Shown here in pieces: positions 1 through 64,000 of a stretch of 64,000 nucleotides of DNA. Where the stretch lies: assembly GCA_027486345.1 (NCBI GenBank), contig JAIXPH010000048.1, positions 124,001-188,000 on the forward strand. The letters run 5' to 3'. Position numbers and translations under genes: made by a program. A model generated the notes under the pieces. The model saw nothing but the letters and a program-made list of their open reading frames with translations, was not told the origin of the DNA and searched no databases. Each line of letters starts with the position of its first letter. The first letter of the stretch is position 1. Origin of the DNA: Paracoccaceae bacterium (lineage in GTDB: Bacteria; Pseudomonadota; Alphaproteobacteria; Rhodobacterales; Rhodobacteraceae).

Positions 1-1
1 G

Positions 2-826
2 GCCCGTCAGGCCAAATCCAAGGCCCGTATCTCGGCCTATGAAAAGATGGCTGACGAATCGATCAAGGATCTGGTCGGGCGCGCGCAGATCATCATCCCG
101 CATGGACCGCGTCTGGGGTCCAAGGTCATCGAGTTCGAAAATGTCTCGAAGGCGATGGGCGACAAGCAACTGATCGAGAACCTGTCCTTCTCGCTGCCGC
201 CGGGCGGCATCGTCGGCGTGATCGGCCCCAACGGTGCCGGTAAATCCACGCTGATGAAGATGATCACCGGTCAGGAAAAGCCCGACACCGGCACCATCAC
301 GCTGGGCGAGACCGTGCAACTGTCCTACGTGGACCAGTCCCGCGATTCGCTGGACCCGAACAAGAACGTCTGGGAAGAGATATCCGACTCGCTCGACATC
401 GTGGTGCTGGGCGACGCCGAGGTGAACAGCCGGGCCTATTGCTCCTCCTTCAACTTCAAGGGGTCGGACCAGCAGAAAAAGGTCGGCATCCTGTCGGGCG
501 GGGAACGCAACCGCGTCCACATGGCCAAGCTGTTGAAATCCGGCGGCAACGTGTTGCTGTTGGACGAACCGACCAACGATCTGGACGTGGAAACGCTGCA
601 AGCGCTGGAAGCCGCGATCGAAGAATTCGCGGGCTGCGCGGTCATCATCTCGCACGACCGCTTCTTCCTTGACCGTCTTTGCACGCATATCCTCGCCTTC
701 GAGGGCGATGCCCATGTCGAATGGTTCGAAGGCAACTTCGAGGCCTATGAACAAGACAAGATCCGCCGCCTTGGTGCGGATTCGGTCGAACCCAAGCGCG
801 TGAAGCACAAGAAGTTCTCGCGCTGA
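2..826 (+). CDS. ettA: Energy-dependent translational throttle protein EttA (ABC-F), C-terminal part
   Basis: The gene enters from the left edge, so only the C-terminal half is present. It shows the tail of the inter-domain linker and one complete ABC-F nucleotide-binding domain: Walker A GPNGAGKST, signature LSGGERNR and Walker B followed by DEPTNDLD, then the switch histidine in ISHDRFFLDR. ABC-F proteins are soluble and bind the ribosomal E site, gating early elongation by ATP level; they have no membrane partner. The ending rich in K/R (KHKKFSR) and the absence of any transporter gene fit EttA rather than an exporter ATPase. The frame is open from base 2, so no start is visible. Confidence 0.93.
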   Translation, partial: ARQAKSKARISAYEKMADESIKDLVGRAQIIIPHGPRLGSKVIEFENVSKAMGDKQLIENLSFSLPPGGIVGVIGPNGAGKSTLMKMITGQEKPDTGTITLGETVQLSYVDQSRDSLDPNKNVWEEISDSLDIVVLGDAEVNSRAYCSSFNFKGSDQQKKVGILSGGERNRVHMAKLLKSGGNVLLLDEPTNDLDVETLQALEAAIEEFAGCAVIISHDRFFLDRLCTHILAFEGDAHVEWFEGNFEAYEQDKIRRLGADSVEPKRVKHKKFSR

Positions 827-860
827 TCCAACCGCCGCACCAGCGGCGCATCGACAACGC

Positions 861-892
861 GCGGCGCGGCGGCCACAGTCGGGCCGCGCCGC
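861..892 (+). terminator. GC-rich stem-loop after ettA
   Basis: A perfect 10-bp inverted repeat (GCGGCGCGGC paired with GCCGCGCCGC) with a 12-nt loop lies 34 bases after the ettA stop. No T-run follows, so it is a possible Rho-assisted or mRNA-stabilising structure rather than a textbook intrinsic terminator. Confidence 0.4.
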
Positions 893-983
893 AGCGGAGC
901 GCCTTGCGCGCGGTCCGTGACGCGGCGTTAATGGTGCCCGCCCGCATTCCGCCCGCGAATCGTCCCTTCTTCAGGTGCCCGCC

Positions 984-1469
984 ATGACTGTCGTCAGACC
1001 GCTTGTCCTTTGCATCGCTGCCACCCTGTCCTGCGCTGCGCCCGCATCGGCACAGACCCTCGTGTTTGAAGGGTTCCAGACGGTGAACCGCTTTGACGTG
1101 ACCGGGGCGGCGGTGGAGTATCGCTTTTCCCCCTTCCGCGAGAAGAACGGCACCGCCTATTCGGTCATCCTGCGCGGCATGTATGACAGCGGCGACAATG
1201 GCTGGCTGGGGGCGGGCCTGCACATCCGCCACGACTACGCCAGCGGCTGGTTCGTCGAAGGCGCGACGATGCCGGGCTATTACGACCACTCCGGCCCCGC
1301 CTATTACCTTGGCTCTGAACTGGAATTCTTCAGCTATATCGGCGTCGGCCGCCGTTTGGGGGATGCCAATTTCGTCTCGGTCATGTTCGGGCATCTTTCG
1401 AACGCCAACACGGGCGACATCAACCCGGGCCGCAACTCTGTCTCGGTCCGGTTCGGCACCAGTTTCTGA
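984..1469 (+). CDS. PagL-like outer-membrane protein (acyloxyacyl hydrolase family), probable catalytic Glu missing
   Basis: A 161-residue protein with a signal peptide (hydrophobic residues 7-20, cleavage after ASA near 23) followed by alternating beta-strand sequence ending in aromatic Phe, typical of a small outer-membrane barrel. The C-terminal FGHLSNA matches the PagL lipid A 3-O-deacylase active site, with His137 and Ser139. In PagL the catalytic Glu lies 14 residues after the His; here that position is Asn151 (NPGRN where family members have NxGxE). It may therefore be inactive or use another acid. The ATG at 984 is preferred over an upstream GTG at 975 because it has an AGG about 10 bases ahead and starts the signal peptide cleanly. 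Confidence 0.75.
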   Translation: MTVVRPLVLCIAATLSCAAPASAQTLVFEGFQTVNRFDVTGAAVEYRFSPFREKNGTAYSVILRGMYDSGDNGWLGAGLHIRHDYASGWFVEGATMPGYYDHSGPAYYLGSELEFFSYIGVGRRLGDANFVSVMFGHLSNANTGDINPGRNSVSVRFGTSF

Positions 1470-1546
1470 TCGCGGAACCGCGCTGCGGGTCTTGGGTTGG
1501 GATGCGCGCGGGCCAGTGCCCGCCCAACCCCGACCGGAGGTCTGAC

Positions 1547-1624
1547 ATGCGTGGCATCCTTGCGTGGCTGATCGGGATTCCGATCCCGATCATCATCCTT
1601 CTCTACTTTCTGGACGTGTTTTGA
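1547..1624 (+). CDS. 25-residue membrane miniprotein
   Basis: A short frame reading [10 protein letters not shown] followed by [14 protein letters not shown]. Almost the whole product is one hydrophobic helix broken by a PIP motif, with a positive residue at the start and an Asp near the end, so it is probably a single-pass inner-membrane peptide. A strong ribosome-binding site (CGGAGG) ends about 6 bases before the ATG, which is the main reason to call it. It lies 77 bases after the PagL-like gene and may be co-transcribed. The function is unknown. Confidence 0.6.
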
Positions 1625-1841
1625 TCGCGCCGGCGCGATCCGGGACAAGGGGCCGCATCGGCGGCTACCTGCAAATCTTGCCGTTTTCCCTTGCTTTTGT
1701 GGACAGCCGCCCCCATATCTTTGCGGCGACGTTATCTCTACTCGACTTCTGTCTTCGGATTTTCCGGCCACAGCATCGACCAGGCTGACGGGGCCAAAGC
1801 CGCCGCATGGTGCGGGCGGCACACTGACAGGAGACTTCACG

Positions 1842-2048
1842 ATGGCCAAGGGCACCGTGAAATGGTTCAATGAAACCAAAGGCTACGGCTTCATCGCCCC
1901 GGAAGGCGGCAAGAAGGACGTGTTCGTGCACATCACCGCGCTGGAACGCGCTGGTCTGCGCGGTCTGAAGGACGGCCAAGCCGTGACCTTCGACATCGAA
2001 TCCGGCCGTGACGGCCGCGAATCCGCGACCAACCTGTCTCTGGCCTGA
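1842..2048 (+). CDS. cspA: Cold-shock domain protein (CspA family)
   Basis: A 68-residue single cold-shock domain, the normal length for CspA-type proteins. The RNA-binding motifs are intact: RNP1 KGYGFI at 13-18 and RNP2 VFVHI at 27-31. Such proteins bind single-stranded RNA and act as RNA chaperones or antiterminators. CAGGAGA lies about 8 bases before the ATG. The 217-base gap upstream contains no other gene and could hold a long 5' leader, as is common for cold-shock mRNAs, though no defined structure was established. A strong intrinsic terminator follows at 2112. Confidence 0.93.
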
Positions 2049-2107
2049 TCCGGGACATCCGGTCGTCCGCCGCTCCCAAGGGATCGACAGGACTGACCGC
2101 AGGGAAT

Positions 2108-2560
2108 TCAAACGGGGCGCACCGGAAACGGCTGCGCCCCGTTGCTTTTGGCGGCATCGGGTTTGGTCGTCACTGCATTCGCCAAGAGGTAGTCGCGCGT
2201 CACCCGTGCGGTCAGCCGGGACAGCGGCTTGCGCAGCAGAACTGGGTCAAGGCGCGGATTGCAGGGGAAGATCTGCTCTGTCAGCCCTTTCAGCAGGATC
2301 ACCACAGGCAGGCGGGGGCCATCGGCCATGATCCGCTGCGCCAGCGCCAGCGCCTCGGGCACACCGCCGCAATGGTCGCCGTCCAGCACAAGCGCCCCCA
2401 ACCGCACCCCGTCCGCCGCATCCTGCGCCGTCCAGCATTGCGCCGCCGCGCCATCCTCGGTCAGGCGGTCCAGCAGCGTCTCAGCCTCAGCCGGGGCCGC
2501 CACGACAAGGTAATCAACATCATGCCGCCCCTGCGGGAGGCCTGTAAGTCCGTCCAACAT
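2108..2560 (-). CDS. Degenerate response-regulator receiver domain protein
   Basis: A 150-residue protein whose core resembles a CheY-like receiver: beta-3 GALVLDGD with a candidate phospho-acceptor Asp60, and the conserved Lys in LLRKPLSR (Lys111). The acidic pair normally found after beta-1 is absent, since the first strand reads DYLVVAAPAEAE, so magnesium binding and phosphorylation are doubtful. No output domain is present. The start is uncertain: the ATG at 2560 was chosen, but in-frame GTG codons lie 9 and 12 bases upstream and none has a clear ribosome-binding site. The last codons overlap the cspA terminator. Confidence 0.6.
   Translation of the reverse strand: MLDGLTGLPQGRHDVDYLVVAAPAEAETLLDRLTEDGAAAQCWTAQDAADGVRLGALVLDGDHCGGVPEALALAQRIMADGPRLPVVILLKGLTEQIFPCNPRLDPVLLRKPLSRLTARVTRDYLLANAVTTKPDAAKSNGAQPFPVRPV
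2112..2148 (+). terminator. Intrinsic terminator of the cold-shock gene
   Basis: A perfect 10-bp stem (ACGGGGCGCA with TGCGCCCCGT), an 11-nt loop, and then TGCTTTT. It lies 64 bases after the cspA stop and inside the last codons of the convergent receiver gene. Confidence 0.85.
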
Positions 2561-2589
2561 GTTCCACACCACCACGTCAAAAAGGACTG

Positions 2590-2662
2590 GTCGGGACAGC
2601 CCGACACAACCTTTATTAACGACCCACACAGCCACGGGTTTAACCGCAAGGTGATTGCGGTT
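2590..2662. promoter_or_regulatory. Two inverted repeats in a divergent intergenic region
   Basis: Between the receiver gene (start 2560, reverse) and the esterase gene (start 2690, forward) lie GTCGGG-ACAG-CCCGAC at 2590-2605 and AACCGCAA-GGTGA-TTGCGGTT at 2642-2662. Both are perfect palindromes. They could be operators for the divergent pair, or the second could form a hairpin in the esterase leader. No regulator can be assigned. Confidence 0.4.
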
Positions 2663-2689
2663 CCAGTGAAAGCGCGACACTCTGCGATC

Positions 2690-3628
2690 ATGACCCTGGA
2701 TCCCTACGAAACCCTTATCGACGCCGCGACCTGGGCCTTCATCCGCCAGACCGATGCGGCCTATCCGCCCGACACCGCAACGCTGTCCATCGCCGACCAG
2801 CGCGCGATCTATGATCGGATGTGCCGTGCCTTTCACCGGGGCTATCCCGATGGCGTGACCGCGACGGATCACCCCTTCGGTGGCGTTCCCTGCCGCCATT
2901 ATCCGGGCACGGGCGGGACGGTGATCTATTTCCATGGCGGTGGCTATGTGGTGGGTGGGTTGCACAGCCATGACGATGTCTGCGCCGAACTCCGCGCCGC
3001 GACGGGCCTGCATGTCGTCAGCGTCGATTACCGCCTCTGCCCGGAACATCCCCATCCCGCCGCCTTTGACGACGCGCTGTCCGCCACCCGCGCCATCGCG
3101 GCAGAGCTGCCGGGGCCGATCCTGCTGGCGGGCGACAGCGCCGGGGGCAATCTTGCCGCCGCGACGGCGCAGGCCATCGGACGCCGGGGCGCTTTGGGGA
3201 TTGCCGGGATGGTGCTGATCTATCCGGGGCTTGGCGGAAACCGCCAAACCGGCAGCTATGTCACCCACGCCCATGCGCCGATGCTGACGGCGGCGGATGT
3301 CGAATTCTATGCCGGAATCCGCCATACCGGGGCCGAACCCGCACCCGACCCCACCTTCGCGCCGCTGTCGGACAGCGATTTCAGCGGCCTGCCGCCGACC
3401 TTGTGCATCGCTGCCGAATGTGACCCGCTCGCCGATGATGCCGCCGCCTACGCCGCAAGGCTGCGCGCTGCGGGAGGACGCGCCCATGCCGTCACCGAAA
3501 CGGGCCTCGTGCACGGCTACCTGCGCGCCCGCGCCACTGTGCCCCGCGCGGCTGCAAGTTTTACCCGCATCACCAACGCCCTGACGGAGTTCGCCGCAGG
3601 TCGCTGGCCCTTCGGAGACGCCCCATGA
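2690..3628 (+). CDS. Alpha/beta hydrolase, hormone-sensitive-lipase (HSL) family esterase
   Basis: A 312-residue hydrolase. It has the HSL oxyanion-hole motif HGGG at 82-85, the nucleophile in GDSAGG (Ser150), and plausible acid and base residues Asp245 (ECDPLADD) and His275 (GLVHGYLR). Such enzymes hydrolyse short acyl or carbamoyl esters in the cytoplasm. The frame extends upstream without a stop, but the ATG at 2690 gives the usual family length. The stop overlaps the start of the next gene by ATGA, so the two are almost certainly translated together; the physiological ester is unknown. Confidence 0.85.
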   Translation: MTLDPYETLIDAATWAFIRQTDAAYPPDTATLSIADQRAIYDRMCRAFHRGYPDGVTATDHPFGGVPCRHYPGTGGTVIYFHGGGYVVGGLHSHDDVCAELRAATGLHVVSVDYRLCPEHPHPAAFDDALSATRAIAAELPGPILLAGDSAGGNLAAATAQAIGRRGALGIAGMVLIYPGLGGNRQTGSYVTHAHAPMLTAADVEFYAGIRHTGAEPAPDPTFAPLSDSDFSGLPPTLCIAAECDPLADDAAAYAARLRAAGGRAHAVTETGLVHGYLRARATVPRAAASFTRITNALTEFAAGRWPFGDAP

Positions 3629-4374
3629 ACGCCCCACTGCCCAACCTGACCCATTGGAAAGAGCGTTGCGATCTGGCCGCCGCCTTCCGCTGGACCGCCC
3701 GGCTGAATATGCATGAGGCCGTGGCCAACCACTTCTCGCTGGCCGTGAACCCAAGTGGCACCCGCTTCCTGATCAACCCCAACGGACGCCATTTCAGCCG
3801 GATCACCGCCTCGGGCCTGATTGAACTGGATGCGGATGATCCTGAAACGATGAACCGTCCCGATGCGCCCGATCCCACCGCTTGGGGTCTGCACGGGTCC
3901 ATCCACCGCGCCTTGCCGCACGCGCGTTGCCTGATGCATGTGCATTCCACCCATGCGACCGTGCTGGCCAGCCTTGCCGACAGTCGCCTTCCGGCCATCG
4001 ACCAGAACTCTGCCATGTTCCACAACCGGCAGGTAGTGGATGACCACTACGGCGGAATGGCCTTTGCCGAGGAAGCCGCGCGCTGCGCCAACCTGCTGCG
4101 TGATCCCAAGATCACCACCATGATCATGGGCAACCATGGCGTGCTGATCGTGGGTCAGACCGTCGCGGAGACGTTCAACCGCCTCTACTACTTTGAACGC
4201 GCGGCAGAGACCTATATCCGCGCCCTGCAAACCGGCAAACCGCTGCGCTACCTGTCCGAAGAAGTCGCCGAAAAAACCGCGCAGGAATGGGAGGCCTATC
4301 CCAACGCTGCCGACCATTTCCTGAACGAAATCCGCGCGATGTTGGATGAGGACGGATCGTCCTACGCCACCTGA
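3625..4374 (+). CDS. Class II aldolase/adducin family protein
   Basis: A 249-residue class II aldolase-fold protein. The zinc-binding pair is visible as His105 and His107 in CLMHVHSTH, and a third ligand is likely in GNHGVLI. Members include L-fuculose-phosphate aldolase, ribulose-phosphate epimerases and several decarboxylases, so the reaction cannot be named. It is translationally coupled to the upstream esterase (4-base overlap), which suggests hydrolysis of an ester followed by cleavage, epimerisation or dehydration of the product. Confidence 0.85.
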   Translation: MNAPLPNLTHWKERCDLAAAFRWTARLNMHEAVANHFSLAVNPSGTRFLINPNGRHFSRITASGLIELDADDPETMNRPDAPDPTAWGLHGSIHRALPHARCLMHVHSTHATVLASLADSRLPAIDQNSAMFHNRQVVDDHYGGMAFAEEAARCANLLRDPKITTMIMGNHGVLIVGQTVAETFNRLYYFERAAETYIRALQTGKPLRYLSEEVAEKTAQEWEAYPNAADHFLNEIRAMLDEDGSSYAT

Positions 4375-4395
4375 TGTGACCTAGGCTTCGCCCCG

Positions 4396-5226
4396 TCAGA
4401 CCATGAAAGGCGCGGCCTTCATCGTATCCGGCACCGCCACGCCCATCCGGGTCAGGATCGACGGGGCCAGCGCCAACTGGTCCAACAGCACGTCCTTCGC
4501 GGGCATCTCTGCCTCGCCGAAGTAGTAGAACGCGAAATCCTGCTGCAACTCGCCTGCACCGCCGTGATGGCCGCGTGCGTCCTGGCCGTGATCGGCCGTC
4601 ACGATCACCTCATACCCCGCCTGCCGCCAACGGTGGATGAAGGGGGCCATCTGTTCATCCAGCAGGTAACAGGCGTGGTCCATTTCCTGACTGTCGTGGA
4701 AGAACCGATGTCCCATGCTGTCCAGCGTGCAGGAATGGTAGATCCCGTAGTCGATCCCCTTCACCTCACACAGCCGCGTCAGCGTGGCGAAGAGGTCGTG
4801 ATCCGACGGCGTCATCTGGTTGATCAGCCCATAGCCCGCCATGGTGTGAAACCGTCCGTGGTGGATCGGCCCGGCCTCTTCGTCATATTCGATGTCGCGC
4901 ACCGTATCGAAGGGCGCGCGCTGAAAGAATTCCGACCAGAAGGAATGCGTCACCGCCCCGGTCCGCCGGCCCGCCTTGGCAAGCTCAGAGAACACATCCG
5001 GCAGGTCCAGCTTTTTGACCGCGTAATTGCCCCAGACGCCATGCACCTGCGGCGGTACACCCGTGTGGATCGACGCATAGCAAGATGCCGAGGTGGACGG
5101 CAGCACCGACCGCATCCGCCAGACCCGCGCCTCACCACTCGCGACCCAGCCTTCCAGATTGCCGAACAGACGCCGCCAATTGCGGTAAGGCACCCCGTCG
5201 ATGATGATCAGCAGCAGCTTCCGCAT
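4396..5226 (-). CDS. Alkaline-phosphatase-superfamily hydrolase (NPP/phosphonoacetate-hydrolase-like)
   Basis: A 276-residue protein with the alkaline phosphatase superfamily layout: an N-terminal metal Asp in LLLIIIDG (Asp10), a nucleophile region VLPSTSASCYAS corresponding to the PTxTxPN region of nucleotide pyrophosphatases, and the C-terminal metal site VTADHGQD followed by HHGG. No signal peptide is seen, so it is probably cytoplasmic. Its start shares one base with the stop of the oligopeptide-type ABC ATPase gene, making it the last gene of that operon; it may process an imported phosphoester or phosphonate-bearing compound. The true substrate is unknown. Confidence 0.8.
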   Translation of the reverse strand: MRKLLLIIIDGVPYRNWRRLFGNLEGWVASGEARVWRMRSVLPSTSASCYASIHTGVPPQVHGVWGNYAVKKLDLPDVFSELAKAGRRTGAVTHSFWSEFFQRAPFDTVRDIEYDEEAGPIHHGRFHTMAGYGLINQMTPSDHDLFATLTRLCEVKGIDYGIYHSCTLDSMGHRFFHDSQEMDHACYLLDEQMAPFIHRWRQAGYEVIVTADHGQDARGHHGGAGELQQDFAFYYFGEAEMPAKDVLLDQLALAPSILTRMGVAVPDTMKAAPFMV

Positions 5227-6857
5227 CAGTTCCCCGCGCTTTCCATCTTGCGATGCGCCAAAACCTCTTCCAGCCAGCCGATCCGCATTTCCGGGGCGGA
5301 TGACAGCAACAGGTCCGTGTAATCATCATAGGGCGGCGTCAGCACATCGGTCTTGCCGCCATAACGCACCACTTGGCCCCGATACATCACCGCGATTTTA
5401 TCAGCGATGGCCCGCACGGTGGCGAGGTCATGGGTGATGAACAGATAGGCCACCCCTTCCCGCGCCTGCAAATCGAGCAGCAGTTTCAGGATGCCATCCG
5501 CCACCAGCGGATCAAGGGCAGAGGTCACCTCATCGCAGATAATCAGCTTCGGCTTCGCCGCCAAAGCCCGCGCAATGCAGACGCGCTGCTTCTGTCCGCC
5601 CGACAGTTCTGCCGGATAGCGGTCCATGAAGCCCTTGCCCATCTCGATCTGGTCCAAGAGGTCTTGCACGCGCTTGCGCTTTGCCTCGCCCTTCAAACCG
5701 AAATAGAACTCCAAAGGCCGCCCGATGATCGTGCCCACGGTCTGGCGCGGGTTCATCGCCACGTCGGCCATCTGGTAGATCATCTGCAATTCGCGCAGGT
5801 CGTCCTTGGTCCGCCCCGCCAGATCGGCAGATAACTCACGCCCGGCAAAGCGGATGCGACCCTGCGCTGCGGGCAAAAGCCCGGTAATCACCCGCGCGAG
5901 TGTAGACTTGCCCGACCCGCTTTCGCCCACCACCGCCAGCGTCTGCCCGGCGGGCAGATCGACGGTGACGTTCTTCAACACGTCGAAATTCGTCCCCGCA
6001 TAGCGCGCCGTGATGTTCTGCACCGAAAGCACCGCAGGGGCTTCGGGCTTTTCCTGATGGTCGATGGACCGAACCGACACCAGCGCCTGCGTGTAGGCCT
6101 GTTTCGGCGCGGTGATGATGTCGGCAACGCTGCCATATTCCACCATCTTGCCATGCCGCAGCACAAGGATGTCATCCGACACCTGCGCCACCACCGCCAA
6201 GTCGTGCGTGATATACAGCGCCGCCACCCCGGTATCGCGGATCGCCTCCTTGATCGCGGCCAGAACGTCAATCTGCGTCGTCACGTCCAGCGCGGTCGTC
6301 GGCTCGTCAAAGATCACAAGGTCGGGCTTCGGGCACAGCGCCATCGCCGTCATCGCCCGCTGCAACTGACCGCCCGAGACTTGGTGCGGATAGCGGCGGC
6401 CAAAGCTTTCCGGGTTCGGCAGGCCCAACTTGGCAAAGAGCGAGACCGCCCGCGCCTCAGCCTCAGCCCGGCCCATGATCCCGTGATGCAGGGTGGTTTC
6501 AATCACCTGCTCCATCAGCCGTTTGGCGGGGTTGAAGGCGGCGGCGGCGGATTGCGCAACGTATGTCACCTCGCGCCCGCGCAGGGCCCGCAAACCCGCC
6601 GCATCCATCCCGCGGATGTTGCGGCCGTTCAGCAGGATCTCACCCCCTGTCAGCCGCACCCCGCCCCGGCCAAAGGACATGGCCGACAGCCCGATGGTGG
6701 ATTTGCCCGCGCCGGATTCGCCGATCAGCCCCAGCACCTTGCCCTTGGCCACCGACACCGACACGCCATCCACCAGCACCACATCGCGCGGGGGTTCCCC
6801 CGGCGGGTAGCTTGTCGCCTCAATCCGCAGGTTCTTGAATTCCAGAAGATCAGGCAC
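5226..6857 (-). CDS. ABC transporter, fused tandem ATPase (DppD-DppF type)
   Basis: A 543-residue protein carrying two complete nucleotide-binding domains. The first has Walker A GESGAGKST, signature VSGGQLQR and Walker B with DEPTTALD. The second has GESGSGKST, LSGGQKQR and DEVTSALD. This is the fused arrangement of GsiA/YejF-like importers of the oligopeptide/nickel family. The start overlaps the end of the downstream-acting permease gene by 8 bases. Both sites look catalytically intact. Confidence 0.93.
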   Translation of the reverse strand: MPDLLEFKNLRIEATSYPPGEPPRDVVLVDGVSVSVAKGKVLGLIGESGAGKSTIGLSAMSFGRGGVRLTGGEILLNGRNIRGMDAAGLRALRGREVTYVAQSAAAAFNPAKRLMEQVIETTLHHGIMGRAEAEARAVSLFAKLGLPNPESFGRRYPHQVSGGQLQRAMTAMALCPKPDLVIFDEPTTALDVTTQIDVLAAIKEAIRDTGVAALYITHDLAVVAQVSDDILVLRHGKMVEYGSVADIITAPKQAYTQALVSVRSIDHQEKPEAPAVLSVQNITARYAGTNFDVLKNVTVDLPAGQTLAVVGESGSGKSTLARVITGLLPAAQGRIRFAGRELSADLAGRTKDDLRELQMIYQMADVAMNPRQTVGTIIGRPLEFYFGLKGEAKRKRVQDLLDQIEMGKGFMDRYPAELSGGQKQRVCIARALAAKPKLIICDEVTSALDPLVADGILKLLLDLQAREGVAYLFITHDLATVRAIADKIAVMYRGQVVRYGGKTDVLTPPYDDYTDLLLSSAPEMRIGWLEEVLAHRKMESAGN

Positions 6858-7668
6858 CCCGGCCCCCTTTCAGACTGGTCGTGCGCGACAGCACCCAGTC
6901 GGCCACAAGGTTGACCGAAATCGCCAGCACCGCGATGGCCAGCGCCGGCATCAGCGCTGCGGCCTTGCCATAGATCAGCCCGTCCTTGTTTTCCTTCACC
7001 ATGCCGCCCCAATCCGCCAAGGGCGGCTGGATTCCAAGGCCAAGGAAAGAAAGGGTCGAAATGAACAGCACCGCAAAGATGAAACGCAGCCCGAATTCGG
7101 CGACCAAGGGCGACAGGGCATTGGGCAGGATTTCGCGGAAGATGATCCACGACTGCTTTTCGCCGCGCAGTTTCGCCGCCTCGACATAATCCATCACGGT
7201 GATGTCCATCGCCACAGCCCGGCTCAGGCGGAACACCCGCGTCGCATCCAGCACGCCCATGACGATGATCAACACCGGCAGGCTGATCGGCAACACCGAC
7301 AGCACCACCAGCGCCACGATCAAGGACGGAATCGCCATCAGCACGTCAACCACGCGCGACAGAACCTGATCGATCCAACCGCCGCGCACCGCCGCCAGAA
7401 AACCAAAGAAGGCCCCCATGCCGAACGACAACAGCGACGAAGCCAGCGCCACAAAGATCGTGATTTGCCCGCCATAGATCATGCGGGACAGGATATCTCG
7501 CCCGATGGTGTCTGTGCCCAGCCAAAACTCGGCCGAAGGCGCCTCCCAGACCTTGCCCGTCACCGCATCCAGCGGATAGGGCGCGATCCATTGGGCAAAG
7601 ACGGCGCAGAACAGAAACGCCCCGGTCATCACCAGACCGAACAGCGCGGAAAGCGGAATGCGCCTCAT
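6850..7668 (-). CDS. ABC transporter permease (DppC/OppC type)
   Basis: A 272-residue inner-membrane permease with an N-terminal helix (FGLVMTGAFLFCAVFAQWI), the periplasmic loop signature GTDTIGRDILSRMIYGG typical of DppC proteins, and the cytoplasmic EAA loop in VEAAKLRGEKQ. About six membrane segments are predicted by eye. It is coupled to the DppB-type permease by an ATGA overlap. Confidence 0.92.
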   Translation of the reverse strand: MRRIPLSALFGLVMTGAFLFCAVFAQWIAPYPLDAVTGKVWEAPSAEFWLGTDTIGRDILSRMIYGGQITIFVALASSLLSFGMGAFFGFLAAVRGGWIDQVLSRVVDVLMAIPSLIVALVVLSVLPISLPVLIIVMGVLDATRVFRLSRAVAMDITVMDYVEAAKLRGEKQSWIIFREILPNALSPLVAEFGLRFIFAVLFISTLSFLGLGIQPPLADWGGMVKENKDGLIYGKAAALMPALAIAVLAISVNLVADWVLSRTTSLKGGRGA

Positions 7669-8621
7669 TTCGGGTGCCTCAGTCTGGGGTTGGCAAGGAT
7701 CGAGATGACGTCGGCCAGAATGTTCAGCCCGATATAGACGGCGGCAAAGATCAGCCCGACGGCCTGCACCACCGGCAGGTCACGCTTGGCGACATGATCG
7801 ACAAGGTACTGCCCCAGCGCATTGTAGCTGAACACCACTTCAACGACGACGACGCCCACCACCAGATAGGCAAGGTTCAGCACCACGACCGAGATGATCG
7901 GCGCAATCGCATTTGGCAGCGCATGCCGCCAGATCACGGTCATCGGACCAAGACCCTTAAGCTCGGCGGTTTCGATATAGGCGGACTGCATCACGTTCAG
8001 CACCGCCGCGCGGGTCATCCGCATCATGTGGGCCAGCACCACCAAGACCAGCACGATCACCGGCAAGGCAACGGCCTGCAATTTCTCCCAGAACCCCATG
8101 CCGGGGAACACCATGGCCACCGGCTGAAAGATCGGAATGACCTGCGTCAGCAGGTAGATCACGAAATAGGCCGCCACGAATTCCGGCAGGCTGATGGTGG
8201 ACAGTGTCACGCCAGAGATCAGCTTGTCCGGCCAGCGCCCATTATAGCGCGCCGCGACCAACCCCAGCAAGATCGCCAGCGGAACCGAAATCATCGCCGC
8301 CGCCGATGCCAAGAACAGCGTATTGCCCAAGCGTTGCCCGATGGCCTGCCCGATGTCCTGCCCGTTGGTCAGGGCCACGCCGAAATCACCGGTCAGGATA
8401 CCGCCCAACCATTTGAAATACCGCGTCAACGCCGGTTCGTTCAGCCCCAGCGCCTCGCGCAGGTTGGCCAGTGCTTCGGGCGTGGCGGATTGGCCAAGGA
8501 TGGATTGCGCCACATCGCCCGGCAAAGCCTCGGTCCCGGCGAAGATCAGCAAGGACACGGCCAAGAGAAGGACGAGGCCCAGCGCAATGCGCTGGACCAC
8601 AAGTTTCAGGATCGGATGCAC
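7665..8621 (-). CDS. ABC transporter permease (DppB/OppB type)
   Basis: A 318-residue permease with the DppB hallmarks: an N-terminal membrane helix followed by the periplasmic segment (LPGDVAQSILG, then LGLNEPALTRYFKWL), and the EAA-type loop IETAELKGLGPMTVIWRHALPNA. About six membrane helices are expected, and it should pair with the DppC-type permease. It is 13 bases downstream of the binding-protein gene. Confidence 0.92.
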   Translation of the reverse strand: MHPILKLVVQRIALGLVLLLAVSLLIFAGTEALPGDVAQSILGQSATPEALANLREALGLNEPALTRYFKWLGGILTGDFGVALTNGQDIGQAIGQRLGNTLFLASAAAMISVPLAILLGLVAARYNGRWPDKLISGVTLSTISLPEFVAAYFVIYLLTQVIPIFQPVAMVFPGMGFWEKLQAVALPVIVLVLVVLAHMMRMTRAAVLNVMQSAYIETAELKGLGPMTVIWRHALPNAIAPIISVVVLNLAYLVVGVVVVEVVFSYNALGQYLVDHVAKRDLPVVQAVGLIFAAVYIGLNILADVISILANPRLRHPK

Positions 8622-8634
8622 TCTGTCCGTCCGA

Positions 8635-10224
8635 TCACGCGTTCAGCCAGCACTTGACCAGTGCACGACCGTTCATCAGCTCACCATTCGGATCGGGTTC
8701 CCAGCCGCCCACTTCTTCGCGCTTGGCTTCGACGAAGTCGTTGAACATCGGGCAGATCAGACCGCCCTCATCGCGCAGGATGTTGGCCATCTTGGAGTAT
8801 TCCTCCTTGCGCTTGACCGGGTCCAGCTCTGCGCGGGCGGCAAGCAGAAGCTTGTCGAACTCCTCGTTCTTGAACTTGGTGTCGTTCCAGTCGGCGGTGG
8901 ACAGATAAGCGGTGGAATACATCTGATCCTGCACCGGACGCCCGCCCCAATAGCTGGCGCAGAAGGGCTCCACGTTCCAGACGTTGGACCAATAGCCATC
9001 ATCGGGCTCGACCTTCACTTCCAGCGGGATGCCCGCTGCAGCGGCCGATTGCTGGAAGAGTTGCGCCGCCTCGACCGCGCCGGGGAAGGCACCGGGGGCC
9101 GTGCGCAGCACGATCGGGCTGCCGTCATGGCCCGAGGCCTTGTAATGCTCCGCCGCCTTGGCCGCATCATATTCGCGCTGCGGGATCGAGTCGTCGAACA
9201 GCGGATAGGCCGCGTTGATCGGGAAGTCGTTGCCGACCGATCCCAGACCGCCAAGGATTTTTTCCACCATTTCCTGACGGTTGATCGCCAGTTTCAGCGC
9301 CATGCGCAGGTCCTTGTTGTCGAACGGCGCCTTGTCGCAATGCATGATGAACACATAGTGCCCACGACCCGCGACAGCTTCGATGCTGATGCCCGGAACG
9401 CCTTTGAGCAGGTCGATGATCTTCGGGTCCACCCGGTTGATCATATGCACCTGACCGGCTTGCAGCGCCGCCGTGCGGGCGGTGTTGTCGTTGATCACAA
9501 GGATTTCGACGGTGTCGGCATGGCCGATGGTGGTGTCGAAATAGTTCGCGTGCTTTTCGAACACATGGCGCACGCCCGGCTCGTTCGCCACAACCTTGTA
9601 GGGACCGGCCCCGATGCCCGCCGCCGGATTGTCCACGCCACCACCCGGCTGGATCACAAGGTGATAGTCCGCCATCAGGAACGGCAAGTCGGCATTGCCC
9701 GACGCCAGTTTCAGCGTGACCATGTCGCCGCTGGCCGACATCTCGGAAATGCCCTGTACGATGCCCAAGGCGCCAGACTGCGACTTCTCATCCGTATGGC
9801 GCTTCAGCGTGGCGATCACGTCATCGGCGGTGACGGTCTTGCCGTCGTGGAATTCCACGCCCGCGCGGATCTTGAACTTCCATTCGGTGGCATCGGCGTT
9901 CGAGGACACTTCCTCGGCGATGCGGTAGTCGATCTCGCCCTTGGCGTTCACATCGACCAGCATCTCGCCCCAGGTCATGTTGACCATGAACGGCACTTCC
10001 GACGCGGCCAGCGCCGGGTCGAGCGAGTTGGTCGATTCGCCGCCCGCCATCCCGGCCTTCAGCGTGCCGCCCTTGACCGGCCCTTCGGCGCGCGCGGCGC
10101 TGGCCAGCAACATGCTGGCAGTGGCGGCGGTGACCCCCATCGCAGCAGCGCGGCCCATGAATTCCCGGCGGCTGATCCGGCCCTTGGCGGCGGATGTCAG
10201 CAGGTGGTTGAACTCTGCATTCAT
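8635..10224 (-). CDS. ABC transporter substrate-binding protein, family 5, Tat-exported
   Basis: A 529-residue SBP_bac_5 (oligopeptide/nickel-type) periplasmic binding protein and first gene of the operon. A twin-arginine signal is clear: SRREFMG near residues 18-24, a long hydrophobic stretch and an ASAARA cleavage site. Family 5 proteins bind peptides, nickel, opines or glycosides, and nothing in the sequence fixes the ligand. The 163-base gap upstream (10225-10387) should contain the operon promoter, but no convincing -35/-10 pair was found. Confidence 0.92.
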   Translation of the reverse strand: MNAEFNHLLTSAAKGRISRREFMGRAAAMGVTAATASMLLASAARAEGPVKGGTLKAGMAGGESTNSLDPALAASEVPFMVNMTWGEMLVDVNAKGEIDYRIAEEVSSNADATEWKFKIRAGVEFHDGKTVTADDVIATLKRHTDEKSQSGALGIVQGISEMSASGDMVTLKLASGNADLPFLMADYHLVIQPGGGVDNPAAGIGAGPYKVVANEPGVRHVFEKHANYFDTTIGHADTVEILVINDNTARTAALQAGQVHMINRVDPKIIDLLKGVPGISIEAVAGRGHYVFIMHCDKAPFDNKDLRMALKLAINRQEMVEKILGGLGSVGNDFPINAAYPLFDDSIPQREYDAAKAAEHYKASGHDGSPIVLRTAPGAFPGAVEAAQLFQQSAAAAGIPLEVKVEPDDGYWSNVWNVEPFCASYWGGRPVQDQMYSTAYLSTADWNDTKFKNEEFDKLLLAARAELDPVKRKEEYSKMANILRDEGGLICPMFNDFVEAKREEVGGWEPDPNGELMNGRALVKCWLNA

Positions 10225-10387
10225 TCTGTCGTCTCCCTGTTTTGGCCCTTCTGTTCTGTGGCGAGGGCCGGTCGTTTCTTGTTTATGGGATCACTAGACC
10301 CCGAGTTTGTCGTTCCGGCAAAACATTTCTTGCGTTGGCGCGGTCAACATCACCGGTCTGGCATCAAGCCGTGGACAAGCGGCGGCC

Positions 10388-12418
10388 TCAGACAAAGTCG
10401 CGCGCGACCTCCTCATCCCAGCTCCGACTGAAAACCTGCGTCTCGCCCTCCCATGCGGTCAGGCGCGCGGTCATGCGCAGATGCGTGGCGCTGGCGGTCA
10501 TCTCGGCCTCGGCCCGCGTGCGGATGCGCCAATCACCCCGGCTGCGGAGCTGCTCCCAGACATGCACGGCGCGGGCGGAAAGCGGGTCATCCGGATGGAT
10601 TTCCCACCGCTCGGTCAGCGATTCATCCGCGATCAATCCGTGGTCCAAATTCTCCTGCGCGCCCTCATCCGATTCGACGATGAGGGCGACAATGCCGGTC
10701 AGCATGTCCTCTTCGATCCGCCGCACCGCCCGCGCAGGCCGGATCACCCGGTGCCGCCAAGGGGTGGCATGCTCGGCCGGTGGTGGCGTCCACGCCGCCC
10801 CCCCGGAGTGGACCGGCAGCGTCAGGCTCCCGCCCGTCAGCGTCAGCACACCCGCGGTGGGAGAGGGCCAGACAAACGGCCAATAGCTGTTGGAAATCGC
10901 CACACGCAGCCGATGGCCCGCAGCCAACCGATAGCCCGTCATGTCGATGGGCACCGTCACCTCAACCACCTGCCCCGGCACCATCGGCACGGGGGTCCGC
11001 ATCCCGTCACGATGACAAAGGTTCAACATGCCATGTGCGACCCGCACCGACCGGCCATCCGGCCCCACATCGCAAAGCCGCGCGACGACAAACCCCAGCG
11101 ACCGATCTGACGCCACCCGCAAGTGCAGCGACGCGCAGCCCAAAAGCTGCAAAGGCTCCGTCAGCGGCGCCATGTCGAAACACGCCGACAAAGCATCATC
11201 CGCTGCCTGATCCCCCGGCATCTCGGCATTCAGTCCCATCGGAAAGAACTCGCCCGTCCGCATCCCCAGATGCTGCGGCGTGGCGACCTTCACCGAAAAC
11301 CCTGCCCCTTCATCTTGGCTCAAATACCCCACGGGGGCGCGGGGGTGTGAAACCCCCGCTTCTGACGCCTGCAACCAAAGCACCCGCTCGGACACATTCC
11401 CCGAAGGCCACGCCGCCTCTGCCATCCACTCACCCTGCCGATAGGGACTCGAGGCATCGGGCGCCTCGGACTCCACCACATAGGCCCGCAGCGCCGGGTC
11501 ATCCTCCGCCCCGTTCGGCACACCCTTCAACCAGCGATCCCACCAGCGCACCGCCATTTGCAGGAACCCCACCTGCGGCCCCGGCACGGCGGTATGCGGG
11601 TATTGATGCACCCAAGGCCCCACCACACCCTTGCAGACCCCCGGCATGCCGCGCAGCAGCTTGTCCACGGTGTTCATGTAATTGTCGGCCCACCCGCCCC
11701 AGATCATCGCCGGGATGGTCATCCGCGAAAAATCCACATCGACCGAGCCGTGGTCCCAATAGCCATCCCGCGCCTGGTGCCGCGCCCAGATCGGCGCAAG
11801 CCACGGCTCGGCCTCCAACCGCGCCAGCCAATCCGCCCTCCAATCGGGCCTCAGCACAGGATCAGCGGGACGGCTGGAATAGGACAGCATCACCGCGCCC
11901 CAGCCAAAATTCTCGCCCAACAGGCAGCCACCCTTGAAATGGATGTCATCCATGAACCGGTCCGTGGTCGAACAGACCGAGATCACCGCCTTCAGCGCCG
12001 GCGGCTGGTTATAGGCCGCCTGCAGGCAGTTGAACCCACCCCAGCTTTTGCCCATCATCCCGACAGCGCCCGAGCACCACGGCTGGCGCGACATCCAGTC
12101 GATCACGGCGACCGCGTCGTCCATTTCCTGCTGGCTGTATTCGTCCAGCATCAGCCCCTCGGATTCGCCATTGCCGCGCATGTCAACGCGCACGCAAGCA
12201 TAGCCGTGACCCGCCACACAGGGGTGCATCATCTCATCGCGCGGCAAGGTGCCATCCCGCTTGCGATAGGGGATGTATTCCAGCACGGCAGGCACCGGAT
12301 GCACGCCAGCATCCTCGGGCATCCAGACACGCGCTGACAGACGGCAGCCATCGGGCATCACGATTCCCATATCCTCCGTCTCGACGACACGATGCGGGAA
12401 ATCGGTGCGAATGGTCAT
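10388..12418 (-). CDS. CocE/NonD family hydrolase (X-Pro dipeptidyl-peptidase-like) with an in-frame repeat insertion
   Basis: A 676-residue alpha/beta hydrolase of the cocaine esterase/glutaryl-7-ACA acylase group. The N-terminal catalytic domain has the nucleophile elbow GKSWGG (Ser125); the C-terminal half carries the jelly-roll domain, with GHRLRVAISNSYWPFVWPSP being characteristic. No signal peptide is seen. Residues about 350-366 are encoded by a GC-rich palindromic element almost identical to an intergenic copy at 19041-19090, lying near the junction between catalytic and jelly-roll domains. It may be co-transcribed with the ABC operon that reads on from it, or separate. Confidence 0.88.
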   Translation of the reverse strand: MTIRTDFPHRVVETEDMGIVMPDGCRLSARVWMPEDAGVHPVPAVLEYIPYRKRDGTLPRDEMMHPCVAGHGYACVRVDMRGNGESEGLMLDEYSQQEMDDAVAVIDWMSRQPWCSGAVGMMGKSWGGFNCLQAAYNQPPALKAVISVCSTTDRFMDDIHFKGGCLLGENFGWGAVMLSYSSRPADPVLRPDWRADWLARLEAEPWLAPIWARHQARDGYWDHGSVDVDFSRMTIPAMIWGGWADNYMNTVDKLLRGMPGVCKGVVGPWVHQYPHTAVPGPQVGFLQMAVRWWDRWLKGVPNGAEDDPALRAYVVESEAPDASSPYRQGEWMAEAAWPSGNVSERVLWLQASEAGVSHPRAPVGYLSQDEGAGFSVKVATPQHLGMRTGEFFPMGLNAEMPGDQAADDALSACFDMAPLTEPLQLLGCASLHLRVASDRSLGFVVARLCDVGPDGRSVRVAHGMLNLCHRDGMRTPVPMVPGQVVEVTVPIDMTGYRLAAGHRLRVAISNSYWPFVWPSPTAGVLTLTGGSLTLPVHSGGAAWTPPPAEHATPWRHRVIRPARAVRRIEEDMLTGIVALIVESDEGAQENLDHGLIADESLTERWEIHPDDPLSARAVHVWEQLRSRGDWRIRTRAEAEMTASATHLRMTARLTAWEGETQVFSRSWDEEVARDFV
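11321..11370. repeat. Palindromic repeat, copy inside a coding sequence
   Basis: A 50-base element with the order CAAATACCCC, ACGGGGGCGC, GGGGGTGTGA, AACCCCCGCT, TCTGACG. The core GCGGGGGT-GTGA-AACCCCCGC forms a hairpin. It aligns without gaps to 19041-19090, with about four or five mismatches. It stays in frame within the CocE-type gene and encodes roughly EAGVSHPRAPVGYLS. Confidence 0.8.
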
Positions 12419-12626
12419 GGCGACCCTCCTGTTGGCTTATGTCATGAAAGGCGACCGGCGGGGCGTTGCCGCGCCCGTTCGCGCCGGTCCAAGGGCGGAA
12501 CGCGACACCCCACGCTTGAAAAGCGGCGGCACTCCTGTCGGACATGACAGAGAACAGGACGCAACCGCCCTATCCCCCTGCGCCGCCCTGACCTAACGTC
12601 GCGGCAGAATCAGCAAAGGGCCCGCC

Positions 12627-14135
12627 ATGACCACTTCCCCCAACATCCTGATCCTGATGGTGGATCAGTTGACCGGAACCCTGTTCCCCGATGGCCCAGC
12701 CCCGTTCCTGCACGCACCGAACCTGAAACGGCTTGCCGAACGCTCGGTGCGTTTCGCCAACAGCTACACGCCCTCGCCCCTTTGTGCGCCCGCCCGCGCG
12801 GCCTTCATGTCGGGGGCCCTGCCCAAACGCACCCGCGTCTATGACAATGCCGCCGAGTTCGCCTCTGATATCCCGACCTATGCCCACCACCTGCGCCGCG
12901 CGGGCTATCAGACCGCGCTGTCGGGCAAGATGCACTTCGTCGGTCCTGACCAGTTGCACGGGTTTGAGGAACGCCTGACCACAGACATCTATCCCGCCGA
13001 TTTCGGCTGGACCCCGGATTACCGCAAGCCCGGTGAGCGGATCGATTGGTGGTATCACAACCTCGGCTCCGTCACCGGAGCGGGGGTGGCAGAGATCACC
13101 AACCAGTTGGAATATGACGACGACGTGGCGCATCAGGCGGTGCAGAAGCTCTATGACCTCTCACGCGGCGGCGATGCGCGCCCCTGGTGCCTGACGGTCA
13201 GTTTCACCCACCCGCATGATCCCTTCGTCGCGCGGCGCAAGTTCTGGGACCTGTACGAAAACGCCCCCGAACTGACCCCGCCGCAGCCCATCGCCTATGC
13301 CGATCAGGACCCACATTCCAAGCGCCTGATCGACGCCTGCGACAGCCACCGCTTTGACATCACGCCCGACCACATCCGCCGCGCCCGCCAAGGCTATTTC
13401 GCCAATATCTCCTACGTCGACAGCAAGATCGGCGAAATCCTCGACACGCTTGAGGCGACGCGCCAAGAGGCGATCATCCTGTTCCTCTCGGACCATGGCG
13501 AGATGCTGGGCGAACGCGGCCTGTGGTTCAAGATGAACTTCTTCGAAGGCGCGGCCCGCGTGCCCCTGATGATCGCCGCCCCCGGCCTGACGCCGCAACG
13601 CATCGACACGCCCGTCTCCACCATCGACGTGACGCCCACGCTAGCTGCCCTTGCAGGCATCGACATGGCCGAGGTGATGCCCTGGACCGATGGCGAAAAC
13701 CTCGTCCCCCTCGCCACCGGCACCCCGCGCCTGACCCCGGTTGCGATGGAATATGCCGCCGAAGGCTCAATCACCCCGCTGGTCTGCCTGCGCGATGGCC
13801 CGTGGAAATACATCCGCTGCATGGCCGACCCCGACATGCTCTTCAACCTCGACACCGACCCGGCAGAGCGCGTGAACCTCGCCACCGACCCTGCCCATAT
13901 CGACGCGCTGCATATGCTGCGCCGCATGGCGGATGAACGGTGGAACCTGCCCGCCTATGACGCCGCCGTCCGAGAATCCCAAGCCCGCCGCTGGGTGGTC
14001 TATGAGGCGCTGCGCAACGGCGCCTACTACCCATGGGACCACCAACCCCTGCGCGCCGCGTCAGAACGGTACATGCGCAACCACATGGACCTCAACATCC
14101 TCGAGGAAAGCAAACGCTTCCCAAGGGGCGAATAA
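12627..14135 (+). CDS. betC: Choline-sulfatase
   Basis: A 502-residue type I sulfatase. The formylglycine signature CxPxR is present as CAPAR (Cys53-Arg57) and an N-terminal metal Asp13 sits in MVDQL. The C-terminal features WYHNLGSVTGAGV, FSDHGEMLGERGLW-like DHGEMLGE, and the ending around AYYPWDHQP fit choline sulfatase BetC, which splits choline-O-sulfate into choline and sulfate in the cytoplasm. The usual betI/betB neighbours are absent; a convergent GMC dehydrogenase follows. Maturation of the Cys needs a sulfatase-modifying enzyme not found in this window. Confidence 0.88.
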   Translation: MTTSPNILILMVDQLTGTLFPDGPAPFLHAPNLKRLAERSVRFANSYTPSPLCAPARAAFMSGALPKRTRVYDNAAEFASDIPTYAHHLRRAGYQTALSGKMHFVGPDQLHGFEERLTTDIYPADFGWTPDYRKPGERIDWWYHNLGSVTGAGVAEITNQLEYDDDVAHQAVQKLYDLSRGGDARPWCLTVSFTHPHDPFVARRKFWDLYENAPELTPPQPIAYADQDPHSKRLIDACDSHRFDITPDHIRRARQGYFANISYVDSKIGEILDTLEATRQEAIILFLSDHGEMLGERGLWFKMNFFEGAARVPLMIAAPGLTPQRIDTPVSTIDVTPTLAALAGIDMAEVMPWTDGENLVPLATGTPRLTPVAMEYAAEGSITPLVCLRDGPWKYIRCMADPDMLFNLDTDPAERVNLATDPAHIDALHMLRRMADERWNLPAYDAAVRESQARRWVVYEALRNGAYYPWDHQPLRAASERYMRNHMDLNILEESKRFPRGE

Positions 14136-14152
14136 CGCCCCCACCTTCCCCG

Positions 14153-14270
14153 TTGCTCAAACATCCTGCGGGGGGTTTGGGGGGCGCAAAGCCCCCCAAG
14201 GCATCCACCCACGCCACAGCGCAATCCCATCCCGCGCCAGCCCGCCTGAGCGGGGGCTCGATGCCCCCCG
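14153..14270. repeat. Palindromic repeats between convergent betC and GMC dehydrogenase genes
   Basis: TTGGGGGGC-GCAAA-GCCCCCCAA at 14177-14199 is a perfect 9-bp hairpin preceded by CATCCTGCGGGGGG, resembling the repeat at 11321 and 18861. A second GC hairpin, CGGGGGC-TCGAT-GCCCCCCG, lies at about 14251-14270. They lie between two convergent genes and may act as a bidirectional transcription end. Confidence 0.55.
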
Positions 14271-14283
14271 AAGGCGGTCCCCC

Positions 14284-15900
14284 TTACCGGGCATCCCCCA
14301 GCACGATCTCCGCGCCCTTCCAGCCCATCAGGATCGACGGCGCATTGGTGTTCCCGGCGATCAGGTTCGGGAAACTTGACGCATCAATCACCCGCAGCCC
14401 CTCGACCCCGCGCACGCGCAGCCGGTTGTCCAGCACGCTGGTGGCCGGGTCCGCGCCCATCCGGCAGGTGCAGGAGGGGTGATAGACCGTGCCCGAGCGT
14501 TCACGGAAATCTTGGATCAGCGCCTCGTCGCTCTGCACCGCTGGCCCCGGGCGCAGTTCTTCCTTGATCAGCCGCGCCAGCGCCGGTTGCGCCGCCAGAT
14601 GGCGCAGGAACTTCACCGCCGCCAGCATCTCGGTCACGTCATTCTCGGTCGAGAAGGCATTGGCCACGATGGTCGGGTGGCGCAGCGGATCGGCGTTGTT
14701 GATGCGGATATGCCCCCGGCTGGTCGGTCGGCAATTCGACAGGCCTAAAGAGAGACCAGACCACGGATCGGGGTTCAGGATGGGCCGCTCGCCATCGCGC
14801 GGGATCAGGGTGGAAAACGCCTGCATGTAAAGCTGCATGTTCGGGCGCGGCTGGCCCGGATCGGTGCGGAAGAACCCGCCGCCATGGTTGATCGACTTGG
14901 CCAGCGGCCCCGCCCCCGCCAGCACATATTTCATACCCGCGATCAGCTTGCCCCACCACGGGCGCAGCTCATCATTATACGTCGGCACCTTCATCGCCCA
15001 AGTGTAGTTGATGCCCTGATGGTCGTTCAGATGGTCGCCAACGTTCGGGTTATCCACCAGAACCGGCAGGCCCAAGCCCTGCAACAGCGCCCCCGGCCCG
15101 ATCCCCGACAGTTGCAGCAGTTGCGGCGAGTTGATGGCCCCGCCCGACAAGATCACCTCGGCCTTCGCCCGCAGGACATGGCGCTGCCCGTCCTTCAGAT
15201 ACTCCACCCCCACGGCACGACCACCCTCGATCACCACCCGCGTCACATGCGCGCCCGTCACCACCCGGCAGTTGGGCCGCTTCATCGCTGGCCGCAGGAA
15301 TGCCCGCGCAGTGGAATTGCGCCGCGCGGATTTGATCGTCATCTGGTAGATGCCCGCGCCTTCCTGCTCGGCCCCGTTGAAATCGGCATTCTCCGGCAAT
15401 CCCGCACTTTCACAAGCCGCGACATAATCCTTGACCAAGGGATGCAACCCCCGCCGATTGGCCGAGATGAACAAGGGCCCGCCCTTGCCACGCCACGCAT
15501 CGCCGCCCGCCTCGTTATCCTCGATGGCGCGATAGGCGGACAGGACATCCTCCCACCCCCAACCGGGTGCCGCCTGACCCCATTCGTCATAATCGGCGCG
15601 GTGGCCCCGAATCCAGACCATGGCGTTGATGCTGGACGACCCGCCCAGCAGCTTGCCCCGCGGCCAGTGGTCCCGCTGCCCCGCCAAACCGGGATCAGGT
15701 TCGGTCTTGTACATCCAGTTGACGGCCGGATCGTAGAACAGCTTGCCATAGCCCAGAGGCAGCGCGACGTAGAACCGGCGATCACTCCCCCCCGCCTCCA
15801 GCACCGTGACGCGATGCTTGCCGCTGGCCGTCAGCCGTTCGGCCAGCACAGAGCCCGCGCTGCCCGCACCCACGATGATGTAATCGGTCTCGTCGCTCAT
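14284..15900 (-). CDS. betA: GMC oxidoreductase, choline dehydrogenase-like
   Basis: A 538-residue FAD-dependent GMC enzyme. The N-terminal dinucleotide fold reads YIIVGAGSAGSVLAERL, followed by the GMC signature around LLGGSSSINAMVWIRGH. The C-terminal active-site pair is visible as His in VYHPSCTCRMG and Asn in NTNAPSILMG. The nearby choline sulfatase supports choline to betaine aldehyde oxidation, but GMC enzymes with other alcohol substrates look alike. The ATG at 15900 is chosen over an upstream in-frame start because GCAGGA lies just before it and the fold begins immediately. Confidence 0.78.
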   Translation of the reverse strand: MSDETDYIIVGAGSAGSVLAERLTASGKHRVTVLEAGGSDRRFYVALPLGYGKLFYDPAVNWMYKTEPDPGLAGQRDHWPRGKLLGGSSSINAMVWIRGHRADYDEWGQAAPGWGWEDVLSAYRAIEDNEAGGDAWRGKGGPLFISANRRGLHPLVKDYVAACESAGLPENADFNGAEQEGAGIYQMTIKSARRNSTARAFLRPAMKRPNCRVVTGAHVTRVVIEGGRAVGVEYLKDGQRHVLRAKAEVILSGGAINSPQLLQLSGIGPGALLQGLGLPVLVDNPNVGDHLNDHQGINYTWAMKVPTYNDELRPWWGKLIAGMKYVLAGAGPLAKSINHGGGFFRTDPGQPRPNMQLYMQAFSTLIPRDGERPILNPDPWSGLSLGLSNCRPTSRGHIRINNADPLRHPTIVANAFSTENDVTEMLAAVKFLRHLAAQPALARLIKEELRPGPAVQSDEALIQDFRERSGTVYHPSCTCRMGADPATSVLDNRLRVRGVEGLRVIDASSFPNLIAGNTNAPSILMGWKGAEIVLGDAR

Positions 15901-15984
15901 GGTCCTGCCCCTTTTGAGGCCGCAGCCTAGCGGGACAGGCCGAAACGGCCTGACCATCCGCGACAGAAACCCGTCGCTTTCCTG

Positions 15985-16788
15985 TTACTTGCCCTTCCAG
16001 ACCGGATCGCGCTTTTCGGCAAAGGCCCGCGCGCCCTCCAACTGGTCCTCGCTGGAATAGAGGCGATCCACCGTCGGCATCTGCCGCTTGGTGATCCGGT
16101 TGAGCGCGTCCTGAAAGCGCAGCGCCTCGGCCTCGCGCACCACTTCCTTGATTGCGGCGTAGACGAGCGGTGGCCCGCTTTCCAGCAGCCGCGCAAGCTC
16201 CCACGCCTTGGGCAGCAGCTCCGCCTGCGAGGTGATCTCTTTCAACAGCCCCCAGCGCAGCGCCTCTTCGGCATCGAACCAGCGGCCGGTCAGTAGCAGG
16301 TCCATCGCCACGTGATAGGGAATGCGCTTGGGCAGCTTGATGCTGGCCGCATCGGCCACGGTGCCCGACCGGATTTCCGGCAGGGCAAAGGTGGCCGTAT
16401 CGGTGGCAAGGATCAGGTCACACGACAGCGCCAGTTCCAGCCCGCCACCGCAGCAGATGCCATTCACCGCCGCGATGACCGGCTTGTTCAGGTTCGGCAG
16501 CTCCTGCAAGCCGCCGAAGCCACCCACGCCATAATCGCCGTCAACCGCATCGCCCCCCGCCGCCGCCTTCAGGTCCCAACCGGGGCAGAAGAACTTTTCC
16601 CCCTCCGCCCGCAGGATGGCGACGCGCAGGGAGTCATCGTCACGGAAATCGCGAAAGACGAGGCCCATGATCCGGCTTGTCGCCAGATCGATGGCATTGG
16701 CCTTGGGCCGGTCCAGTGTCACCTCAAGGATGGCACCTTCGCGCCGGGTCTTGATCGGGCCTTCGGTCCGCATCTGCATCACCGCCAT
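15985..16788 (-). CDS. caiD: Enoyl-CoA hydratase/isomerase family, probable carnitinyl-CoA dehydratase
   Basis: A 267-residue crotonase-fold protein. The oxyanion-hole segments are visible (FCPGWDLKAAA and GICCGGGLELALSCDL), and ALPEIRSG follows where the catalytic Glu region lies. The C-terminal ESGPPLVYAAIKEVVRE and RDPVWKGK resemble CaiD, which interconverts crotonobetainyl-CoA and carnitinyl-CoA. The start ATG overlaps the CoA-ligase stop as TGATG; a GTG three bases upstream is an alternative. Neighbouring CoA ligase, acyl-CoA dehydrogenase and carnitine dehydrogenase genes support a role in gamma-butyrobetaine oxidation. Confidence 0.78.
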   Translation of the reverse strand: MAVMQMRTEGPIKTRREGAILEVTLDRPKANAIDLATSRIMGLVFRDFRDDDSLRVAILRAEGEKFFCPGWDLKAAAGGDAVDGDYGVGGFGGLQELPNLNKPVIAAVNGICCGGGLELALSCDLILATDTATFALPEIRSGTVADAASIKLPKRIPYHVAMDLLLTGRWFDAEEALRWGLLKEITSQAELLPKAWELARLLESGPPLVYAAIKEVVREAEALRFQDALNRITKRQMPTVDRLYSSEDQLEGARAFAEKRDPVWKGK

Positions 16789-18776
16789 CACGCTTCCTCC
16801 CAGATCACCGCATCAACGGCCACAGCCCCTTGGGCGCGCACCATCAGCGGGTTGATTTCGATTTCTTCCATGCTTGGCGTGGCAACCAGCATGGCCTGCA
16901 AGGCCATCACCGCCTCCACCACCGCCGCCACATCGGCCCGTGCCCGCCCCCGATAGCCATCCAGCAGCGGCCAAAGGCGCAGTGACCGCAACGCAGCCAG
17001 CACCTCATCCTCCACCACGGGCAGCACCAGCGTCTGCGTATCGGCCAGCACCTCTGCCGTCACCCCGCCAAAGCCCAGCGTCAGCGTCGCGCCATAGACC
17101 GGATCGCGCCGCAGCCCAACCAGCAGTTCGGCGACCACGCCGGTCACCATCTCTTCGGCCAGATAGCCCGTCGCGCCGGGGATGTCCGACTGGCCCTCCA
17201 GCGACGTCAGCCCCAGCCGCACGGCCCCGGCCTCTGTCTTATGGGCAAAGCCCAGACCTTTCAGGACAAAGGGCGCGGCGAGCGCCAAGGTATCCAGCCC
17301 CGCAAGATCGGGCGCGCTCACCCCCTTCGGCACCGCCACCCCATGCGCCGCCAGCAGCGCCTTGGCCGACGCCTCATCCCGCAAGCGCAAACTGCGCGCG
17401 GGCAAGGCGGCGAGAGGCCGCCACCCCCCCCGGTTCGGCCCGGTCTGCGCCGCCCGGATCGCCGCCAGCGCGGTTTCCAGACCCATCATCGGCACGACAT
17501 TCCCGCCCATGATCGAGATCGCGAGCGCTTCGTCAAAGTTTTCGGGCAAGGAGCCCACGGCAAATGCGGGCTTTCCGGTGGCCGCCGCCGCCGCCACGAT
17601 GGCGTCCAAGGCCGGGCGGAAGCTGGAGAGATCGCAACGGTCCGGGCGCGGCGGGTCGATGATGAAGATGCCCGCGTCATATCCGGCCAGCATGGTGGTG
17701 AAGACATCGGTGGTGCGCGGCCCGTCGCCCCAGATGAAGGTGTGATAGTCCAACGGATTGGCGATGGCGACGATGGGGCCGAGGATGTCCCCGAGCCGCT
17801 GCCGCTGCGCGTCAGAGGGCGGCGGGAAGTCCACGCCAAAGGGTGCGGCGAGGTCGGCGACAAGCCCCGCCTCACCGCCGGAACAGGACAGCGAACACAG
17901 ACGCCGCCCGATCTGCGGACCACAGACATGAAAGATCTTCAGCGTTTCGATCAGTTCCGCCGGGGTGGCGACTTCCGCCACACCACAGGCCCGCAGAAAG
18001 GCCGAGGACGCCGCCCCGCCCCCGGCCAGCGACGCGGTATGCGAGGCCGCCGCCGTGCGGGAAAGCTCCGTCTTGCCGGATTTGATGCAGACGATCCCCT
18101 TGCCTGCCGCCCGGGCCGCCTCGGCCAGTGCCGCAAAGCCCGGTGCATCGTCGATGCCTTCGACATACATGCCCAGCGCGGTCACCCGCTCATCCGCCAG
18201 CAGCGCCCCGGCGAGCTCCGCCAATCCCACCTGCGCGGCATTGCCCAGACAGGCCACATAGGCCACCGGCAGCCCCCGCGCCTGCATGGTCAGGTTGATG
18301 ACGATGTTCGAGGATTGCGAGAGAAGCGCCACCCCCCGCTCCACCCGCCTCCCGCCATGCTGATCGGGCCAGAGGAGCGCCCCGTCGAGATAGTTGATCA
18401 CGCCATAGCAATTCGGCCCGAGGATCGGCATATCCCCCGCCGCTGCCACGAGCTTGGCCTGAAGGTCTGCCTCCCCCGCCTCTTCCCATCCGCTCGCGAA
18501 ACAAGTGGCACCTCCGGCCCCCATCGCGGCCAACTCGGCCACCACGTCCAAAGTGGCATGGCGGTTCACCCCGATGAAGGTGGCATCCGGGGCCGCGGGC
18601 AGATCGGCCAGACTGCGGAAACAGGGCACCCCCGCAATGCTGTCCCGCGTCGGGTGCACTGGCCAGACCGGCCCGTCAAACCCCATCTTCTGGCATTGCT
18701 CGATCACATTCGCCGCCCAGCCGGAGCCGAGCACAGCGATGGAGCCTGGGCGCAGCAATCGGGACAGGTCACGCAT
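16788..18776 (-). CDS. Acyl-CoA synthetase, NDP-forming (acetate-CoA ligase family)
   Basis: A 662-residue fused ligase: an N-terminal CoA-binding Rossmann domain (LLRPGSIAVLGSGW onward), a succinyl-CoA-ligase-like domain with SHTASLAG containing the expected phospho-histidine, a second such domain (SCSGGEAGLVAD), and a C-terminal ATP-grasp domain with SLRLWPLLDGYRG near the end. The reaction is acid + CoA + ATP to acyl-CoA + ADP + Pi. In this setting gamma-butyrobetaine, crotonobetaine or carnitine is the likely acid (inference). The open frame runs 50 codons further upstream into the palindromic repeat; the ATG at 18776 begins the conserved fold. Confidence 0.85.
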   Translation of the reverse strand: MRDLSRLLRPGSIAVLGSGWAANVIEQCQKMGFDGPVWPVHPTRDSIAGVPCFRSLADLPAAPDATFIGVNRHATLDVVAELAAMGAGGATCFASGWEEAGEADLQAKLVAAAGDMPILGPNCYGVINYLDGALLWPDQHGGRRVERGVALLSQSSNIVINLTMQARGLPVAYVACLGNAAQVGLAELAGALLADERVTALGMYVEGIDDAPGFAALAEAARAAGKGIVCIKSGKTELSRTAAASHTASLAGGGAASSAFLRACGVAEVATPAELIETLKIFHVCGPQIGRRLCSLSCSGGEAGLVADLAAPFGVDFPPPSDAQRQRLGDILGPIVAIANPLDYHTFIWGDGPRTTDVFTTMLAGYDAGIFIIDPPRPDRCDLSSFRPALDAIVAAAAATGKPAFAVGSLPENFDEALAISIMGGNVVPMMGLETALAAIRAAQTGPNRGGWRPLAALPARSLRLRDEASAKALLAAHGVAVPKGVSAPDLAGLDTLALAAPFVLKGLGFAHKTEAGAVRLGLTSLEGQSDIPGATGYLAEEMVTGVVAELLVGLRRDPVYGATLTLGFGGVTAEVLADTQTLVLPVVEDEVLAALRSLRLWPLLDGYRGRARADVAAVVEAVMALQAMLVATPSMEEIEINPLMVRAQGAVAVDAVIWEEA

Positions 18777-18860
18777 GGCGGCCCCCAAAGCAAAACGGCG
18801 CGCGCGTGCCGCGCGCAAGCCCTTTAGGTCGCCTGCGCGGCGCAAGCGCCGCTTGTCTCC

Positions 18861-18921
18861 GGCTGGGGGCCGTCTGCCCCCAGACCCCCGAGGATATTTG
18901 GAAAAAGAAGAAAGGCAAAAG
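18861..18921. repeat. Palindromic repeat, forward copy
   Basis: GGGGGCCGTCTGCCCCC and then AGACCCCCGAGGATATTTGG followed by an A-rich tail. The tail half is nearly the reverse complement of 19025-19065. Elements of this form are common between genes in Rhodobacteraceae. Together with the hairpin at 18923 and the inverted copy at 19028 it fills the 314-base gap 18777-19090. Confidence 0.65.
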
Positions 18922-18922
18922 A

Positions 18923-18962
18923 GCACCCTGCCCCGACACGCGGAACAGGGTGCCTTCTCCTT
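18923..18962 (-). terminator. Bidirectional terminator-like hairpin
   Basis: GCACCCTG and CAGGGTGC form a perfect 8-bp stem with a 15-nt loop. On the reverse strand the hairpin is followed by CTCTTTTGCCTTTCTTC, so it could end the BKACE-to-acyl-CoA-dehydrogenase transcript and separate it from the CoA ligase/crotonase pair. Confidence 0.55.
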
Positions 18963-19027
18963 TTACGGTCATCGGCGTCCCCGCCTGTACCGTGCGTTCA
19001 AATTGCCATGCAAAGCTTAACACTTCG

Positions 19028-19090
19028 TTTCTTCTTTTCCTAAATATCCCACGGGGGTGCGGGGGTGTGAAACCCCCGCTCCGACGCCCA
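19028..19090. repeat. Palindromic repeat, inverted copy
   Basis: Reads TAAATATCCC, ACGGGGGTGC, GGGGGTGTGA, AACCCCCGCT, CCGACG at 19041-19086. The core GCGGGGGT-GTGA-AACCCCCGC folds into a hairpin. It is opposite in orientation to the copy at 18861 and nearly identical to the intragenic copy at 11321. Confidence 0.75.
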
Positions 19091-20254
19091 TCACGCGCCA
19101 TGCGGGCGCAGGAGTTCGCGGCTGATGATGTGGCGCTGGATTTCCGACGTGCCTTCCCAGATGCGCTCCACTCTCGCATCGCGCCAGATGCGCTCCAGGG
19201 GCAGGTCATCCATCAGGCCCATGCCGCCGTGGATCTGGATCGCCTCGTCGGCGATCATCGCCAGCACTTCGGTCGCTTTCAGCTTGGCCATCGCCATATC
19301 GCCATCGGTAGCGGTGCCTTGGTCGAATTTCCACGCCGCTTCCCATGCCAGGAGTTCCGCCGCCTTCAACTCCATCGCCATGTCGGCGAGCTTGAAGCTG
19401 ATACCTTGGAACTTGCCGATCTGCTGACCGAACTGCCGCCGGTCTGCCGCATAGGCGATGGCGTGGCCCAGTGCACGTTCGGCGCGGCCAAGGCAGGTGG
19501 CAGCGACTTGCAGGCGGGTGGCCCCGAGCCAGGAATTCGCCACCTCGAATCCCTTGTGCGGCTCGCCCAGCACCTGATCGGCGGGGATGCGGCAGTCGTC
19601 GAATTCCAGCACTGCGTTGGTGTAGCCGCGGTGGCTGACGTTGCGATAGCCCTCGCGGACGGAGAAGCCCTTGGTGCCCTTGTCCACGAAGAAGGCCGTG
19701 ATCCGTTTCTTGGGGCCGCGGGGCGTGTCTTCTTCGCCCGTCGCCATGAAGGCGATGGTGAAGCCTGCGACATCGGCGTGGCTGATGAAATGCTTGGTGC
19801 CGTTCAGCACCCAATCGCTGCCGTCTTGCCGGGCGCTGGCCTTCATCCCCCGCAGGTCGGACCCGGCGCCGGGTTCGGTCATCGCAAGGCAATCCCAGGT
19901 CTCTCCCCGGATGCAGGGCATCAGGTATTTCTCCCGCTGCGCCGGAGTGCCTGCGAGCAGGATGTTCGAAGGGCGCGCGACGCAGGTCCAGTGCAGGGCG
20001 TAGTTGGCGCGGCCCAGTTCCTTTTCGTAGAGCAACCATGACAGCGTATCGAGACCCGCTCCCCCCACCTCGGTCGGCATGTTGGCAGCGTAAAGCCCTG
20101 CAGCCATGGCTTTCTGCTGGACCTCACGGATCAGGTCCATCCGCAGATGACCGGTCCGTTCAACCTCCATCTCATGCGGGTAAAGCTCGTTCTCGACGAA
20201 GGCGCGCGTCGTCTCGACGATCATCTTCTGTTCATCGGTCAGGCCGAACTGCAT
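19091..20254 (-). CDS. Acyl-CoA dehydrogenase, candidate gamma-butyrobetainyl-CoA dehydrogenase
   Basis: A 387-residue acyl-CoA dehydrogenase of normal length with all regions present: N-terminal helical domain (MQFGLTDEQKMIVETTRAF), the FAD-binding signature LAMTEPGAGSDLRGM, and C-terminal IHGGMGLMDDLPLERIWRDAR and WEGTSEIQRHIISREL. It resembles the CaiA-like branch. It reads in the same direction as the carnitine operon, 10 bases after the SDR gene. In context it would convert gamma-butyrobetainyl-CoA to crotonobetainyl-CoA and pass electrons to ETF; that assignment is inference. Confidence 0.88.
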   Translation of the reverse strand: MQFGLTDEQKMIVETTRAFVENELYPHEMEVERTGHLRMDLIREVQQKAMAAGLYAANMPTEVGGAGLDTLSWLLYEKELGRANYALHWTCVARPSNILLAGTPAQREKYLMPCIRGETWDCLAMTEPGAGSDLRGMKASARQDGSDWVLNGTKHFISHADVAGFTIAFMATGEEDTPRGPKKRITAFFVDKGTKGFSVREGYRNVSHRGYTNAVLEFDDCRIPADQVLGEPHKGFEVANSWLGATRLQVAATCLGRAERALGHAIAYAADRRQFGQQIGKFQGISFKLADMAMELKAAELLAWEAAWKFDQGTATDGDMAMAKLKATEVLAMIADEAIQIHGGMGLMDDLPLERIWRDARVERIWEGTSEIQRHIISRELLRPHGA

Positions 20255-20264
20255 CTGTCTATCC

Positions 20265-21020
20265 TTACGGGTCCACGTTGTAGGTCATGCCATCCACGGC
20301 AAGCGCTTGGCCCGACACCATCCGCGCGCCATCAGAGGCGAGGAACAGCGCCATGGCGGCCACGTCTTCGGGATCGCTGAGGCGTTTGAGGGCGGTGCCT
20401 GCGGCATAGCCTGTGCGCACGGCTTCGGGGGTCATGCCTTTGGCTTCCGCCTCGGCTTCGATCACGCGGTCGATGCGGGGGCCATTGACCGATCCGGGGC
20501 AGATCGCATTGGCGCGGATGCCATGGGGGCCCAGTTCCATCGCCACGGTTTTCATCAACCCGATCACGCCCCATTTCGCGGCGACATAGGGCGCACGGAA
20601 CGGGGTGCCATAAAGGCCCGATGTCGAAGAGGTGAAGATCATCACCCCCGTCCCTGCCGGTTTCATCCGCCGCGCCGCGTGTTTGGCCGCGATCATCGCG
20701 CCGTCGAGGTTGACGGCCAGACAGGCATGCCATTCGGCAAGGTCCATGTCCTCGATCCCTGCCGTGGGTCCCTTGATCCCGGCATTGGCGCAGAGGATAT
20801 CGAGACCACCCCAATCTTGGTCGATTTCGGCAAACAGCGCCTGCATGGCGGGTTCATCCGCGGCATCGCAGAGGCTGGCCCTGATCCCGTCGGGCACGCT
20901 TGCCACGGCGGTGGGGTCGGTGTCGGTGACCCAGACCCTGTCACCCGCAGCGGCAAAGGCGCGGGCCATCACAAGGCCGATGCCATTCGCCCCGGCGGTG
21001 ATCAGGACGCGGCGGGTCAC
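20265..21020 (-). CDS. Short-chain dehydrogenase/reductase in the carnitine operon
   Basis: A 251-residue classical SDR: cofactor motif TAGANGIG, NAG in CANAGIKG, and the catalytic Tyr/Lys in PYVAAKWG, where YxxxK is YVAAK. The acidic residue after beta-2 (VTDTDP) suggests NAD preference. Coupled by an ATGA overlap to the carnitine dehydrogenase fusion. Possible roles are oxidation of D-carnitine to 3-dehydrocarnitine or reduction of the acetoacetate released by BKACE to 3-hydroxybutyrate; the sequence does not decide between them. Confidence 0.85.
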   Translation of the reverse strand: MTRRVLITAGANGIGLVMARAFAAAGDRVWVTDTDPTAVASVPDGIRASLCDAADEPAMQALFAEIDQDWGGLDILCANAGIKGPTAGIEDMDLAEWHACLAVNLDGAMIAAKHAARRMKPAGTGVMIFTSSTSGLYGTPFRAPYVAAKWGVIGLMKTVAMELGPHGIRANAICPGSVNGPRIDRVIEAEAEAKGMTPEAVRTGYAAGTALKRLSDPEDVAAMALFLASDGARMVSGQALAVDGMTYNVDP

Positions 21021-22471
21021 TTGCGTTGCCCGACGTGGCGACCGGCGGCATCGGGTTTCGGCAAGGCCTGATGCGCCGTGGCGATGGGCATCAGGCGCGA
21101 CAGGATGGCGTCGGGGGCCGCGCAGGTCTTGCCCGCTTTCATATCCACATGCAGCAGCATCTGTTCCAGCGTGGCGACCGCCGCGCCGTCCTTCAGGATG
21201 CGGATGAAGAGATGCAGGCGCTTTTCATCGGCATGCAGGACCTGCACGGTGCCGGTCAGGGCATCGCCCAGCTTTGCCTCGTCCAGATGCATGATGTGGG
21301 TTTCGGCGGTGTAGTAGCTGTAGCCCGTGCCGACATAGGCGATGTCCGCCCCGATATGGCGCAAGAAGGCGTCGCAGGTTTCCGAGGCCGCAAACAGGTA
21401 GCGGCTTTCGGTCATATGGCCGTTGTAGTCGATCCAGCCCGGCAGCACGTGCAGGCGCGCCATTTCCATCGGGCCTTCCCCGGCCACAGGCGCAGGCATC
21501 GCCGCCTTGCGCCGCGCGTCGTGGTCCAAGAGCACCTTGCCCGCGCCCCAGTTGCGTTCCTTCAGCACGCGCAGGAAACCGATCAGGTTCTGGTCGCGGA
21601 TGCGCTCCAATTCGCGGATGGTGTGGTGGCCCGATTGCGCGTCGGATTGGCCGGCGATCAGGTCAACCAATTCATCGTTGAATTCCGGCACATCCATCAG
21701 CTTGGTCCAGGGCCATGTCAGGCAGGGGCCGAACTGCGCCATGAAGTGCTTCATCCCGGCCTCACCACCGGCGACGCGGTAGGTCTCGAACAACCCCATC
21801 TGACCCCAACGCAGGCCAAAGCCCATGCGGATGGCCTCGTCGATTTCCTCAGTGGTGGCGATGCCGTCCTTGACCAGCCACAGCGCCTCGCGCCACACGG
21901 CCTCAAGGAAGCGGTCGGCGATATGGGCGTCGATTTCCTTGCGGATGTGCAGAGGGAACATGCCGATTTCGCGCAGGGTTTCCTTGGCGGCCTCGATCAG
22001 CGCGGGGTCTGATTTGGCTGAAGGCACAACTTCGGCCAAGGGCAGCAGATAGACCGGGTTGAATGGGTGGGCGACGAAGATGGTCGCGGGGTTGGCGGCG
22101 TGCTGTTGCAACTCGCTCGGCTTGAAGCCGGAGGTCGAGGAGCCGATCGGCGTATCCGGGGCCACCTGTTGGATTTGGGCGAAGACCCGGTGCTTCAGGT
22201 CCAGCCGTTCCGACACCGATTCCTGAATGTAATCGGCCCCTTCCACCGCTTCGGTGCTTGTTCCGGCAAAGGTGATCGTGCCTTCGGCGGGCATCGGGCC
22301 ATCCGACAGCGATGGCAGGGCGCGGCGGGCATTGGCCAGCACTTCGCCCACCTTGCGCGGGGCTTCCGGGTCCGGGTCAAAGATCGACACATTCCAGCCG
22401 TTCAGCAAGAACCGCGCGGCCCAACCGCCACCGATCACCCCGCCGCCAATGATTGCCGCCTTGCGCGTCAT
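21017..22471 (-). CDS. lcdH: L-carnitine dehydrogenase fused to a hotdog thioesterase
   Basis: A 484-residue fusion. Residues about 1-320 form a 3-hydroxyacyl-CoA-dehydrogenase-type oxidoreductase, with Rossmann loop GGGVIGGGWAARFLL, VAHPFNPVYLLPLAEVV and GFGLRWGQMGLFETYR. Residues about 345-470 form a 4-hydroxybenzoyl-CoA-thioesterase-like hotdog domain with VLPGWIDYNGHMTESRY. Known L-carnitine dehydrogenases make 3-dehydrocarnitine with NAD, and the thioesterase releases glycine betaine from betainyl-CoA; in rhizobia these activities also occur fused. The open frame runs upstream across the next genes, but the ATG at 22471 opens the Rossmann fold and overlaps the preceding stop as ATGA. Confidence 0.9.
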   Translation of the reverse strand: MTRKAAIIGGGVIGGGWAARFLLNGWNVSIFDPDPEAPRKVGEVLANARRALPSLSDGPMPAEGTITFAGTSTEAVEGADYIQESVSERLDLKHRVFAQIQQVAPDTPIGSSTSGFKPSELQQHAANPATIFVAHPFNPVYLLPLAEVVPSAKSDPALIEAAKETLREIGMFPLHIRKEIDAHIADRFLEAVWREALWLVKDGIATTEEIDEAIRMGFGLRWGQMGLFETYRVAGGEAGMKHFMAQFGPCLTWPWTKLMDVPEFNDELVDLIAGQSDAQSGHHTIRELERIRDQNLIGFLRVLKERNWGAGKVLLDHDARRKAAMPAPVAGEGPMEMARLHVLPGWIDYNGHMTESRYLFAASETCDAFLRHIGADIAYVGTGYSYYTAETHIMHLDEAKLGDALTGTVQVLHADEKRLHLFIRILKDGAAVATLEQMLLHVDMKAGKTCAAPDAILSRLMPIATAHQALPKPDAAGRHVGQRK

Positions 22472-22923
22472 CCCAACACTCCGATCATCCATCCCAGCAG
22501 CATCAGGGCCAGCACGGCCCCCGCCGCGATCCATTCCATCCGTGGCAAGGGTCTTTGCCCTTGGCCGTCGTCTTTGTCCTGCGCGCCGCCCCGCGCCGCG
22601 CTGGCAGGCGATTTGCCCCCCTGCCCCGCCCGTCTGCGCCCTTCGGCAGAGATCGTGACGGTGGTGCCATAGATCGGCACCTGTGGCGGAGCGTGCGGGC
22701 TGGGCGTCGCCATGCCCGCACGTTCCAACAGCGCCTCGCCCGTCACCTCGCCGCGCTTGATCGCCTGCACCTCGGCCTCCGACACCCGGAGTTCCGCACC
22801 GCTGACCAGAAGCCGCAGCAGGAACCCGGCGTCCGTCGCCACCACCGCCCAGCCGCGCCCATGGGGCAGACTGCCGATAGGGTGCGTGCCAAGCGTCGGG
22901 GCGGTGGGGGTGATGCGTTCCAT
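22468..22923 (-). CDS. Unknown single-pass membrane protein in the carnitine operon
   Basis: A 151-residue protein not recognised as any named family. It has a compact N-terminal part (about residues 20-70, with GRGWAVVATDAGFLLRLL and VSEAEVQAIKRGEVTGEALLE), a Gly/Ser/Arg/Gln-rich flexible middle (about 92-125), and a C-terminal membrane helix WIAAGAVLALMLLGWMIGVLG, so it is probably tail-anchored in the inner membrane with the N-domain in the cytoplasm. It is translationally coupled to the carnitine dehydrogenase (ATGA) and lies 41 bases after the BKACE gene, which argues for a real gene with a role linked to this pathway. Confidence 0.7.
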   Translation of the reverse strand: MERITPTAPTLGTHPIGSLPHGRGWAVVATDAGFLLRLLVSGAELRVSEAEVQAIKRGEVTGEALLERAGMATPSPHAPPQVPIYGTTVTISAEGRRRAGQGGKSPASAARGGAQDKDDGQGQRPLPRMEWIAAGAVLALMLLGWMIGVLG

Positions 22924-22964
22924 GTCTGTGGCCCTTTCCCCTGCCGCCCCATCGCGGTTCGGCT

Positions 22965-23879
22965 TTACCTTGGCAACGGCGGGCGCTTTTCAAGTTTGAG
23001 CTTGGCACGCACCTCCGCAGGCGTGATGACCCGCGCGCCCATGCTTTCGATGATGGTCGCGGCACGTTCCACCAGTTGCGCATTGGTGGCCAGAACGCCC
23101 TTTTCCAGCCAAAGATTGTCCTCCAGCCCCACGCGGACATTGCCCCCCGCCAGAACGGCAGCGGCGACATAGGCCATCTGGTTGCGCCCGATGGAGAAAG
23201 CCGAATAGTGCCAGCCTTGGGGCACGTTGTTGACCATCGCCATGAAGGTATTGAGGTCATCTGGCGCCCCCCACGGCACGCCCATGCACAATTGCACCAG
23301 CACCGGATCGGGGATCGCGCCTTCCTTGACCAATTCCTTGGCCAGCCACAGATGGCCGGTATCAAAGGCCTCGATCTCGATCCGCACACCCGCCGCCGTC
23401 ATCCGCCGCGCCATGTCGCGCAGCATGCCGGGGGTGTTGACCATCACATAGTCAGCCTCGTTGAAGTTCATCGTGCCGCAATCGAGCGTGCAAATCTCAG
23501 GCCGGCACTCGACGACATGCGCGACCCGTTCGGTGGCACCCGCCATGTCAGAGCGCGGGCCCATGCGGCCCATATCCTCGGACCCTTCGAAATAGATGTC
23601 GCCCCCCATCCCCGCCGTCAGGTTCAAGACCACATCGGTCTCACTGTCGCGGATGCGTTCGGTGACTTCGCGGTAAAGCGCGGGATCACGCGACGGCTTG
23701 CCGGTTTCGGGATCGCGCACATGGCAATGCACCACCGCCGCCCCGGCCTTGGCCGCCGCAATCGCGCTGTCGGCGATTTGCTGCGGGCTGCGCGGCACAT
23801 GCGGGCTGCGGTCCTGCGTGCCGCCTGATCCGGTGACGGCGCAGGTGATGAAAACCTCACGGTTCATGGCCAAAGGCAT
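22965..23879 (-). CDS. Beta-keto acid cleavage enzyme (BKACE), probable 3-dehydrocarnitine cleavage
   Basis: A 304-residue BKACE (DUF849) TIM barrel. The zinc ligands are visible in VVHCHVRDPETG, and the C-terminal NVRVGLEDNLWL is a family hallmark. BKACEs condense a beta-keto acid with acetyl-CoA to give acetoacetate and a new acyl-CoA; with 3-dehydrocarnitine the product is betainyl-CoA, which the fused thioesterase encoded downstream would hydrolyse. First gene of the operon, divergent from the GlxA-type regulator. An alternative ATG lies four codons in. Confidence 0.9.
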   Translation of the reverse strand: MPLAMNREVFITCAVTGSGGTQDRSPHVPRSPQQIADSAIAAAKAGAAVVHCHVRDPETGKPSRDPALYREVTERIRDSETDVVLNLTAGMGGDIYFEGSEDMGRMGPRSDMAGATERVAHVVECRPEICTLDCGTMNFNEADYVMVNTPGMLRDMARRMTAAGVRIEIEAFDTGHLWLAKELVKEGAIPDPVLVQLCMGVPWGAPDDLNTFMAMVNNVPQGWHYSAFSIGRNQMAYVAAAVLAGGNVRVGLEDNLWLEKGVLATNAQLVERAATIIESMGARVITPAEVRAKLKLEKRPPLPR

Positions 23880-23957
23880 CGGCCGATCCTCCCTTTATCT
23901 TTGGCCGCCAGACTGGCGCAGCTTGCAGTGTCTTGCGTGACGATTTACGAAATAAGC

Positions 23958-24929
23958 ATGACGAAAATCGAAACGATCTTTGCCCCGGCGACCGATCCCC
24001 TGACCATTGCGGTTCTGGTGCTTCCGCAGTCGTCGATCCTTGAGGTGGCCTCTGTGCTGGACCCGATGCGCGCGGCAAACCGGCACTTGGGCAAGGATGC
24101 CTATCGCTGGCGGGTGGTGTCACCGGGGGGTGCTGCGGTGCCGCTGACCTGCGGGATCGAACTGCCCTCAACCGGGGCATTGCAGGCGGCTGAGGGCGCG
24201 GATGCGTTGATCGTGATCGTCGGCTATCGGCAGTCCGAGGTGGCGACAAAGCCCCTCTTGCGCGACCTGCGCCGGATGGCCCCGCGCTTTCGCCTGATCG
24301 CCGGGGTGGATGCGGGGGGCTGGGTGATGGCACGCGCGGGTCTGCTGGATGGTCACCGCGCCACTGTGCATTGGGAGGATTTGGAGGATTTCGCCGCCGC
24401 CCATCCGCAGGTGGACACGGTGCCCGACCGTTGGGTGATTGACCGCACCCGCGCCACAGCAGGGGGGGCCGCCCCTGCACATGACCTGATGCTGCATCTG
24501 ATCGCACGCCGCCATGGGGCACCCTTGGCCCGACAAGTGGCGCAAAGTTTCCTGACCACCACCCGCGACGGCCACGAACCCCAGATCGCCCCGCCCAGCC
24601 GCGACCCCCGGCTTGATCCTCGTGTGGCCGAGGCCGTCGCACGGATGGAAGCGCGGTTGGATATGCCCGAACCCGCCGCCGCCACAGCCCGCGCCGTTGG
24701 TCTGTCACCCCGCCGGATGGAGATGCTGTTCCGCGAGGCGCTTGGCCTGACGCCCGCCGCCTATGGCCTGTCGCTGCGATTGCAGGCGGCACGGCGGATG
24801 GTCACGGACACCCGCCATCCCTTGGCAGAAGTGGCACTTCGAACAGGGTTTTCATCGCAAAGCGCGCTATCCCGCGCGTTCCGGCAGCATTTCGGCACGC
24901 CACCGAGTGCGTTGCGCGGTAAGGTTTAG
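23958..24929 (+). CDS. cdhR: GlxA/CdhR-type AraC-family regulator of the carnitine operon
   Basis: A 323-residue regulator with an N-terminal DJ-1/PfpI-like (GATase1-type) domain (about 12-190) and a C-terminal double helix-turn-helix AraC domain (about 225-320: ATARAVGLSPRRMEMLFREALG and VALRTGFSSQSALSRAFRQHFG). CdhR and GbdR, which sense carnitine and betaine in pseudomonads, have this architecture. It is divergent from the BKACE gene with 78 bases between starts, placing its operator there. The ATG at 23958 is preferred to an upstream in-frame ATG at 23901 that would overlap the shared promoter region. The stop overlaps the convergent MoaD-like gene. Confidence 0.82.
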   Translation: MTKIETIFAPATDPLTIAVLVLPQSSILEVASVLDPMRAANRHLGKDAYRWRVVSPGGAAVPLTCGIELPSTGALQAAEGADALIVIVGYRQSEVATKPLLRDLRRMAPRFRLIAGVDAGGWVMARAGLLDGHRATVHWEDLEDFAAAHPQVDTVPDRWVIDRTRATAGGAAPAHDLMLHLIARRHGAPLARQVAQSFLTTTRDGHEPQIAPPSRDPRLDPRVAEAVARMEARLDMPEPAAATARAVGLSPRRMEMLFREALGLTPAAYGLSLRLQAARRMVTDTRHPLAEVALRTGFSSQSALSRAFRQHFGTPPSALRGKV

Positions 24930-25171
24930 CCGCCCTTCACCCGTTGGATCAGGTAAATCTCATTCTCGGGTTTCACGGCCAGATTGCGCCCGCCTGCCGT
25001 CACCTCACCATCAATCACGACCGAGACTCCGGCCTTGATGACCGGCTCCAGCCCCGGATGGGCGGCAATCATGGCGTCAAACATCTGGCCGACAGTGGCG
25101 GCCTGAACCGTCACCGCCTCTGCGCCGCCAGCAAGGCGGCGCAGACCGGACCAGAGGTGGACCTTGATCAT
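24926..25171 (-). CDS. MoaD/ThiS-family sulfur-carrier protein
   Basis: An 81-residue ubiquitin-like protein ending in Gly-Gly (QRVKGG), the residue pair that is thiocarboxylated in MoaD/ThiS proteins. LAVKPENEIYLI matches the last beta-strands of the fold. It lies 12 bases downstream of the molybdenum hydroxylase large-subunit gene in the same direction, so it is probably a dedicated or accessory sulfur carrier for molybdopterin synthesis. No MoaE is encoded nearby. Confidence 0.75.
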   Translation of the reverse strand: MIKVHLWSGLRRLAGGAEAVTVQAATVGQMFDAMIAAHPGLEPVIKAGVSVVIDGEVTAGGRNLAVKPENEIYLIQRVKGG

Positions 25172-25183
25172 CGTCTTTTCAGA

Positions 25184-27430
25184 TCACTGGCCAGCCTTGA
25201 TCGCTGCCAGAACTTTCGGCGGCGACAAAGGCAAGGTCCGCAACCGTGCGCCAGATGCAGCCGCCACAGCGTTGGCCACAGCAGCAAGCGGTGGTGCGAT
25301 GCCGGTTTCACCCACACCGCGCACGCCGTAAGGGTGGCCGGGATTGGGAACCTCGACAATCACGGTGTCGATCATCGGCAGGTCGGAGGCCACGGGGATG
25401 CGATAGTCAAGGAACATCGGGTTCTGCAAACGCCCATCCGCGCCGTAGATGTATTCCTCGTTCAGCGCCCAGCCGATGCCCTGCGCCGCCCCACCCTGAT
25501 ACTGCCCTTCGACATAGGCCGGATGGATCGCGCGTCCTGCGTCTTGGACCACCAGATAGCGCAGCACGGTGGATTTGCCGGTTTCGGGATCGACCTCGAC
25601 ATCCACGACATGGACGCCAAAGCTGGCCCCGACGCCGCCCGGAACGGATTCGTGGTGACCCGAGATCGGCCCCCCGGTTCCGCCCATCTTGGCACCGATT
25701 TCGCCGATGGTCAGGGGCGGGAACTTGCCCGCGTTTTCGCCAGCCGGACGTGCGGCCCCGTCGACCCATTCCACCGCTTCGGGATCAATCCCCCATTCGG
25801 CGGCGGCACGGGCGCACATCTGCTTGATGGCGCTTTCCGCCGCCTCAACTGCCGCTTTGCCGCTGGCAAAGGTGGCGCGGCTGCCGTGGGTGGGTTCGTT
25901 CACCCCCAAGGACCCGGTTTCTACCACGTTGACGCGCACGGCCTCATATTCGATGCCCAGCGTTTCCGCGACCATCAGCGCGATGGAGGCACGGCTGCCA
26001 CCGATGTCGGGGGTGCCCACTGAGACGCCGACCGTGCCATCCTCACCAATCTGCAACGAGACCGAGGTTTCGCCGCCGTGGTTGAACCAGAACCCCGCCG
26101 CCACACCACGCCCTTGGTTGGGGCCAAGTGGCGCAGACAGGTTCGGGTGGGCCATCGTGGCCTCTAACGTCTCCACCAGACCGATGCGGTTGTAGGTCGG
26201 GCCGTAGCTGGATTTCGTGCCCTCTTTCGCGGCGTTCTTCAGACGCACCTGAAGCGGGTCCAGCGACAGCTCACGGCACATCTCATCCAGCAGGCTTTCC
26301 ACGGCAAAGGCCGCCATCGGCGAGCCCGGTGCGCGGTAGGCGGCGGCTTTCGGGCGGTTGGCCAGAACCTCATAGCCTTCGTGCATCAGGTTGGGGATAT
26401 CATAGCAGGCAAAGGCGCAAGGCAGCGCTTCAGCAATCGGCGACATGCCAAAGAATGCGCCCCCCTGCATACGGAAATTGACCTGCCCCGCCGTGATGGT
26501 GCCGTCCTTCTTCATCCCGATCTTGACATCCATCGACGCGGATGCCGTCGGCCCCGTGGCGCGCAGCACCTCAGCCCGGCTCATCACCAGCTTGACCGGA
26601 CGCCCCCCTGCCTTGCGCGACAACGCCAATGCCAAGGGTTCCATAAAGATCGTGGTCTTGCCGCCAAAACCCCCACCGATTTCGGACGGGGTCACGCGCA
26701 GATTGGCAGCCTCGATCCCCAGCACCGCCGCGCACATGCGGCGGATGTACCAATGGCCTTGGGTGCAGACCCACATCTCACCGCGCCCATCGGCCCCGAG
26801 TTGGCCAAGGCAGGCGTGAGGTTCGATGTAGCCCTGATGGGTGGCTTCGGTCTTGTAGGTCCCCTCCCGCACCAAGTCGGCGGCGGCGAAACCGGCCTCG
26901 ATATCGCCATGGCCAAAGTCGATGTAGCGGACCACATTCGGGTGCATGCCTTCCGGCACGGAATGATCGGCGTTGCCCGCCCGGATCACCGGGGCATCGG
27001 GGGCCATGGCGGCATCCACATCCGTCACATGCGGCAGAACCTCATATTCCACCTCGATCAGCCGCGCCGCATCCTGCGCAACCAAAGCCGAGGTCGCCGC
27101 AACCGCTGCCACGGCATGACCGTCATAAAGCGCGGTGTCACCGGCGATGGTGTTTTCCTGAAGGTTCCAATCCTCGCCCGTCAGCCCGGTCGGGAAGTCG
27201 GCACGGGTGACGACGGCCTTCACCCCCTCCAGCGCCAGCGCGCGGGAGGCGTCAATCTTCTTGATCCGCGCATGGGCATAGGGAGAGCGCACCACAGCCG
27301 CATGCAGCATGTTCGCCGCCACGATATCCGCGCCATAGCGGGCGCGGCCCGTCACCTTGTCCAGCCCATCGGGGCGGTTCGGGCGGGTGCCGACCAGACG
27401 GAACCCGGCTTTCAACTCATCCTTCGGCAT
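25184..27430 (-). CDS. Molybdenum hydroxylase large subunit (xanthine dehydrogenase family)
   Basis: A 748-residue Moco-binding subunit. GGGFGGKTTIFMEPLA marks the cofactor loop, AAYRAPGSPMAAFAVE the second conserved loop, and GVRGVGETGIAPPL near the end holds the catalytic Glu. The active-site loop lacks the Cys-containing form I CO dehydrogenase signature, so it is not a true CO dehydrogenase. Members hydroxylate aldehydes or N-heterocycles. The start overlaps the iron-sulfur gene stop (TGATG). Position beside choline and carnitine genes raises the possibility that it oxidises an aldehyde such as betaine aldehyde, since no betB is present. Confidence 0.9.
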   Translation of the reverse strand: MPKDELKAGFRLVGTRPNRPDGLDKVTGRARYGADIVAANMLHAAVVRSPYAHARIKKIDASRALALEGVKAVVTRADFPTGLTGEDWNLQENTIAGDTALYDGHAVAAVAATSALVAQDAARLIEVEYEVLPHVTDVDAAMAPDAPVIRAGNADHSVPEGMHPNVVRYIDFGHGDIEAGFAAADLVREGTYKTEATHQGYIEPHACLGQLGADGRGEMWVCTQGHWYIRRMCAAVLGIEAANLRVTPSEIGGGFGGKTTIFMEPLALALSRKAGGRPVKLVMSRAEVLRATGPTASASMDVKIGMKKDGTITAGQVNFRMQGGAFFGMSPIAEALPCAFACYDIPNLMHEGYEVLANRPKAAAYRAPGSPMAAFAVESLLDEMCRELSLDPLQVRLKNAAKEGTKSSYGPTYNRIGLVETLEATMAHPNLSAPLGPNQGRGVAAGFWFNHGGETSVSLQIGEDGTVGVSVGTPDIGGSRASIALMVAETLGIEYEAVRVNVVETGSLGVNEPTHGSRATFASGKAAVEAAESAIKQMCARAAAEWGIDPEAVEWVDGAARPAGENAGKFPPLTIGEIGAKMGGTGGPISGHHESVPGGVGASFGVHVVDVEVDPETGKSTVLRYLVVQDAGRAIHPAYVEGQYQGGAAQGIGWALNEEYIYGADGRLQNPMFLDYRIPVASDLPMIDTVIVEVPNPGHPYGVRGVGETGIAPPLAAVANAVAAASGARLRTLPLSPPKVLAAIKAGQ

Positions 27431-27909
27431 CAGGCGGCTCCCCTCATTTCCGCGGCGGCGTCTTGGACCGCGCGCACGATCTTGTCATATCCGGTGCAGC
27501 GGCAAAGGTTCCCTGCCAGCCAGTAGCGGATTTCGGTTTCCGTCGGGTTGTCGTTCTGGGCCAAGAGCGCCTTGGCGGCGACGAGGATGCCCGGCGTGCA
27601 AAAGCCGCATTGCAGCGCGGCATGTTCGATGAAATGACGCTGCAACGGGTGCAAAGCGCCGTCGGTGGCCATGCCTTCGATGGTTTCGACGGTCTTCCCC
27701 TGCACCTCAACGCCCAGCACGAGGCAGGAGGACACAAGGACCCCGTCCAGCAGAACCGAACAGGCCCCGCAATCGCCGGTGCCGCAGCCCTCTTTCGATC
27801 CGGTCAGACCCAGTTGGTTGCGCAGAACGTCAAGAAGCGTCTCGCGCGGGTCGGTCAGGAATTCGGCGGCCTCGCCGTTGACCGTGGTGGTGATGTGGAT
27901 GCGGCTCAT
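27430..27909 (-). CDS. Molybdenum hydroxylase small subunit, two [2Fe-2S] clusters
   Basis: A 159-residue CoxS/XdhC-like electron-transfer subunit. The plant-ferredoxin-type cluster ligands are in GCGTGDCGACSVLLDG plus a later Cys, and the alpha-helical domain cluster is in LQCGFCTPG and NLCRCTGY. Sits between the FAD and Moco subunit genes with overlaps on both sides, consistent with a three-gene operon making an alpha-beta-gamma enzyme. Confidence 0.93.
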   Translation of the reverse strand: MSRIHITTTVNGEAAEFLTDPRETLLDVLRNQLGLTGSKEGCGTGDCGACSVLLDGVLVSSCLVLGVEVQGKTVETIEGMATDGALHPLQRHFIEHAALQCGFCTPGILVAAKALLAQNDNPTETEIRYWLAGNLCRCTGYDKIVRAVQDAAAEMRGAA

Positions 27910-28772
27910 GCGGTTTCTCCCTTGGCGCGGGCATAGGCGATGCTGGCGGCGCGGCGGGCAAGGACGCCCGCGACTTCGATACGGAATTCGGCGGTGCCGC
28001 GCTTGTCGCTGATCGGGCGGCAGGCGGCGCGGGCGGCGATGACCAGCGCGTCAAGCGCCGCATCGTCCAACGTGGAGCCGACGAGCGCGGCCCCCGCAGC
28101 GGGCACCAGCATCACGGTGGGGGCCACGGCACCAAGGGCCACCGTCGCCTCGGTGATCGTGTCGCCATCGATACGCAGGTTCACGGCGCAACCGACCACG
28201 GCGATGTCCATTTCGGTGCGCGGGATGAAGCGCAGGTAGCTGTCGCCCCCGTTGGCCCCACGCGGTGGCAGGTGCACGCGGGTGATCACCTCACCCGGTT
28301 TGAGGTTGGTCTTGCCCGGCGATTTCGGGATATCGGCCACCGCCATCACCCGCGCGCCCTCCGGCCCCGTGACCGAGACGGTCGCCCCGGCCGCCATCAG
28401 CCCCGGCACGGAATCAGCGGCGGGAGAGCCGTTGCACAAGTTCCCCGTCAGCGTGGCGCGGCCCTGCACCTGCGTCGATCCGACAAGGCGCATCCCTTCG
28501 ACCACACCGGGCCAATCGCGGCACAGCGCGGCATGCGCGCCAAGTTCCACCCCCGACACGGCAGCGCCGATATCCCAACCGCCATCCGCACGGCGGGTGA
28601 TGTCCTTCACACCCGGAACATGCTTGATGTCGATGATGTCATCGGGCTGGACGATGCCCGCGCGCAACTGCACCAGCACATCCGTCCCCCCGGCCAGAAA
28701 CCGCGTGACCCCGGTTGCCGAGGCGGAAATCCGCACCGCCTCGTCGAAACTGCCCACCGCATGATAGCGCAT
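27906..28772 (-). CDS. Molybdenum hydroxylase medium subunit, FAD-binding
   Basis: A 288-residue CoxM-like FAD subunit. The N-terminal LAGGTDVLVQLRAG is the FAD pyrophosphate-binding loop, followed by IGAAVSGVELG and the TLTGNLCNGSPAAD motif, with the CO-dehydrogenase-type C-terminal domain after residue about 175. It is the first gene of the hydroxylase operon and overlaps the iron-sulfur gene by ATGA. Its upstream gap (28773-29002) is shared with the divergent MttB-family gene; no palindrome of note was seen there. Confidence 0.92.
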   Translation of the reverse strand: MRYHAVGSFDEAVRISASATGVTRFLAGGTDVLVQLRAGIVQPDDIIDIKHVPGVKDITRRADGGWDIGAAVSGVELGAHAALCRDWPGVVEGMRLVGSTQVQGRATLTGNLCNGSPAADSVPGLMAAGATVSVTGPEGARVMAVADIPKSPGKTNLKPGEVITRVHLPPRGANGGDSYLRFIPRTEMDIAVVGCAVNLRIDGDTITEATVALGAVAPTVMLVPAAGAALVGSTLDDAALDALVIAARAACRPISDKRGTAEFRIEVAGVLARRAASIAYARAKGETA

Positions 28773-29002
28773 CGGTCCCCTCCTGCTGTCCTGTCGGGCA
28801 AAGAGGTAGCATCGCCCATGGGGCCTGTCAGCAGTGTTCGCGGCAAATCACCTGTGCAAAACGAACCTTTGCCGCCGCCCCTGACCAGCCCGAGGGCCAA
28901 TTGCGGCGCGTCGCAGCCGCAAACAAGCGTGACCCGTACCGTGTGGGGGCGGCAGGCTTTGACGGCAAAGCCCACCCGGGCGGACATCACGCGAGCGGAC
29001 CG

Positions 29003-30523
29003 ATGACACCTGACCCCTCTCGTCGCAGGGCGGCGCGCAAGGCCGCGCCGCGCCCCGGTTACAGCCATCTGCGCCACCCGTTCCAGCCGCAATCCGCCTT
29101 CTCCGGGGATGAGATCGCGGCCATGCATGACACCGCGCTGCGCGTGTTGGAGGACTTGGGCATCCGCGTGCTGCTGGACGAGGCGCGGTCGCTCTTCCGG
29201 GCGGGTGGGGCCATCGTGGATCACGACAGCGGCATGGTCCGCATCGGACGGGACATGGTGGCGGCGGCGCTGGCATCCGCCCCGCGCAGCATCCGCCTGC
29301 GCGCTGCCGATCCGGCCCGCGAACAGGTGTTCGAACCGGGGGCGATGCTGTTCATGGCGGGCTCCGGCTGTCCCAACGTCACCGACCGCCAGCGCGGGCG
29401 TCGCCCCGGATCGCGCGAGAGTTTTATCGAGACCCTGCGTTTGCAGGAAAGTTTCGACGTCATCCACATGCACGGCCCCTCGGCAGAGCCGCAGGACGTG
29501 CCGATCCACCTGCGGCACTATGCGCTGATGGAGGGCCAATTGACGACTGGCAGCAAGCCCCTGTTCGTCTATGCGCGGGGCCGCGGTCAGGTGGCCGAAG
29601 CCTTCGAGATGATCCGTCTGGCCCATGGGCTGGATCAGGCCGGGTTCGAGGATGGCGTCTGGGCGACGACGGTGATCAACTCGAACTCGCCCCGGCAATT
29701 GGACGTGCCGATGGCGCGCGGCATCATCGACTTTGCCCGCGCGGGACAACTGAGCCTGATCACCCCCTTCTGCCTTGCCGGGGCAATGGCGCCAATCACC
29801 ATGGCGGGGGCGCTGGTGTTGCAACATGCCGAGGCATTGGCCGGGATCACCCTGTCGCAACTGGCACGACCGGGGGCGCCCGTGGCCTATGGCGGGTTTT
29901 CGTCGAATGTGGACATGAAATCCGGCTCTCCGGCCTTTGGGACACCGGAACACATCCGGGCCAACCTTGGCTCCGGTCAGTTGGCGCGATTCATCGGCCT
30001 GCCGTGGCGGTCGGCCACCGGGGCGGCGGCGAATGGGGCTGATGCGCAAGCGGCACAGGAAACGGTGATGGCGCTTTGGGCTGCGATGCTGGCGCAGGCG
30101 ACCGTGACGGTGCATGGCGCGGGCTGGCTGGAGGGCGGGCTGTCCTTTGGCTATGAGAAATTCATTCTGGACATCGAGGCCTTGCAGACCCTCGCCGAAC
30201 TCTGCCGCCCCGCCCCGGCGGATGCGGCCGCCCTCGCCTTTGACGCCATCGCCGAGGTGCCGCCGGGCGGACATTTCTTTGCCACCGCCCATACGATGGA
30301 GCGGTATCAGACCGCGTTCTACGCGCCCTTGGTGGCAGACCTGTCCAACCATGGCCAATGGGTGGACAACGGCAGCCAATCTGCCGAAGCGCGGGCGACC
30401 GCTGTCTGGCAGGGCGTGCTGTCCCGTTTCACCCCACCTGCCGCCTGTCTGGGCGTGGCCGAGCGCATCGCGCCCTTCATCACCGCACGCAGCGCCGTAG
30501 GCGGCATGCCGCCCGAGGATTGA
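29003..30523 (+). CDS. MttB-family corrinoid methyltransferase without pyrrolysine
   Basis: A 506-residue trimethylamine methyltransferase (MttB) family protein, near the usual length. Segments such as HDTALRVLEDLGIRVL, PFCLAGAMAPITMAGALV and GAGWLEGGLSFGYEKFILD are typical. The frame is open throughout, with no in-frame amber codon, so it belongs to the non-pyrrolysine branch, some members of which demethylate glycine betaine or related quaternary amines. The corrinoid protein and reactivase it would need are not in the window. An upstream open extension to 28715 is unlikely to be translated; the ATG at 29003 precedes the conserved start. Confidence 0.82.
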   Translation: MTPDPSRRRAARKAAPRPGYSHLRHPFQPQSAFSGDEIAAMHDTALRVLEDLGIRVLLDEARSLFRAGGAIVDHDSGMVRIGRDMVAAALASAPRSIRLRAADPAREQVFEPGAMLFMAGSGCPNVTDRQRGRRPGSRESFIETLRLQESFDVIHMHGPSAEPQDVPIHLRHYALMEGQLTTGSKPLFVYARGRGQVAEAFEMIRLAHGLDQAGFEDGVWATTVINSNSPRQLDVPMARGIIDFARAGQLSLITPFCLAGAMAPITMAGALVLQHAEALAGITLSQLARPGAPVAYGGFSSNVDMKSGSPAFGTPEHIRANLGSGQLARFIGLPWRSATGAAANGADAQAAQETVMALWAAMLAQATVTVHGAGWLEGGLSFGYEKFILDIEALQTLAELCRPAPADAAALAFDAIAEVPPGGHFFATAHTMERYQTAFYAPLVADLSNHGQWVDNGSQSAEARATAVWQGVLSRFTPPAACLGVAERIAPFITARSAVGGMPPED

Positions 30524-30542
30524 CTGCTCTGCCTGAACCCGG

Positions 30543-31919
30543 TCAGTCCACCATGCCCGGCAGGGTGACCGACCATGCCAGCCCCTGCCCCTGCGGGCCA
30601 CGCTCCAACCTGACCGACGCCCGCAAGGCCAGCGCAATTTCGGCCACGATGTGCAGGCCCAGACCGCGCGTGCCGGTCCGCACCCCGCCGGACGGATCAA
30701 GCCTGCCGCGCAACAGGGCAAGGTCGGCATCCGCGATCGGGGGGCCGGTGTCGATCACCTCGACCGTGACACCGTCCGCACCGGAGGGGGCGACGTGCAC
30801 CGTCACCATCGTCTCTGACGGGCAATGGGTAAGGGCATTATCGATCAGATTGCGCAGCAACTCGCCCAAGAGCACCTCTTCCGACCATGCCATCGCACTG
30901 TCCGCACCGGCAAAGCCGAGGTCCTTGCCCAGCGCCACCGCCTGCGGCAGGAAATCTGCCGTCACCCCGCGCGCCAGTTGGGCGACATCCAGCGCGGTCA
31001 GCACCGGGCGGGTCCCGGTCGCCTCGATCCGCGCCAAAAGCAGGATCTGCTCCAGAACGCGCTCGATCCGGATCAGGGCGCGGTCGGCCTTGTCCAGGGT
31101 TTGCCGGGCCTCGCCGCGCGCCTTGCCCGCCATGGCCACTTGGGTGCGGGCCACGGTCAGGGGGGTGCGGATCTGGTGATTGGCGTTGCTGGCAAAGTTC
31201 TGCATCGCCGCCATCGCCCGCGACAGCCGCACCAGAAAGCCGTTCAGCGCATCAAGAACCGGGCGCAGTTCGGCCGGGGCGGGGGTTTCGATGGGCGTCA
31301 GGTCATGCGGCGCGCGGGCGGCAAGACTGCGCGACAGCCGGTCCAGCGGGCGCAAAGCATAGGTCGCCGCCGTCCACGCCACCACCGCCGCGCCAAGGAT
31401 CAGCGCCGCAATCCGCAGCGCCGACCGCGCAAGGATCGCCTGCGCCAAGGCCTCCCGCGCCCGTGTGGTTTCAGCCACCGTCACGCGAAACGGCAAGGTG
31501 CCCTCACCACTGGTCAGTTCGCGCAGGATGGTTGCCGTGCGGATTTGCATCCCGCGATAGGTTCCATCGGTCAGCGCCGGGGCGCGCGTTTCGGTGACCG
31601 GAACCGCCGAAAGGTCATCATAGCCGGTCAGGAGACCCGCAGGCCCATCCACGCGGTAGAACACCTGATCCTGCGCGGTGGATGACAGCATGTCCAAGGC
31701 CGAGAACGGGATCAGGATGGCCACCCCGCCTTCGCCATCCACATCCACCCCTTCGGCAATCGCCATCGCGGCACCGACCAGCACCCGGTCCGACACGTCT
31801 CGGGCGGTGCGCTGCGCCTCGATCCGGGTGTCGATCAGCGCCAAGGCCCCGATGGCCGCCGTCGCCAGCACCAGCCAGACAAGGATGGATCGCCGCAGCG
31901 AAGGGGGGCGGTCAACCAC
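30543..31919 (-). CDS. tctE: Sensor histidine kinase, TctE-like
   Basis: A 458-residue kinase with membrane helices at about 12-29 and 168-186 bracketing a periplasmic sensor region, a HAMP-like segment (ALRPLDRLSRSLA), a HisKA domain with His248 in NHQIRTPL, and an ATPase domain with N-box ELLRNLIDNAL, G1 VIDTGPPI and G2 GTRGLGLHIV. The proposed start is GTG at 31919, overlapping the regulator stop by 8 bases; upstream frame sequence is low-quality coding. Location beside tctCBA supports control of tricarboxylate-type uptake. Confidence 0.85.
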   Translation of the reverse strand: MVDRPPSLRRSILVWLVLATAAIGALALIDTRIEAQRTARDVSDRVLVGAAMAIAEGVDVDGEGGVAILIPFSALDMLSSTAQDQVFYRVDGPAGLLTGYDDLSAVPVTETRAPALTDGTYRGMQIRTATILRELTSGEGTLPFRVTVAETTRAREALAQAILARSALRIAALILGAAVVAWTAATYALRPLDRLSRSLAARAPHDLTPIETPAPAELRPVLDALNGFLVRLSRAMAAMQNFASNANHQIRTPLTVARTQVAMAGKARGEARQTLDKADRALIRIERVLEQILLLARIEATGTRPVLTALDVAQLARGVTADFLPQAVALGKDLGFAGADSAMAWSEEVLLGELLRNLIDNALTHCPSETMVTVHVAPSGADGVTVEVIDTGPPIADADLALLRGRLDPSGGVRTGTRGLGLHIVAEIALALRASVRLERGPQGQGLAWSVTLPGMVD

Positions 31920-32589
31920 GATCCACCGGCTTTTCCAGCATGTAGCCCAAGCCGCGCGCCGTGCGCAGAGTAAGGCCATGCGGTTGCAGGCGGCGGCGCA
32001 GGCGGCTGACGTATTGTTCAATGGCGTTGTCCGACAGGCTGTCATCCAGCGTGGTCAGGGATTGCACGATGGCCTCTTTGCCCACCACGCGGCCTGCGCG
32101 CAGGAAGAACAACTCCAGCAGCGCCAGTTCGCGCGCGGGCAGATCAAGCACGTCTTCTCCGGCATAAAACCGGCGCGCCGCCATGTCGAACCGCACCGGG
32201 CCGATCTGGATTTCCGATGCCCGCGCCCCCGCCTGCCGCCGCAGGATCGACCGCACCCGTGCCTCGAATTCCCGCACGTCAAAGGGTTTGACCATGTAGT
32301 CATCCGCGCCAAGGTCCAGCCCTAGCACGCGCTCGTCCGGGGCACCGCGCGCGGTCAGGATCAGGATGGGCACCGGGTTCTTGCGCGCGCGCAGGGAACG
32401 CAGCACCGACAACCCGTCCTTTTCCGGCAGGTTCAGGTCAAGGATCACCAGATCAAAGCGTTCCGCCCCGATCAGCATCTCTGCCGACAGCCCGTCATGC
32501 ACCACATCGACGGCATAGCCCGCGCCGTCCAAGAGCGTGGTCAGCGCCTCGGCCAGAGGCAGGTCATCTTCGACAAGCAGGATTCGCAT
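31912..32589 (-). CDS. tctD: OmpR-family response regulator, TctD-like
   Basis: A 225-residue regulator: a receiver domain with acidic pair Glu7/Asp8/Asp9, phospho-acceptor Asp51 in VILDLNLPEKDG and conserved Lys in YMVKPFDVREF, then a winged-helix DNA-binding domain (LTTLDDSLSDNAIEQYVSRLRR). All key residues are present. It is transcribed away from the PgtC-like binding protein and lies directly upstream of its kinase. Confidence 0.9.
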   Translation of the reverse strand: MRILLVEDDLPLAEALTTLLDGAGYAVDVVHDGLSAEMLIGAERFDLVILDLNLPEKDGLSVLRSLRARKNPVPILILTARGAPDERVLGLDLGADDYMVKPFDVREFEARVRSILRRQAGARASEIQIGPVRFDMAARRFYAGEDVLDLPARELALLELFFLRAGRVVGKEAIVQSLTTLDDSLSDNAIEQYVSRLRRRLQPHGLTLRTARGLGYMLEKPVDRG

Positions 32590-32611
32590 GGGGCCAGACT
32601 AGAGGCAGAGA

Positions 32612-32630
32612 GCGCGATTGTTAATCGCGC
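32612..32630. promoter_or_regulatory. Perfect palindrome between tctD and the PgtC-like gene
   Basis: GCGCGATT-GTT-AATCGCGC, an 8-bp perfect inverted repeat in a 64-base divergent gap. It is a good candidate operator controlling both directions. Confidence 0.5.
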
Positions 32631-32653
32631 CTGTCTGGGGCAGGCTTCGCCCC

Positions 32654-33712
32654 ATGCGCGCACCCGGTCTTGTCTTGTGGCTGTCCCTCTTCGCCCTGCC
32701 CGATGCGGTGGGGGCCGATGTTGTGGTGTTCCCCGCCCCGACTGCCCCGGCGCGCACCCTGGTGGTCTATTCCTCGCTGGACAGTCCGCTGGCGCGGCCG
32801 CTGATCGACGCCTTCCATCAGCGATACCCCGATGTGTCGGTGCGCTATGAGGATCTGCTGACCCAAGACATCGCCGCGCGGGTGGCGCGTGAAAGCGATG
32901 CGGGCCAGCCGACTGCGGATGTGGTCTTTTCATCGGCGATGGACCTGACCGTGAAACTGGCCAATGACGGCTATGCGCGCGAGGTGTTGGTGCCCGGTGC
33001 GGCGCGCTGGCCGGACTGGGCGGCATGGCGCGGCATGGTCTTTGCGCTGACCTTCGAGCCTGCGGTGATCGTCTATCACCGCCCCTCTTTTCCCGACGGT
33101 GCGCCCGATACGCGGGCCGAATTGATGGACTGGCTGGCCACCGCGCCACAGGGGGCGATTGGCACCTATGACATCGCCCGCTCTGCCGTGGGGTTCCTGT
33201 TCCTGATGCGGGATCGCGAGCATTTTGCCGACCTCTGGCCCTTTGTGCGCGCGATGGGCCGGGCCGGGGTGCGGATTTTTCCCACATCGCAAGCCGTGAT
33301 CGACGGGGTGAATTCCGGCGCGCTGAAGCTGGGCTACAACGTTCTGGGGTCCTATGCGGCGGATCAGGCGGCCCGTCTGCCCGATCTCGGGCTGGCCTTG
33401 CCGCAGGATTACGTGGTGATCGTCAGCCGCGTGGCGCTGGTGCCCAAGGCCGCCGCCAATCCTGATCTGGGTGAGGCGTTTCTGGCGTTCCTGATGTCCC
33501 GCGAAGGTCAAACCGTTCTGGCCGAACGCCTGCGCCTGCCCGCCATCAGCCTTGAGGTAGCCGGAAAGGAAAGCGCCGCCGCGATGCAACAGGCGCTGGG
33601 GCCACGCCTGCGCCCGGTGCCGGTGTCGCCGGGACTGCTGGCCTATCTCGACGGGGCCAGCCGGGCCCGGGTTCTGGCCGAATGGACCGCCGCCCTGACG
33701 GGTGCGCCCTGA
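32654..33712 (+). CDS. Periplasmic binding protein, PgtC/iron-type SBP, probable sensor partner
   Basis: A 352-residue extracellular solute-binding protein with a signal peptide (LVLWLSLFALPDAVGA). After that come typical family strands: TLVVYSSLDSPLARPLIDAF, DVVFSSAMDLTVKLANDGY and GTYDIARSAVGFLF. No ABC permease or ATPase gene accompanies it. Instead it is divergent from the TctDE two-component genes, the arrangement seen with PgtC, a regulatory binding protein. A role as periplasmic ligand sensor feeding the kinase is therefore more likely than transport (inference). The ATG at 32654 is used because it directly precedes the signal peptide. Confidence 0.82.
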   Translation: MRAPGLVLWLSLFALPDAVGADVVVFPAPTAPARTLVVYSSLDSPLARPLIDAFHQRYPDVSVRYEDLLTQDIAARVARESDAGQPTADVVFSSAMDLTVKLANDGYAREVLVPGAARWPDWAAWRGMVFALTFEPAVIVYHRPSFPDGAPDTRAELMDWLATAPQGAIGTYDIARSAVGFLFLMRDREHFADLWPFVRAMGRAGVRIFPTSQAVIDGVNSGALKLGYNVLGSYAADQAARLPDLGLALPQDYVVIVSRVALVPKAAANPDLGEAFLAFLMSREGQTVLAERLRLPAISLEVAGKESAAAMQQALGPRLRPVPVSPGLLAYLDGASRARVLAEWTAALTGAP

Positions 33713-33723
33713 CCGCAACCCCA

Positions 33724-33744
33724 TGTCAGGTTGCTGACAGGTTG
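33724..33744. promoter_or_regulatory. Overlapping direct and inverted repeats upstream of tctC
   Basis: CAGGTTG occurs at 33727-33733 and again at 33738-33744, a spacing of 11 bp, as expected for tandem binding of an OmpR-family dimer. The same stretch contains TGTCAG-GTTG-CTGACA (33724-33739), a perfect 6-bp inverted repeat. Candidate TctD site. Confidence 0.45.
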
Positions 33745-33828
33745 ACGTGTTTGCATGGCACCATGCCGGGGGAGAGGAGACCCCCTGCGGTTCTGGCGGC
33801 CCCGCGCCGCCCCATGGGAGGATAAGAC

Positions 33829-34773
33829 ATGAAACACGCATTCCTTGGCGCGGCCTTTGCGGCTGTGCTGGCCGTTCCCGCTTTCGCGCAGGATTACACC
33901 ATCATGGCCCCGGCCAATCCCGGCGGCGGCTGGGATGGCACGGCGCGCGCCATGCAAGAGGTGATGCAGGCCGAAGGCATCGCCCCCTCGGTCGAGGTGA
34001 TCAACGTCCCCGGCGCGGGCGGCACCGTTGGTCTGGCGCAGTTCGTTGCTGACAGCGCGGGCGATCCGACCAAACTGATCGTCGGCGGCTATGTGATGGT
34101 GGGCGCGATCCTGACCAACGCCAGCCCCGTGACGCTGGCCGATGTCACCCCCATCGCGCGCCTGACCGGCGATACAGAAGCAATCGTTGTGCCCGCCGCA
34201 TCCGACATCCAGACACTGGGCGATCTGGTCGAAAAGCTGAAGGCCGATCCGGGGTCCGTCTCTTGGGCGGGCGGTTCTGCGGGCGGTGTGGACCATATTA
34301 CCGTGGGACTTTTGGCCAAGGCGGCGGGCGTGGACCCGACCAAGATCAACTACGTCGCCTTCTCGGGCGGTGGCGAGGCGATGGCGGCCATCCTTGGCAA
34401 TCAGGTGACGGCGGGCATCTCTTCGGTCGGAGAGTTTGCAGAACAGGTCAAGGCAGGCACGATGCGGCTTCTGGCCGTTTCCTCGGCTGAGCGGATCGAC
34501 GGCATCGACGCGCCGACCATCAAGGAATCCGGCTTTGACGTCGTCGTGCAGAACTGGCGCATGGTCGCCGCCGCACCGGGCCTGACGGACGAGCAGAAGG
34601 CCAAGATCAGCGCCGACATCGAAAAGCTGAACGCCAGCGCGGGCTGGAAAGCGATGCTGGAAACCAAGGGCTGGGCCAACACCTATCTGGCAGGCGCAGA
34701 GTTTGACGCCCAACTCGCCGCCGATACCGCCGCGACCGAAGCCGTGCTGCGCGACATCGGTCTGGTGAAATGA
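33829..34773 (+). CDS. tctC: Tripartite tricarboxylate transporter binding protein TctC
   Basis: A 314-residue periplasmic binding protein of the TctC (Bug) family. Signal peptide [20 protein letters not shown], then [20 protein letters not shown], the diagnostic first ligand loop, and [26 protein letters not shown] lies just before the ATG. It delivers a carboxylate ligand, not identifiable from sequence, to TctAB. Confidence 0.94.
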
Positions 34774-35258
34774 CCAAGGGCTTTGTCCCGGAACGCCGCC
34801 CCCGTGGGGCGGCGTTCATCATTGCGGCCGGATTGGCGGGACTGGCCGTGCTGTTGCTGTGGGATGCCGCAGGGTTGAAACAGGACGGCGGTTATGCCGG
34901 GGTCGGCCCCGCCGATGTGCCGCGCATGATCGCTTACGGCCTGCTGATCCTGTCCGTGGGGACGGTGATTGCGGGCATCAAGGGCGACTTGCCGCGCCCG
35001 CCAAGGCAGGCTCCGGCACCGGTCTTTTGGATTTTGGGCGGGCTTGGGGCGCAACTGGCGCTGCTGCATGTGCTGGGCTTCGTGCTGTCGGGGGCGATCC
35101 TCTTTGGCTGCACCGCGCGTGGCTTCGGGCAAAAGCCCTTGTGGCGGGGGCTTCTGATCGGCCTTGGACTGGCACTAGTGATCTACGGCGTCTTTGACCG
35201 GCTGTTGCGGTTGAACCTGCCCGGTGGGCCGCTTGAACACCTGATCTTCGGGGGCTGA
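34770..35258 (+). CDS. tctB: Tripartite tricarboxylate transporter small membrane subunit TctB
   Basis: A 162-residue membrane protein with four hydrophobic segments (about 10-27, 42-62, 78-108 split in two, 118-135), the expected TctB layout. Starts inside the tctC stop (ATGA overlap) and ends 3 bases before tctA. Confidence 0.9.
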   Translation: MTKGFVPERRPRGAAFIIAAGLAGLAVLLLWDAAGLKQDGGYAGVGPADVPRMIAYGLLILSVGTVIAGIKGDLPRPPRQAPAPVFWILGGLGAQLALLHVLGFVLSGAILFGCTARGFGQKPLWRGLLIGLGLALVIYGVFDRLLRLNLPGGPLEHLIFGG

Positions 35259-35261
35259 GGG

Positions 35262-36776
35262 ATGGACAGTTTTTCGCTGCTGTTGCAGGGGCTTGAGACA
35301 GCACTGCAACCGATGATCCTGCTCTATGCGCTGGTGGGCGTGGTGCTTGGCACGGCGGTCGGCGTGTTGCCGGGCATCGGCCCCGCGCTGACGGTGGCGC
35401 TCTTGCTGCCCGTGACCTATGGCCTTGATCCGGCGGGATCGCTGATCATGTTCGCGGGCATCTATTACGGGGGGATGTATGGCGGCTCGACCACATCCAT
35501 CCTGCTGAACACGCCGGGGGAGAGTGCGTCGATTGTCACCGCGATCGAGGGCAACCAGATGGCGCGGCAGGGGCGCGGCGGGCCTGCCTTGGCCACAGCC
35601 GCCATCGGCAGCTTTGTCGCGGGGTTGATCGCCACCTTGCTGCTGGCCTTCCTCGCGCCGCAGGTGGTGAAACTGGCACTCTCCTTGGGACCGCGCGAGT
35701 ACTTCGCGCTGATGGTGCTGGCTTTTGTCACCGTCTCGGCCACCTTTGGCGATAGCACCTTGCGCGGATTGACCTCATTGTTCATCGGCCTCGCGCTGGC
35801 CTGTGTCGGCATCGACGGGCTGACCGGCGCGTCGCGCCTGACCTTTGGCGTGCCGCAACTGATGGACGGGATTGAGACGACGACGCTCGCCGTCGCCCTG
35901 TTTGCGATTGGTGAGGCTTTGGGCGTTGCCGCCATGACCGGACCGGCGGACCGTCTGCACCGTATCTCTGGCCGGGTCACCATGACCGTGCAGGACTGGA
36001 AACGGTCGTGGAAGGCGTGGCTGCGCGGCACCTTCATCGGCTTTCCCATCGGCTCCATGCCCGCCGGGGGCGCGGATGTGGCGTCGTTCCTGTCCTATGC
36101 GGCAGAGCGCAAACTGACCAAACACCCCGAGGAATTCGGCCACGGCGCGATTGAGGGCGTGGCAGGACCCGAGGCCGCGAACAACGCTGCCGCCGCAGGA
36201 ACGCTGGTGCCGTTGCTGACGCTGGGCCTGCCCACCACGGCAACAGCGGCGATCATGCTGGCGGGGTTCCAGCAATTCGGGCTGCAACCGGGGCCGCTTT
36301 TGTTCATCACCAATGCCGAACTGGTCTGGGGTCTGATTGCCAGCCTGTTGATCGCAAATGTGATGCTGGTGGTGCTGAACCTGCCGCTGATCGGGCTGTG
36401 GATCAAACTTCTGTCGATCCCCCGGCCTTGGCTTTATGGCGGCATCCTGCTGTTCGCGACGCTGGGGACGATTGGCGTCAACCCCTCGCCGGTCGAGTTG
36501 GGGATGCTGATCCTGTTCGGGCTGATGGGATATGGCATGCGGCTTTACGGCTATCCCGTCGCCCCGGTGGTGGTCGGGCTGATCCTTGGGCCGATGGCCG
36601 AACAGCAACTGCGCCGCGCCTTGTCCATCGCGCAGGGGGATTGGCTGACGCTGGTCTCGACCCCAGTGTCGGCCATCCTACTGACCGTGTCGGCGCTTCT
36701 GATCGTGGTGCCCCTGGTGCTGCGGCTGATGGGGCGCGGCAAGGTGCTGGCCGCCGTCGCGGGGGATTCCGACTGA
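35262..36776 (+). CDS. tctA: Tripartite tricarboxylate transporter large membrane subunit TctA
   Basis: A 504-residue protein with about twelve membrane segments. The diagnostic TctA motif is near the N-terminus: [20 protein letters not shown] then [21 protein letters not shown] second conserved repeat appears as [20 protein letters not shown]. Normal length and intact. Last gene of the tctCBA operon. Confidence 0.95.
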
Positions 36777-36788
36777 CCGGTCTTTGCC

Positions 36789-36806
36789 GCGCGTGTCACG
36801 CGCTTT
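36789..36806 (+). terminator. Weak hairpin after tctA
   Basis: GCGCGT-GTC-ACGCGC followed by TTT, 12 bases after the tctA stop, between convergent genes. The stem is 6 bp and the T-run short. Confidence 0.3.
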
Positions 36807-36824
36807 GACAACGGGGCGGGCGGA

Positions 36825-37610
36825 TCAGGACATGATCAGCCCGCCGTCCACATTGATGGTCTGGCCGGTGATATAGGCGGCATCCTCGGACGCCAGAAAG
36901 GCCACCAAGGCCGCGACCTCCGCCGGGGTGCCTGCCCGGCCCATGGGAATGCCGCGCACCCATTCGGCCATCAACTCGCCGGGACCATAGTCACCCAGCA
37001 TCTGGCCCCAGACCCGGTCATTGTAATCCCACATCTCGGTATGGATGATGCCGGGGCAAATCGCATTGGCGGTGATGCCTTCGCGCGCCAGTTCCTTGGC
37101 AAGGCTTTGCGTCAGACCCACAACGCCGAACTTTGATGCGGCATAGTGCGGGGTATAGATGAACCCCTGCCGCGCCTGACCCGAGGCGGTGTTGATCAAC
37201 CGCCCCTTGGTGCCGCTGGCGCGGAACCGGCGGATCGCCTCTTGGCAGCAGAGGAAAACGCCCTTTGTGTTCACATCAAGGTTCATGTCCCATTCGCGTT
37301 CGGTCAGGTCTTCGACCTTGGCGATGGTGATGACGCCGGCATTCTGGACGGAAACCGACAGGGGGCCAAGCGTGGCCTCAACCTCGGCATAGGCGGCCTT
37401 AACGGCGGCGGCGTCGGTGACATCCAGCGTCAAGCCCATCACAGTGGCCCCAGTGTCTGCCGCAATCGCGCTGGCGGCGTCGGGCGTGTCCCTTTCAATC
37501 GCGGCAATGGCGACTTTCGCCCCTTCGGCGGCAAATCGGGTGGCGATGCCGCGCCCGATCCCCTTGTTGCCCCCGGTGACAAAGACGGTCTGGCCTGCAA
37601 AACGGTTCAT
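36825..37610 (-). CDS. Short-chain dehydrogenase, sugar/polyol type
   Basis: A 261-residue classical SDR with TGGNKGIG cofactor loop, QNAGVITI, catalytic Ser in NTASGQARQG, YAASK (Tyr/Lys) and the C-terminal ITGQTINVDGGLIMS. The PGIIHTEMWDYNDRVW segment resembles sorbitol/xylitol-type dehydrogenases. Last gene of the transketolase-kinase-SorC operon, so it probably oxidises the imported polyol or reduces a ketose. Substrate unknown. Confidence 0.87.
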   Translation of the reverse strand: MNRFAGQTVFVTGGNKGIGRGIATRFAAEGAKVAIAAIERDTPDAASAIAADTGATVMGLTLDVTDAAAVKAAYAEVEATLGPLSVSVQNAGVITIAKVEDLTEREWDMNLDVNTKGVFLCCQEAIRRFRASGTKGRLINTASGQARQGFIYTPHYAASKFGVVGLTQSLAKELAREGITANAICPGIIHTEMWDYNDRVWGQMLGDYGPGELMAEWVRGIPMGRAGTPAEVAALVAFLASEDAAYITGQTINVDGGLIMS

Positions 37611-37651
37611 CTCGTACCCTCCACAAAATGCCGCAGACCTGTCCCTGCCCC

Positions 37652-38602
37652 TCAGGCGGTCAGGCGTGCAGCCGTAAACTTGTCCGTCACCAAGACGTCG
37701 ATCAGCCCGAGGTGCAGCGCCCCCGCGATGGCGGCGGTCTTGGCCTCTCCACCCGCCAGGGCGATCACGCGATCCGCCTTGCGCAGATCATCCAGCGTCA
37801 CGCCCAAGACCCGCTCATTCAGCGGGGTGTCGACCAGACGCCCCTCACGGTCAAAGAAGCGGAACGAGATTTCGCCCACCGCCCCGGCCTCATTCAACAG
37901 GGCCAGTTCCTGCCGCGAGAACACATTGCCCGAGCGCGACAGCAGTTCCGACGGCTCCACCGCGCCAATGCCGATGATGGCAAGGCTCAGCCTGCCGAAC
38001 AAGTCCATCGTGCCGCGGACCATCGGGTCGGACAGCATCACCAGCTTCGCCTCGCGCGACGAGGTGATCCCCTGCACCAGCAGCAACCGCGCCTCACCGC
38101 CGGTCAGTTTGGCCAGCCGGGCAATCAGCTGCGTCGCATGGGTCTGGGCGGCGGGTTCGCCCATGCCGCCAAGCAACTGCACGACGAATTTCGCCTTGGT
38201 CGCTTTCATCGGGTGGATGTTGTCCACCATGCGCAGGATCGTCTGGCTCCAGCTTGAGACGCCGATCACCTCATCGGTCTGAAGCGTCACCTCAAGGAAA
38301 TGCGCCGCCGCCTCGCCGATGCGGGCCATGATCGCGCCATCGCGGTCTTCAGAGCAATCGACCACGATCGCCTCGTTCAGCGCGTAGCGGTCCCGCAGCG
38401 CCAGTTCCAGATCGGCAAAGGTGCCGGGGGGCGGGATGACGGTGGTGCGGACGATGTCCTCTTGTTCCGCGCGTTTCAGCATGCGCGAGACGGTGGCCTG
38501 CGACATGCGCAGGGTTTCGGCGATCTCAGCCTGGCGCCTGCCTTCGATGTGATACATCTGGGCGACCCGCGCGATCAGTCTGAGTTCGTTGATCCGGCCC
38601 AT
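37652..38602 (-). CDS. SorC/DeoR-type sugar-responsive transcriptional regulator
   Basis: A 316-residue regulator with an N-terminal helix-turn-helix (about 10-50, GRRQAEIAETLRMSQATVSRML) and a large C-terminal sugar-phosphate-binding domain with VQLLGGMGEPAAQTHATQLI and IALAGGEAKTAAIAGALHLG, the SorC/CggR hallmark. Encoded within the catabolic operon between kinase and SDR. A palindrome 14 bases upstream of its start matches two sites in the operon's divergent promoter, suggesting autoregulation and control by a phosphorylated pathway intermediate. Confidence 0.9.
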   Translation of the reverse strand: MGRINELRLIARVAQMYHIEGRRQAEIAETLRMSQATVSRMLKRAEQEDIVRTTVIPPPGTFADLELALRDRYALNEAIVVDCSEDRDGAIMARIGEAAAHFLEVTLQTDEVIGVSSWSQTILRMVDNIHPMKATKAKFVVQLLGGMGEPAAQTHATQLIARLAKLTGGEARLLLVQGITSSREAKLVMLSDPMVRGTMDLFGRLSLAIIGIGAVEPSELLSRSGNVFSRQELALLNEAGAVGEISFRFFDREGRLVDTPLNERVLGVTLDDLRKADRVIALAGGEAKTAAIAGALHLGLIDVLVTDKFTAARLTA

Positions 38603-38615
38603 GCCTCACTCCTGA

Positions 38616-38631
38616 GTGAATTTTTATTCAC
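38616..38631. promoter_or_regulatory. Candidate SorC operator, site 1
   Basis: GTGAATTTTTATTCAC, a perfect GTGAAT/ATTCAC inverted repeat in the 36-base gap between the kinase stop and the SorC start. It stands out as A/T-rich in a GC-rich region. Confidence 0.6.
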
Positions 38632-38638
38632 CCTATCG

Positions 38639-40090
38639 TCAGATCGCCGGAAGCGTCGAGCGTTTAATGGCATCCTCCCAAGCCGCCAGTCGCGCGGCGC
38701 GGTCCCTGCCCAGTGGCGGCAGCACCCTATGCCCGCGCGGCAAGGCGGCAATCGCGGCCAGATCAGGCCAGACCCCCAGCGACAGCCCCGCAAGGTAAGC
38801 GGCACCCAGCGCCGAAACCTCTGGCGCGTCGCATTGGATGACGGGGTGGTTCAGCGTGTCGGCTACGCATTGCATCAGGAAGGTGTTCTTGCTGGGCCCG
38901 CCATCGGCATAGAGTTTTCCCAAAGGCGCGGGCGATTGGGCCGACATGACGGCAAAGACGTCATGCACCTGAAACGCCAAGGAATCGGTCACCGCCCGCG
39001 CCATCTGCGCGCGGGTGGTGTTGAAGGTGATCCCGCAGAACAACGCCCGCGCATCGGCCTGCCAATGCGGCGCACCAAGGCCCACGAAGGCGGGCACGAA
39101 CCCCGGACCCTCTGGCGCAGCGGTCGCCGCAAGGTCGGTCAGCGCCTGCACATCGGGCAGTCCCAACATCTCCACCATCCACGGCAGGGCCGAGGCGGAG
39201 ACGAGGATATTGCCCTCAAACGCATAGGTCGGGGTGCCGTTCAGCGCCCAGGCAATCGTGGTGGTGATACCCTGCTGCGGCGCGATGAATTGCGGCAAGG
39301 TGGTCATGATCGATGACCCGGTGCCAAAAGTCACCTTGCCATCGCCCGGATTGAACGCCCCATGGCCGAACAAGGCGGCATGGCTGTCACCGATGGCAGC
39401 GGCGATGGGGAGGCCATCGGGCAAGCCCGCCACGCCACGGGTGACGCCAAAAATCGAGGCGCTGTCTTGCACGCGCGGCAGACAGGCTTTGTCCACACCG
39501 AACAGGTCACAGAGTTCATCGCTCCAGACCTGACGGTTCAGGTCATAAAGCTGGCTGCGCGCCGCGTTTGAGGCGTCGCAGGCATGCACCGCCCCACCGG
39601 TCAGGCAATGAATCAACCAAGCGTCAATGGTGCCCAGCCGCACCTTGCGCCCCGCAGGCACGCGGTCCAGCAGCCATTTCATCTTGGGGCCGGGGAACAT
39701 CGGATCAATCGGCAAGCCGGTCAGTTCCTGCACGCGCGGCGCATGGCCTGCCGCCGTCAGCTCCGCACAGACCGGCGCGGTGCGGCGGCACTGCCAACTG
39801 ACCACGGGGCCAAGCGGCACGCCCGTGTCGGCGTCCCAGACGGTGACAGACTCGCGTTGGTTCGAGATGGCGATGCCGAGGATATCCACCTGTGCCCCGG
39901 CCAGACAGTCAGCAACCGCCTCTTGGACCGAGGCCCAGACGCGCAGCGGGTCCTGTTCCACCCAGCCGGGGTGCGGATGGTCGATTCCCACGGGGGCCGA
40001 CCCGCGCGACAGGATTTCACCGCTGTCAGAGACCAGCACCGCCTTGGAATTGGTGGTGCCTTGGTCGATGGCAAGAATGGCGCGGGTCAT
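38639..40090 (-). CDS. FGGY-family carbohydrate kinase
   Basis: A 483-residue sugar kinase with the N-terminal phosphate-1 motif AILAIDQGTTNSKAVLV, central GDSHAALFGHGAF and GTGSSIMTT, and C-terminal YADGGPSKNTFLMQ adenosine-binding region. It resembles glycerol/xylulose kinases but FGGY specificity cannot be read from motifs. With a split transketolase next to it, a ketopentose (xylulose or apulose) is the best guess for the substrate. Confidence 0.88.
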   Translation of the reverse strand: MTRAILAIDQGTTNSKAVLVSDSGEILSRGSAPVGIDHPHPGWVEQDPLRVWASVQEAVADCLAGAQVDILGIAISNQRESVTVWDADTGVPLGPVVSWQCRRTAPVCAELTAAGHAPRVQELTGLPIDPMFPGPKMKWLLDRVPAGRKVRLGTIDAWLIHCLTGGAVHACDASNAARSQLYDLNRQVWSDELCDLFGVDKACLPRVQDSASIFGVTRGVAGLPDGLPIAAAIGDSHAALFGHGAFNPGDGKVTFGTGSSIMTTLPQFIAPQQGITTTIAWALNGTPTYAFEGNILVSASALPWMVEMLGLPDVQALTDLAATAAPEGPGFVPAFVGLGAPHWQADARALFCGITFNTTRAQMARAVTDSLAFQVHDVFAVMSAQSPAPLGKLYADGGPSKNTFLMQCVADTLNHPVIQCDAPEVSALGAAYLAGLSLGVWPDLAAIAALPRGHRVLPPLGRDRAARLAAWEDAIKRSTLPAI

Positions 40091-40111
40091 CGGAACCTCT
40101 GGGCAAATGGG

Positions 40112-41074
40112 TCAGGCGCGTTTGCGGGCGATCAGGGTTTTTGCGGCCTCGGCCACGGCGGCAGGGGACATGCCGAAGTGATCCAGCAGAAACTCAGCCG
40201 ATCCAGTTGGCGCAAAGACGCCGGGCACACCAAGGATTTTCATTGGCACGGGGGATTCTGCCACCACCACCTCGGCAATCGCGGACCCTAGCCCGCCGAT
40301 GGTGGAGTGTTCCTCGGCGGTCAGAATCGCGCCCGTGTCTTGGGCGGCGGCGATCACGGCCTCAATATCCACGGGTCGGACGGTGGCCATGTTCAGAACC
40401 CGCGCGGCGATGCCCTCGGCGGCCAGCAGGTCAGCGGCCTTCATCATGCGATGGGTCAGTGTGCCATTGGCGATCAGCGTCACGGCATCACCATCACGCA
40501 AGAGGTTTGCCTTGCCGGGTTGGAACACATGGCCCACAGGCAGCAAGTCCGGCACCCCCACGCGCGAGAGGCGCAGGAACACCGGGCCGTCATAGCTTGC
40601 CGCCCATTCCACGGCGGCGGCGGTTTCAATGGAATCACTGGGCGCGATCACCGGCAGGTTTGGCAGAACGCGCATCCATGCGAAATCTTCGATGGAGTGG
40701 TGGGTGGGGCCAAGTTCGCCATAAGCCATGCCGGAAGAAATGCCGATCAGCTTCACATTGGCGTTGGAATAGGCGATGTCGGCCTTGACCTGCTCCAGCG
40801 CGCGGCCCGTCAGAAAGCAGGACGCCGCGCAGACAAAGGGCAGCATCCCGCCATTGGCCAGCCCTGCGCCAACGCCGACCATCGCCTGTTCTGCGATGCC
40901 GACATTCACCAACCGGTCGGGAAACCGGGCCTTGAACCCGCCCAGTTTGGACGACCCGACTGAGTCATTGCACACGGCAGCAATGCGCGGGTTTTCCGCC
41001 GCCAGTCGTTCCAGAACGGCAACAAAGGCATCGCGGCAATCGTGCAGCTTGGCGGGGGGGGTGGCGACGTTCAT
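40112..41074 (-). CDS. Transketolase C-terminal (pyrimidine-binding) subunit
   Basis: A 320-residue half-transketolase containing the Pyr and C-terminal domains: PDRLVNVGIAEQAMVGVGAGLA carries the thiamine-diphosphate-contacting Glu, followed by GPTHHSIEDFAWMRVLPNLPV and the C-terminal domain from about 195. Pairs with the N-terminal half encoded immediately upstream (TGATG overlap). Two-gene transketolases occur in archaea and in bacterial sugar loci, such as the apulose-4-phosphate transketolase pair AptA/AptB. An upstream open extension of 43 codons is not coding-like. Confidence 0.9.
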   Translation of the reverse strand: MNVATPPAKLHDCRDAFVAVLERLAAENPRIAAVCNDSVGSSKLGGFKARFPDRLVNVGIAEQAMVGVGAGLANGGMLPFVCAASCFLTGRALEQVKADIAYSNANVKLIGISSGMAYGELGPTHHSIEDFAWMRVLPNLPVIAPSDSIETAAAVEWAASYDGPVFLRLSRVGVPDLLPVGHVFQPGKANLLRDGDAVTLIANGTLTHRMMKAADLLAAEGIAARVLNMATVRPVDIEAVIAAAQDTGAILTAEEHSTIGGLGSAIAEVVVAESPVPMKILGVPGVFAPTGSAEFLLDHFGMSPAAVAEAAKTLIARKRA

Positions 41075-41901
41075 CACAGGCTCTCCGACAGTTCTGCAAG
41101 CGCGATCTTGAATTGCTCGGCATTGGGGACCTTGTGGTGCCAATCGACCGTGTCTTGCATGAAGGAAATGCCCTGCCCCTTGTTGGTATGGGCAACCACG
41201 CAATGTGGCCGACCAGTGCGCTTTTCCAGCGCGGGGACGATTTCGGTCATGGCATGGCCGTCAACCTCGGTCACATCCCAGCCAAAGGCGGCCAGCTTGC
41301 TGCCAAAGGGCGCAAGGTTGTTGGTGTCCTTCAGCGCGGCCCCTTGCTGAAAGCGATTGTGGTCGATGATCAGCGTCAGGTTATCCAGCCCGAATTGCGC
41401 GGCCGACGAGATCGCCTCCCAGTTCGAGCCCTCTTGCATCTCACCGTCACCAGTCAGGACGTAGGTGTGATAGCCCGCGCCCATGATCTTGGCCGCCTTG
41501 GCCATGCCCACCGCCACCGGCAGACCATGCCCCAAGGGGCCGGTATTGGTTTCCACCCCCGGCACCTTGGTGCAATTCGGATGGCCGTTCAGGCGCGACA
41601 AGGGCTTGAGGAAGGTCGCAACCTCCTCTTCCGGGAAGAAGCCGCGCTTAGCGAGCGTGACATAAAGCGCCAGCGCGACATGGCCCTTGGACAGCACGAA
41701 CCTGTCCCGCTCTGGGTGCTTGGGCTGATCGGGCCAGACGCGCAGCACGCGGAAGTAAAGCGCGGTCAGAAGGTCGATGGCCGACATTTCCCCGCCAATG
41801 TGGCCTGCGCCCGCCTCGAACACGGCCTCCAGATCGCGGCGGCGGATCTGACTTGCGATCCGGGTGAGATCGTTGGGCTGCATAGCGTCCCCAGTTTGCA
41901 T
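41074..41901 (-). CDS. Transketolase N-terminal (PP-binding) subunit
   Basis: A 275-residue half-transketolase with the thiamine diphosphate motif GDGEMQEGSNWEAI (GDG...N form), and conserved His residues in FEAGAGHIGGEMSAID and SKGHVALALY. First gene of the operon. Two starts are possible: ATG 41901, inside a candidate operator, or ATG 41883, preceded by GGGGA. The divergent ABC transporter begins 190 bases away. Confidence 0.9.
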   Translation of the reverse strand: MQTGDAMQPNDLTRIASQIRRRDLEAVFEAGAGHIGGEMSAIDLLTALYFRVLRVWPDQPKHPERDRFVLSKGHVALALYVTLAKRGFFPEEEVATFLKPLSRLNGHPNCTKVPGVETNTGPLGHGLPVAVGMAKAAKIMGAGYHTYVLTGDGEMQEGSNWEAISSAAQFGLDNLTLIIDHNRFQQGAALKDTNNLAPFGSKLAAFGWDVTEVDGHAMTEIVPALEKRTGRPHCVVAHTNKGQGISFMQDTVDWHHKVPNAEQFKIALAELSESL

Positions 41902-41910
41902 AATTATCCA
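41897..41910. promoter_or_regulatory. Candidate SorC operator, site 3
   Basis: TGCATAATTATCCA matches the core of site 1 (TGAATTTTTATTCA) at 10 of 14 positions and lies at the start of the transketolase N-subunit gene. Confidence 0.35.
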
Positions 41911-42035
41911 GTCACATTTATACTTGCAATCCGCGGCGACAAGTCAAGTGGAAAAGCCCCGTCAACACTCGAATGGCGCCGTCATATTTCTGTTGACACC
42001 CAAGCCACCCATCCGATACGAATTTACAGCCTGTA

Positions 42036-42051
42036 GTGAATATTTATTCTA
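42036..42051. promoter_or_regulatory. Candidate SorC operator, site 2
   Basis: GTGAATATTTATTCTA matches site 1 at 13 of 16 positions and lies 40 bases upstream of the ABC permease start, in the promoter region shared with the transketolase operon. Confidence 0.55.
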
Positions 42052-42091
42052 GTGGCGCTTCTGACAGGACTGAAAGAGGCGGGAGGACCAC

Positions 42092-43069
42092 ATGGAGACG
42101 CAATCGCGGGTTGGCGCGGGCAAGGGCCCATCGCACCTCTTCGGCTCTGTGAAAGGGGCGACAGGTCCCTTGATCGGGCTGATCCTGCTCTGTGTCTTCC
42201 TGACAATCGCCACTGACACGTTCTTTTCCGTGCGCAACTTCCTCAACATCCTCGACCAGATCACGGTCCTTGGGATCATGGCCGTGGGCATGACCTTTGT
42301 CATCCTGATCGGCGGCATCGACCTTGCGGTCGGGTCTGTGATGGCGCTGACCATGATGGTGCTGGGATATCTGAACGTCGAGATGGGCGTGGCGATGGGC
42401 ATCGCGATCCCGGCGGCGCTGGCAGCGGCGGCGCTGAACGGGCTGGTCGCCGGGATATTGATCACCCGCTTCAACGTGCCCGCCTTCATCGCGACGCTGG
42501 CGATGATGTCGATCACGCGCGGCCTTGCCAACATGATCACCAATGGCCAGCAGATCATCGGCTTTCCGGCATGGTTCAACATGTCGGCCATCATCCGCTA
42601 TGGCGGGTTTCTGACGCTGACCGTGGCCCTGATGCTGGTCGTCTTCGTGCTGGGCCTTTTGTATCAGCGCTACCGCTACGGTGGCCGCGCGCTTTACGCC
42701 ATCGGCGGCAACCCCGAGGTCGCGCGTCTGGCCGGGATCAATGTCACCTTCATGACCGTGATGGTCTATGTGGTGTGCAGCGTGCTGGCGGGCCTGTCGG
42801 GCATCGTGCTGGGCGCGCGACTGGACTCGGTCCAGCCCTCATCCGGCGTGGGCTATGAGCTGGACGCCATCGCGGCGGTGGTCATCGGCGGCACCTCGTT
42901 GTCAGGCGGGACGGGCGGCATTGGCGGCACGGTGATCGGCGTCCTGATCATCGGGGTCCTGCGCAACGGTCTGAACCTGCTCAGCGTATCGCCCTTCATG
43001 CAGCAGGTCGTCATCGGCGCGGTGATCGTCCTTGCCGTGACCGCCGAAACCTTCCGCAAGCGGAAGTGA
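42092..43069 (+). CDS. Sugar ABC transporter permease (RbsC family)
   Basis: A 325-residue inner-membrane permease of the ribose/autoinducer-2 class with about ten helices. LNILDQITVLGIMAVGMTFV, GGIDLAVGSVMAL and the C-terminal AAVVIGGTSLSGGTGGIGGT are family signatures. GGGAGGA lies upstream of the ATG. First gene of the transporter operon. Confidence 0.93.
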   Translation: METQSRVGAGKGPSHLFGSVKGATGPLIGLILLCVFLTIATDTFFSVRNFLNILDQITVLGIMAVGMTFVILIGGIDLAVGSVMALTMMVLGYLNVEMGVAMGIAIPAALAAAALNGLVAGILITRFNVPAFIATLAMMSITRGLANMITNGQQIIGFPAWFNMSAIIRYGGFLTLTVALMLVVFVLGLLYQRYRYGGRALYAIGGNPEVARLAGINVTFMTVMVYVVCSVLAGLSGIVLGARLDSVQPSSGVGYELDAIAAVVIGGTSLSGGTGGIGGTVIGVLIIGVLRNGLNLLSVSPFMQQVVIGAVIVLAVTAETFRKRK

Positions 43070-43193
43070 CAGCACGTCCCGGATGTCGGCGACGACACCC
43101 GGTTTCCAAGACGGCGGGCCATGTCGCCCGTCGCACAGTGAGGGGCCGCCCGGCATTCAACGGACGCCCCGGTTTCAGTCAGAGGAGGAACAA

Positions 43194-44132
43194 ATGAAAC
43201 TGCACAAGATTCTTATGGCCGCCACGGCCTGCGCTGCCCTGCTGTCGCCGGTTGGCGCCTCGGCAGAGGGTGTGAAGAAAATCGGTCTGGCCGTGCCGAA
43301 CCTGCAAGCCGACTTCTTCAACCAGATCAAGCTGGGCGTTGAAAACTACAGCAAGGAAAAGGGCATCGAGGTCATCGTCGTCGACGCCAAGAACGACACC
43401 GCCACGCAGGTCAGCCAAGTGCAGGACCTGATGACCCAAGGCATCGACGCCTTCATCTACATCCCCGCTGGCGCTGCCGCTGCCGCCGTGCCCACCCGTC
43501 TGGCGCGTGAGGCCGGTATCCCCGTCATCAACGTCGACCGCTTCCCCGAAGGTGAGCCGGGCGATACCTTCATCGGCGGCGAGGGCGTGAATTCGTCCTA
43601 TCAGGTGTGCAGCGAGATCATCAAACGCGCAGGCGGCGCAGGCAAGATGGTCATCATCCACGGCCAGAAGGGCACCACGCCGGAAATCGACCGCACCGAA
43701 GGCTGCATGAAGGCCATCGGCGAAAACGCGGGCGTCGAACTGGTTGACCAGCAGTGGACCGAACGTTGGTCGGCAGACGAAGGCTTTGCCATCACCCAGA
43801 ACATGCTGACCGCCAACCCCGACATCACCATGATCTTCGGTCAGGCGGACGGCATCGCCATGGGCGCGGCCAAGGCGGTGGACGTGGCCAACCTGTCCGA
43901 CAAGGTCGTGATCGGCGGCTATGACGGCGACGGCTCGGCGCTGGAATATCTGGCCAAGTGCGAAGGCCCGTTTGTCGTGACCGCCACCCAGTCCACCCGC
44001 CGCATGGGCGTGCTGGCCGTCGACTCGGCCATCGCGGTTGCCAATGGCGAAACCGTGCCGGAACGCCAGGTGTCCGAAGCGGTGCTGACCACCTGCGACA
44101 ACGCCGCCGAATTCGTGGCCAACCACCCCTGA
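43194..44132 (+). CDS. Sugar ABC transporter substrate-binding protein (RbsB family)
   Basis: A 312-residue periplasmic binding protein with signal peptide (LMAATACAALLSPVGASA). KKIGLAVPNLQADFFNQIKLG and VIVVDAKNDTATQVSQVQDL are typical of Peripla_BP_4 proteins. A strong AGAGGAGGAACAA ribosome-binding site fixes the start at 43194 and fits high expression; the 124-base gap before it holds no other gene. Confidence 0.93.
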   Translation: MKLHKILMAATACAALLSPVGASAEGVKKIGLAVPNLQADFFNQIKLGVENYSKEKGIEVIVVDAKNDTATQVSQVQDLMTQGIDAFIYIPAGAAAAAVPTRLAREAGIPVINVDRFPEGEPGDTFIGGEGVNSSYQVCSEIIKRAGGAGKMVIIHGQKGTTPEIDRTEGCMKAIGENAGVELVDQQWTERWSADEGFAITQNMLTANPDITMIFGQADGIAMGAAKAVDVANLSDKVVIGGYDGDGSALEYLAKCEGPFVVTATQSTRRMGVLAVDSAIAVANGETVPERQVSEAVLTTCDNAAEFVANHP

Positions 44133-44149
44133 TCGAAAGAGCCTGTGCC

Positions 44150-45637
44150 ATGACCGCGCCTGCGCCCATCCTGTCCCTGCGTTCGATCCGCAAGTCCTAT
44201 GGATCGGTCGAGGTTCTGCATGGGGTCGATCTGGATATCTATCCGGGTGAGGTCGTGGCGCTTCTGGGCGAAAACGGTGCCGGGAAATCGACGGTCTCAA
44301 ACGTCATTTCCGGCACCGTCCAGCCCTCATCGGGTGAGATGACATGGCTTGGGGCGCCCTACGCCCCGTCCAGCCCCCGCGCGGCGATGGATGCCGGGGT
44401 GGGCATGATCCATCAGGAACTGAAACTGCTGCCGCAACTGTCCATCGCGGAAAACGTCTTTGTCGGGCGCTACCTGATGAAGGGTGGCCGGATTGACCGC
44501 AAGGCGATGGAAGATCGCGCGCAGGCCGGGTTGAAGCGCCTTGGTCTGGACATCCCGCCTTCGCGTCTGGTCGAAGGGCTGTCGACCGCGAACCAGCAAC
44601 TGATCGAAATCGCCAAGGCGCTGACGCTGAACGCGCGGCTTTTGATCCTTGATGAACCCACAGCCGCTTTGGGGGGCGATGAAACCCAGCTTTTGTTCCG
44701 TCAGATCGAACGGCTGAAAGCCGATGGCGTGGGCATCATCTATATCTCGCACCGGCTGGAAGAAATCCGCCAGATCGCCGACCGCATCATCGTGATGCGC
44801 GACGGGTCCAAAGTGCAGGAATTCGACCGGGGCGATGTGCCGGTCAGATCTATCGTGGAATCGATGGTGGGCCGGTCACTCGACCGCATGTTCCCCGCCG
44901 TGCCTTTGCCCGGCGATGAGGTGACGCTGACGGTCAACGGCCTTACCTCCCCCACCAACACCTTCCGCGACATCTCCTTCTCTGTCCGCAAGGGCGAGGT
45001 GTTCGGCATCGCGGGGCTGATGGGCGCGGGACGCACGGAGCTTGTCCGCGCCATCACCGGGGCCGATCCGATAGCGCGCGGGACCGTCACGCTGAACGGT
45101 CAGGATATCACCCCTCGCTCCCCCATCGACGCCATCCGAAACGGCATGGTTCTGGTCCCCGAGGATCGCAAGTTGCAAGGCGTGGTGCTGGATCACTCCA
45201 TCGCCGAAAACATCGGCTACGCCAACCTGCCGGAACTGACGCGCGGCGGCTGGATCACGGCGCGGCGGTTGAACGCCTTTGCCGATGGCTTCATCCGCAA
45301 GTTTGGCGTCAAGGGCCACGGGGCGCAGAACGCGGGCGAGCTGTCGGGCGGAAATCAGCAAAAGGTGGTGCTGGCCAAATGGCTGGCCCGCAATCCGCGT
45401 GTCGTGGTTCTGGACGAACCCACGCGCGGCATTGATGTCGGCGCGCGGTCGTCGATTTACGAATTGATCATGGACCTCGCCCGCAACGGCGTGTCGGTGA
45501 TCGTGGTCAGCTCTGACCTTGAAGAGGTGCTGGGCGTGTCCAATCGCATCATGGTCATGGCACAGGGCAAACAGGCCGGTATTCTTGACCGCAAGGACGC
45601 AAATGACGTCTCGATCATGGAATTGGCGACACTTTAA
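44150..45637 (+). CDS. Sugar ABC transporter ATPase (RbsA/MglA family)
   Basis: A 495-residue tandem ATPase. Domain 1 has Walker A GENGAGKST, a degenerate signature (GLSTANQQLIEIAKAL) and ILDEPTAALG. Domain 2 has the altered Walker A GLMGAGRTELVRA and an intact LSGGNQQKVVLAKWL signature with LDEPTRGIDVGA. This asymmetric layout is normal for the family. Start at ATG 44150, 17 bases after the binding-protein gene. Confidence 0.93.
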   Translation: MTAPAPILSLRSIRKSYGSVEVLHGVDLDIYPGEVVALLGENGAGKSTVSNVISGTVQPSSGEMTWLGAPYAPSSPRAAMDAGVGMIHQELKLLPQLSIAENVFVGRYLMKGGRIDRKAMEDRAQAGLKRLGLDIPPSRLVEGLSTANQQLIEIAKALTLNARLLILDEPTAALGGDETQLLFRQIERLKADGVGIIYISHRLEEIRQIADRIIVMRDGSKVQEFDRGDVPVRSIVESMVGRSLDRMFPAVPLPGDEVTLTVNGLTSPTNTFRDISFSVRKGEVFGIAGLMGAGRTELVRAITGADPIARGTVTLNGQDITPRSPIDAIRNGMVLVPEDRKLQGVVLDHSIAENIGYANLPELTRGGWITARRLNAFADGFIRKFGVKGHGAQNAGELSGGNQQKVVLAKWLARNPRVVVLDEPTRGIDVGARSSIYELIMDLARNGVSVIVVSSDLEEVLGVSNRIMVMAQGKQAGILDRKDANDVSIMELATL

Positions 45638-45648
45638 CCGCAGGAACG

Positions 45649-46443
45649 ATGGATATGTCGGGGATCACCTTGAACGCGCCGAAACTCTTTGACCTTTCCG
45701 GGCAGGTCGCCCTTGTCACCGGCGCGGGCAGCGGCATCGGGCAGCGCATCGCCATGGGTCTGGCCCAATGCGGCGCGGATGTGGCCCTGCTGGACCGTCG
45801 CACCGATGACGGATTGGCGCGGACGGCAGAGTTCATCGCCGCCACCGGCCAGCGCAGCCTGCAAATCGCGGCGGATGTCACCTCGGGCGCGGCCCTGACC
45901 GAAGCCGTCGCGCAGACCGAGGCTGACCTTGGCCCGCTGACGCTGGCGCTGAACGCCGCAGGCATCGCCAATGCCAACCCGGCCGAGGCGATGGAGGAAG
46001 CCCAGTTCCAGACCATGATGGACATCAACCTGAAGGGCGTCTTCCTGTCCTGTCAGGCCGAGGCGCGGGCGATGCTGAAAAACGGGCGCGGGTCCATCGT
46101 CAACATCGCCTCGATGTCGGGGGTGATCGTCAACCGCGGCCTGTCGCAATGCCATTACAACGCCTCGAAGGCGGGGGTGATCCACATGTCCAAGTCGATG
46201 GCGATGGAATGGGTCGGGCGCGGCATCCGGGTCAACACCATCAGCCCCGGCTATACCGCCACCCCGATGAACACGCGCCCCGAGATGGTGCATCAGACCA
46301 AGCTGTTCGAAGAACAAACCCCGATGCAGCGCATGGCCCATGTCGATGAAATGGTCGGCCCCGCCGTCTTTCTGCTGTCGGATGCCGCAAGCTATGTGAC
46401 GGGCGTTGACCTGCTGGTGGATGGCGGGTTCTGCTGCTGGTGA
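45649..46443 (+). CDS. Short-chain dehydrogenase, polyol type, in the ABC operon
   Basis: A 264-residue classical SDR: VTGAGSGIG cofactor loop, NAAGIANANP, catalytic Ser in NIASMSGVIV, YNASK, and C-terminal VTGVDLLVDGGFCCW. It resembles arabitol/mannitol/xylitol dehydrogenases. As last gene of the transporter operon (11 bases after the ATPase) it probably performs the first oxidation of the imported sugar alcohol. Confidence 0.87.
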   Translation: MDMSGITLNAPKLFDLSGQVALVTGAGSGIGQRIAMGLAQCGADVALLDRRTDDGLARTAEFIAATGQRSLQIAADVTSGAALTEAVAQTEADLGPLTLALNAAGIANANPAEAMEEAQFQTMMDINLKGVFLSCQAEARAMLKNGRGSIVNIASMSGVIVNRGLSQCHYNASKAGVIHMSKSMAMEWVGRGIRVNTISPGYTATPMNTRPEMVHQTKLFEEQTPMQRMAHVDEMVGPAVFLLSDAASYVTGVDLLVDGGFCCW

Positions 46444-46524
46444 CCGCGTCCCCTCCGGTCACCGATCCAGGATGTGGCGCAACTGGCCCGTTCGGCATGA
46501 CCTGCACGCGCGGCAGAGGGGGCC

Positions 46525-49411
<2,887 letters not shown>

Positions 49412-49450
49412 CACGCGTCCTGTCCGGCCGTGGCGGCGTGCCCGTCTGTC

Positions 49451-50683
49451 CTATCGCAACCGCGCCAAGAGCGCCGGATTGGCATATCCGTCCGGCACCA
49501 GCCCCTGCGCCATCTGCCACGCCCTGACGGCGGCGATGGTCTTTGGCCCCATCAGCCCATCCACCCCCCCGGCGTCAAAGCCCGCCGCGGTCAGCAGACG
49601 CTGCAACTCCACGCGTTCCTCACGGGTCAAGGCGCGGTCCTCGCGCGGCCAACTCGCGCGGATCGGCCCCCCCCCCTTCAGACGGTCCGCCAGATGGCCC
49701 ACGGCGATCACATAGGCATCGGCCTTGTTATAGGTCTCGATCACCTGAAAATTGGCACAGATCAGGAAGGCCACCCCCTGATGCCCCGCAGGCAACAGAA
49801 CGGATGACAGCCCATGATCCGGCAGCGCCCCGCCATCCGCCAGCCGCACCCCCATCGCCTGCCACTCCGCGACGGGTTTCCTCACCCGCTCAGAGGTTTG
49901 GGCGTAATCGAAGCCCTCGGGCAACGTCACCTCCACCCCCCAGGGCATCCCCTTGGTCCAGCCGGATTTGGACAGATAGGCGGCGGCAGAGGCCAAGGCA
50001 TCCGTTGGATCATCGCCCCAGATGTCGCGCCGCCCATCGCCGTCGAAATCCACCGCGAAGGTCCAGAAGGACGAGGGCATGAACTGCGTGTGCCCCATCG
50101 CCCCGGCCCATGATCCGCGCATCCGCTCCGCCGGGATGTGGCGGTCCTGCACGATCTTCAGCGCCTCGATCAGTTGCGCCTCGAAGAAGGCCCCGCGCCG
50201 CCCGTCATAGGCAAGGCTCGCCAACGCTTGCAGCGTCGGGATATCGCCCCGGAAGGTGCCATAGGCGGATTCCAGACCCCAGATGGCGGCGACCACCTCC
50301 CGGTCAACACCATAAGCAGCCTCCAGCCGGTCAAACAGCGCGCGATGACGCGCCAGGGCCTTTTCCCCTGCGGCGATGCGGTCGTCCGACGCCGCGCTGT
50401 CAAGGTAGGTCCAGATCGGCTTTGTAAACTCGCTCTGGTTGCGGTCCTTGTCCACCACCGCCGGGTCAAAGCCCAGGCCCTCCAGCGCATCCAGCGTGGA
50501 GGGCGCGAGACCCGCCGCCAACGCGCGGGGGCGGAAGGCGGTCAGCCAGTCCTGAAACCCCGCCTCTGTCCCCGTATAGGCCATGTGACCCCCCGCCTGT
50601 TGATCGGGCGGAGTGTCCCCGTTCAGCGCCGGATCGGCAAGGGCGGGCGAGGTCAGGAAAAGGCATAGGATCAATGCGCGCAT
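49451..50683 (-). CDS. Lytic murein transglycosylase (MltB type) with peptidoglycan-binding domain
   Basis: A 410-residue exported enzyme: signal peptide (MRALILCLFLTSPALA), MltB-like catalytic domain with the catalytic Glu138 in IWGLESAYG, SWAGAMGHTQFMPSSF and FDFDGDGRRDIW-like calcium/structural region, and a C-terminal PG_binding_1 domain (about 345-408). No lipobox, so soluble periplasmic. The ATG at 50683 is chosen at the signal peptide. The 210 bases upstream hold no other gene. Confidence 0.9.
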   Translation of the reverse strand: MRALILCLFLTSPALADPALNGDTPPDQQAGGHMAYTGTEAGFQDWLTAFRPRALAAGLAPSTLDALEGLGFDPAVVDKDRNQSEFTKPIWTYLDSAASDDRIAAGEKALARHRALFDRLEAAYGVDREVVAAIWGLESAYGTFRGDIPTLQALASLAYDGRRGAFFEAQLIEALKIVQDRHIPAERMRGSWAGAMGHTQFMPSSFWTFAVDFDGDGRRDIWGDDPTDALASAAAYLSKSGWTKGMPWGVEVTLPEGFDYAQTSERVRKPVAEWQAMGVRLADGGALPDHGLSSVLLPAGHQGVAFLICANFQVIETYNKADAYVIAVGHLADRLKGGGPIRASWPREDRALTREERVELQRLLTAAGFDAGGVDGLMGPKTIAAVRAWQMAQGLVPDGYANPALLARLR

Positions 50684-50893
50684 GGGGCGAGTGTAGGGGA
50701 GAGGCCACACGCATGCAACGCCGCGACCGCGCGCATTGCACGATCCCCCCTGCCCGGTTGAGCGCTTCGGCCAAGATCGGTGGCGGCTTGAACCATCGGC
50801 GAGACGGCGCAGGCCGCCAGCGCCGCGATGTCCGGCCATCCGGTCCGCCCGGACTGTTGCGCCGCAGGACGGGTGGGAAAAGCGGCCCGGCCC

Positions 50894-51364
50894 TCAGACC
50901 CGGTGATACGGCCCGCCCGACAGGATGTTCGCCGCGCGGTACAGCTGTTCGGCGATCATCACCCGCACCAGCATATGCGGCCAGACCATGCGCCCGAACG
51001 AGATCAGCAGATCAGCCCGGTCACGCAGCACGGGCGCGATACCGTCCGCGCCGCCGATGACAAAGGCCACATCCTGCCGCCCGCCATCGCGCCAGCGCGC
51101 CAGATGATCGGCGAATTCGGGGCTGGAAAGAACCTTGCCGCGCTCATCCAGACAGACGGTCAAGGCCCCTGACGGGATGGCGCGGGCCAACAACTCGGCC
51201 TCGGCCTCCATCCCGGCGTTCTTCTTGTCCTCGACCTCGTGCTCCACGAACGGGCCAAGCGACAGCGCCCGCCCGGTGCGGTCAAAGCGGGCGGTGTAAT
51301 CGTCCACCAGATCGCGTTCCGGGCCGGACCGAAGCCGCCCGACGGCACAAAGGTGGACGCGCAT
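50894..51364 (-). CDS. rlmH: 23S rRNA (pseudouridine1915-N3)-methyltransferase RlmH
   Basis: A 156-residue SPOUT methyltransferase with the conserved knot: FVIGGADGI (SAM loop) and the C-terminal HMLVRVMIAEQLYRAANILS and GGPYHRV. Length matches the family. Methylates helix 69 of 23S rRNA in mature ribosomes. One base separates its start from the rsfS stop, a widespread pairing. Confidence 0.95.
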   Translation of the reverse strand: MRVHLCAVGRLRSGPERDLVDDYTARFDRTGRALSLGPFVEHEVEDKKNAGMEAEAELLARAIPSGALTVCLDERGKVLSSPEFADHLARWRDGGRQDVAFVIGGADGIAPVLRDRADLLISFGRMVWPHMLVRVMIAEQLYRAANILSGGPYHRV

Positions 51365-51365
51365 G

Positions 51366-51737
51366 TCAGACGTGCGAGGCGTTGGCGCCCGAGGGCAGCC
51401 ACATCTTTTCCAACTGGTAGAATTCCCGCACTTCGGGGCGGAAGACATGGACGATGACATCGCCGGTGTCGATCAGCACCCAATCGCCGGTTTCCTTGCC
51501 TTCCATCTTGCAGGACAGGCGGAATTCCTGCTTCAGACGGTCGGCCAGCTTTTCCGAGATGGCAGCCACCTGACGCGAGGATCGGCCACAGCAGATCACC
51601 ATGTAATCGGCCACATCAGAGCGTCCGCGCAGGTCAATCTGCACGACATCTTCGGCCTTGTCGTCGTCCAGCGAGGCAAGCACACGGGCAAGCAGTTCGT
51701 CAGCCGTATAGCCGACAGTCTCGGCGGCGGTGGTCAT
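51366..51737 (-). CDS. rsfS: Ribosome silencing factor RsfS
   Basis: A 123-residue DUF143 protein: DDDKAEDVVQIDLRGRSDVA, MVICCGRSSRQVAAISEKL and WVLIDTGDVIVHVFRPEVREFY are family hallmarks. It binds ribosomal protein uL14 and blocks subunit joining when nutrients are short. The ATG at 51737 gives a typical length; longer forms from GTG or TTG up to 51836 are possible because no start has a strong ribosome-binding site. Confidence 0.93.
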   Translation of the reverse strand: MTTAAETVGYTADELLARVLASLDDDKAEDVVQIDLRGRSDVADYMVICCGRSSRQVAAISEKLADRLKQEFRLSCKMEGKETGDWVLIDTGDVIVHVFRPEVREFYQLEKMWLPSGANASHV

Positions 51738-51933
51738 GCGCGGCGCCCGCGGTCCGACCGGCAAACCGGTCGCAGGGTCAGAATGAGACAGGACATCGTC
51801 CTCCAGGGTTGCGCGCCAGTCAGCCCCCCGGCGCAAGGGTTACCTGCTAGGGTAACATCGCCATGCCCGTTACTCAACGGCACGCGAAGCGCGCGCGATA
51901 GCGGACGGCGGCGGATTGTGCAAGCGGGAACGC

Positions 51934-52515
51934 TTATTTCAAGGCGAAAGCCACCTCATTGCGGCGATTCCACGGCAGGGACCACGGCGCATCGTAAAAG
52001 GAATAGATGGGCCCGCCCGTGACCGACAGCCCCCGCGCCCGTGCCCATTCGGCCAAAGCCGCGGCCCGCGCGGCCAGATCATCGCTGTCGGGCAGGCCCG
52101 AGAAGGACTCGGCCACCATCCGCGCGGGTGGCAGGGGGCGCAGGGTGATGCGGGCATCGTTGGGCTTGGGCAGGGTATCGGCGGTGAATGACGATGGCAT
52201 GGTAAAGCGCACTGTCCAGACTCCGCCGCCCTGATCGGCCTGATCGACGGGAACGGTCATGGCGATTTTCGCGCTGCCTTCATTGCCGCCGAAGATGTAG
52301 CCCGCAAGGACGCGAAACCCGGTGTTGATCGCGGCCTTGCGGTCGCCTTGCACGGCCACCTCGGCCACCAGACGCGGGCCATAGGCGCGCACCTCGCGCG
52401 TGCCCTCGGTCGATTCGACCGTGTAGGCGGGCATCTCATAGCCTTTGCGTTCGTCTGCCATCCCCTGCCCCGCCCATCCTGCCAGCAGTGCCAGCGCCAA
52501 TCCCGTCCGTCGCAT
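51934..52515 (-). CDS. SOUL heme-binding family protein, exported
   Basis: A 193-residue protein with signal peptide (MRRTGLALALLAGWAGQGMA) and the SOUL fold: YTVESTEGTREVRAYGPRLVAEV, GYIFGGNEGSAKIAMTVPV, FTMPSSFTADTLPKPND, and the C-terminal WSLPWNRRNEVAFAL. Bacterial SOUL proteins are poorly characterised; heme binding is known for animal members only. Stands alone, divergent from the leu genes. Confidence 0.88.
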   Translation of the reverse strand: MRRTGLALALLAGWAGQGMADERKGYEMPAYTVESTEGTREVRAYGPRLVAEVAVQGDRKAAINTGFRVLAGYIFGGNEGSAKIAMTVPVDQADQGGGVWTVRFTMPSSFTADTLPKPNDARITLRPLPPARMVAESFSGLPDSDDLAARAAALAEWARARGLSVTGGPIYSFYDAPWSLPWNRRNEVAFALK

Positions 52516-52584
52516 TGCATCCCCCTGACACCCTGTCTGTCACCTAGCTTGCTTCGCTGGGGATTCGAGGGTATTTAGCCTGCC

Positions 52585-52674
52585 ATGAACCGCTTCTTCG
52601 ACATGGCCGATCACGCCCGCCTGCCGTGGCGCTTTACCCGTGAAAGCCGGTCTGTTCTTGCACGTCTGCGCTAA
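52585..52674 (+). CDS. Possible 29-residue small protein upstream of leuC
   Basis: A short frame, [20 protein letters not shown] and then SRSVLARLR, basic and without a membrane segment. It lies in the 254-base gap before leuC. The ribosome-binding site is weak (CGAGGG about 14 bases ahead). It has only three Leu codons and no terminator follows, so it does not look like a leucine attenuation leader. Included as a candidate only. Confidence 0.35.
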
Positions 52675-52769
52675 GGCGCCTGCGGTGCGTGCTTTGCCGC
52701 ACCCCCCAGTCTGCGCGACCCCGTCGCACACCCCCCTTTGAATTGCCAAAATCCGAGAGAGATGAGCCC

Positions 52770-54185
52770 ATGACCGCTCCGCGTACCCTCTATGACAAGA
52801 TCTGGGATGACCATGTCGTGCATCAGGCCGACGATGGCACCTGCCTTTTGTATATCGACCGTCATCTGGTCCATGAAGTGACCTCGCCGCAGGCCTTTGA
52901 GGGGCTGCGGATGACAGGCCGCAAAGTGCGCGCGCCGGAAAAAACCATCGCCGTGCCGGATCACAACGTGCCCACCACGGCAGGCCGCGACACGCATATC
53001 GACAACGAGGAATCGCGGATTCAGGTCGAGGCGCTGGACAAGAACGCCAAGGATTTCGGGATCAACTACTACCCCGTCTCTGATGTGCGCCAGGGCATCG
53101 TGCATATCGTCGGCCCCGAACAGGGCTGGACCCTGCCGGGCATGACCGTGGTTTGCGGCGACAGCCACACCGCCACGCATGGCGCTTTCGGTGCACTGGC
53201 GCATGGCATCGGCACGTCCGAGGTGGAGCACGTTCTGGCGACGCAGACGCTGATCCAGAAGAAATCCAAGAACATGAAGGTGGAAATCACCGGGTCGCTT
53301 CGCCCCGGCGTCACCGCCAAGGACATCACCCTGTCCGTCATCGGTGCCACCGGCACGGCGGGCGGCACCGGCTATGTCATCGAATACTGCGGCCAAGCGA
53401 TCCGCGAACTCTCGATGGAAGGCCGCATGACCGTCTGCAACATGGCCATCGAAGGCGGCGCCCGCGCCGGTCTGATTGCTCCGGATGAAAAGACCTTTGC
53501 CTATGTGATGGGCCGCCCGCATGCCCCGAAAGGGGCCAAGTGGGAGGCGGCACTGGCCTATTGGAAAACGCTCTTCACCGATGAAGGCGCGCATTTCGAC
53601 AAGGTCATCACCCTGAAAGGCGAAGACATCGCCCCGGTCGTGACCTGGGGCACCAGCCCCGAAGACGTGCTGCCGATCACCGGCACCGTTCCGGCACCCG
53701 AGGATTTTGCGGGTGGCAAGGTCGAAGCCGCCAAGCGCGCGCTGGATTACATGGGCCTGACGCCGGGCATGAAGCTGACCGACATCAAGATCGACACGGT
53801 CTTCATCGGCTCTTGCACCAATGGCCGGATCGAAGATTTGCGCGCTGCTGCGGAAATCCTGAAGGGCAAGAAGATCGCCGTGAAGCGCGCGATGGTCGTC
53901 CCTGGATCGGGTCTCGTCCGCGCGCAGGCGGAAGCCGAGGGTCTGGCGCAGATCTTCATCGATGCGGGCTTTGAATGGCGGCTGGCCGGATGCTCCATGT
54001 GCCTTGCGATGAACCCCGACCAGCTTTCGCCGGGTGAGCGCTGCGCGGCCACGTCGAACCGCAACTTCGAAGGGCGTCAGGGCCGGGGCGGTCGCACGCA
54101 CCTGTTGTCCCCCGCAATGGCGGCGGCGGCGGCGATCACCGGTCACCTGACCGATGTGCGCGACCTGATGACCGCAACGGCCTGA
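52770..54185 (+). CDS. leuC: 3-isopropylmalate dehydratase large subunit
   Basis: A 471-residue aconitase-family protein, normal length. The [4Fe-4S] ligands are Cys349 ([10 protein letters not shown]) and Cys408/Cys411 ([11 protein letters not shown]). Also [24 protein letters not shown]. It acts with LeuD in leucine synthesis, isomerising 2- to 3-isopropylmalate. ATG at 52770 starts the conserved [12 protein letters not shown]; an upstream frame extension lacks coding character. Confidence 0.97.
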
Positions 54186-54187
54186 CG

Positions 54188-55003
54188 GTGACGGCGGCAG
54201 AACCGCAAGCGGCGGGTCTTCCCGCCGTGGCCTCGCTCTGGGTGGGGGACAAGCTGCGCTGGCTGGACAAGCTGGCGCTGGCCTCCTTTGTCCATCGCGG
54301 CCATGCGGTGACGCTGTTTCACACAGCGGCCCGTGCGCCTGCCGTGCCGGACGGGGTGCAAACCCGCCCGGCGGCAGAGGTGTTCGACACTGCTGGCGTC
54401 ACAGGCTTTGCCCCGGCCCAGACCGCCGATCTGTTCCGCCTGCATCTGATGCGCGACACCGATCTGATCTGGGTGGACACCGACGCGCTGTGCCTGCGGC
54501 CCTTGGCAGTGCAGCCCGGAGGGTGGCTCATCGGTCATGAGGATGGTCCCTGCATCAACAACGCCGTGCTGAGGATGCCAAAATCATCCGCCGCGCTGGC
54601 CGAGTTGATCGCGGTTGCCACCGATCCGACGCAGGTGCCCGACTGGCTGCCCGACGAACACCGGGCCGAGGTCATGGCGGCCATCCCGTCGGAACGGCTG
54701 GCCATCGCCTGCCTGCTGGTGCCGAACCTGATGGGGCCGCGCGGATTGACCGCCATGCTGACCAAGCATGGCGAGCATATCCACGCCCTGCCGATGCGCG
54801 TGCTGAACCCTCTGCCGTGGTCAATGGGCGATGCGTGGTTCAACCCGCAGGGCGGTGTCACCGGCTGGTTCGGTCCTGACACGATGGTCGCCCATCTTTA
54901 TGCCTCCCGCCTGCGCAAGATCCATTTGCGCGGACGCCCCCGCGCCCACAGCTTTCTGGCCGATTTCGCCGCCGAAATCGGCTTTTCATTCGCCGGGGCC
55001 TAG
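54188..55003 (+). CDS. Glycosyltransferase-like protein (DxD) inserted between leuC and leuD
   Basis: A 271-residue protein starting at GTG 54188, three bases after leuC. The N-terminal [24 protein letters not shown], the DxD-type motif in [14 protein letters not shown] (Asp97/Asp99) and the later [13 protein letters not shown] resemble GT32/capsular-type (glycosyltransferase DXD region) enzymes. No signal peptide or membrane helix. It ends 22 bases before leuD, so it is translated from the leu mRNA, but a role in leucine synthesis is not evident. Confidence 0.68.
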
Positions 55004-55025
55004 CCCCAACCCAAGGATACGAGAC

Positions 55026-55631
55026 ATGGACAAATTCACCACCCTGACCGGCATCGCGGCCCCCATGCCGTTGGTCAACATCGACACGGACATGATCATC
55101 CCCAAGCAGTTCCTGAAAACGATCCAACGCTCGGGTCTGGGCAAGAACCTGTTTGACGAGATGCGCTACACCCAAGACGGGCAGGAAATCCCCGACTTCG
55201 TCCTGAACCAACCCGCCTATCGCAGCGCGCAGATCATCGTGGCCGGCGACAACTTCGGCTGCGGTTCGTCGCGTGAGCATGCGCCTTGGGCGCTTCTGGA
55301 CTTCGGCATCCGCTGTGTCATCTCGACCTCTTTCGCGGACATCTTCTACAACAACTGCTTCAAGAACGGCATCCTGCCCATCGTGCTGCCGCCCGAAGCC
55401 GTTGAGGTGCTGATGGCCGACGCGAAAAAGGGCGCAAATGCCCGTATGACCGTGGACATTGAAGCGCAGACCGTAACCACCTCGGACGGGCAGTCCTTTG
55501 GCTTTGACGTGGACCCGTTCCGCAAGCATTGCCTGCTGAACGGTCTGGACGACATCGGCCTGACCCTGGAAAAAGTGGCGTCTATCGACAGCTTTGAGGC
55601 AAAGAACGCGACTCTGCGCCCTTGGGCCTGA
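55026..55631 (+). CDS. leuD: 3-isopropylmalate dehydratase small subunit
   Basis: A 201-residue swivelling-domain protein: [18 protein letters not shown], the key loop [20 protein letters not shown] and [11 protein letters not shown]. Normal length for the bacterial LeuD. Followed by a strong terminator, so leuC-GT-leuD is one unit. Confidence 0.97.
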
Positions 55632-55655
55632 TTTTCCGCTGACCACAACATCTTG

Positions 55656-55695
55656 GGCCGCCCGTGCAGCACCGCACCGGGCGGCCTTTGTTTTT
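55656..55695 (+). terminator. Intrinsic terminator of the leuC-leuD operon
   Basis: GGCCGCCCG and CGGGCGGCC form a perfect 9-bp stem with a 13-nt loop, followed directly by TTTGTTTTT. Confidence 0.92.
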
Positions 55696-55899
55696 GCACG
55701 GTCTTGATGCATTCCGGCGACACCTTCACCGCGAAAGTGCCCAAAAATCATGTTCAAAAGTATGTGAGTTGTTGCGTAGTCAGCCGAAAGTAGGCACAAT
55801 TTGGGCAAGATTGAGGCAAACCGCCATAATGCGCGGAAAACAGCCGGATCAAGGCACCCGAACGACAAGGGCGCCACCCGGCCGGAAGGTGAGAGAGCA

Positions 55900-56736
55900 G
55901 TGGCATCACGGCTGTCGGGCGCAATTTTGCGTGCCATACTTGTCATGGCGTTGATCGCCATGCCTTCGGCGATCCTGCCGGGGGTGACAAAGGACGCCCA
56001 GCAGATGGCGGCGCTTGTGGCGCTGTTCGCCGGGGCGATGACCTTTGTCGAATACAATGCCGTCTATCCCGGCCTGATCGAATTCCGCCACGCCCCCCCC
56101 TTCAACCGCACCCGCTTTGCCCTCTTGGTGGTGACCGTGCTGATGCTGTGCCTGATCGAGCGCGGCAAATTCAATCCCACGGCTCTGACGCAATTCCTTG
56201 AGGCGGTGGGATCGCTGGTCGGTTGGGCGATGGATTTTCCCTACAGCCCGGTGCGGTTGGCCACGCTGATGCTGGACCATGCGGCGACGACGGCACAGGT
56301 GGCCGCGGTGCGCACGGCGGCGGGCATGGCGTTTCTGGTCACAATGGTGACGCTGATCTGGTTCGTCCTAACGATGCGGTCGGGTGGCTGGCCGTCGCGA
56401 CGCGCGGCCTTCAATGTCTGGGTCAACCTGCCGACCTTTGACCCCACGGTCGGGGCCGACATCATCCGCAGACTGGACCGGGACGCGCGCGTTAACGTGG
56501 CCTTAGGATTTCTGCTGCCATTCTTGATCCCGGCGGTGGTGCGGATCGGGACCAGCGGGCTGGACCCGCTGATGCTGACCGCCCCGCAGACCTTGGTCTG
56601 GACGGTGGCGATATGGGCCTTTCTTCCGGCAAGCCTGTTCATGCGCGGGATCGCCATGGCACGCGTGGCGCAGATGATCCGCGAAAAGCGGCAGGCCGCC
56701 GCCATTGGCGGGCCAGACGGGTTGCTGGCCGTCTGA
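55900..56736 (+). CDS. Unknown multi-pass membrane protein
   Basis: A 278-residue protein with about seven hydrophobic segments (near 6-22, 30-46, 66-82, 100-115, 138-160, 205-222, 232-250). Not assigned to a named family; conserved-looking pieces include YNAVYPGLIEFRHAPPFNRTRF and WVNLPTFDPTVGADIIRRLDRDARVN. The GTG at 55900 is the likely start, since upstream codons are not coding-like. It is followed closely by the EEP-family gene and probably shares its transcript. Confidence 0.7.
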   Translation: MASRLSGAILRAILVMALIAMPSAILPGVTKDAQQMAALVALFAGAMTFVEYNAVYPGLIEFRHAPPFNRTRFALLVVTVLMLCLIERGKFNPTALTQFLEAVGSLVGWAMDFPYSPVRLATLMLDHAATTAQVAAVRTAAGMAFLVTMVTLIWFVLTMRSGGWPSRRAAFNVWVNLPTFDPTVGADIIRRLDRDARVNVALGFLLPFLIPAVVRIGTSGLDPLMLTAPQTLVWTVAIWAFLPASLFMRGIAMARVAQMIREKRQAAAIGGPDGLLAV

Positions 56737-56750
56737 TCCTGACGCTGGCC

Positions 56751-57851
56751 ATGCTGTGGCTGGCAGGCACGACCTGGGCCGATGATCGCCTGCGGATTGC
56801 CACGTGGAATGTCGGGCTGGAACGCGCCGGACCGGGTCTGTTGCTGCGCGACATCGCCGGAGGCCGTGATCCGCAAGTGGTGGCGGTGCTGCACGGCCTT
56901 GTCGCGCTTGATGCTGATGCCGTGCTGTTGACCGGCGTGGATTTCGACCTGGGCGGGGCGGCGCTGGCGGAACTGCAGACGCGCCTCGCGGCGGCGGGGC
57001 TGGAGTATCGGTGGCGTTTCGCGCTTGCCCCCAACACCGGGGTGGCCACGGGACTGGATCTTGACGGGGACGGACGGCGCGGCGGGGCGCGGGATGCGCA
57101 GGGCTGGGGCCGCTTTGCCGGGGCGGGTGGCATGGCGGTGCTGTCGCGCCTGCCCATCGACACCGATCAGACGCGGGATTTCTCCGGCCAGCTCTGGGCC
57201 GATCTGCCCGGTGCGCTGCTCCCCCTCGGCATGGACGGCGCGGTGCTGCGGGTCCAGCGCCTTGCGACCACGGGCTTCTGGGAGGTGCCGCTGCGCCTGC
57301 CCGGGGGTGGTCGGCTGCACCTTTTGGCATGGCACGCCACCCCGCCGGTCTTTGACGGCCCCGAGGATCGAAATGGCCGCCGCAACCATGATGAAACCGC
57401 CTTCTGGCTGCGCCTGCTGACAGGGCAATTGCCGATGCCGCCCCCCGACGCGCCCTTTGTCCTGCTGGGGGATGCCAATCTGGACCCAATCGATGGCGAC
57501 GGCCGCCCGGAGGCTTTGGCCGCCCTTCTGGCCTTTGACGGCGTGCAGGACCCGCGCCCGCGTGGCACGGCGGGGCGCCGGGACAGCGGTCAGGCTGGAG
57601 ATGCGGCGTTGGACACGGCGCTTTATGATGCGCCCGTGGGCGGGTTGCGGTTGGACTATGTCCTGCCCTCCGCCGATCTGACGATCCGCGCCGCCGGTGT
57701 GCTTAGGCCGCCCCCCGCCGACCCCTTGAATCAGGTGCTTGCCACGGCCTCGCGTCACCGCCCGGTGTGGGTCGATCTGGATCTCTCGGCTGCCCGCACT
57801 GCCCAAGGGGGCGCGGCGGAGGTGAACACTACCGTCGAGAGAAAGGACTAG
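56751..57851 (+). CDS. Endonuclease/exonuclease/phosphatase (EEP) family protein, probably exported
   Basis: A protein of about 366 residues with the EEP opening LRIATWNVGLERAGPG, a central LLAWHATPPVFDG, GDANLDPIDGDG (metal and catalytic Asp/Asn) and LDYVLPS and ASRHRPVWVDL at the end, where DxxLxS and the terminal His motif belong. Resembles DUF-type EEP proteins with calcium-like loops (DLDGDGRRGG). The N-terminus is hydrophobic (MLWLAGTTWA) but short; the only other ATG in frame (56613) lies inside the preceding gene. Substrate, nucleic acid or phosphoester, is unknown. Stop overlaps the convergent LytTR gene by 4 bases. Confidence 0.75.
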   Translation: MLWLAGTTWADDRLRIATWNVGLERAGPGLLLRDIAGGRDPQVVAVLHGLVALDADAVLLTGVDFDLGGAALAELQTRLAAAGLEYRWRFALAPNTGVATGLDLDGDGRRGGARDAQGWGRFAGAGGMAVLSRLPIDTDQTRDFSGQLWADLPGALLPLGMDGAVLRVQRLATTGFWEVPLRLPGGGRLHLLAWHATPPVFDGPEDRNGRRNHDETAFWLRLLTGQLPMPPPDAPFVLLGDANLDPIDGDGRPEALAALLAFDGVQDPRPRGTAGRRDSGQAGDAALDTALYDAPVGGLRLDYVLPSADLTIRAAGVLRPPPADPLNQVLATASRHRPVWVDLDLSAARTAQGGAAEVNTTVERKD

Positions 57852-58825
57852 CGCGTGGCCTGCGGGGCGTCTTCGGCAAAGCGGTCGAACCAGTCGCGCA
57901 ACTGCGCCTGACGCGAGGCGGCGATGCGCACCTGCTGGCCGTCGCGACACAGCACCAGCATGTCCCGGCCCTCCCGACGCACGGCCCGAACGGCAGAGGT
58001 GGCGACCCAGTCCGCGCGGCTGATCTGCCGGCCCAAGCCGGGCGGAATCTGCGCCACCACTGCCGAGAACGGGCCGGGCAAAATCTGCCGCCCGCGCGTG
58101 GTGGTCAGGGCGACATGGGTTTTGTCCGCCTGTACGAGGATGATCTCTGCGGCATCGAACAGACGGTTGGCCACCCGCACCTGCGCCGGACGCGGGTCAG
58201 GCACCGGCAGGGGCATTGCCACTGGCGCGGGGGGAAACGTGGGCGCGGCGGCGGCAGCGGCGGTTGCGGCCAATGTGCCAGCCGTTGCAGGGGCCGGAAC
58301 CGGACGGGCGGCGGGCGAGCTGGCCCCGGCAGGGCTGGAGAAACGGCGCAACTCCGTCAGCAGCGGTGGCACGATGAAATGCACGGCCAGCCCCCCGATG
58401 ATCTCGGCCAGCAGGTAGTTGAAGGCGATGTCCAGAACGGTCTCTTGCACCGACGGCATGGGGGTCACACCCAAAGGCACCGCCAAAAGGGTATACCCGG
58501 CAAACCCCAAGATGGCCGCACACAGGAAGAGGCGAGACGCCGAAACGACGACATCGTGCCCGCGCCGCGCCCGCCGATCCGCCCAGAGCAGGCCAAGCGC
58601 AGGCACAAGCCCGCCGGCCAGAACGGCACCGATTTGCGGCGGCGCATGCAACTCCAGCGGCAGACCCGGAACCCGCTGGTCCCAATTCAGCCAGATCAGC
58701 GCGATGATCCCGGACAGGTAAAAAGCCATCAAGGACCGGTGGCGCAGCAACTGCGCCACTTCACCCGGCATCAACGCAATCTCATCATGACTGAACAGCC
58801 GCAGCCTCAGCCGACCCGTCACCAT
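57848..58825 (-). CDS. Membrane-bound LytTR-domain regulator 1
   Basis: A 325-residue protein with four N-terminal membrane helices (about 30-150: LMAFYLSGIIALIWL, IGAVLAGGLVPALGLLW, LFLCAAILGFAGYTLLAV, FNYLLAEIIGGLAVHFIV), an Ala/Pro-rich linker (about 165-215), and a C-terminal LytTR DNA-binding domain with ILVQADKTHVALTTTRG and ISRADWVATSAVRAVRREGRDMLVLCRDG. Membrane-anchored LytTR proteins act without a receiver domain, sensing at the membrane. ATG 58825 is preferred to a GTG at 58846. A paralogue lies directly upstream. Confidence 0.8.
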   Translation of the reverse strand: MVTGRLRLRLFSHDEIALMPGEVAQLLRHRSLMAFYLSGIIALIWLNWDQRVPGLPLELHAPPQIGAVLAGGLVPALGLLWADRRARRGHDVVVSASRLFLCAAILGFAGYTLLAVPLGVTPMPSVQETVLDIAFNYLLAEIIGGLAVHFIVPPLLTELRRFSSPAGASSPAARPVPAPATAGTLAATAAAAAAPTFPPAPVAMPLPVPDPRPAQVRVANRLFDAAEIILVQADKTHVALTTTRGRQILPGPFSAVVAQIPPGLGRQISRADWVATSAVRAVRREGRDMLVLCRDGQQVRIAASRQAQLRDWFDRFAEDAPQATR

Positions 58826-58898
58826 CAAACACCCCACGTCACACACAGGAAAAGATTGCGAATTGCTCTCGCTCGGTCAAGCGCGACGAGGTCGCGTG

Positions 58899-59807
58899 TC
58901 AGACCAACCCGATCTGGCGCAACCACTCTGCCACCACCGCGTCACGCGAGGAGGCCACCCGCACCACATCCCCGTTGCGCAGGCGCAAGGCGCGGCTGCG
59001 TCCAATCCGCGTGGTGCCGACCACGGCCGACCGCGCCACCCAATCGGCCCGGTGCACCATGATGCCGATGCTCGCGGGCAGCGATTCCACCAGCGGCGTC
59101 AGCGGCCCCTGCGCGACGCGGGTGCCTTCGGTCGTGATGATGCGGATCAGGTCGCCGTCCACCTCCATCCGGATCAGGTTGGCCGGGTTCAGATCATGCC
59201 CCGCCAGACGCAGCGCGGGCTCCGCGACCGCCGGGTCTGGCGGCGGCATGAGATCGGACAGGCTGCGATAGGACCGACCGCGCAAACGCGACAGGATGCG
59301 CGGCAAGAGCAGATACATCGCCACCGCCGCCCCCACCTCGACCGTCACGATATAAAAGCCCAGTTTCATCAGGATATGGCCGACAGGGGCCATCGGATCG
59401 CCATAGAGTCGGGGCGTCAGTGCCTCGCCGAACAGGACGGAGCAGGCAACGGTGATCGCGAGGTTGATCGGAAAGGGGATGATATCTTGCCCGGTGCGGC
59501 GCAGGCTGATGCGACGGGCCAGCGCAACGGACAAAAACAGCACCAGCACACCGACCAGAACCGACGAGCCGTAACCGATCAGGCGCAGGCCAAGGGGCAC
59601 CGCATCCCGCGTCGGATTGGCGTTCGCCACAAAGATGAAGGCAACGATCAGCGCATAGAACAGCAGCAGATAGGGGTGGACGGCGATGCGAAGAAACTCG
59701 CCCGCCGCCAAGGGAATGCGCTCCCCGGTCAACAGCCGCAGTTGCACCGGTTCCGCCAACCTGTGTTGCGATCCTTGTCTGTCCAAAGGCCGTCCACCCA
59801 CTTCCAC
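58899..59807 (-). CDS. Membrane-bound LytTR-domain regulator 2
   Basis: A 302-residue protein with four membrane helices (about 45-160) and a C-terminal LytTR domain (about 200-300: LIRMEVDGDLIRIITTEGTRVA, VHRADWVARSAVVGTTRIGRSRALRLRNGD). Same architecture as the neighbouring gene, but with a short linker and low overall similarity, so an old duplication. The start is uncertain (GTG 59807 or GTG 59801). Confidence 0.78.
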   Translation of the reverse strand: MEVGGRPLDRQGSQHRLAEPVQLRLLTGERIPLAAGEFLRIAVHPYLLLFYALIVAFIFVANANPTRDAVPLGLRLIGYGSSVLVGVLVLFLSVALARRISLRRTGQDIIPFPINLAITVACSVLFGEALTPRLYGDPMAPVGHILMKLGFYIVTVEVGAAVAMYLLLPRILSRLRGRSYRSLSDLMPPPDPAVAEPALRLAGHDLNPANLIRMEVDGDLIRIITTEGTRVAQGPLTPLVESLPASIGIMVHRADWVARSAVVGTTRIGRSRALRLRNGDVVRVASSRDAVVAEWLRQIGLV

Positions 59808-59991
59808 GAAAGTAAGCTAGCGGCAACACAACCGACATCAAGCTGATCAAAAGAGTAGTCCGTCCGTCTCTGCGCCCGCCGCGTCGTCCGAAGCGTCCTT
59901 TGGCGGCGCGGCCCCACGGGTGCTTGACCCAAACCGGCCAAGGGGCTAGGCCACCAGCCAAAGAAATCGCAGCATTTCAAGGAGCCGACCC

Positions 59992-61098
59992 GTGGCAAAT
60001 CCCTCTCTGCTTATCCTTGCCGGTGACGGCATCGGCCCCGAAGTGATGGCCGAAGTGAAAAAGATCATCGGCTGGATGGGCGCCAAGCGCGGCGTCCAGT
60101 TTGACGTGTCCGAAGACCTCGTGGGCGGCTGCGCCTATGACAAGCACGGCACGCCGCTGCATGACGACACGATGGCCAAGGCGCAGGCCGTGGATGCCGT
60201 TCTGCTTGGCGCGGTCGGGGGGCCTAAGTACGACAATCTCGACTTCAGCGTGAAGCCGGAACGCGGCCTGTTGCGCCTGCGCAAGGAAATGGACCTCTAT
60301 TCCAACCTGCGCCCGGCCCAGTGCTTTGACGCGTTGGCCGATTTCTCGTCGCTGAAAAAAGACGTCGTCGCCGGTCTGGACATCATGATCGTGCGCGAAC
60401 TGACCTCGGGCGTCTATTTCGGCGAACCCCGTGGCATCTTCACCGAAGGGAACGAGCGCGTGGGCATTAACACCCAGCGCTACACCGAATCCGAGATCGC
60501 CCGCGTCGCCCGCTCGGCGTTTGAGCTGGCGCGCAAGCGCGGCAACAAGGTCTGCTCGATGGAGAAGGCCAATGTGATGGAATCGGGCATCCTGTGGCGT
60601 CAGGTCGTGCAGGAAGTGCATGACAAGGAATACCCGGACGTCCAGCTCTCGCATATGTACGCCGACGCGGGCGCCATGCAGCTCACCCGCTGGCCCAAGC
60701 AATTCGACGTCATCGTGACCGACAACCTGTTCGGCGACCTGCTGTCCGATCTGGCGGCGATGCTGACCGGCAGCCTTGGCATGCTGCCCTCGGCCAGCCT
60801 TGGCGCGCCGATGGCCAATGGCCGCCCGAAGGCGCTGTATGAGCCCGTGCACGGCTCTGCCCCCGACATCGCGGGCACGGGCAAGGCCAACCCCATCGCC
60901 TGCATCCTGAGCTTTGCCATGGCGCTGCGCTATTCCTTCGACATGGGCGACGAGGCGGCGCGCGTGGAGAAAGCCGTCGAAACCGTGCTGGCCAACGGCC
61001 TGCGGACGGCTGACCTGATGGGCCCCGAGGGCGGCGTTCCGGTGTCGACCGCTGAGATGGGCGATGCGGTGATCGCAGCGCTGGACGCCAGCCTGTGA
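59992..61098 (+). CDS. leuB: 3-isopropylmalate dehydrogenase
   Basis: A 368-residue beta-decarboxylating dehydrogenase of normal length: [32 protein letters not shown], the substrate-site [14 protein letters not shown], and [27 protein letters not shown]. It makes 2-oxoisocaproate from 3-isopropylmalate with NAD. The start is GTG at 59992 with AAGGAG 8 bases ahead. It lies about 4.4 kb from leuD, separated by the membrane/EEP/LytTR genes. Confidence 0.97.
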
Positions 61099-61122
61099 TC
61101 TGACCGGGACTTGGGGGCAAAG

Positions 61123-61235
61123 CGGAGTTTGACGCAAACTCCGCGACGAAGCCTGACGCAGGCTTCGTCTCCCCCCCCCGCCGGACCCGCGACGTTTGCA
61201 GCAAACCTCGCCGCGAAGCCTGTGTCAGGCTTCGC
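61123..61235. repeat. Tandem array of four hairpins, 67-bp period
   Basis: Four perfect hairpins fill the 210-base leuB/EamA gap: CGGAGTTT-GACGC-AAACTCCG (61123-61143), ACGAAGCCTG-ACG-CAGGCTTCGT (61146-61168), GTTTG-CAG-CAAAC (61194-61206), GCGAAGCCTG-TGT-CAGGCTTCGC (61213-61235). The first two and last two are the same composite unit repeated at 67 bp, joined by a C9 run. Confidence 0.8.
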
Positions 61236-61274
61236 ACGGGCGGCATTGACGCGGCGTGATAGAAAAGAGAAGAG

Positions 61275-61294
61275 GGGCATTATGCCCGCTTTTT
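61275..61294 (+). terminator. Weak terminator-like hairpin before the EamA gene
   Basis: GGGCA-TTA-TGCCC followed by GCTTTTT. The stem is only 5 bp. It would follow the leuB hairpin array and end 15 bases before the next start. Confidence 0.35.
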
Positions 61295-61308
61295 CCTGAA
61301 AGCCAGAC

Positions 61309-62280
61309 ATGCCGGTCAGCCCCTCGAACCTGCGCGGCGCGCTTCTATCGCTCGCCTCTTTTGGCGTTTATGCCACCCATGATGTGTTGGTGAAGTTTCT
61401 GGGCGGCAGCTATTCGCCGGTCCAGACCATCTTCTTTGCGGGGCTTCTGGGCTTTCCGCTGATGACGATCATGCTGATGAGCGACCGCACCGACGGGAAC
61501 CTGATTCCCAAGCATCCGTGGTGGACGGCGATCCGGACCATCTCGGCGGTGGCGACGGGTCTGGCGGGGTTCTATGCCTTTTCCGTCCTGCCGATGGCGC
61601 AATGCTATGCCATCTTTTTTGCCATGCCGATCCTGATCACGCTTCTGGCAATCCCGATCCTTGGCGAACGCATCGGGTTCCGCCGCGGGATCGCCGTGGT
61701 GGCAGGGTTGGGCGGCGTGCTGATCGTGCTGCGTCCGGGAGAAGTGGACCTTGGCCTTGGCCATCTGGCCGCCCTGTCGGCGGCAACGACCGGGGCGCTG
61801 ACCTCGGTCATCGTGCGCAAGGTGGGCAAGGCGGAACGCGCCATCGTCCTGATGCTCTATCCGATGGTCGCGAACTTCGTGCTGATGGGTCTGGCGCTGC
61901 CCTTCGTCTATTTCCCGATGCCGGTGTTCCACTTCGGCGGCATGGCGCTGATGGCGGCGCTGGGGTTGATCGGGGGCCTTTTGTCCATCGCGGCCTATCG
62001 GTCGGCCCCGGCGGTGATCGTCGCGCCGATGCAGTATTCGCAAATCATCTGGGCCATCTTCTACGGCTGGCTGTTCTTCAATGAAAGTCTGGACCTGAAC
62101 ACCGGGATCGGCACCGCGGTCATCATCGCCTCGGGTATCTACATCGTGCTGCGCGAAGGCACGCCGGCCGTTTCGTCGAATCGGCCAGTGCTGGAAAACC
62201 GCTCGCGCTTTGAGACGGGCATCCTGCCGCGCACCAGCCTGTGGACCCGCGTGATTGATCGCAATACGTCGCAGGATTGA
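61309..62280 (+). CDS. EamA/DMT-family transporter (RarD/riboflavin-exporter-like)
   Basis: A 323-residue membrane protein with ten helices in two EamA repeats (about 8-140 and 150-285). LRGALLSLASFGVYATHDVLVKF, PILGERIGFRRGIAVVAGLGGVLIVLRPG and MQYSQIIWAIFYGWLFFNE are typical. A hydrophilic C-terminal tail of about 35 residues follows. Substrate unknown. The tRNA-Pro gene starts 53 bases downstream. Confidence 0.88.
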   Translation: MPVSPSNLRGALLSLASFGVYATHDVLVKFLGGSYSPVQTIFFAGLLGFPLMTIMLMSDRTDGNLIPKHPWWTAIRTISAVATGLAGFYAFSVLPMAQCYAIFFAMPILITLLAIPILGERIGFRRGIAVVAGLGGVLIVLRPGEVDLGLGHLAALSAATTGALTSVIVRKVGKAERAIVLMLYPMVANFVLMGLALPFVYFPMPVFHFGGMALMAALGLIGGLLSIAAYRSAPAVIVAPMQYSQIIWAIFYGWLFFNESLDLNTGIGTAVIIASGIYIVLREGTPAVSSNRPVLENRSRFETGILPRTSLWTRVIDRNTSQD

Positions 62281-62333
62281 GCGCCGACCCCCTTGCAAAT
62301 GCCGCGGCGAGGGTTTAACCCCCTGCCCACGGT

Positions 62334-62410
62334 CGGAGCGTAGCGCAGCCTGGTAGCGCACCTGCTTCGGGAGCAGGGGGTCGGAGGTTCGAATCCTCTC
62401 GCTCCGACCA
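62334..62410 (+). tRNA. tRNA-Pro (anticodon CGG)
   Basis: A 77-base cloverleaf with acceptor stem CGGAGCG/CGCTCCG, D-arm around TAGCGCAGCCTGGTAGCGCA, anticodon stem CCTGC/GCAGG with loop TTCGGGA (anticodon CGG at 62368-62370), T-arm GGAGGTTCGAATCCTC, discriminator A and encoded CCA. Reads CCG proline codons. Confidence 0.97.
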
Positions 62411-62496
62411 TTTCCCGAAAATCATCTGAAGACAGCGTGTTGCGGGTTCCCATGGCGGGAATTCCATGCTTTTTGGGCTGCAGGTTTTGTCCGAAG

Positions 62497-63387
62497 GTGT
62501 GTGCCGTGCTGCGTTCTTTTGCTGTTTTGGTCGGTCTGACCTGCGCCCCTGTTCCCGCCACCGCCGTGGTCATCCTCGACTCGACATGGGAGGCGAATGG
62601 CGGGGCCGAAGGGGCCGAGGCGCAAGGGTTCGGCGTGCATGAGGCGCTGGCGATGCAGCCGCAATTTGCCGCCATCTTCGGGTTGTGGGACGGGTCGGAT
62701 TACCTTGGGTCCGGCACATGGATCGGCAATGACGACGCGGGCCATGGCTATATCCTGACTGCCGCGCATAACTTTGACGGCGGCACCAAGGTCGGGGACT
62801 GGGAATACCATTCGCGCGCGGGAACGGCCTATCAGGGGCTAAAGGTGCACATCCACCCCGGATACGACGAATCCATGCAGGATCAGGAAACCTCGGGCTA
62901 CGACATGGCCATCGTCGTGCTGGACAGCCCGGTGACCGATGCGGGTGATCCGCCGATGCTCTATGGCGGCCGCGATGAGTTGGGCAGGACACTGGTCATC
63001 ACCGGCTTCGGCTCGCGCGGGATCGGGTCGTCGGGGGAACAGGACGCCTATTACAACTATGACGCCCTCGGCCCCGCCGCCGCCACCAATGTCATCGACG
63101 AGGTGGACGGCGACATGGAAAACAACCTGATCGTCGATTTCGACAGCGAGGCCGGGGATGCCAGCGTGACGGGCAAGGCCAAGCCGGTAGACAGGATGGA
63201 GGGCATCCTTGGCAGCGGCGACAGTGGCGGCGCGGCATGGATCAAGACAGCCGACGGTTGGGCCATCGCCGGGACCAACACATGGGGCGACGAGTCGGTC
63301 TATGGCGCTGTGTCGGGGTTCAGCCGCGTTTCCACCCAGTTGGACTGGATCGCCAGCATCTACCCCGATTTCTACACCGTCGAGTGA
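62497..63387 (+). CDS. Secreted trypsin-like serine protease
   Basis: A 296-residue exported protease. Signal peptide (VLRSFAVLVGLTCAPVPATA), then the trypsin triad: His91 in ILTAAHNF, Asp136 in GYDMAIVVLD and Ser243 in GSGDSGGAAW. Extra Gly/Asp-rich loops surround the triad. Start uncertain: GTG 62497 gives a clean signal peptide; GTG 62506 has a better-spaced AAGG; the longer frame runs back to 62437, close to the tRNA. No inhibitor or partner gene is seen beside it. Confidence 0.83.
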   Translation: MCAVLRSFAVLVGLTCAPVPATAVVILDSTWEANGGAEGAEAQGFGVHEALAMQPQFAAIFGLWDGSDYLGSGTWIGNDDAGHGYILTAAHNFDGGTKVGDWEYHSRAGTAYQGLKVHIHPGYDESMQDQETSGYDMAIVVLDSPVTDAGDPPMLYGGRDELGRTLVITGFGSRGIGSSGEQDAYYNYDALGPAAATNVIDEVDGDMENNLIVDFDSEAGDASVTGKAKPVDRMEGILGSGDSGGAAWIKTADGWAIAGTNTWGDESVYGAVSGFSRVSTQLDWIASIYPDFYTVE

Positions 63388-63388
63388 C

Positions 63389-64000
63389 TTACCGGGCGCG
63401 CCAGACCCGCTGGATATAGGCTGCCGTCATCAGGTCCAGATGCGCGCCGCCGCCGTTCTTGCAGAGGGTGATCTCATCGTCAGACCGGCGGGCGAAACTG
63501 CCCTTCGCCAGATCGTAGTAATCGGCGATGATATCGGCCTCGGTGATCGCGCCTGAAGCGATGGGGTCGCGCAATTCCCCAATGTGATGGATGGTGGTCG
63601 CCCGGCTGTCCACGAACAGGCGGGCGCGGGACATTGCCTCGTCGTCCACTTCGCGCATATGGGGGTTATAGGCGCCGATCAGGTCAAGGTGCTGGCCCGG
63701 TTGCAGCCACGCGCCCTTGATGACCGGGGTCTTGGACATGGTGGCGGTGCAGATGATGTCGGCCTGTTTCACCGCCGCCTCAAGGTCGGGGGCGATGGCA
63801 AGGCCGGGGATGTCAGCCGCCATCGCCTCTGCCCCTGCCGGGCTGCGGTTCCAGACGGTGAAGCGGGCATCGGGGAACTGGCTGGAATAGGCCTGAACCA
63901 TCGACCGCGCCACAGTGCCCGCGCCCACCAGCAGGATGTTCCGGCTGTCCTTGCGCGCCAGACGGCTGGCCGCCAGCAGCGAGTCCCCCGCAGTTTTCCA
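63389..64000 (-). CDS. Ornithine cyclodeaminase/mu-crystallin family protein, partial
   Basis: The C-terminal 203 codons of a gene running off the right edge. The NAD(P)-binding fold is visible (NILLVGAGTVARSMVQAY, FTVWNRSPAGAEAMA) with IICTATMSKTPVIKG, HLDLIGAYNPHMREVDDEAM and the C-terminal ITLCKNGGGAHLDLMTAAYI. Members include ornithine cyclodeaminase, alanine dehydrogenase and iminosuccinate reductase; the fragment does not decide. Convergent with the protease gene, one base apart. Confidence 0.88.
   Translation of the reverse strand, partial: WKTAGDSLLAASRLARKDSRNILLVGAGTVARSMVQAYSSQFPDARFTVWNRSPAGAEAMAADIPGLAIAPDLEAAVKQADIICTATMSKTPVIKGAWLQPGQHLDLIGAYNPHMREVDDEAMSRARLFVDSRATTIHHIGELRDPIASGAITEADIIADYYDLAKGSFARRSDDEITLCKNGGGAHLDLMTAAYIQRVWRAR

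Follow-up and report, generated by a model that had tools for sequence, protein, structure and literature searches.

The locus described here raises the question of whether a palindromic repeat lying within the reading frame of a hydrolase gene is a genuine insertion and, if so, how old it is and what has become of it since. The window (the whole stretch of 64 000 nucleotides that was analysed) contains a minus-strand gene at positions 10388–12418 that encodes an insert-bearing protein of 676 amino acids. Family matches (TIGR00976, E = 1.7e-70; domains PF02129 and PF08530) and relatives of solved structure identify it as a CocE/NonD family hydrolase; the closest solved structures are those of cocaine esterase, with the bacterial cocaine esterase 1ju3 ranking top by fold. 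An AlphaFold model of the hydrolase, built with 47 sequences in the alignment, has a mean pLDDT of 90.8, and values below 50 are limited to five residues (355–359) in the insert loop, which joins strands 342–351 and 364–367; the low values may partly come from the scarcity of homologues at the insert columns. The earlier note had suggested looking for a surface loop in a structural model, and the insert does coincide with the loop that holds the only residues of pLDDT < 50. The insert is accordingly modelled as writing a flexible loop of the hydrolase between two β-strands, as predicted by AlphaFold.

Read along the minus strand from 11359 to 11308, the entire in-frame element comprises 52 nt, as delimited by comparison with other copies. 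It opens with a hairpin, GCGGGGG-TTTCACA-CCCCCGC (11339–11359; stem and loop X, recognized by consensus matches and stem covariation), followed by one base, a second C-run, CCCCC (11333–11337; run-length comparison), and a spacer Y, GTG (11330–11332; loop–spacer covariation), which is the complement of CAC in the hairpin loop. The remainder (11308–11329) consists of GGGTATTT and a 14-base tail; comparison of orthologues identifies a remnant of this part, GYLGQDE, in orthologues that lack the hairpin. The hairpin consensus has four matches (two copies, each on both strands) versus 0.08 expected by chance. The earlier note had described a 50-base palindrome at 11321–11370 that is nearly identical base for base to 19041–19090. 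The element sequence is indeed present in both places, but the inverted repeat is confined to the central 21 bases (11339–11359) and the interval is too short, as the element runs on through the second C-run, spacer and tail to 11308. The likeness of the two copies was overstated: 40 of 50 bases agree without gaps, and the alignment becomes close with one gap. A gain of about 16 residues had also been proposed; compared with an insert-free orthologue, the gene is longer by about 11–12 codons net, with insert-bearing and insert-free lengths of 96 and 60 nt in the compared segment (L257) and of 2028 and 1995 nt for the whole gene and a matched insert-free gene.

Sequence comparison places the intergenic copy at 19042–19079 (minus strand), directly behind the stop of a minus-strand ORF (19091–20254) and without a tail. 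At least two additional copies in the window come from other subfamilies: one at 18865–18899 on the plus strand (loop CCGTCTG, spacer GA; located by sequence comparison) and one at 14145–14197 on the minus strand (loop CTTTGCG, spacer GCA, then GGATGTTT and tail; limits set by eye). No Rfam 15 family scored above its gathering threshold at positions 11000–20000; there were two sub-gathering hits, of which RF01785 (14172–14197) falls on the copy at 14145–14197, and none falls on the CocE copy. When the genome itself was searched with a 90-base query, 40 matches reached E ≤ 0.01, one of which (L124) is unmatched by the element pattern and was excluded, leaving 39 scored copies. Across the genus, searching for the tail pattern with ≤3 mismatches yields 17–121 sites per genome in 17 of the 18 other genomes and three in the genome itself, and a control pattern yields none in any of the 19. 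The element is a folded repeat without an Rfam 15 match in the stretch searched, present in tens of copies per genome in most of the genus. In the related genome G001, 62 of 68 tail sites were inspected and a hairpin lies upstream at 51. Several subfamilies coexist in each of four genomes searched (raw hits, including overlapping duplicates), and the idea that the in-gene subfamily is simply the majority subfamily of its genome was dropped on the same grounds. A variant class (L130, L132, L137, L171 and similar G001 loci) seemingly has, by eye, an extra small hairpin ahead of the second C-run. The sole genome of the 19 without the tail motif is G010 (1.5 Mb, 96% complete), in which CocE and the small subunit of xanthine dehydrogenase (XdhA) are likewise without a match.

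The element mostly adjoins the 3′ ends of genes. A gene ends within 150 bases on one side of 35 of the 39 copies in the genome itself and of 51 of 60 in G001. A same-strand gene ends ≤150 bases upstream of 27 of the 39 (25 of them at a distance of 8–39 bases) and a convergent gene ends downstream of 18, with neither arrangement for four; the corresponding figures in G001 are 41, 29 and 9 of 60. When the element is reversed as a control, the same-strand count is 18/39 versus 27/39 in the sense orientation, and 29/60 versus 41/60 in G001, which amounts to a preference and not to a strict 3′-end orientation rule. The intergenic copies would most likely represent RNA 3′-end structures.

Residence within genes was scored as coding-like codon usage on both sides of a copy, using a score trained on 37 ORFs of the window. 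The 80 named CocE loci, each spanning at most 7 kb, yielded 43 elements, of which 28 lie in CocE and 15 elsewhere; this test passes 20 of the 28 known CocE copies and none of the 15 others; as it missed eight of 28, in-gene counts are lower bounds. Counting genomic copies and their in-gene share, as the earlier note had recommended, bears out a multicopy repeat and finds few copies in genes: by the codon test one of the 39 scored copies, namely that in CocE, and in G001 two of 62, in CocE and XdhA. A looser ORF score flags 9/39 and 23/60 copies, respectively, as lying inside an ORF.

Within the genus, 18 of the 19 genomes have a CocE match. The full palindrome is found in the copy described here and in those of G014 and G006; five orthologues (L033, L035, L042, L044 and L046) are without it, and the other ten have a shorter segment with a variably recognizable translated tail, weakest in L034, L039 and L045. 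A CocE match at E ≤ 1e-180 is present in 53 of the 149 family genomes, and of 30 matching loci sampled the 28 new ones were read. Two of these, L087 and L088, are from two other genera and have both the hairpin and the tail in an identical frame. A 53-row tree built without the insert columns places every insert row in one 20-row clade with support of 100/97; the family row L098, outside the clade, bears a small number of additional residues at the insertion site, which are unlike the repeat. A 90-row tree, which drew on a named collection (the best 80 of 151 CocE relatives), was computed by a quick method with the insert columns omitted and rooted on the paralogues L049 and L050; the fragment L048 was omitted from both trees. 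All rows with a recognized insert fall in one 68-row clade (SH-aLRT 95), and none of the 22 rows outside it has the insert. This clade spans many Rhodobacteraceae genera, and the insert was found, for example, in Tabrizicola oligotrophica, Fuscovulum blasticum, Fuscibacter oryzae, Xinfangfangia pollutisoli and Stagnihabitans tardus. The insertion in the hydrolase gene is genuine and, since the insert rows are confined to one clade of many genera, old, with no recent hop.

The earlier claim of an in-frame insertion therefore holds: the element lies inside the hydrolase reading frame, and the alignment of homologues identifies the segment as an insertion that orthologues outside the clade lack. 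Shared residues without the repeat, which would have pointed to ancestral protein sequence, are confined to the clade, where they are what is left of the element tail. Of the description 'mobile-looking', the in-frame palindromic insertion stands and recent mobility does not.

The 68 rows of the clade comprise 25 with a recognized hairpin, 27 with the tail only, ten with a long segment showing neither and six with none; the classes are pattern-based (L248 was scored as tail although its segment of 57 nt is as short as the insert-free ones) and the rows include at least three duplicates, L043/L215, L087/L226 and L088/L241 being the same genes from two sources. The hairpin is unrecognized in many rows of the clade (27 + 10 + 6 of 68), so that its fold is dispensable there. 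The presence of the insert requires at least five changes over the 90 rows, consistent with a single gain and four losses. Subfamily requires at least ten changes over the 25 hairpin rows, the least possible being seven for their eight classes, which were partly merged by hand (CTGTCTG with CTTTCTG). Close relatives can carry differing subfamilies, as at the forks of L205/L211 (SH-aLRT 100) and L206/L229 (96); the latter two have CTTCGCG/GCG and TTTCACA/GTG, respectively, and their tails differ as well.

The element carries signs of a fold extending beyond the simple hairpin. The length of the second C-run equals that of the G-run in 93 of 103 distinct elements (shuffled mean 50, maximum 65 in 2000). 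Where the spacer has three bases, the loop contains its complement in 51 of 54 elements; counted by distinct loop/spacer type the figure is seven of ten, which was matched by two of 5000 shuffles. On 18 distinct cores (related sequences, intergenic and in-gene copies mixed, runs of six trimmed to five), 98.1% of the loop–spacer cells are paired versus 75.1% when shuffled, and 12 cells versus 2.2 are two-sided; the two-sided changes include C-G, U-A and G-C at one loop–spacer pair and A-U, G-C and C-G at another. None of 500 shuffles reached the observed paired cells, two-sided cells or covariation score for these cores, and two of the five covariation measures did not rise above the shuffles (pairs with a two-sided change, reached by 267/500, and further pair types, by 463/500). 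Slid controls gave 9.3 to 53.7% pairing. In the stem 99.3% of cells are paired, with five of the eight pairs invariant and three showing two-sided change. Among the in-gene hairpins with a spacer of ≥3 bases, the full spacer complement lies in the loop in 16 of 17 tree rows, the complementarity running through CAC/GTG, CGC/GCG and TGC/GCA; in the 17th (L277) GAC pairs with GTC of the spacer AGTC. Two-base spacers in the gene pair in five of six cases, the exception being L253.

Loop–spacer pairing together with coupled run lengths suggests a pseudoknot, perhaps one that is triplex-like, the latter judging by the run lengths alone. A third strand running back along the stem to the loop would explain both features, and the in-gene copy appears often to retain a nucleic acid fold of its own. 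Each of the three runs is one base longer in L206 than in L229, three in total, and the frame is kept.

The hydrolase is not the only protein gene in which the element resides. XdhA, whose identity is taken from sequence, carries it reversed and in frame in the linker behind the iron–sulfur part; by eye, the insert is present in 14 of 18 genus rows (L197 and L201 being pieces) and in nine of 25 family rows. In-frame residence is therefore not exclusive to the CocE gene. The XdhA of the genome itself, which lies outside the window (G000:C43:230317-231825; L199, L202), has a long linker insert within an open frame of 503 amino acids, and this insert resembles a reversed copy of the repeat enclosing another palindromic stretch.

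We consider it highly probable that a single copy of a dispersed, structured Rhodobacteraceae repeat entered the CocE gene in frame in an ancestor and was later inherited, eroded, lost or exchanged. The tree dates the entry to the common ancestor of the large clade; tolerance of the insertion would be due to its placement between two β-strands as a predicted flexible loop; and the states on the tree show that the copy was afterwards inherited, worn down to its tail, lost or swapped for other subfamilies. Repeated independent insertion at one hot spot, with a separate subfamily arriving in each lineage at an identical place, strand and frame, would account for close relatives with differing subfamilies, such as L206 and L229 with their differing tails. 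This we regard as unlikely, because all rows with a recognized insert form one clade, that very site holds tail remnants in hairpin-less lineages, and orientation and frame are identical in the rows that were read. That the residues are ancestral protein sequence with a chance likeness to the repeat is exceedingly improbable: some hairpin-less orthologues do have GYLGQDE-like residues, but these are the translated repeat tail, the DNA pattern of which recurs 17 to 121 times in nearly all of the other genus genomes, and such residues are missing from all 22 rows outside the clade. An RPE- or REP-type palindrome still being moved by a transposase might explain why two unrelated genes carry the element in opposing orientations; it is quite improbable given that the CocE and XdhA inserts are common to many genera and that Y1_Tnp (PF01797), the family of the RAYT transposases and the one family tested, is above the cut-off in none of the 19 genus genomes.

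Under the preferred reading of a single ancestral entry, the most likely route of subfamily exchange would be either gene conversion, with other copies as donors, or compensatory mutation. In the proposed fold the hairpin loop would pair with the spacer behind the second C-run, as the covariation supports, and the second C-run, which tracks the stem length, may act as a third strand along the stem. The three runs change length in concert, and the step from five to six, as between L206 and L229, preserves the frame because their joint change adds exactly three bases; a general role of this coupling is conjectural. A tentative proposal, which we rate slightly below an even chance, is that a nucleic acid element writes the protein loop: in the in-gene copy, concerted changes or conversion by sister copies would maintain the loop–spacer pairing of a pseudoknot or triplex-like fold, and the coupling of the three run lengths would make length change in steps of three and so leave the reading frame intact. 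If true, the protein sequence at this site would be overridden, across a clade of genera, by selection or copying that acts on the DNA or RNA.

An intergenic repeat is common in Rhodobacterales, and the element is probably this repeat itself. In-frame palindromes are best known from Rickettsia, and the likeness to Rickettsia palindromic elements (RPEs) proposed in the earlier note is supported by palindromic insertion in frame into the CocE and XdhA genes. RPEs are described as palindromic, many-copy elements lying in frame within unrelated conserved proteins (PMC10969869, PMC2229807), 105–146 bp in size (PMC2229807), with nearly half of them within genes (PMC10969869). The present element shares the in-frame insertion into conserved protein genes but is only 52 nt long, has few copies in genes (as lower-bound counts), possesses loop–spacer pairing, and occurs in another bacterial order, where one site is occupied across many genera. 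REP elements are short hairpins found mostly downstream of genes, with intragenic cases in several species (PMC3733652); the present element is similar in these respects but has no constant GTAG/CGTC tag, CGTC being seen by eye near some copies only. RAYT was rejected as the mover, with one sub-threshold hit (G007) among the 19 genus genomes. MITEs have terminal inverted repeats flanked by a target site duplication; in the present element the hairpin occupies one end and the opposite end is an unpaired tail. Size, in-gene share, the absent tag and the absent RAYT argue against membership of either RPE or REP: the element behaves like a Rickettsia palindromic element yet is no member.

Our literature search, which mostly covered sources outside subscription journals, returned no description of the repeat, of its in-frame residence or of loop–spacer covariation. 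Intragenic REP cases are already described (PMC3733652), so a palindrome within a gene is no novelty in itself; the apparent novelty lies in the element's long stay in one gene while subfamilies were exchanged there, and in the loop–spacer covariation. The locus provides a well resolved case in other bacterial families, in which one insertion can be traced through dozens of orthologues as it changes subfamily, is worn down to a scar or disappears altogether, so that a neutral loop can be tested against retention of the nucleic acid fold itself.

Some CocE inserts depart from the common form. In L254 GYLGT occurs twice in tandem, which looks like an in-frame duplication of a tail segment, and enlarged inserts are also seen in L219, L227 and L250. 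A further CocE relative (L265), 65% identical to the protein of the window, lies in CP059262.1, a record titled as an Exiguobacterium profundum MAG and probably misnamed.
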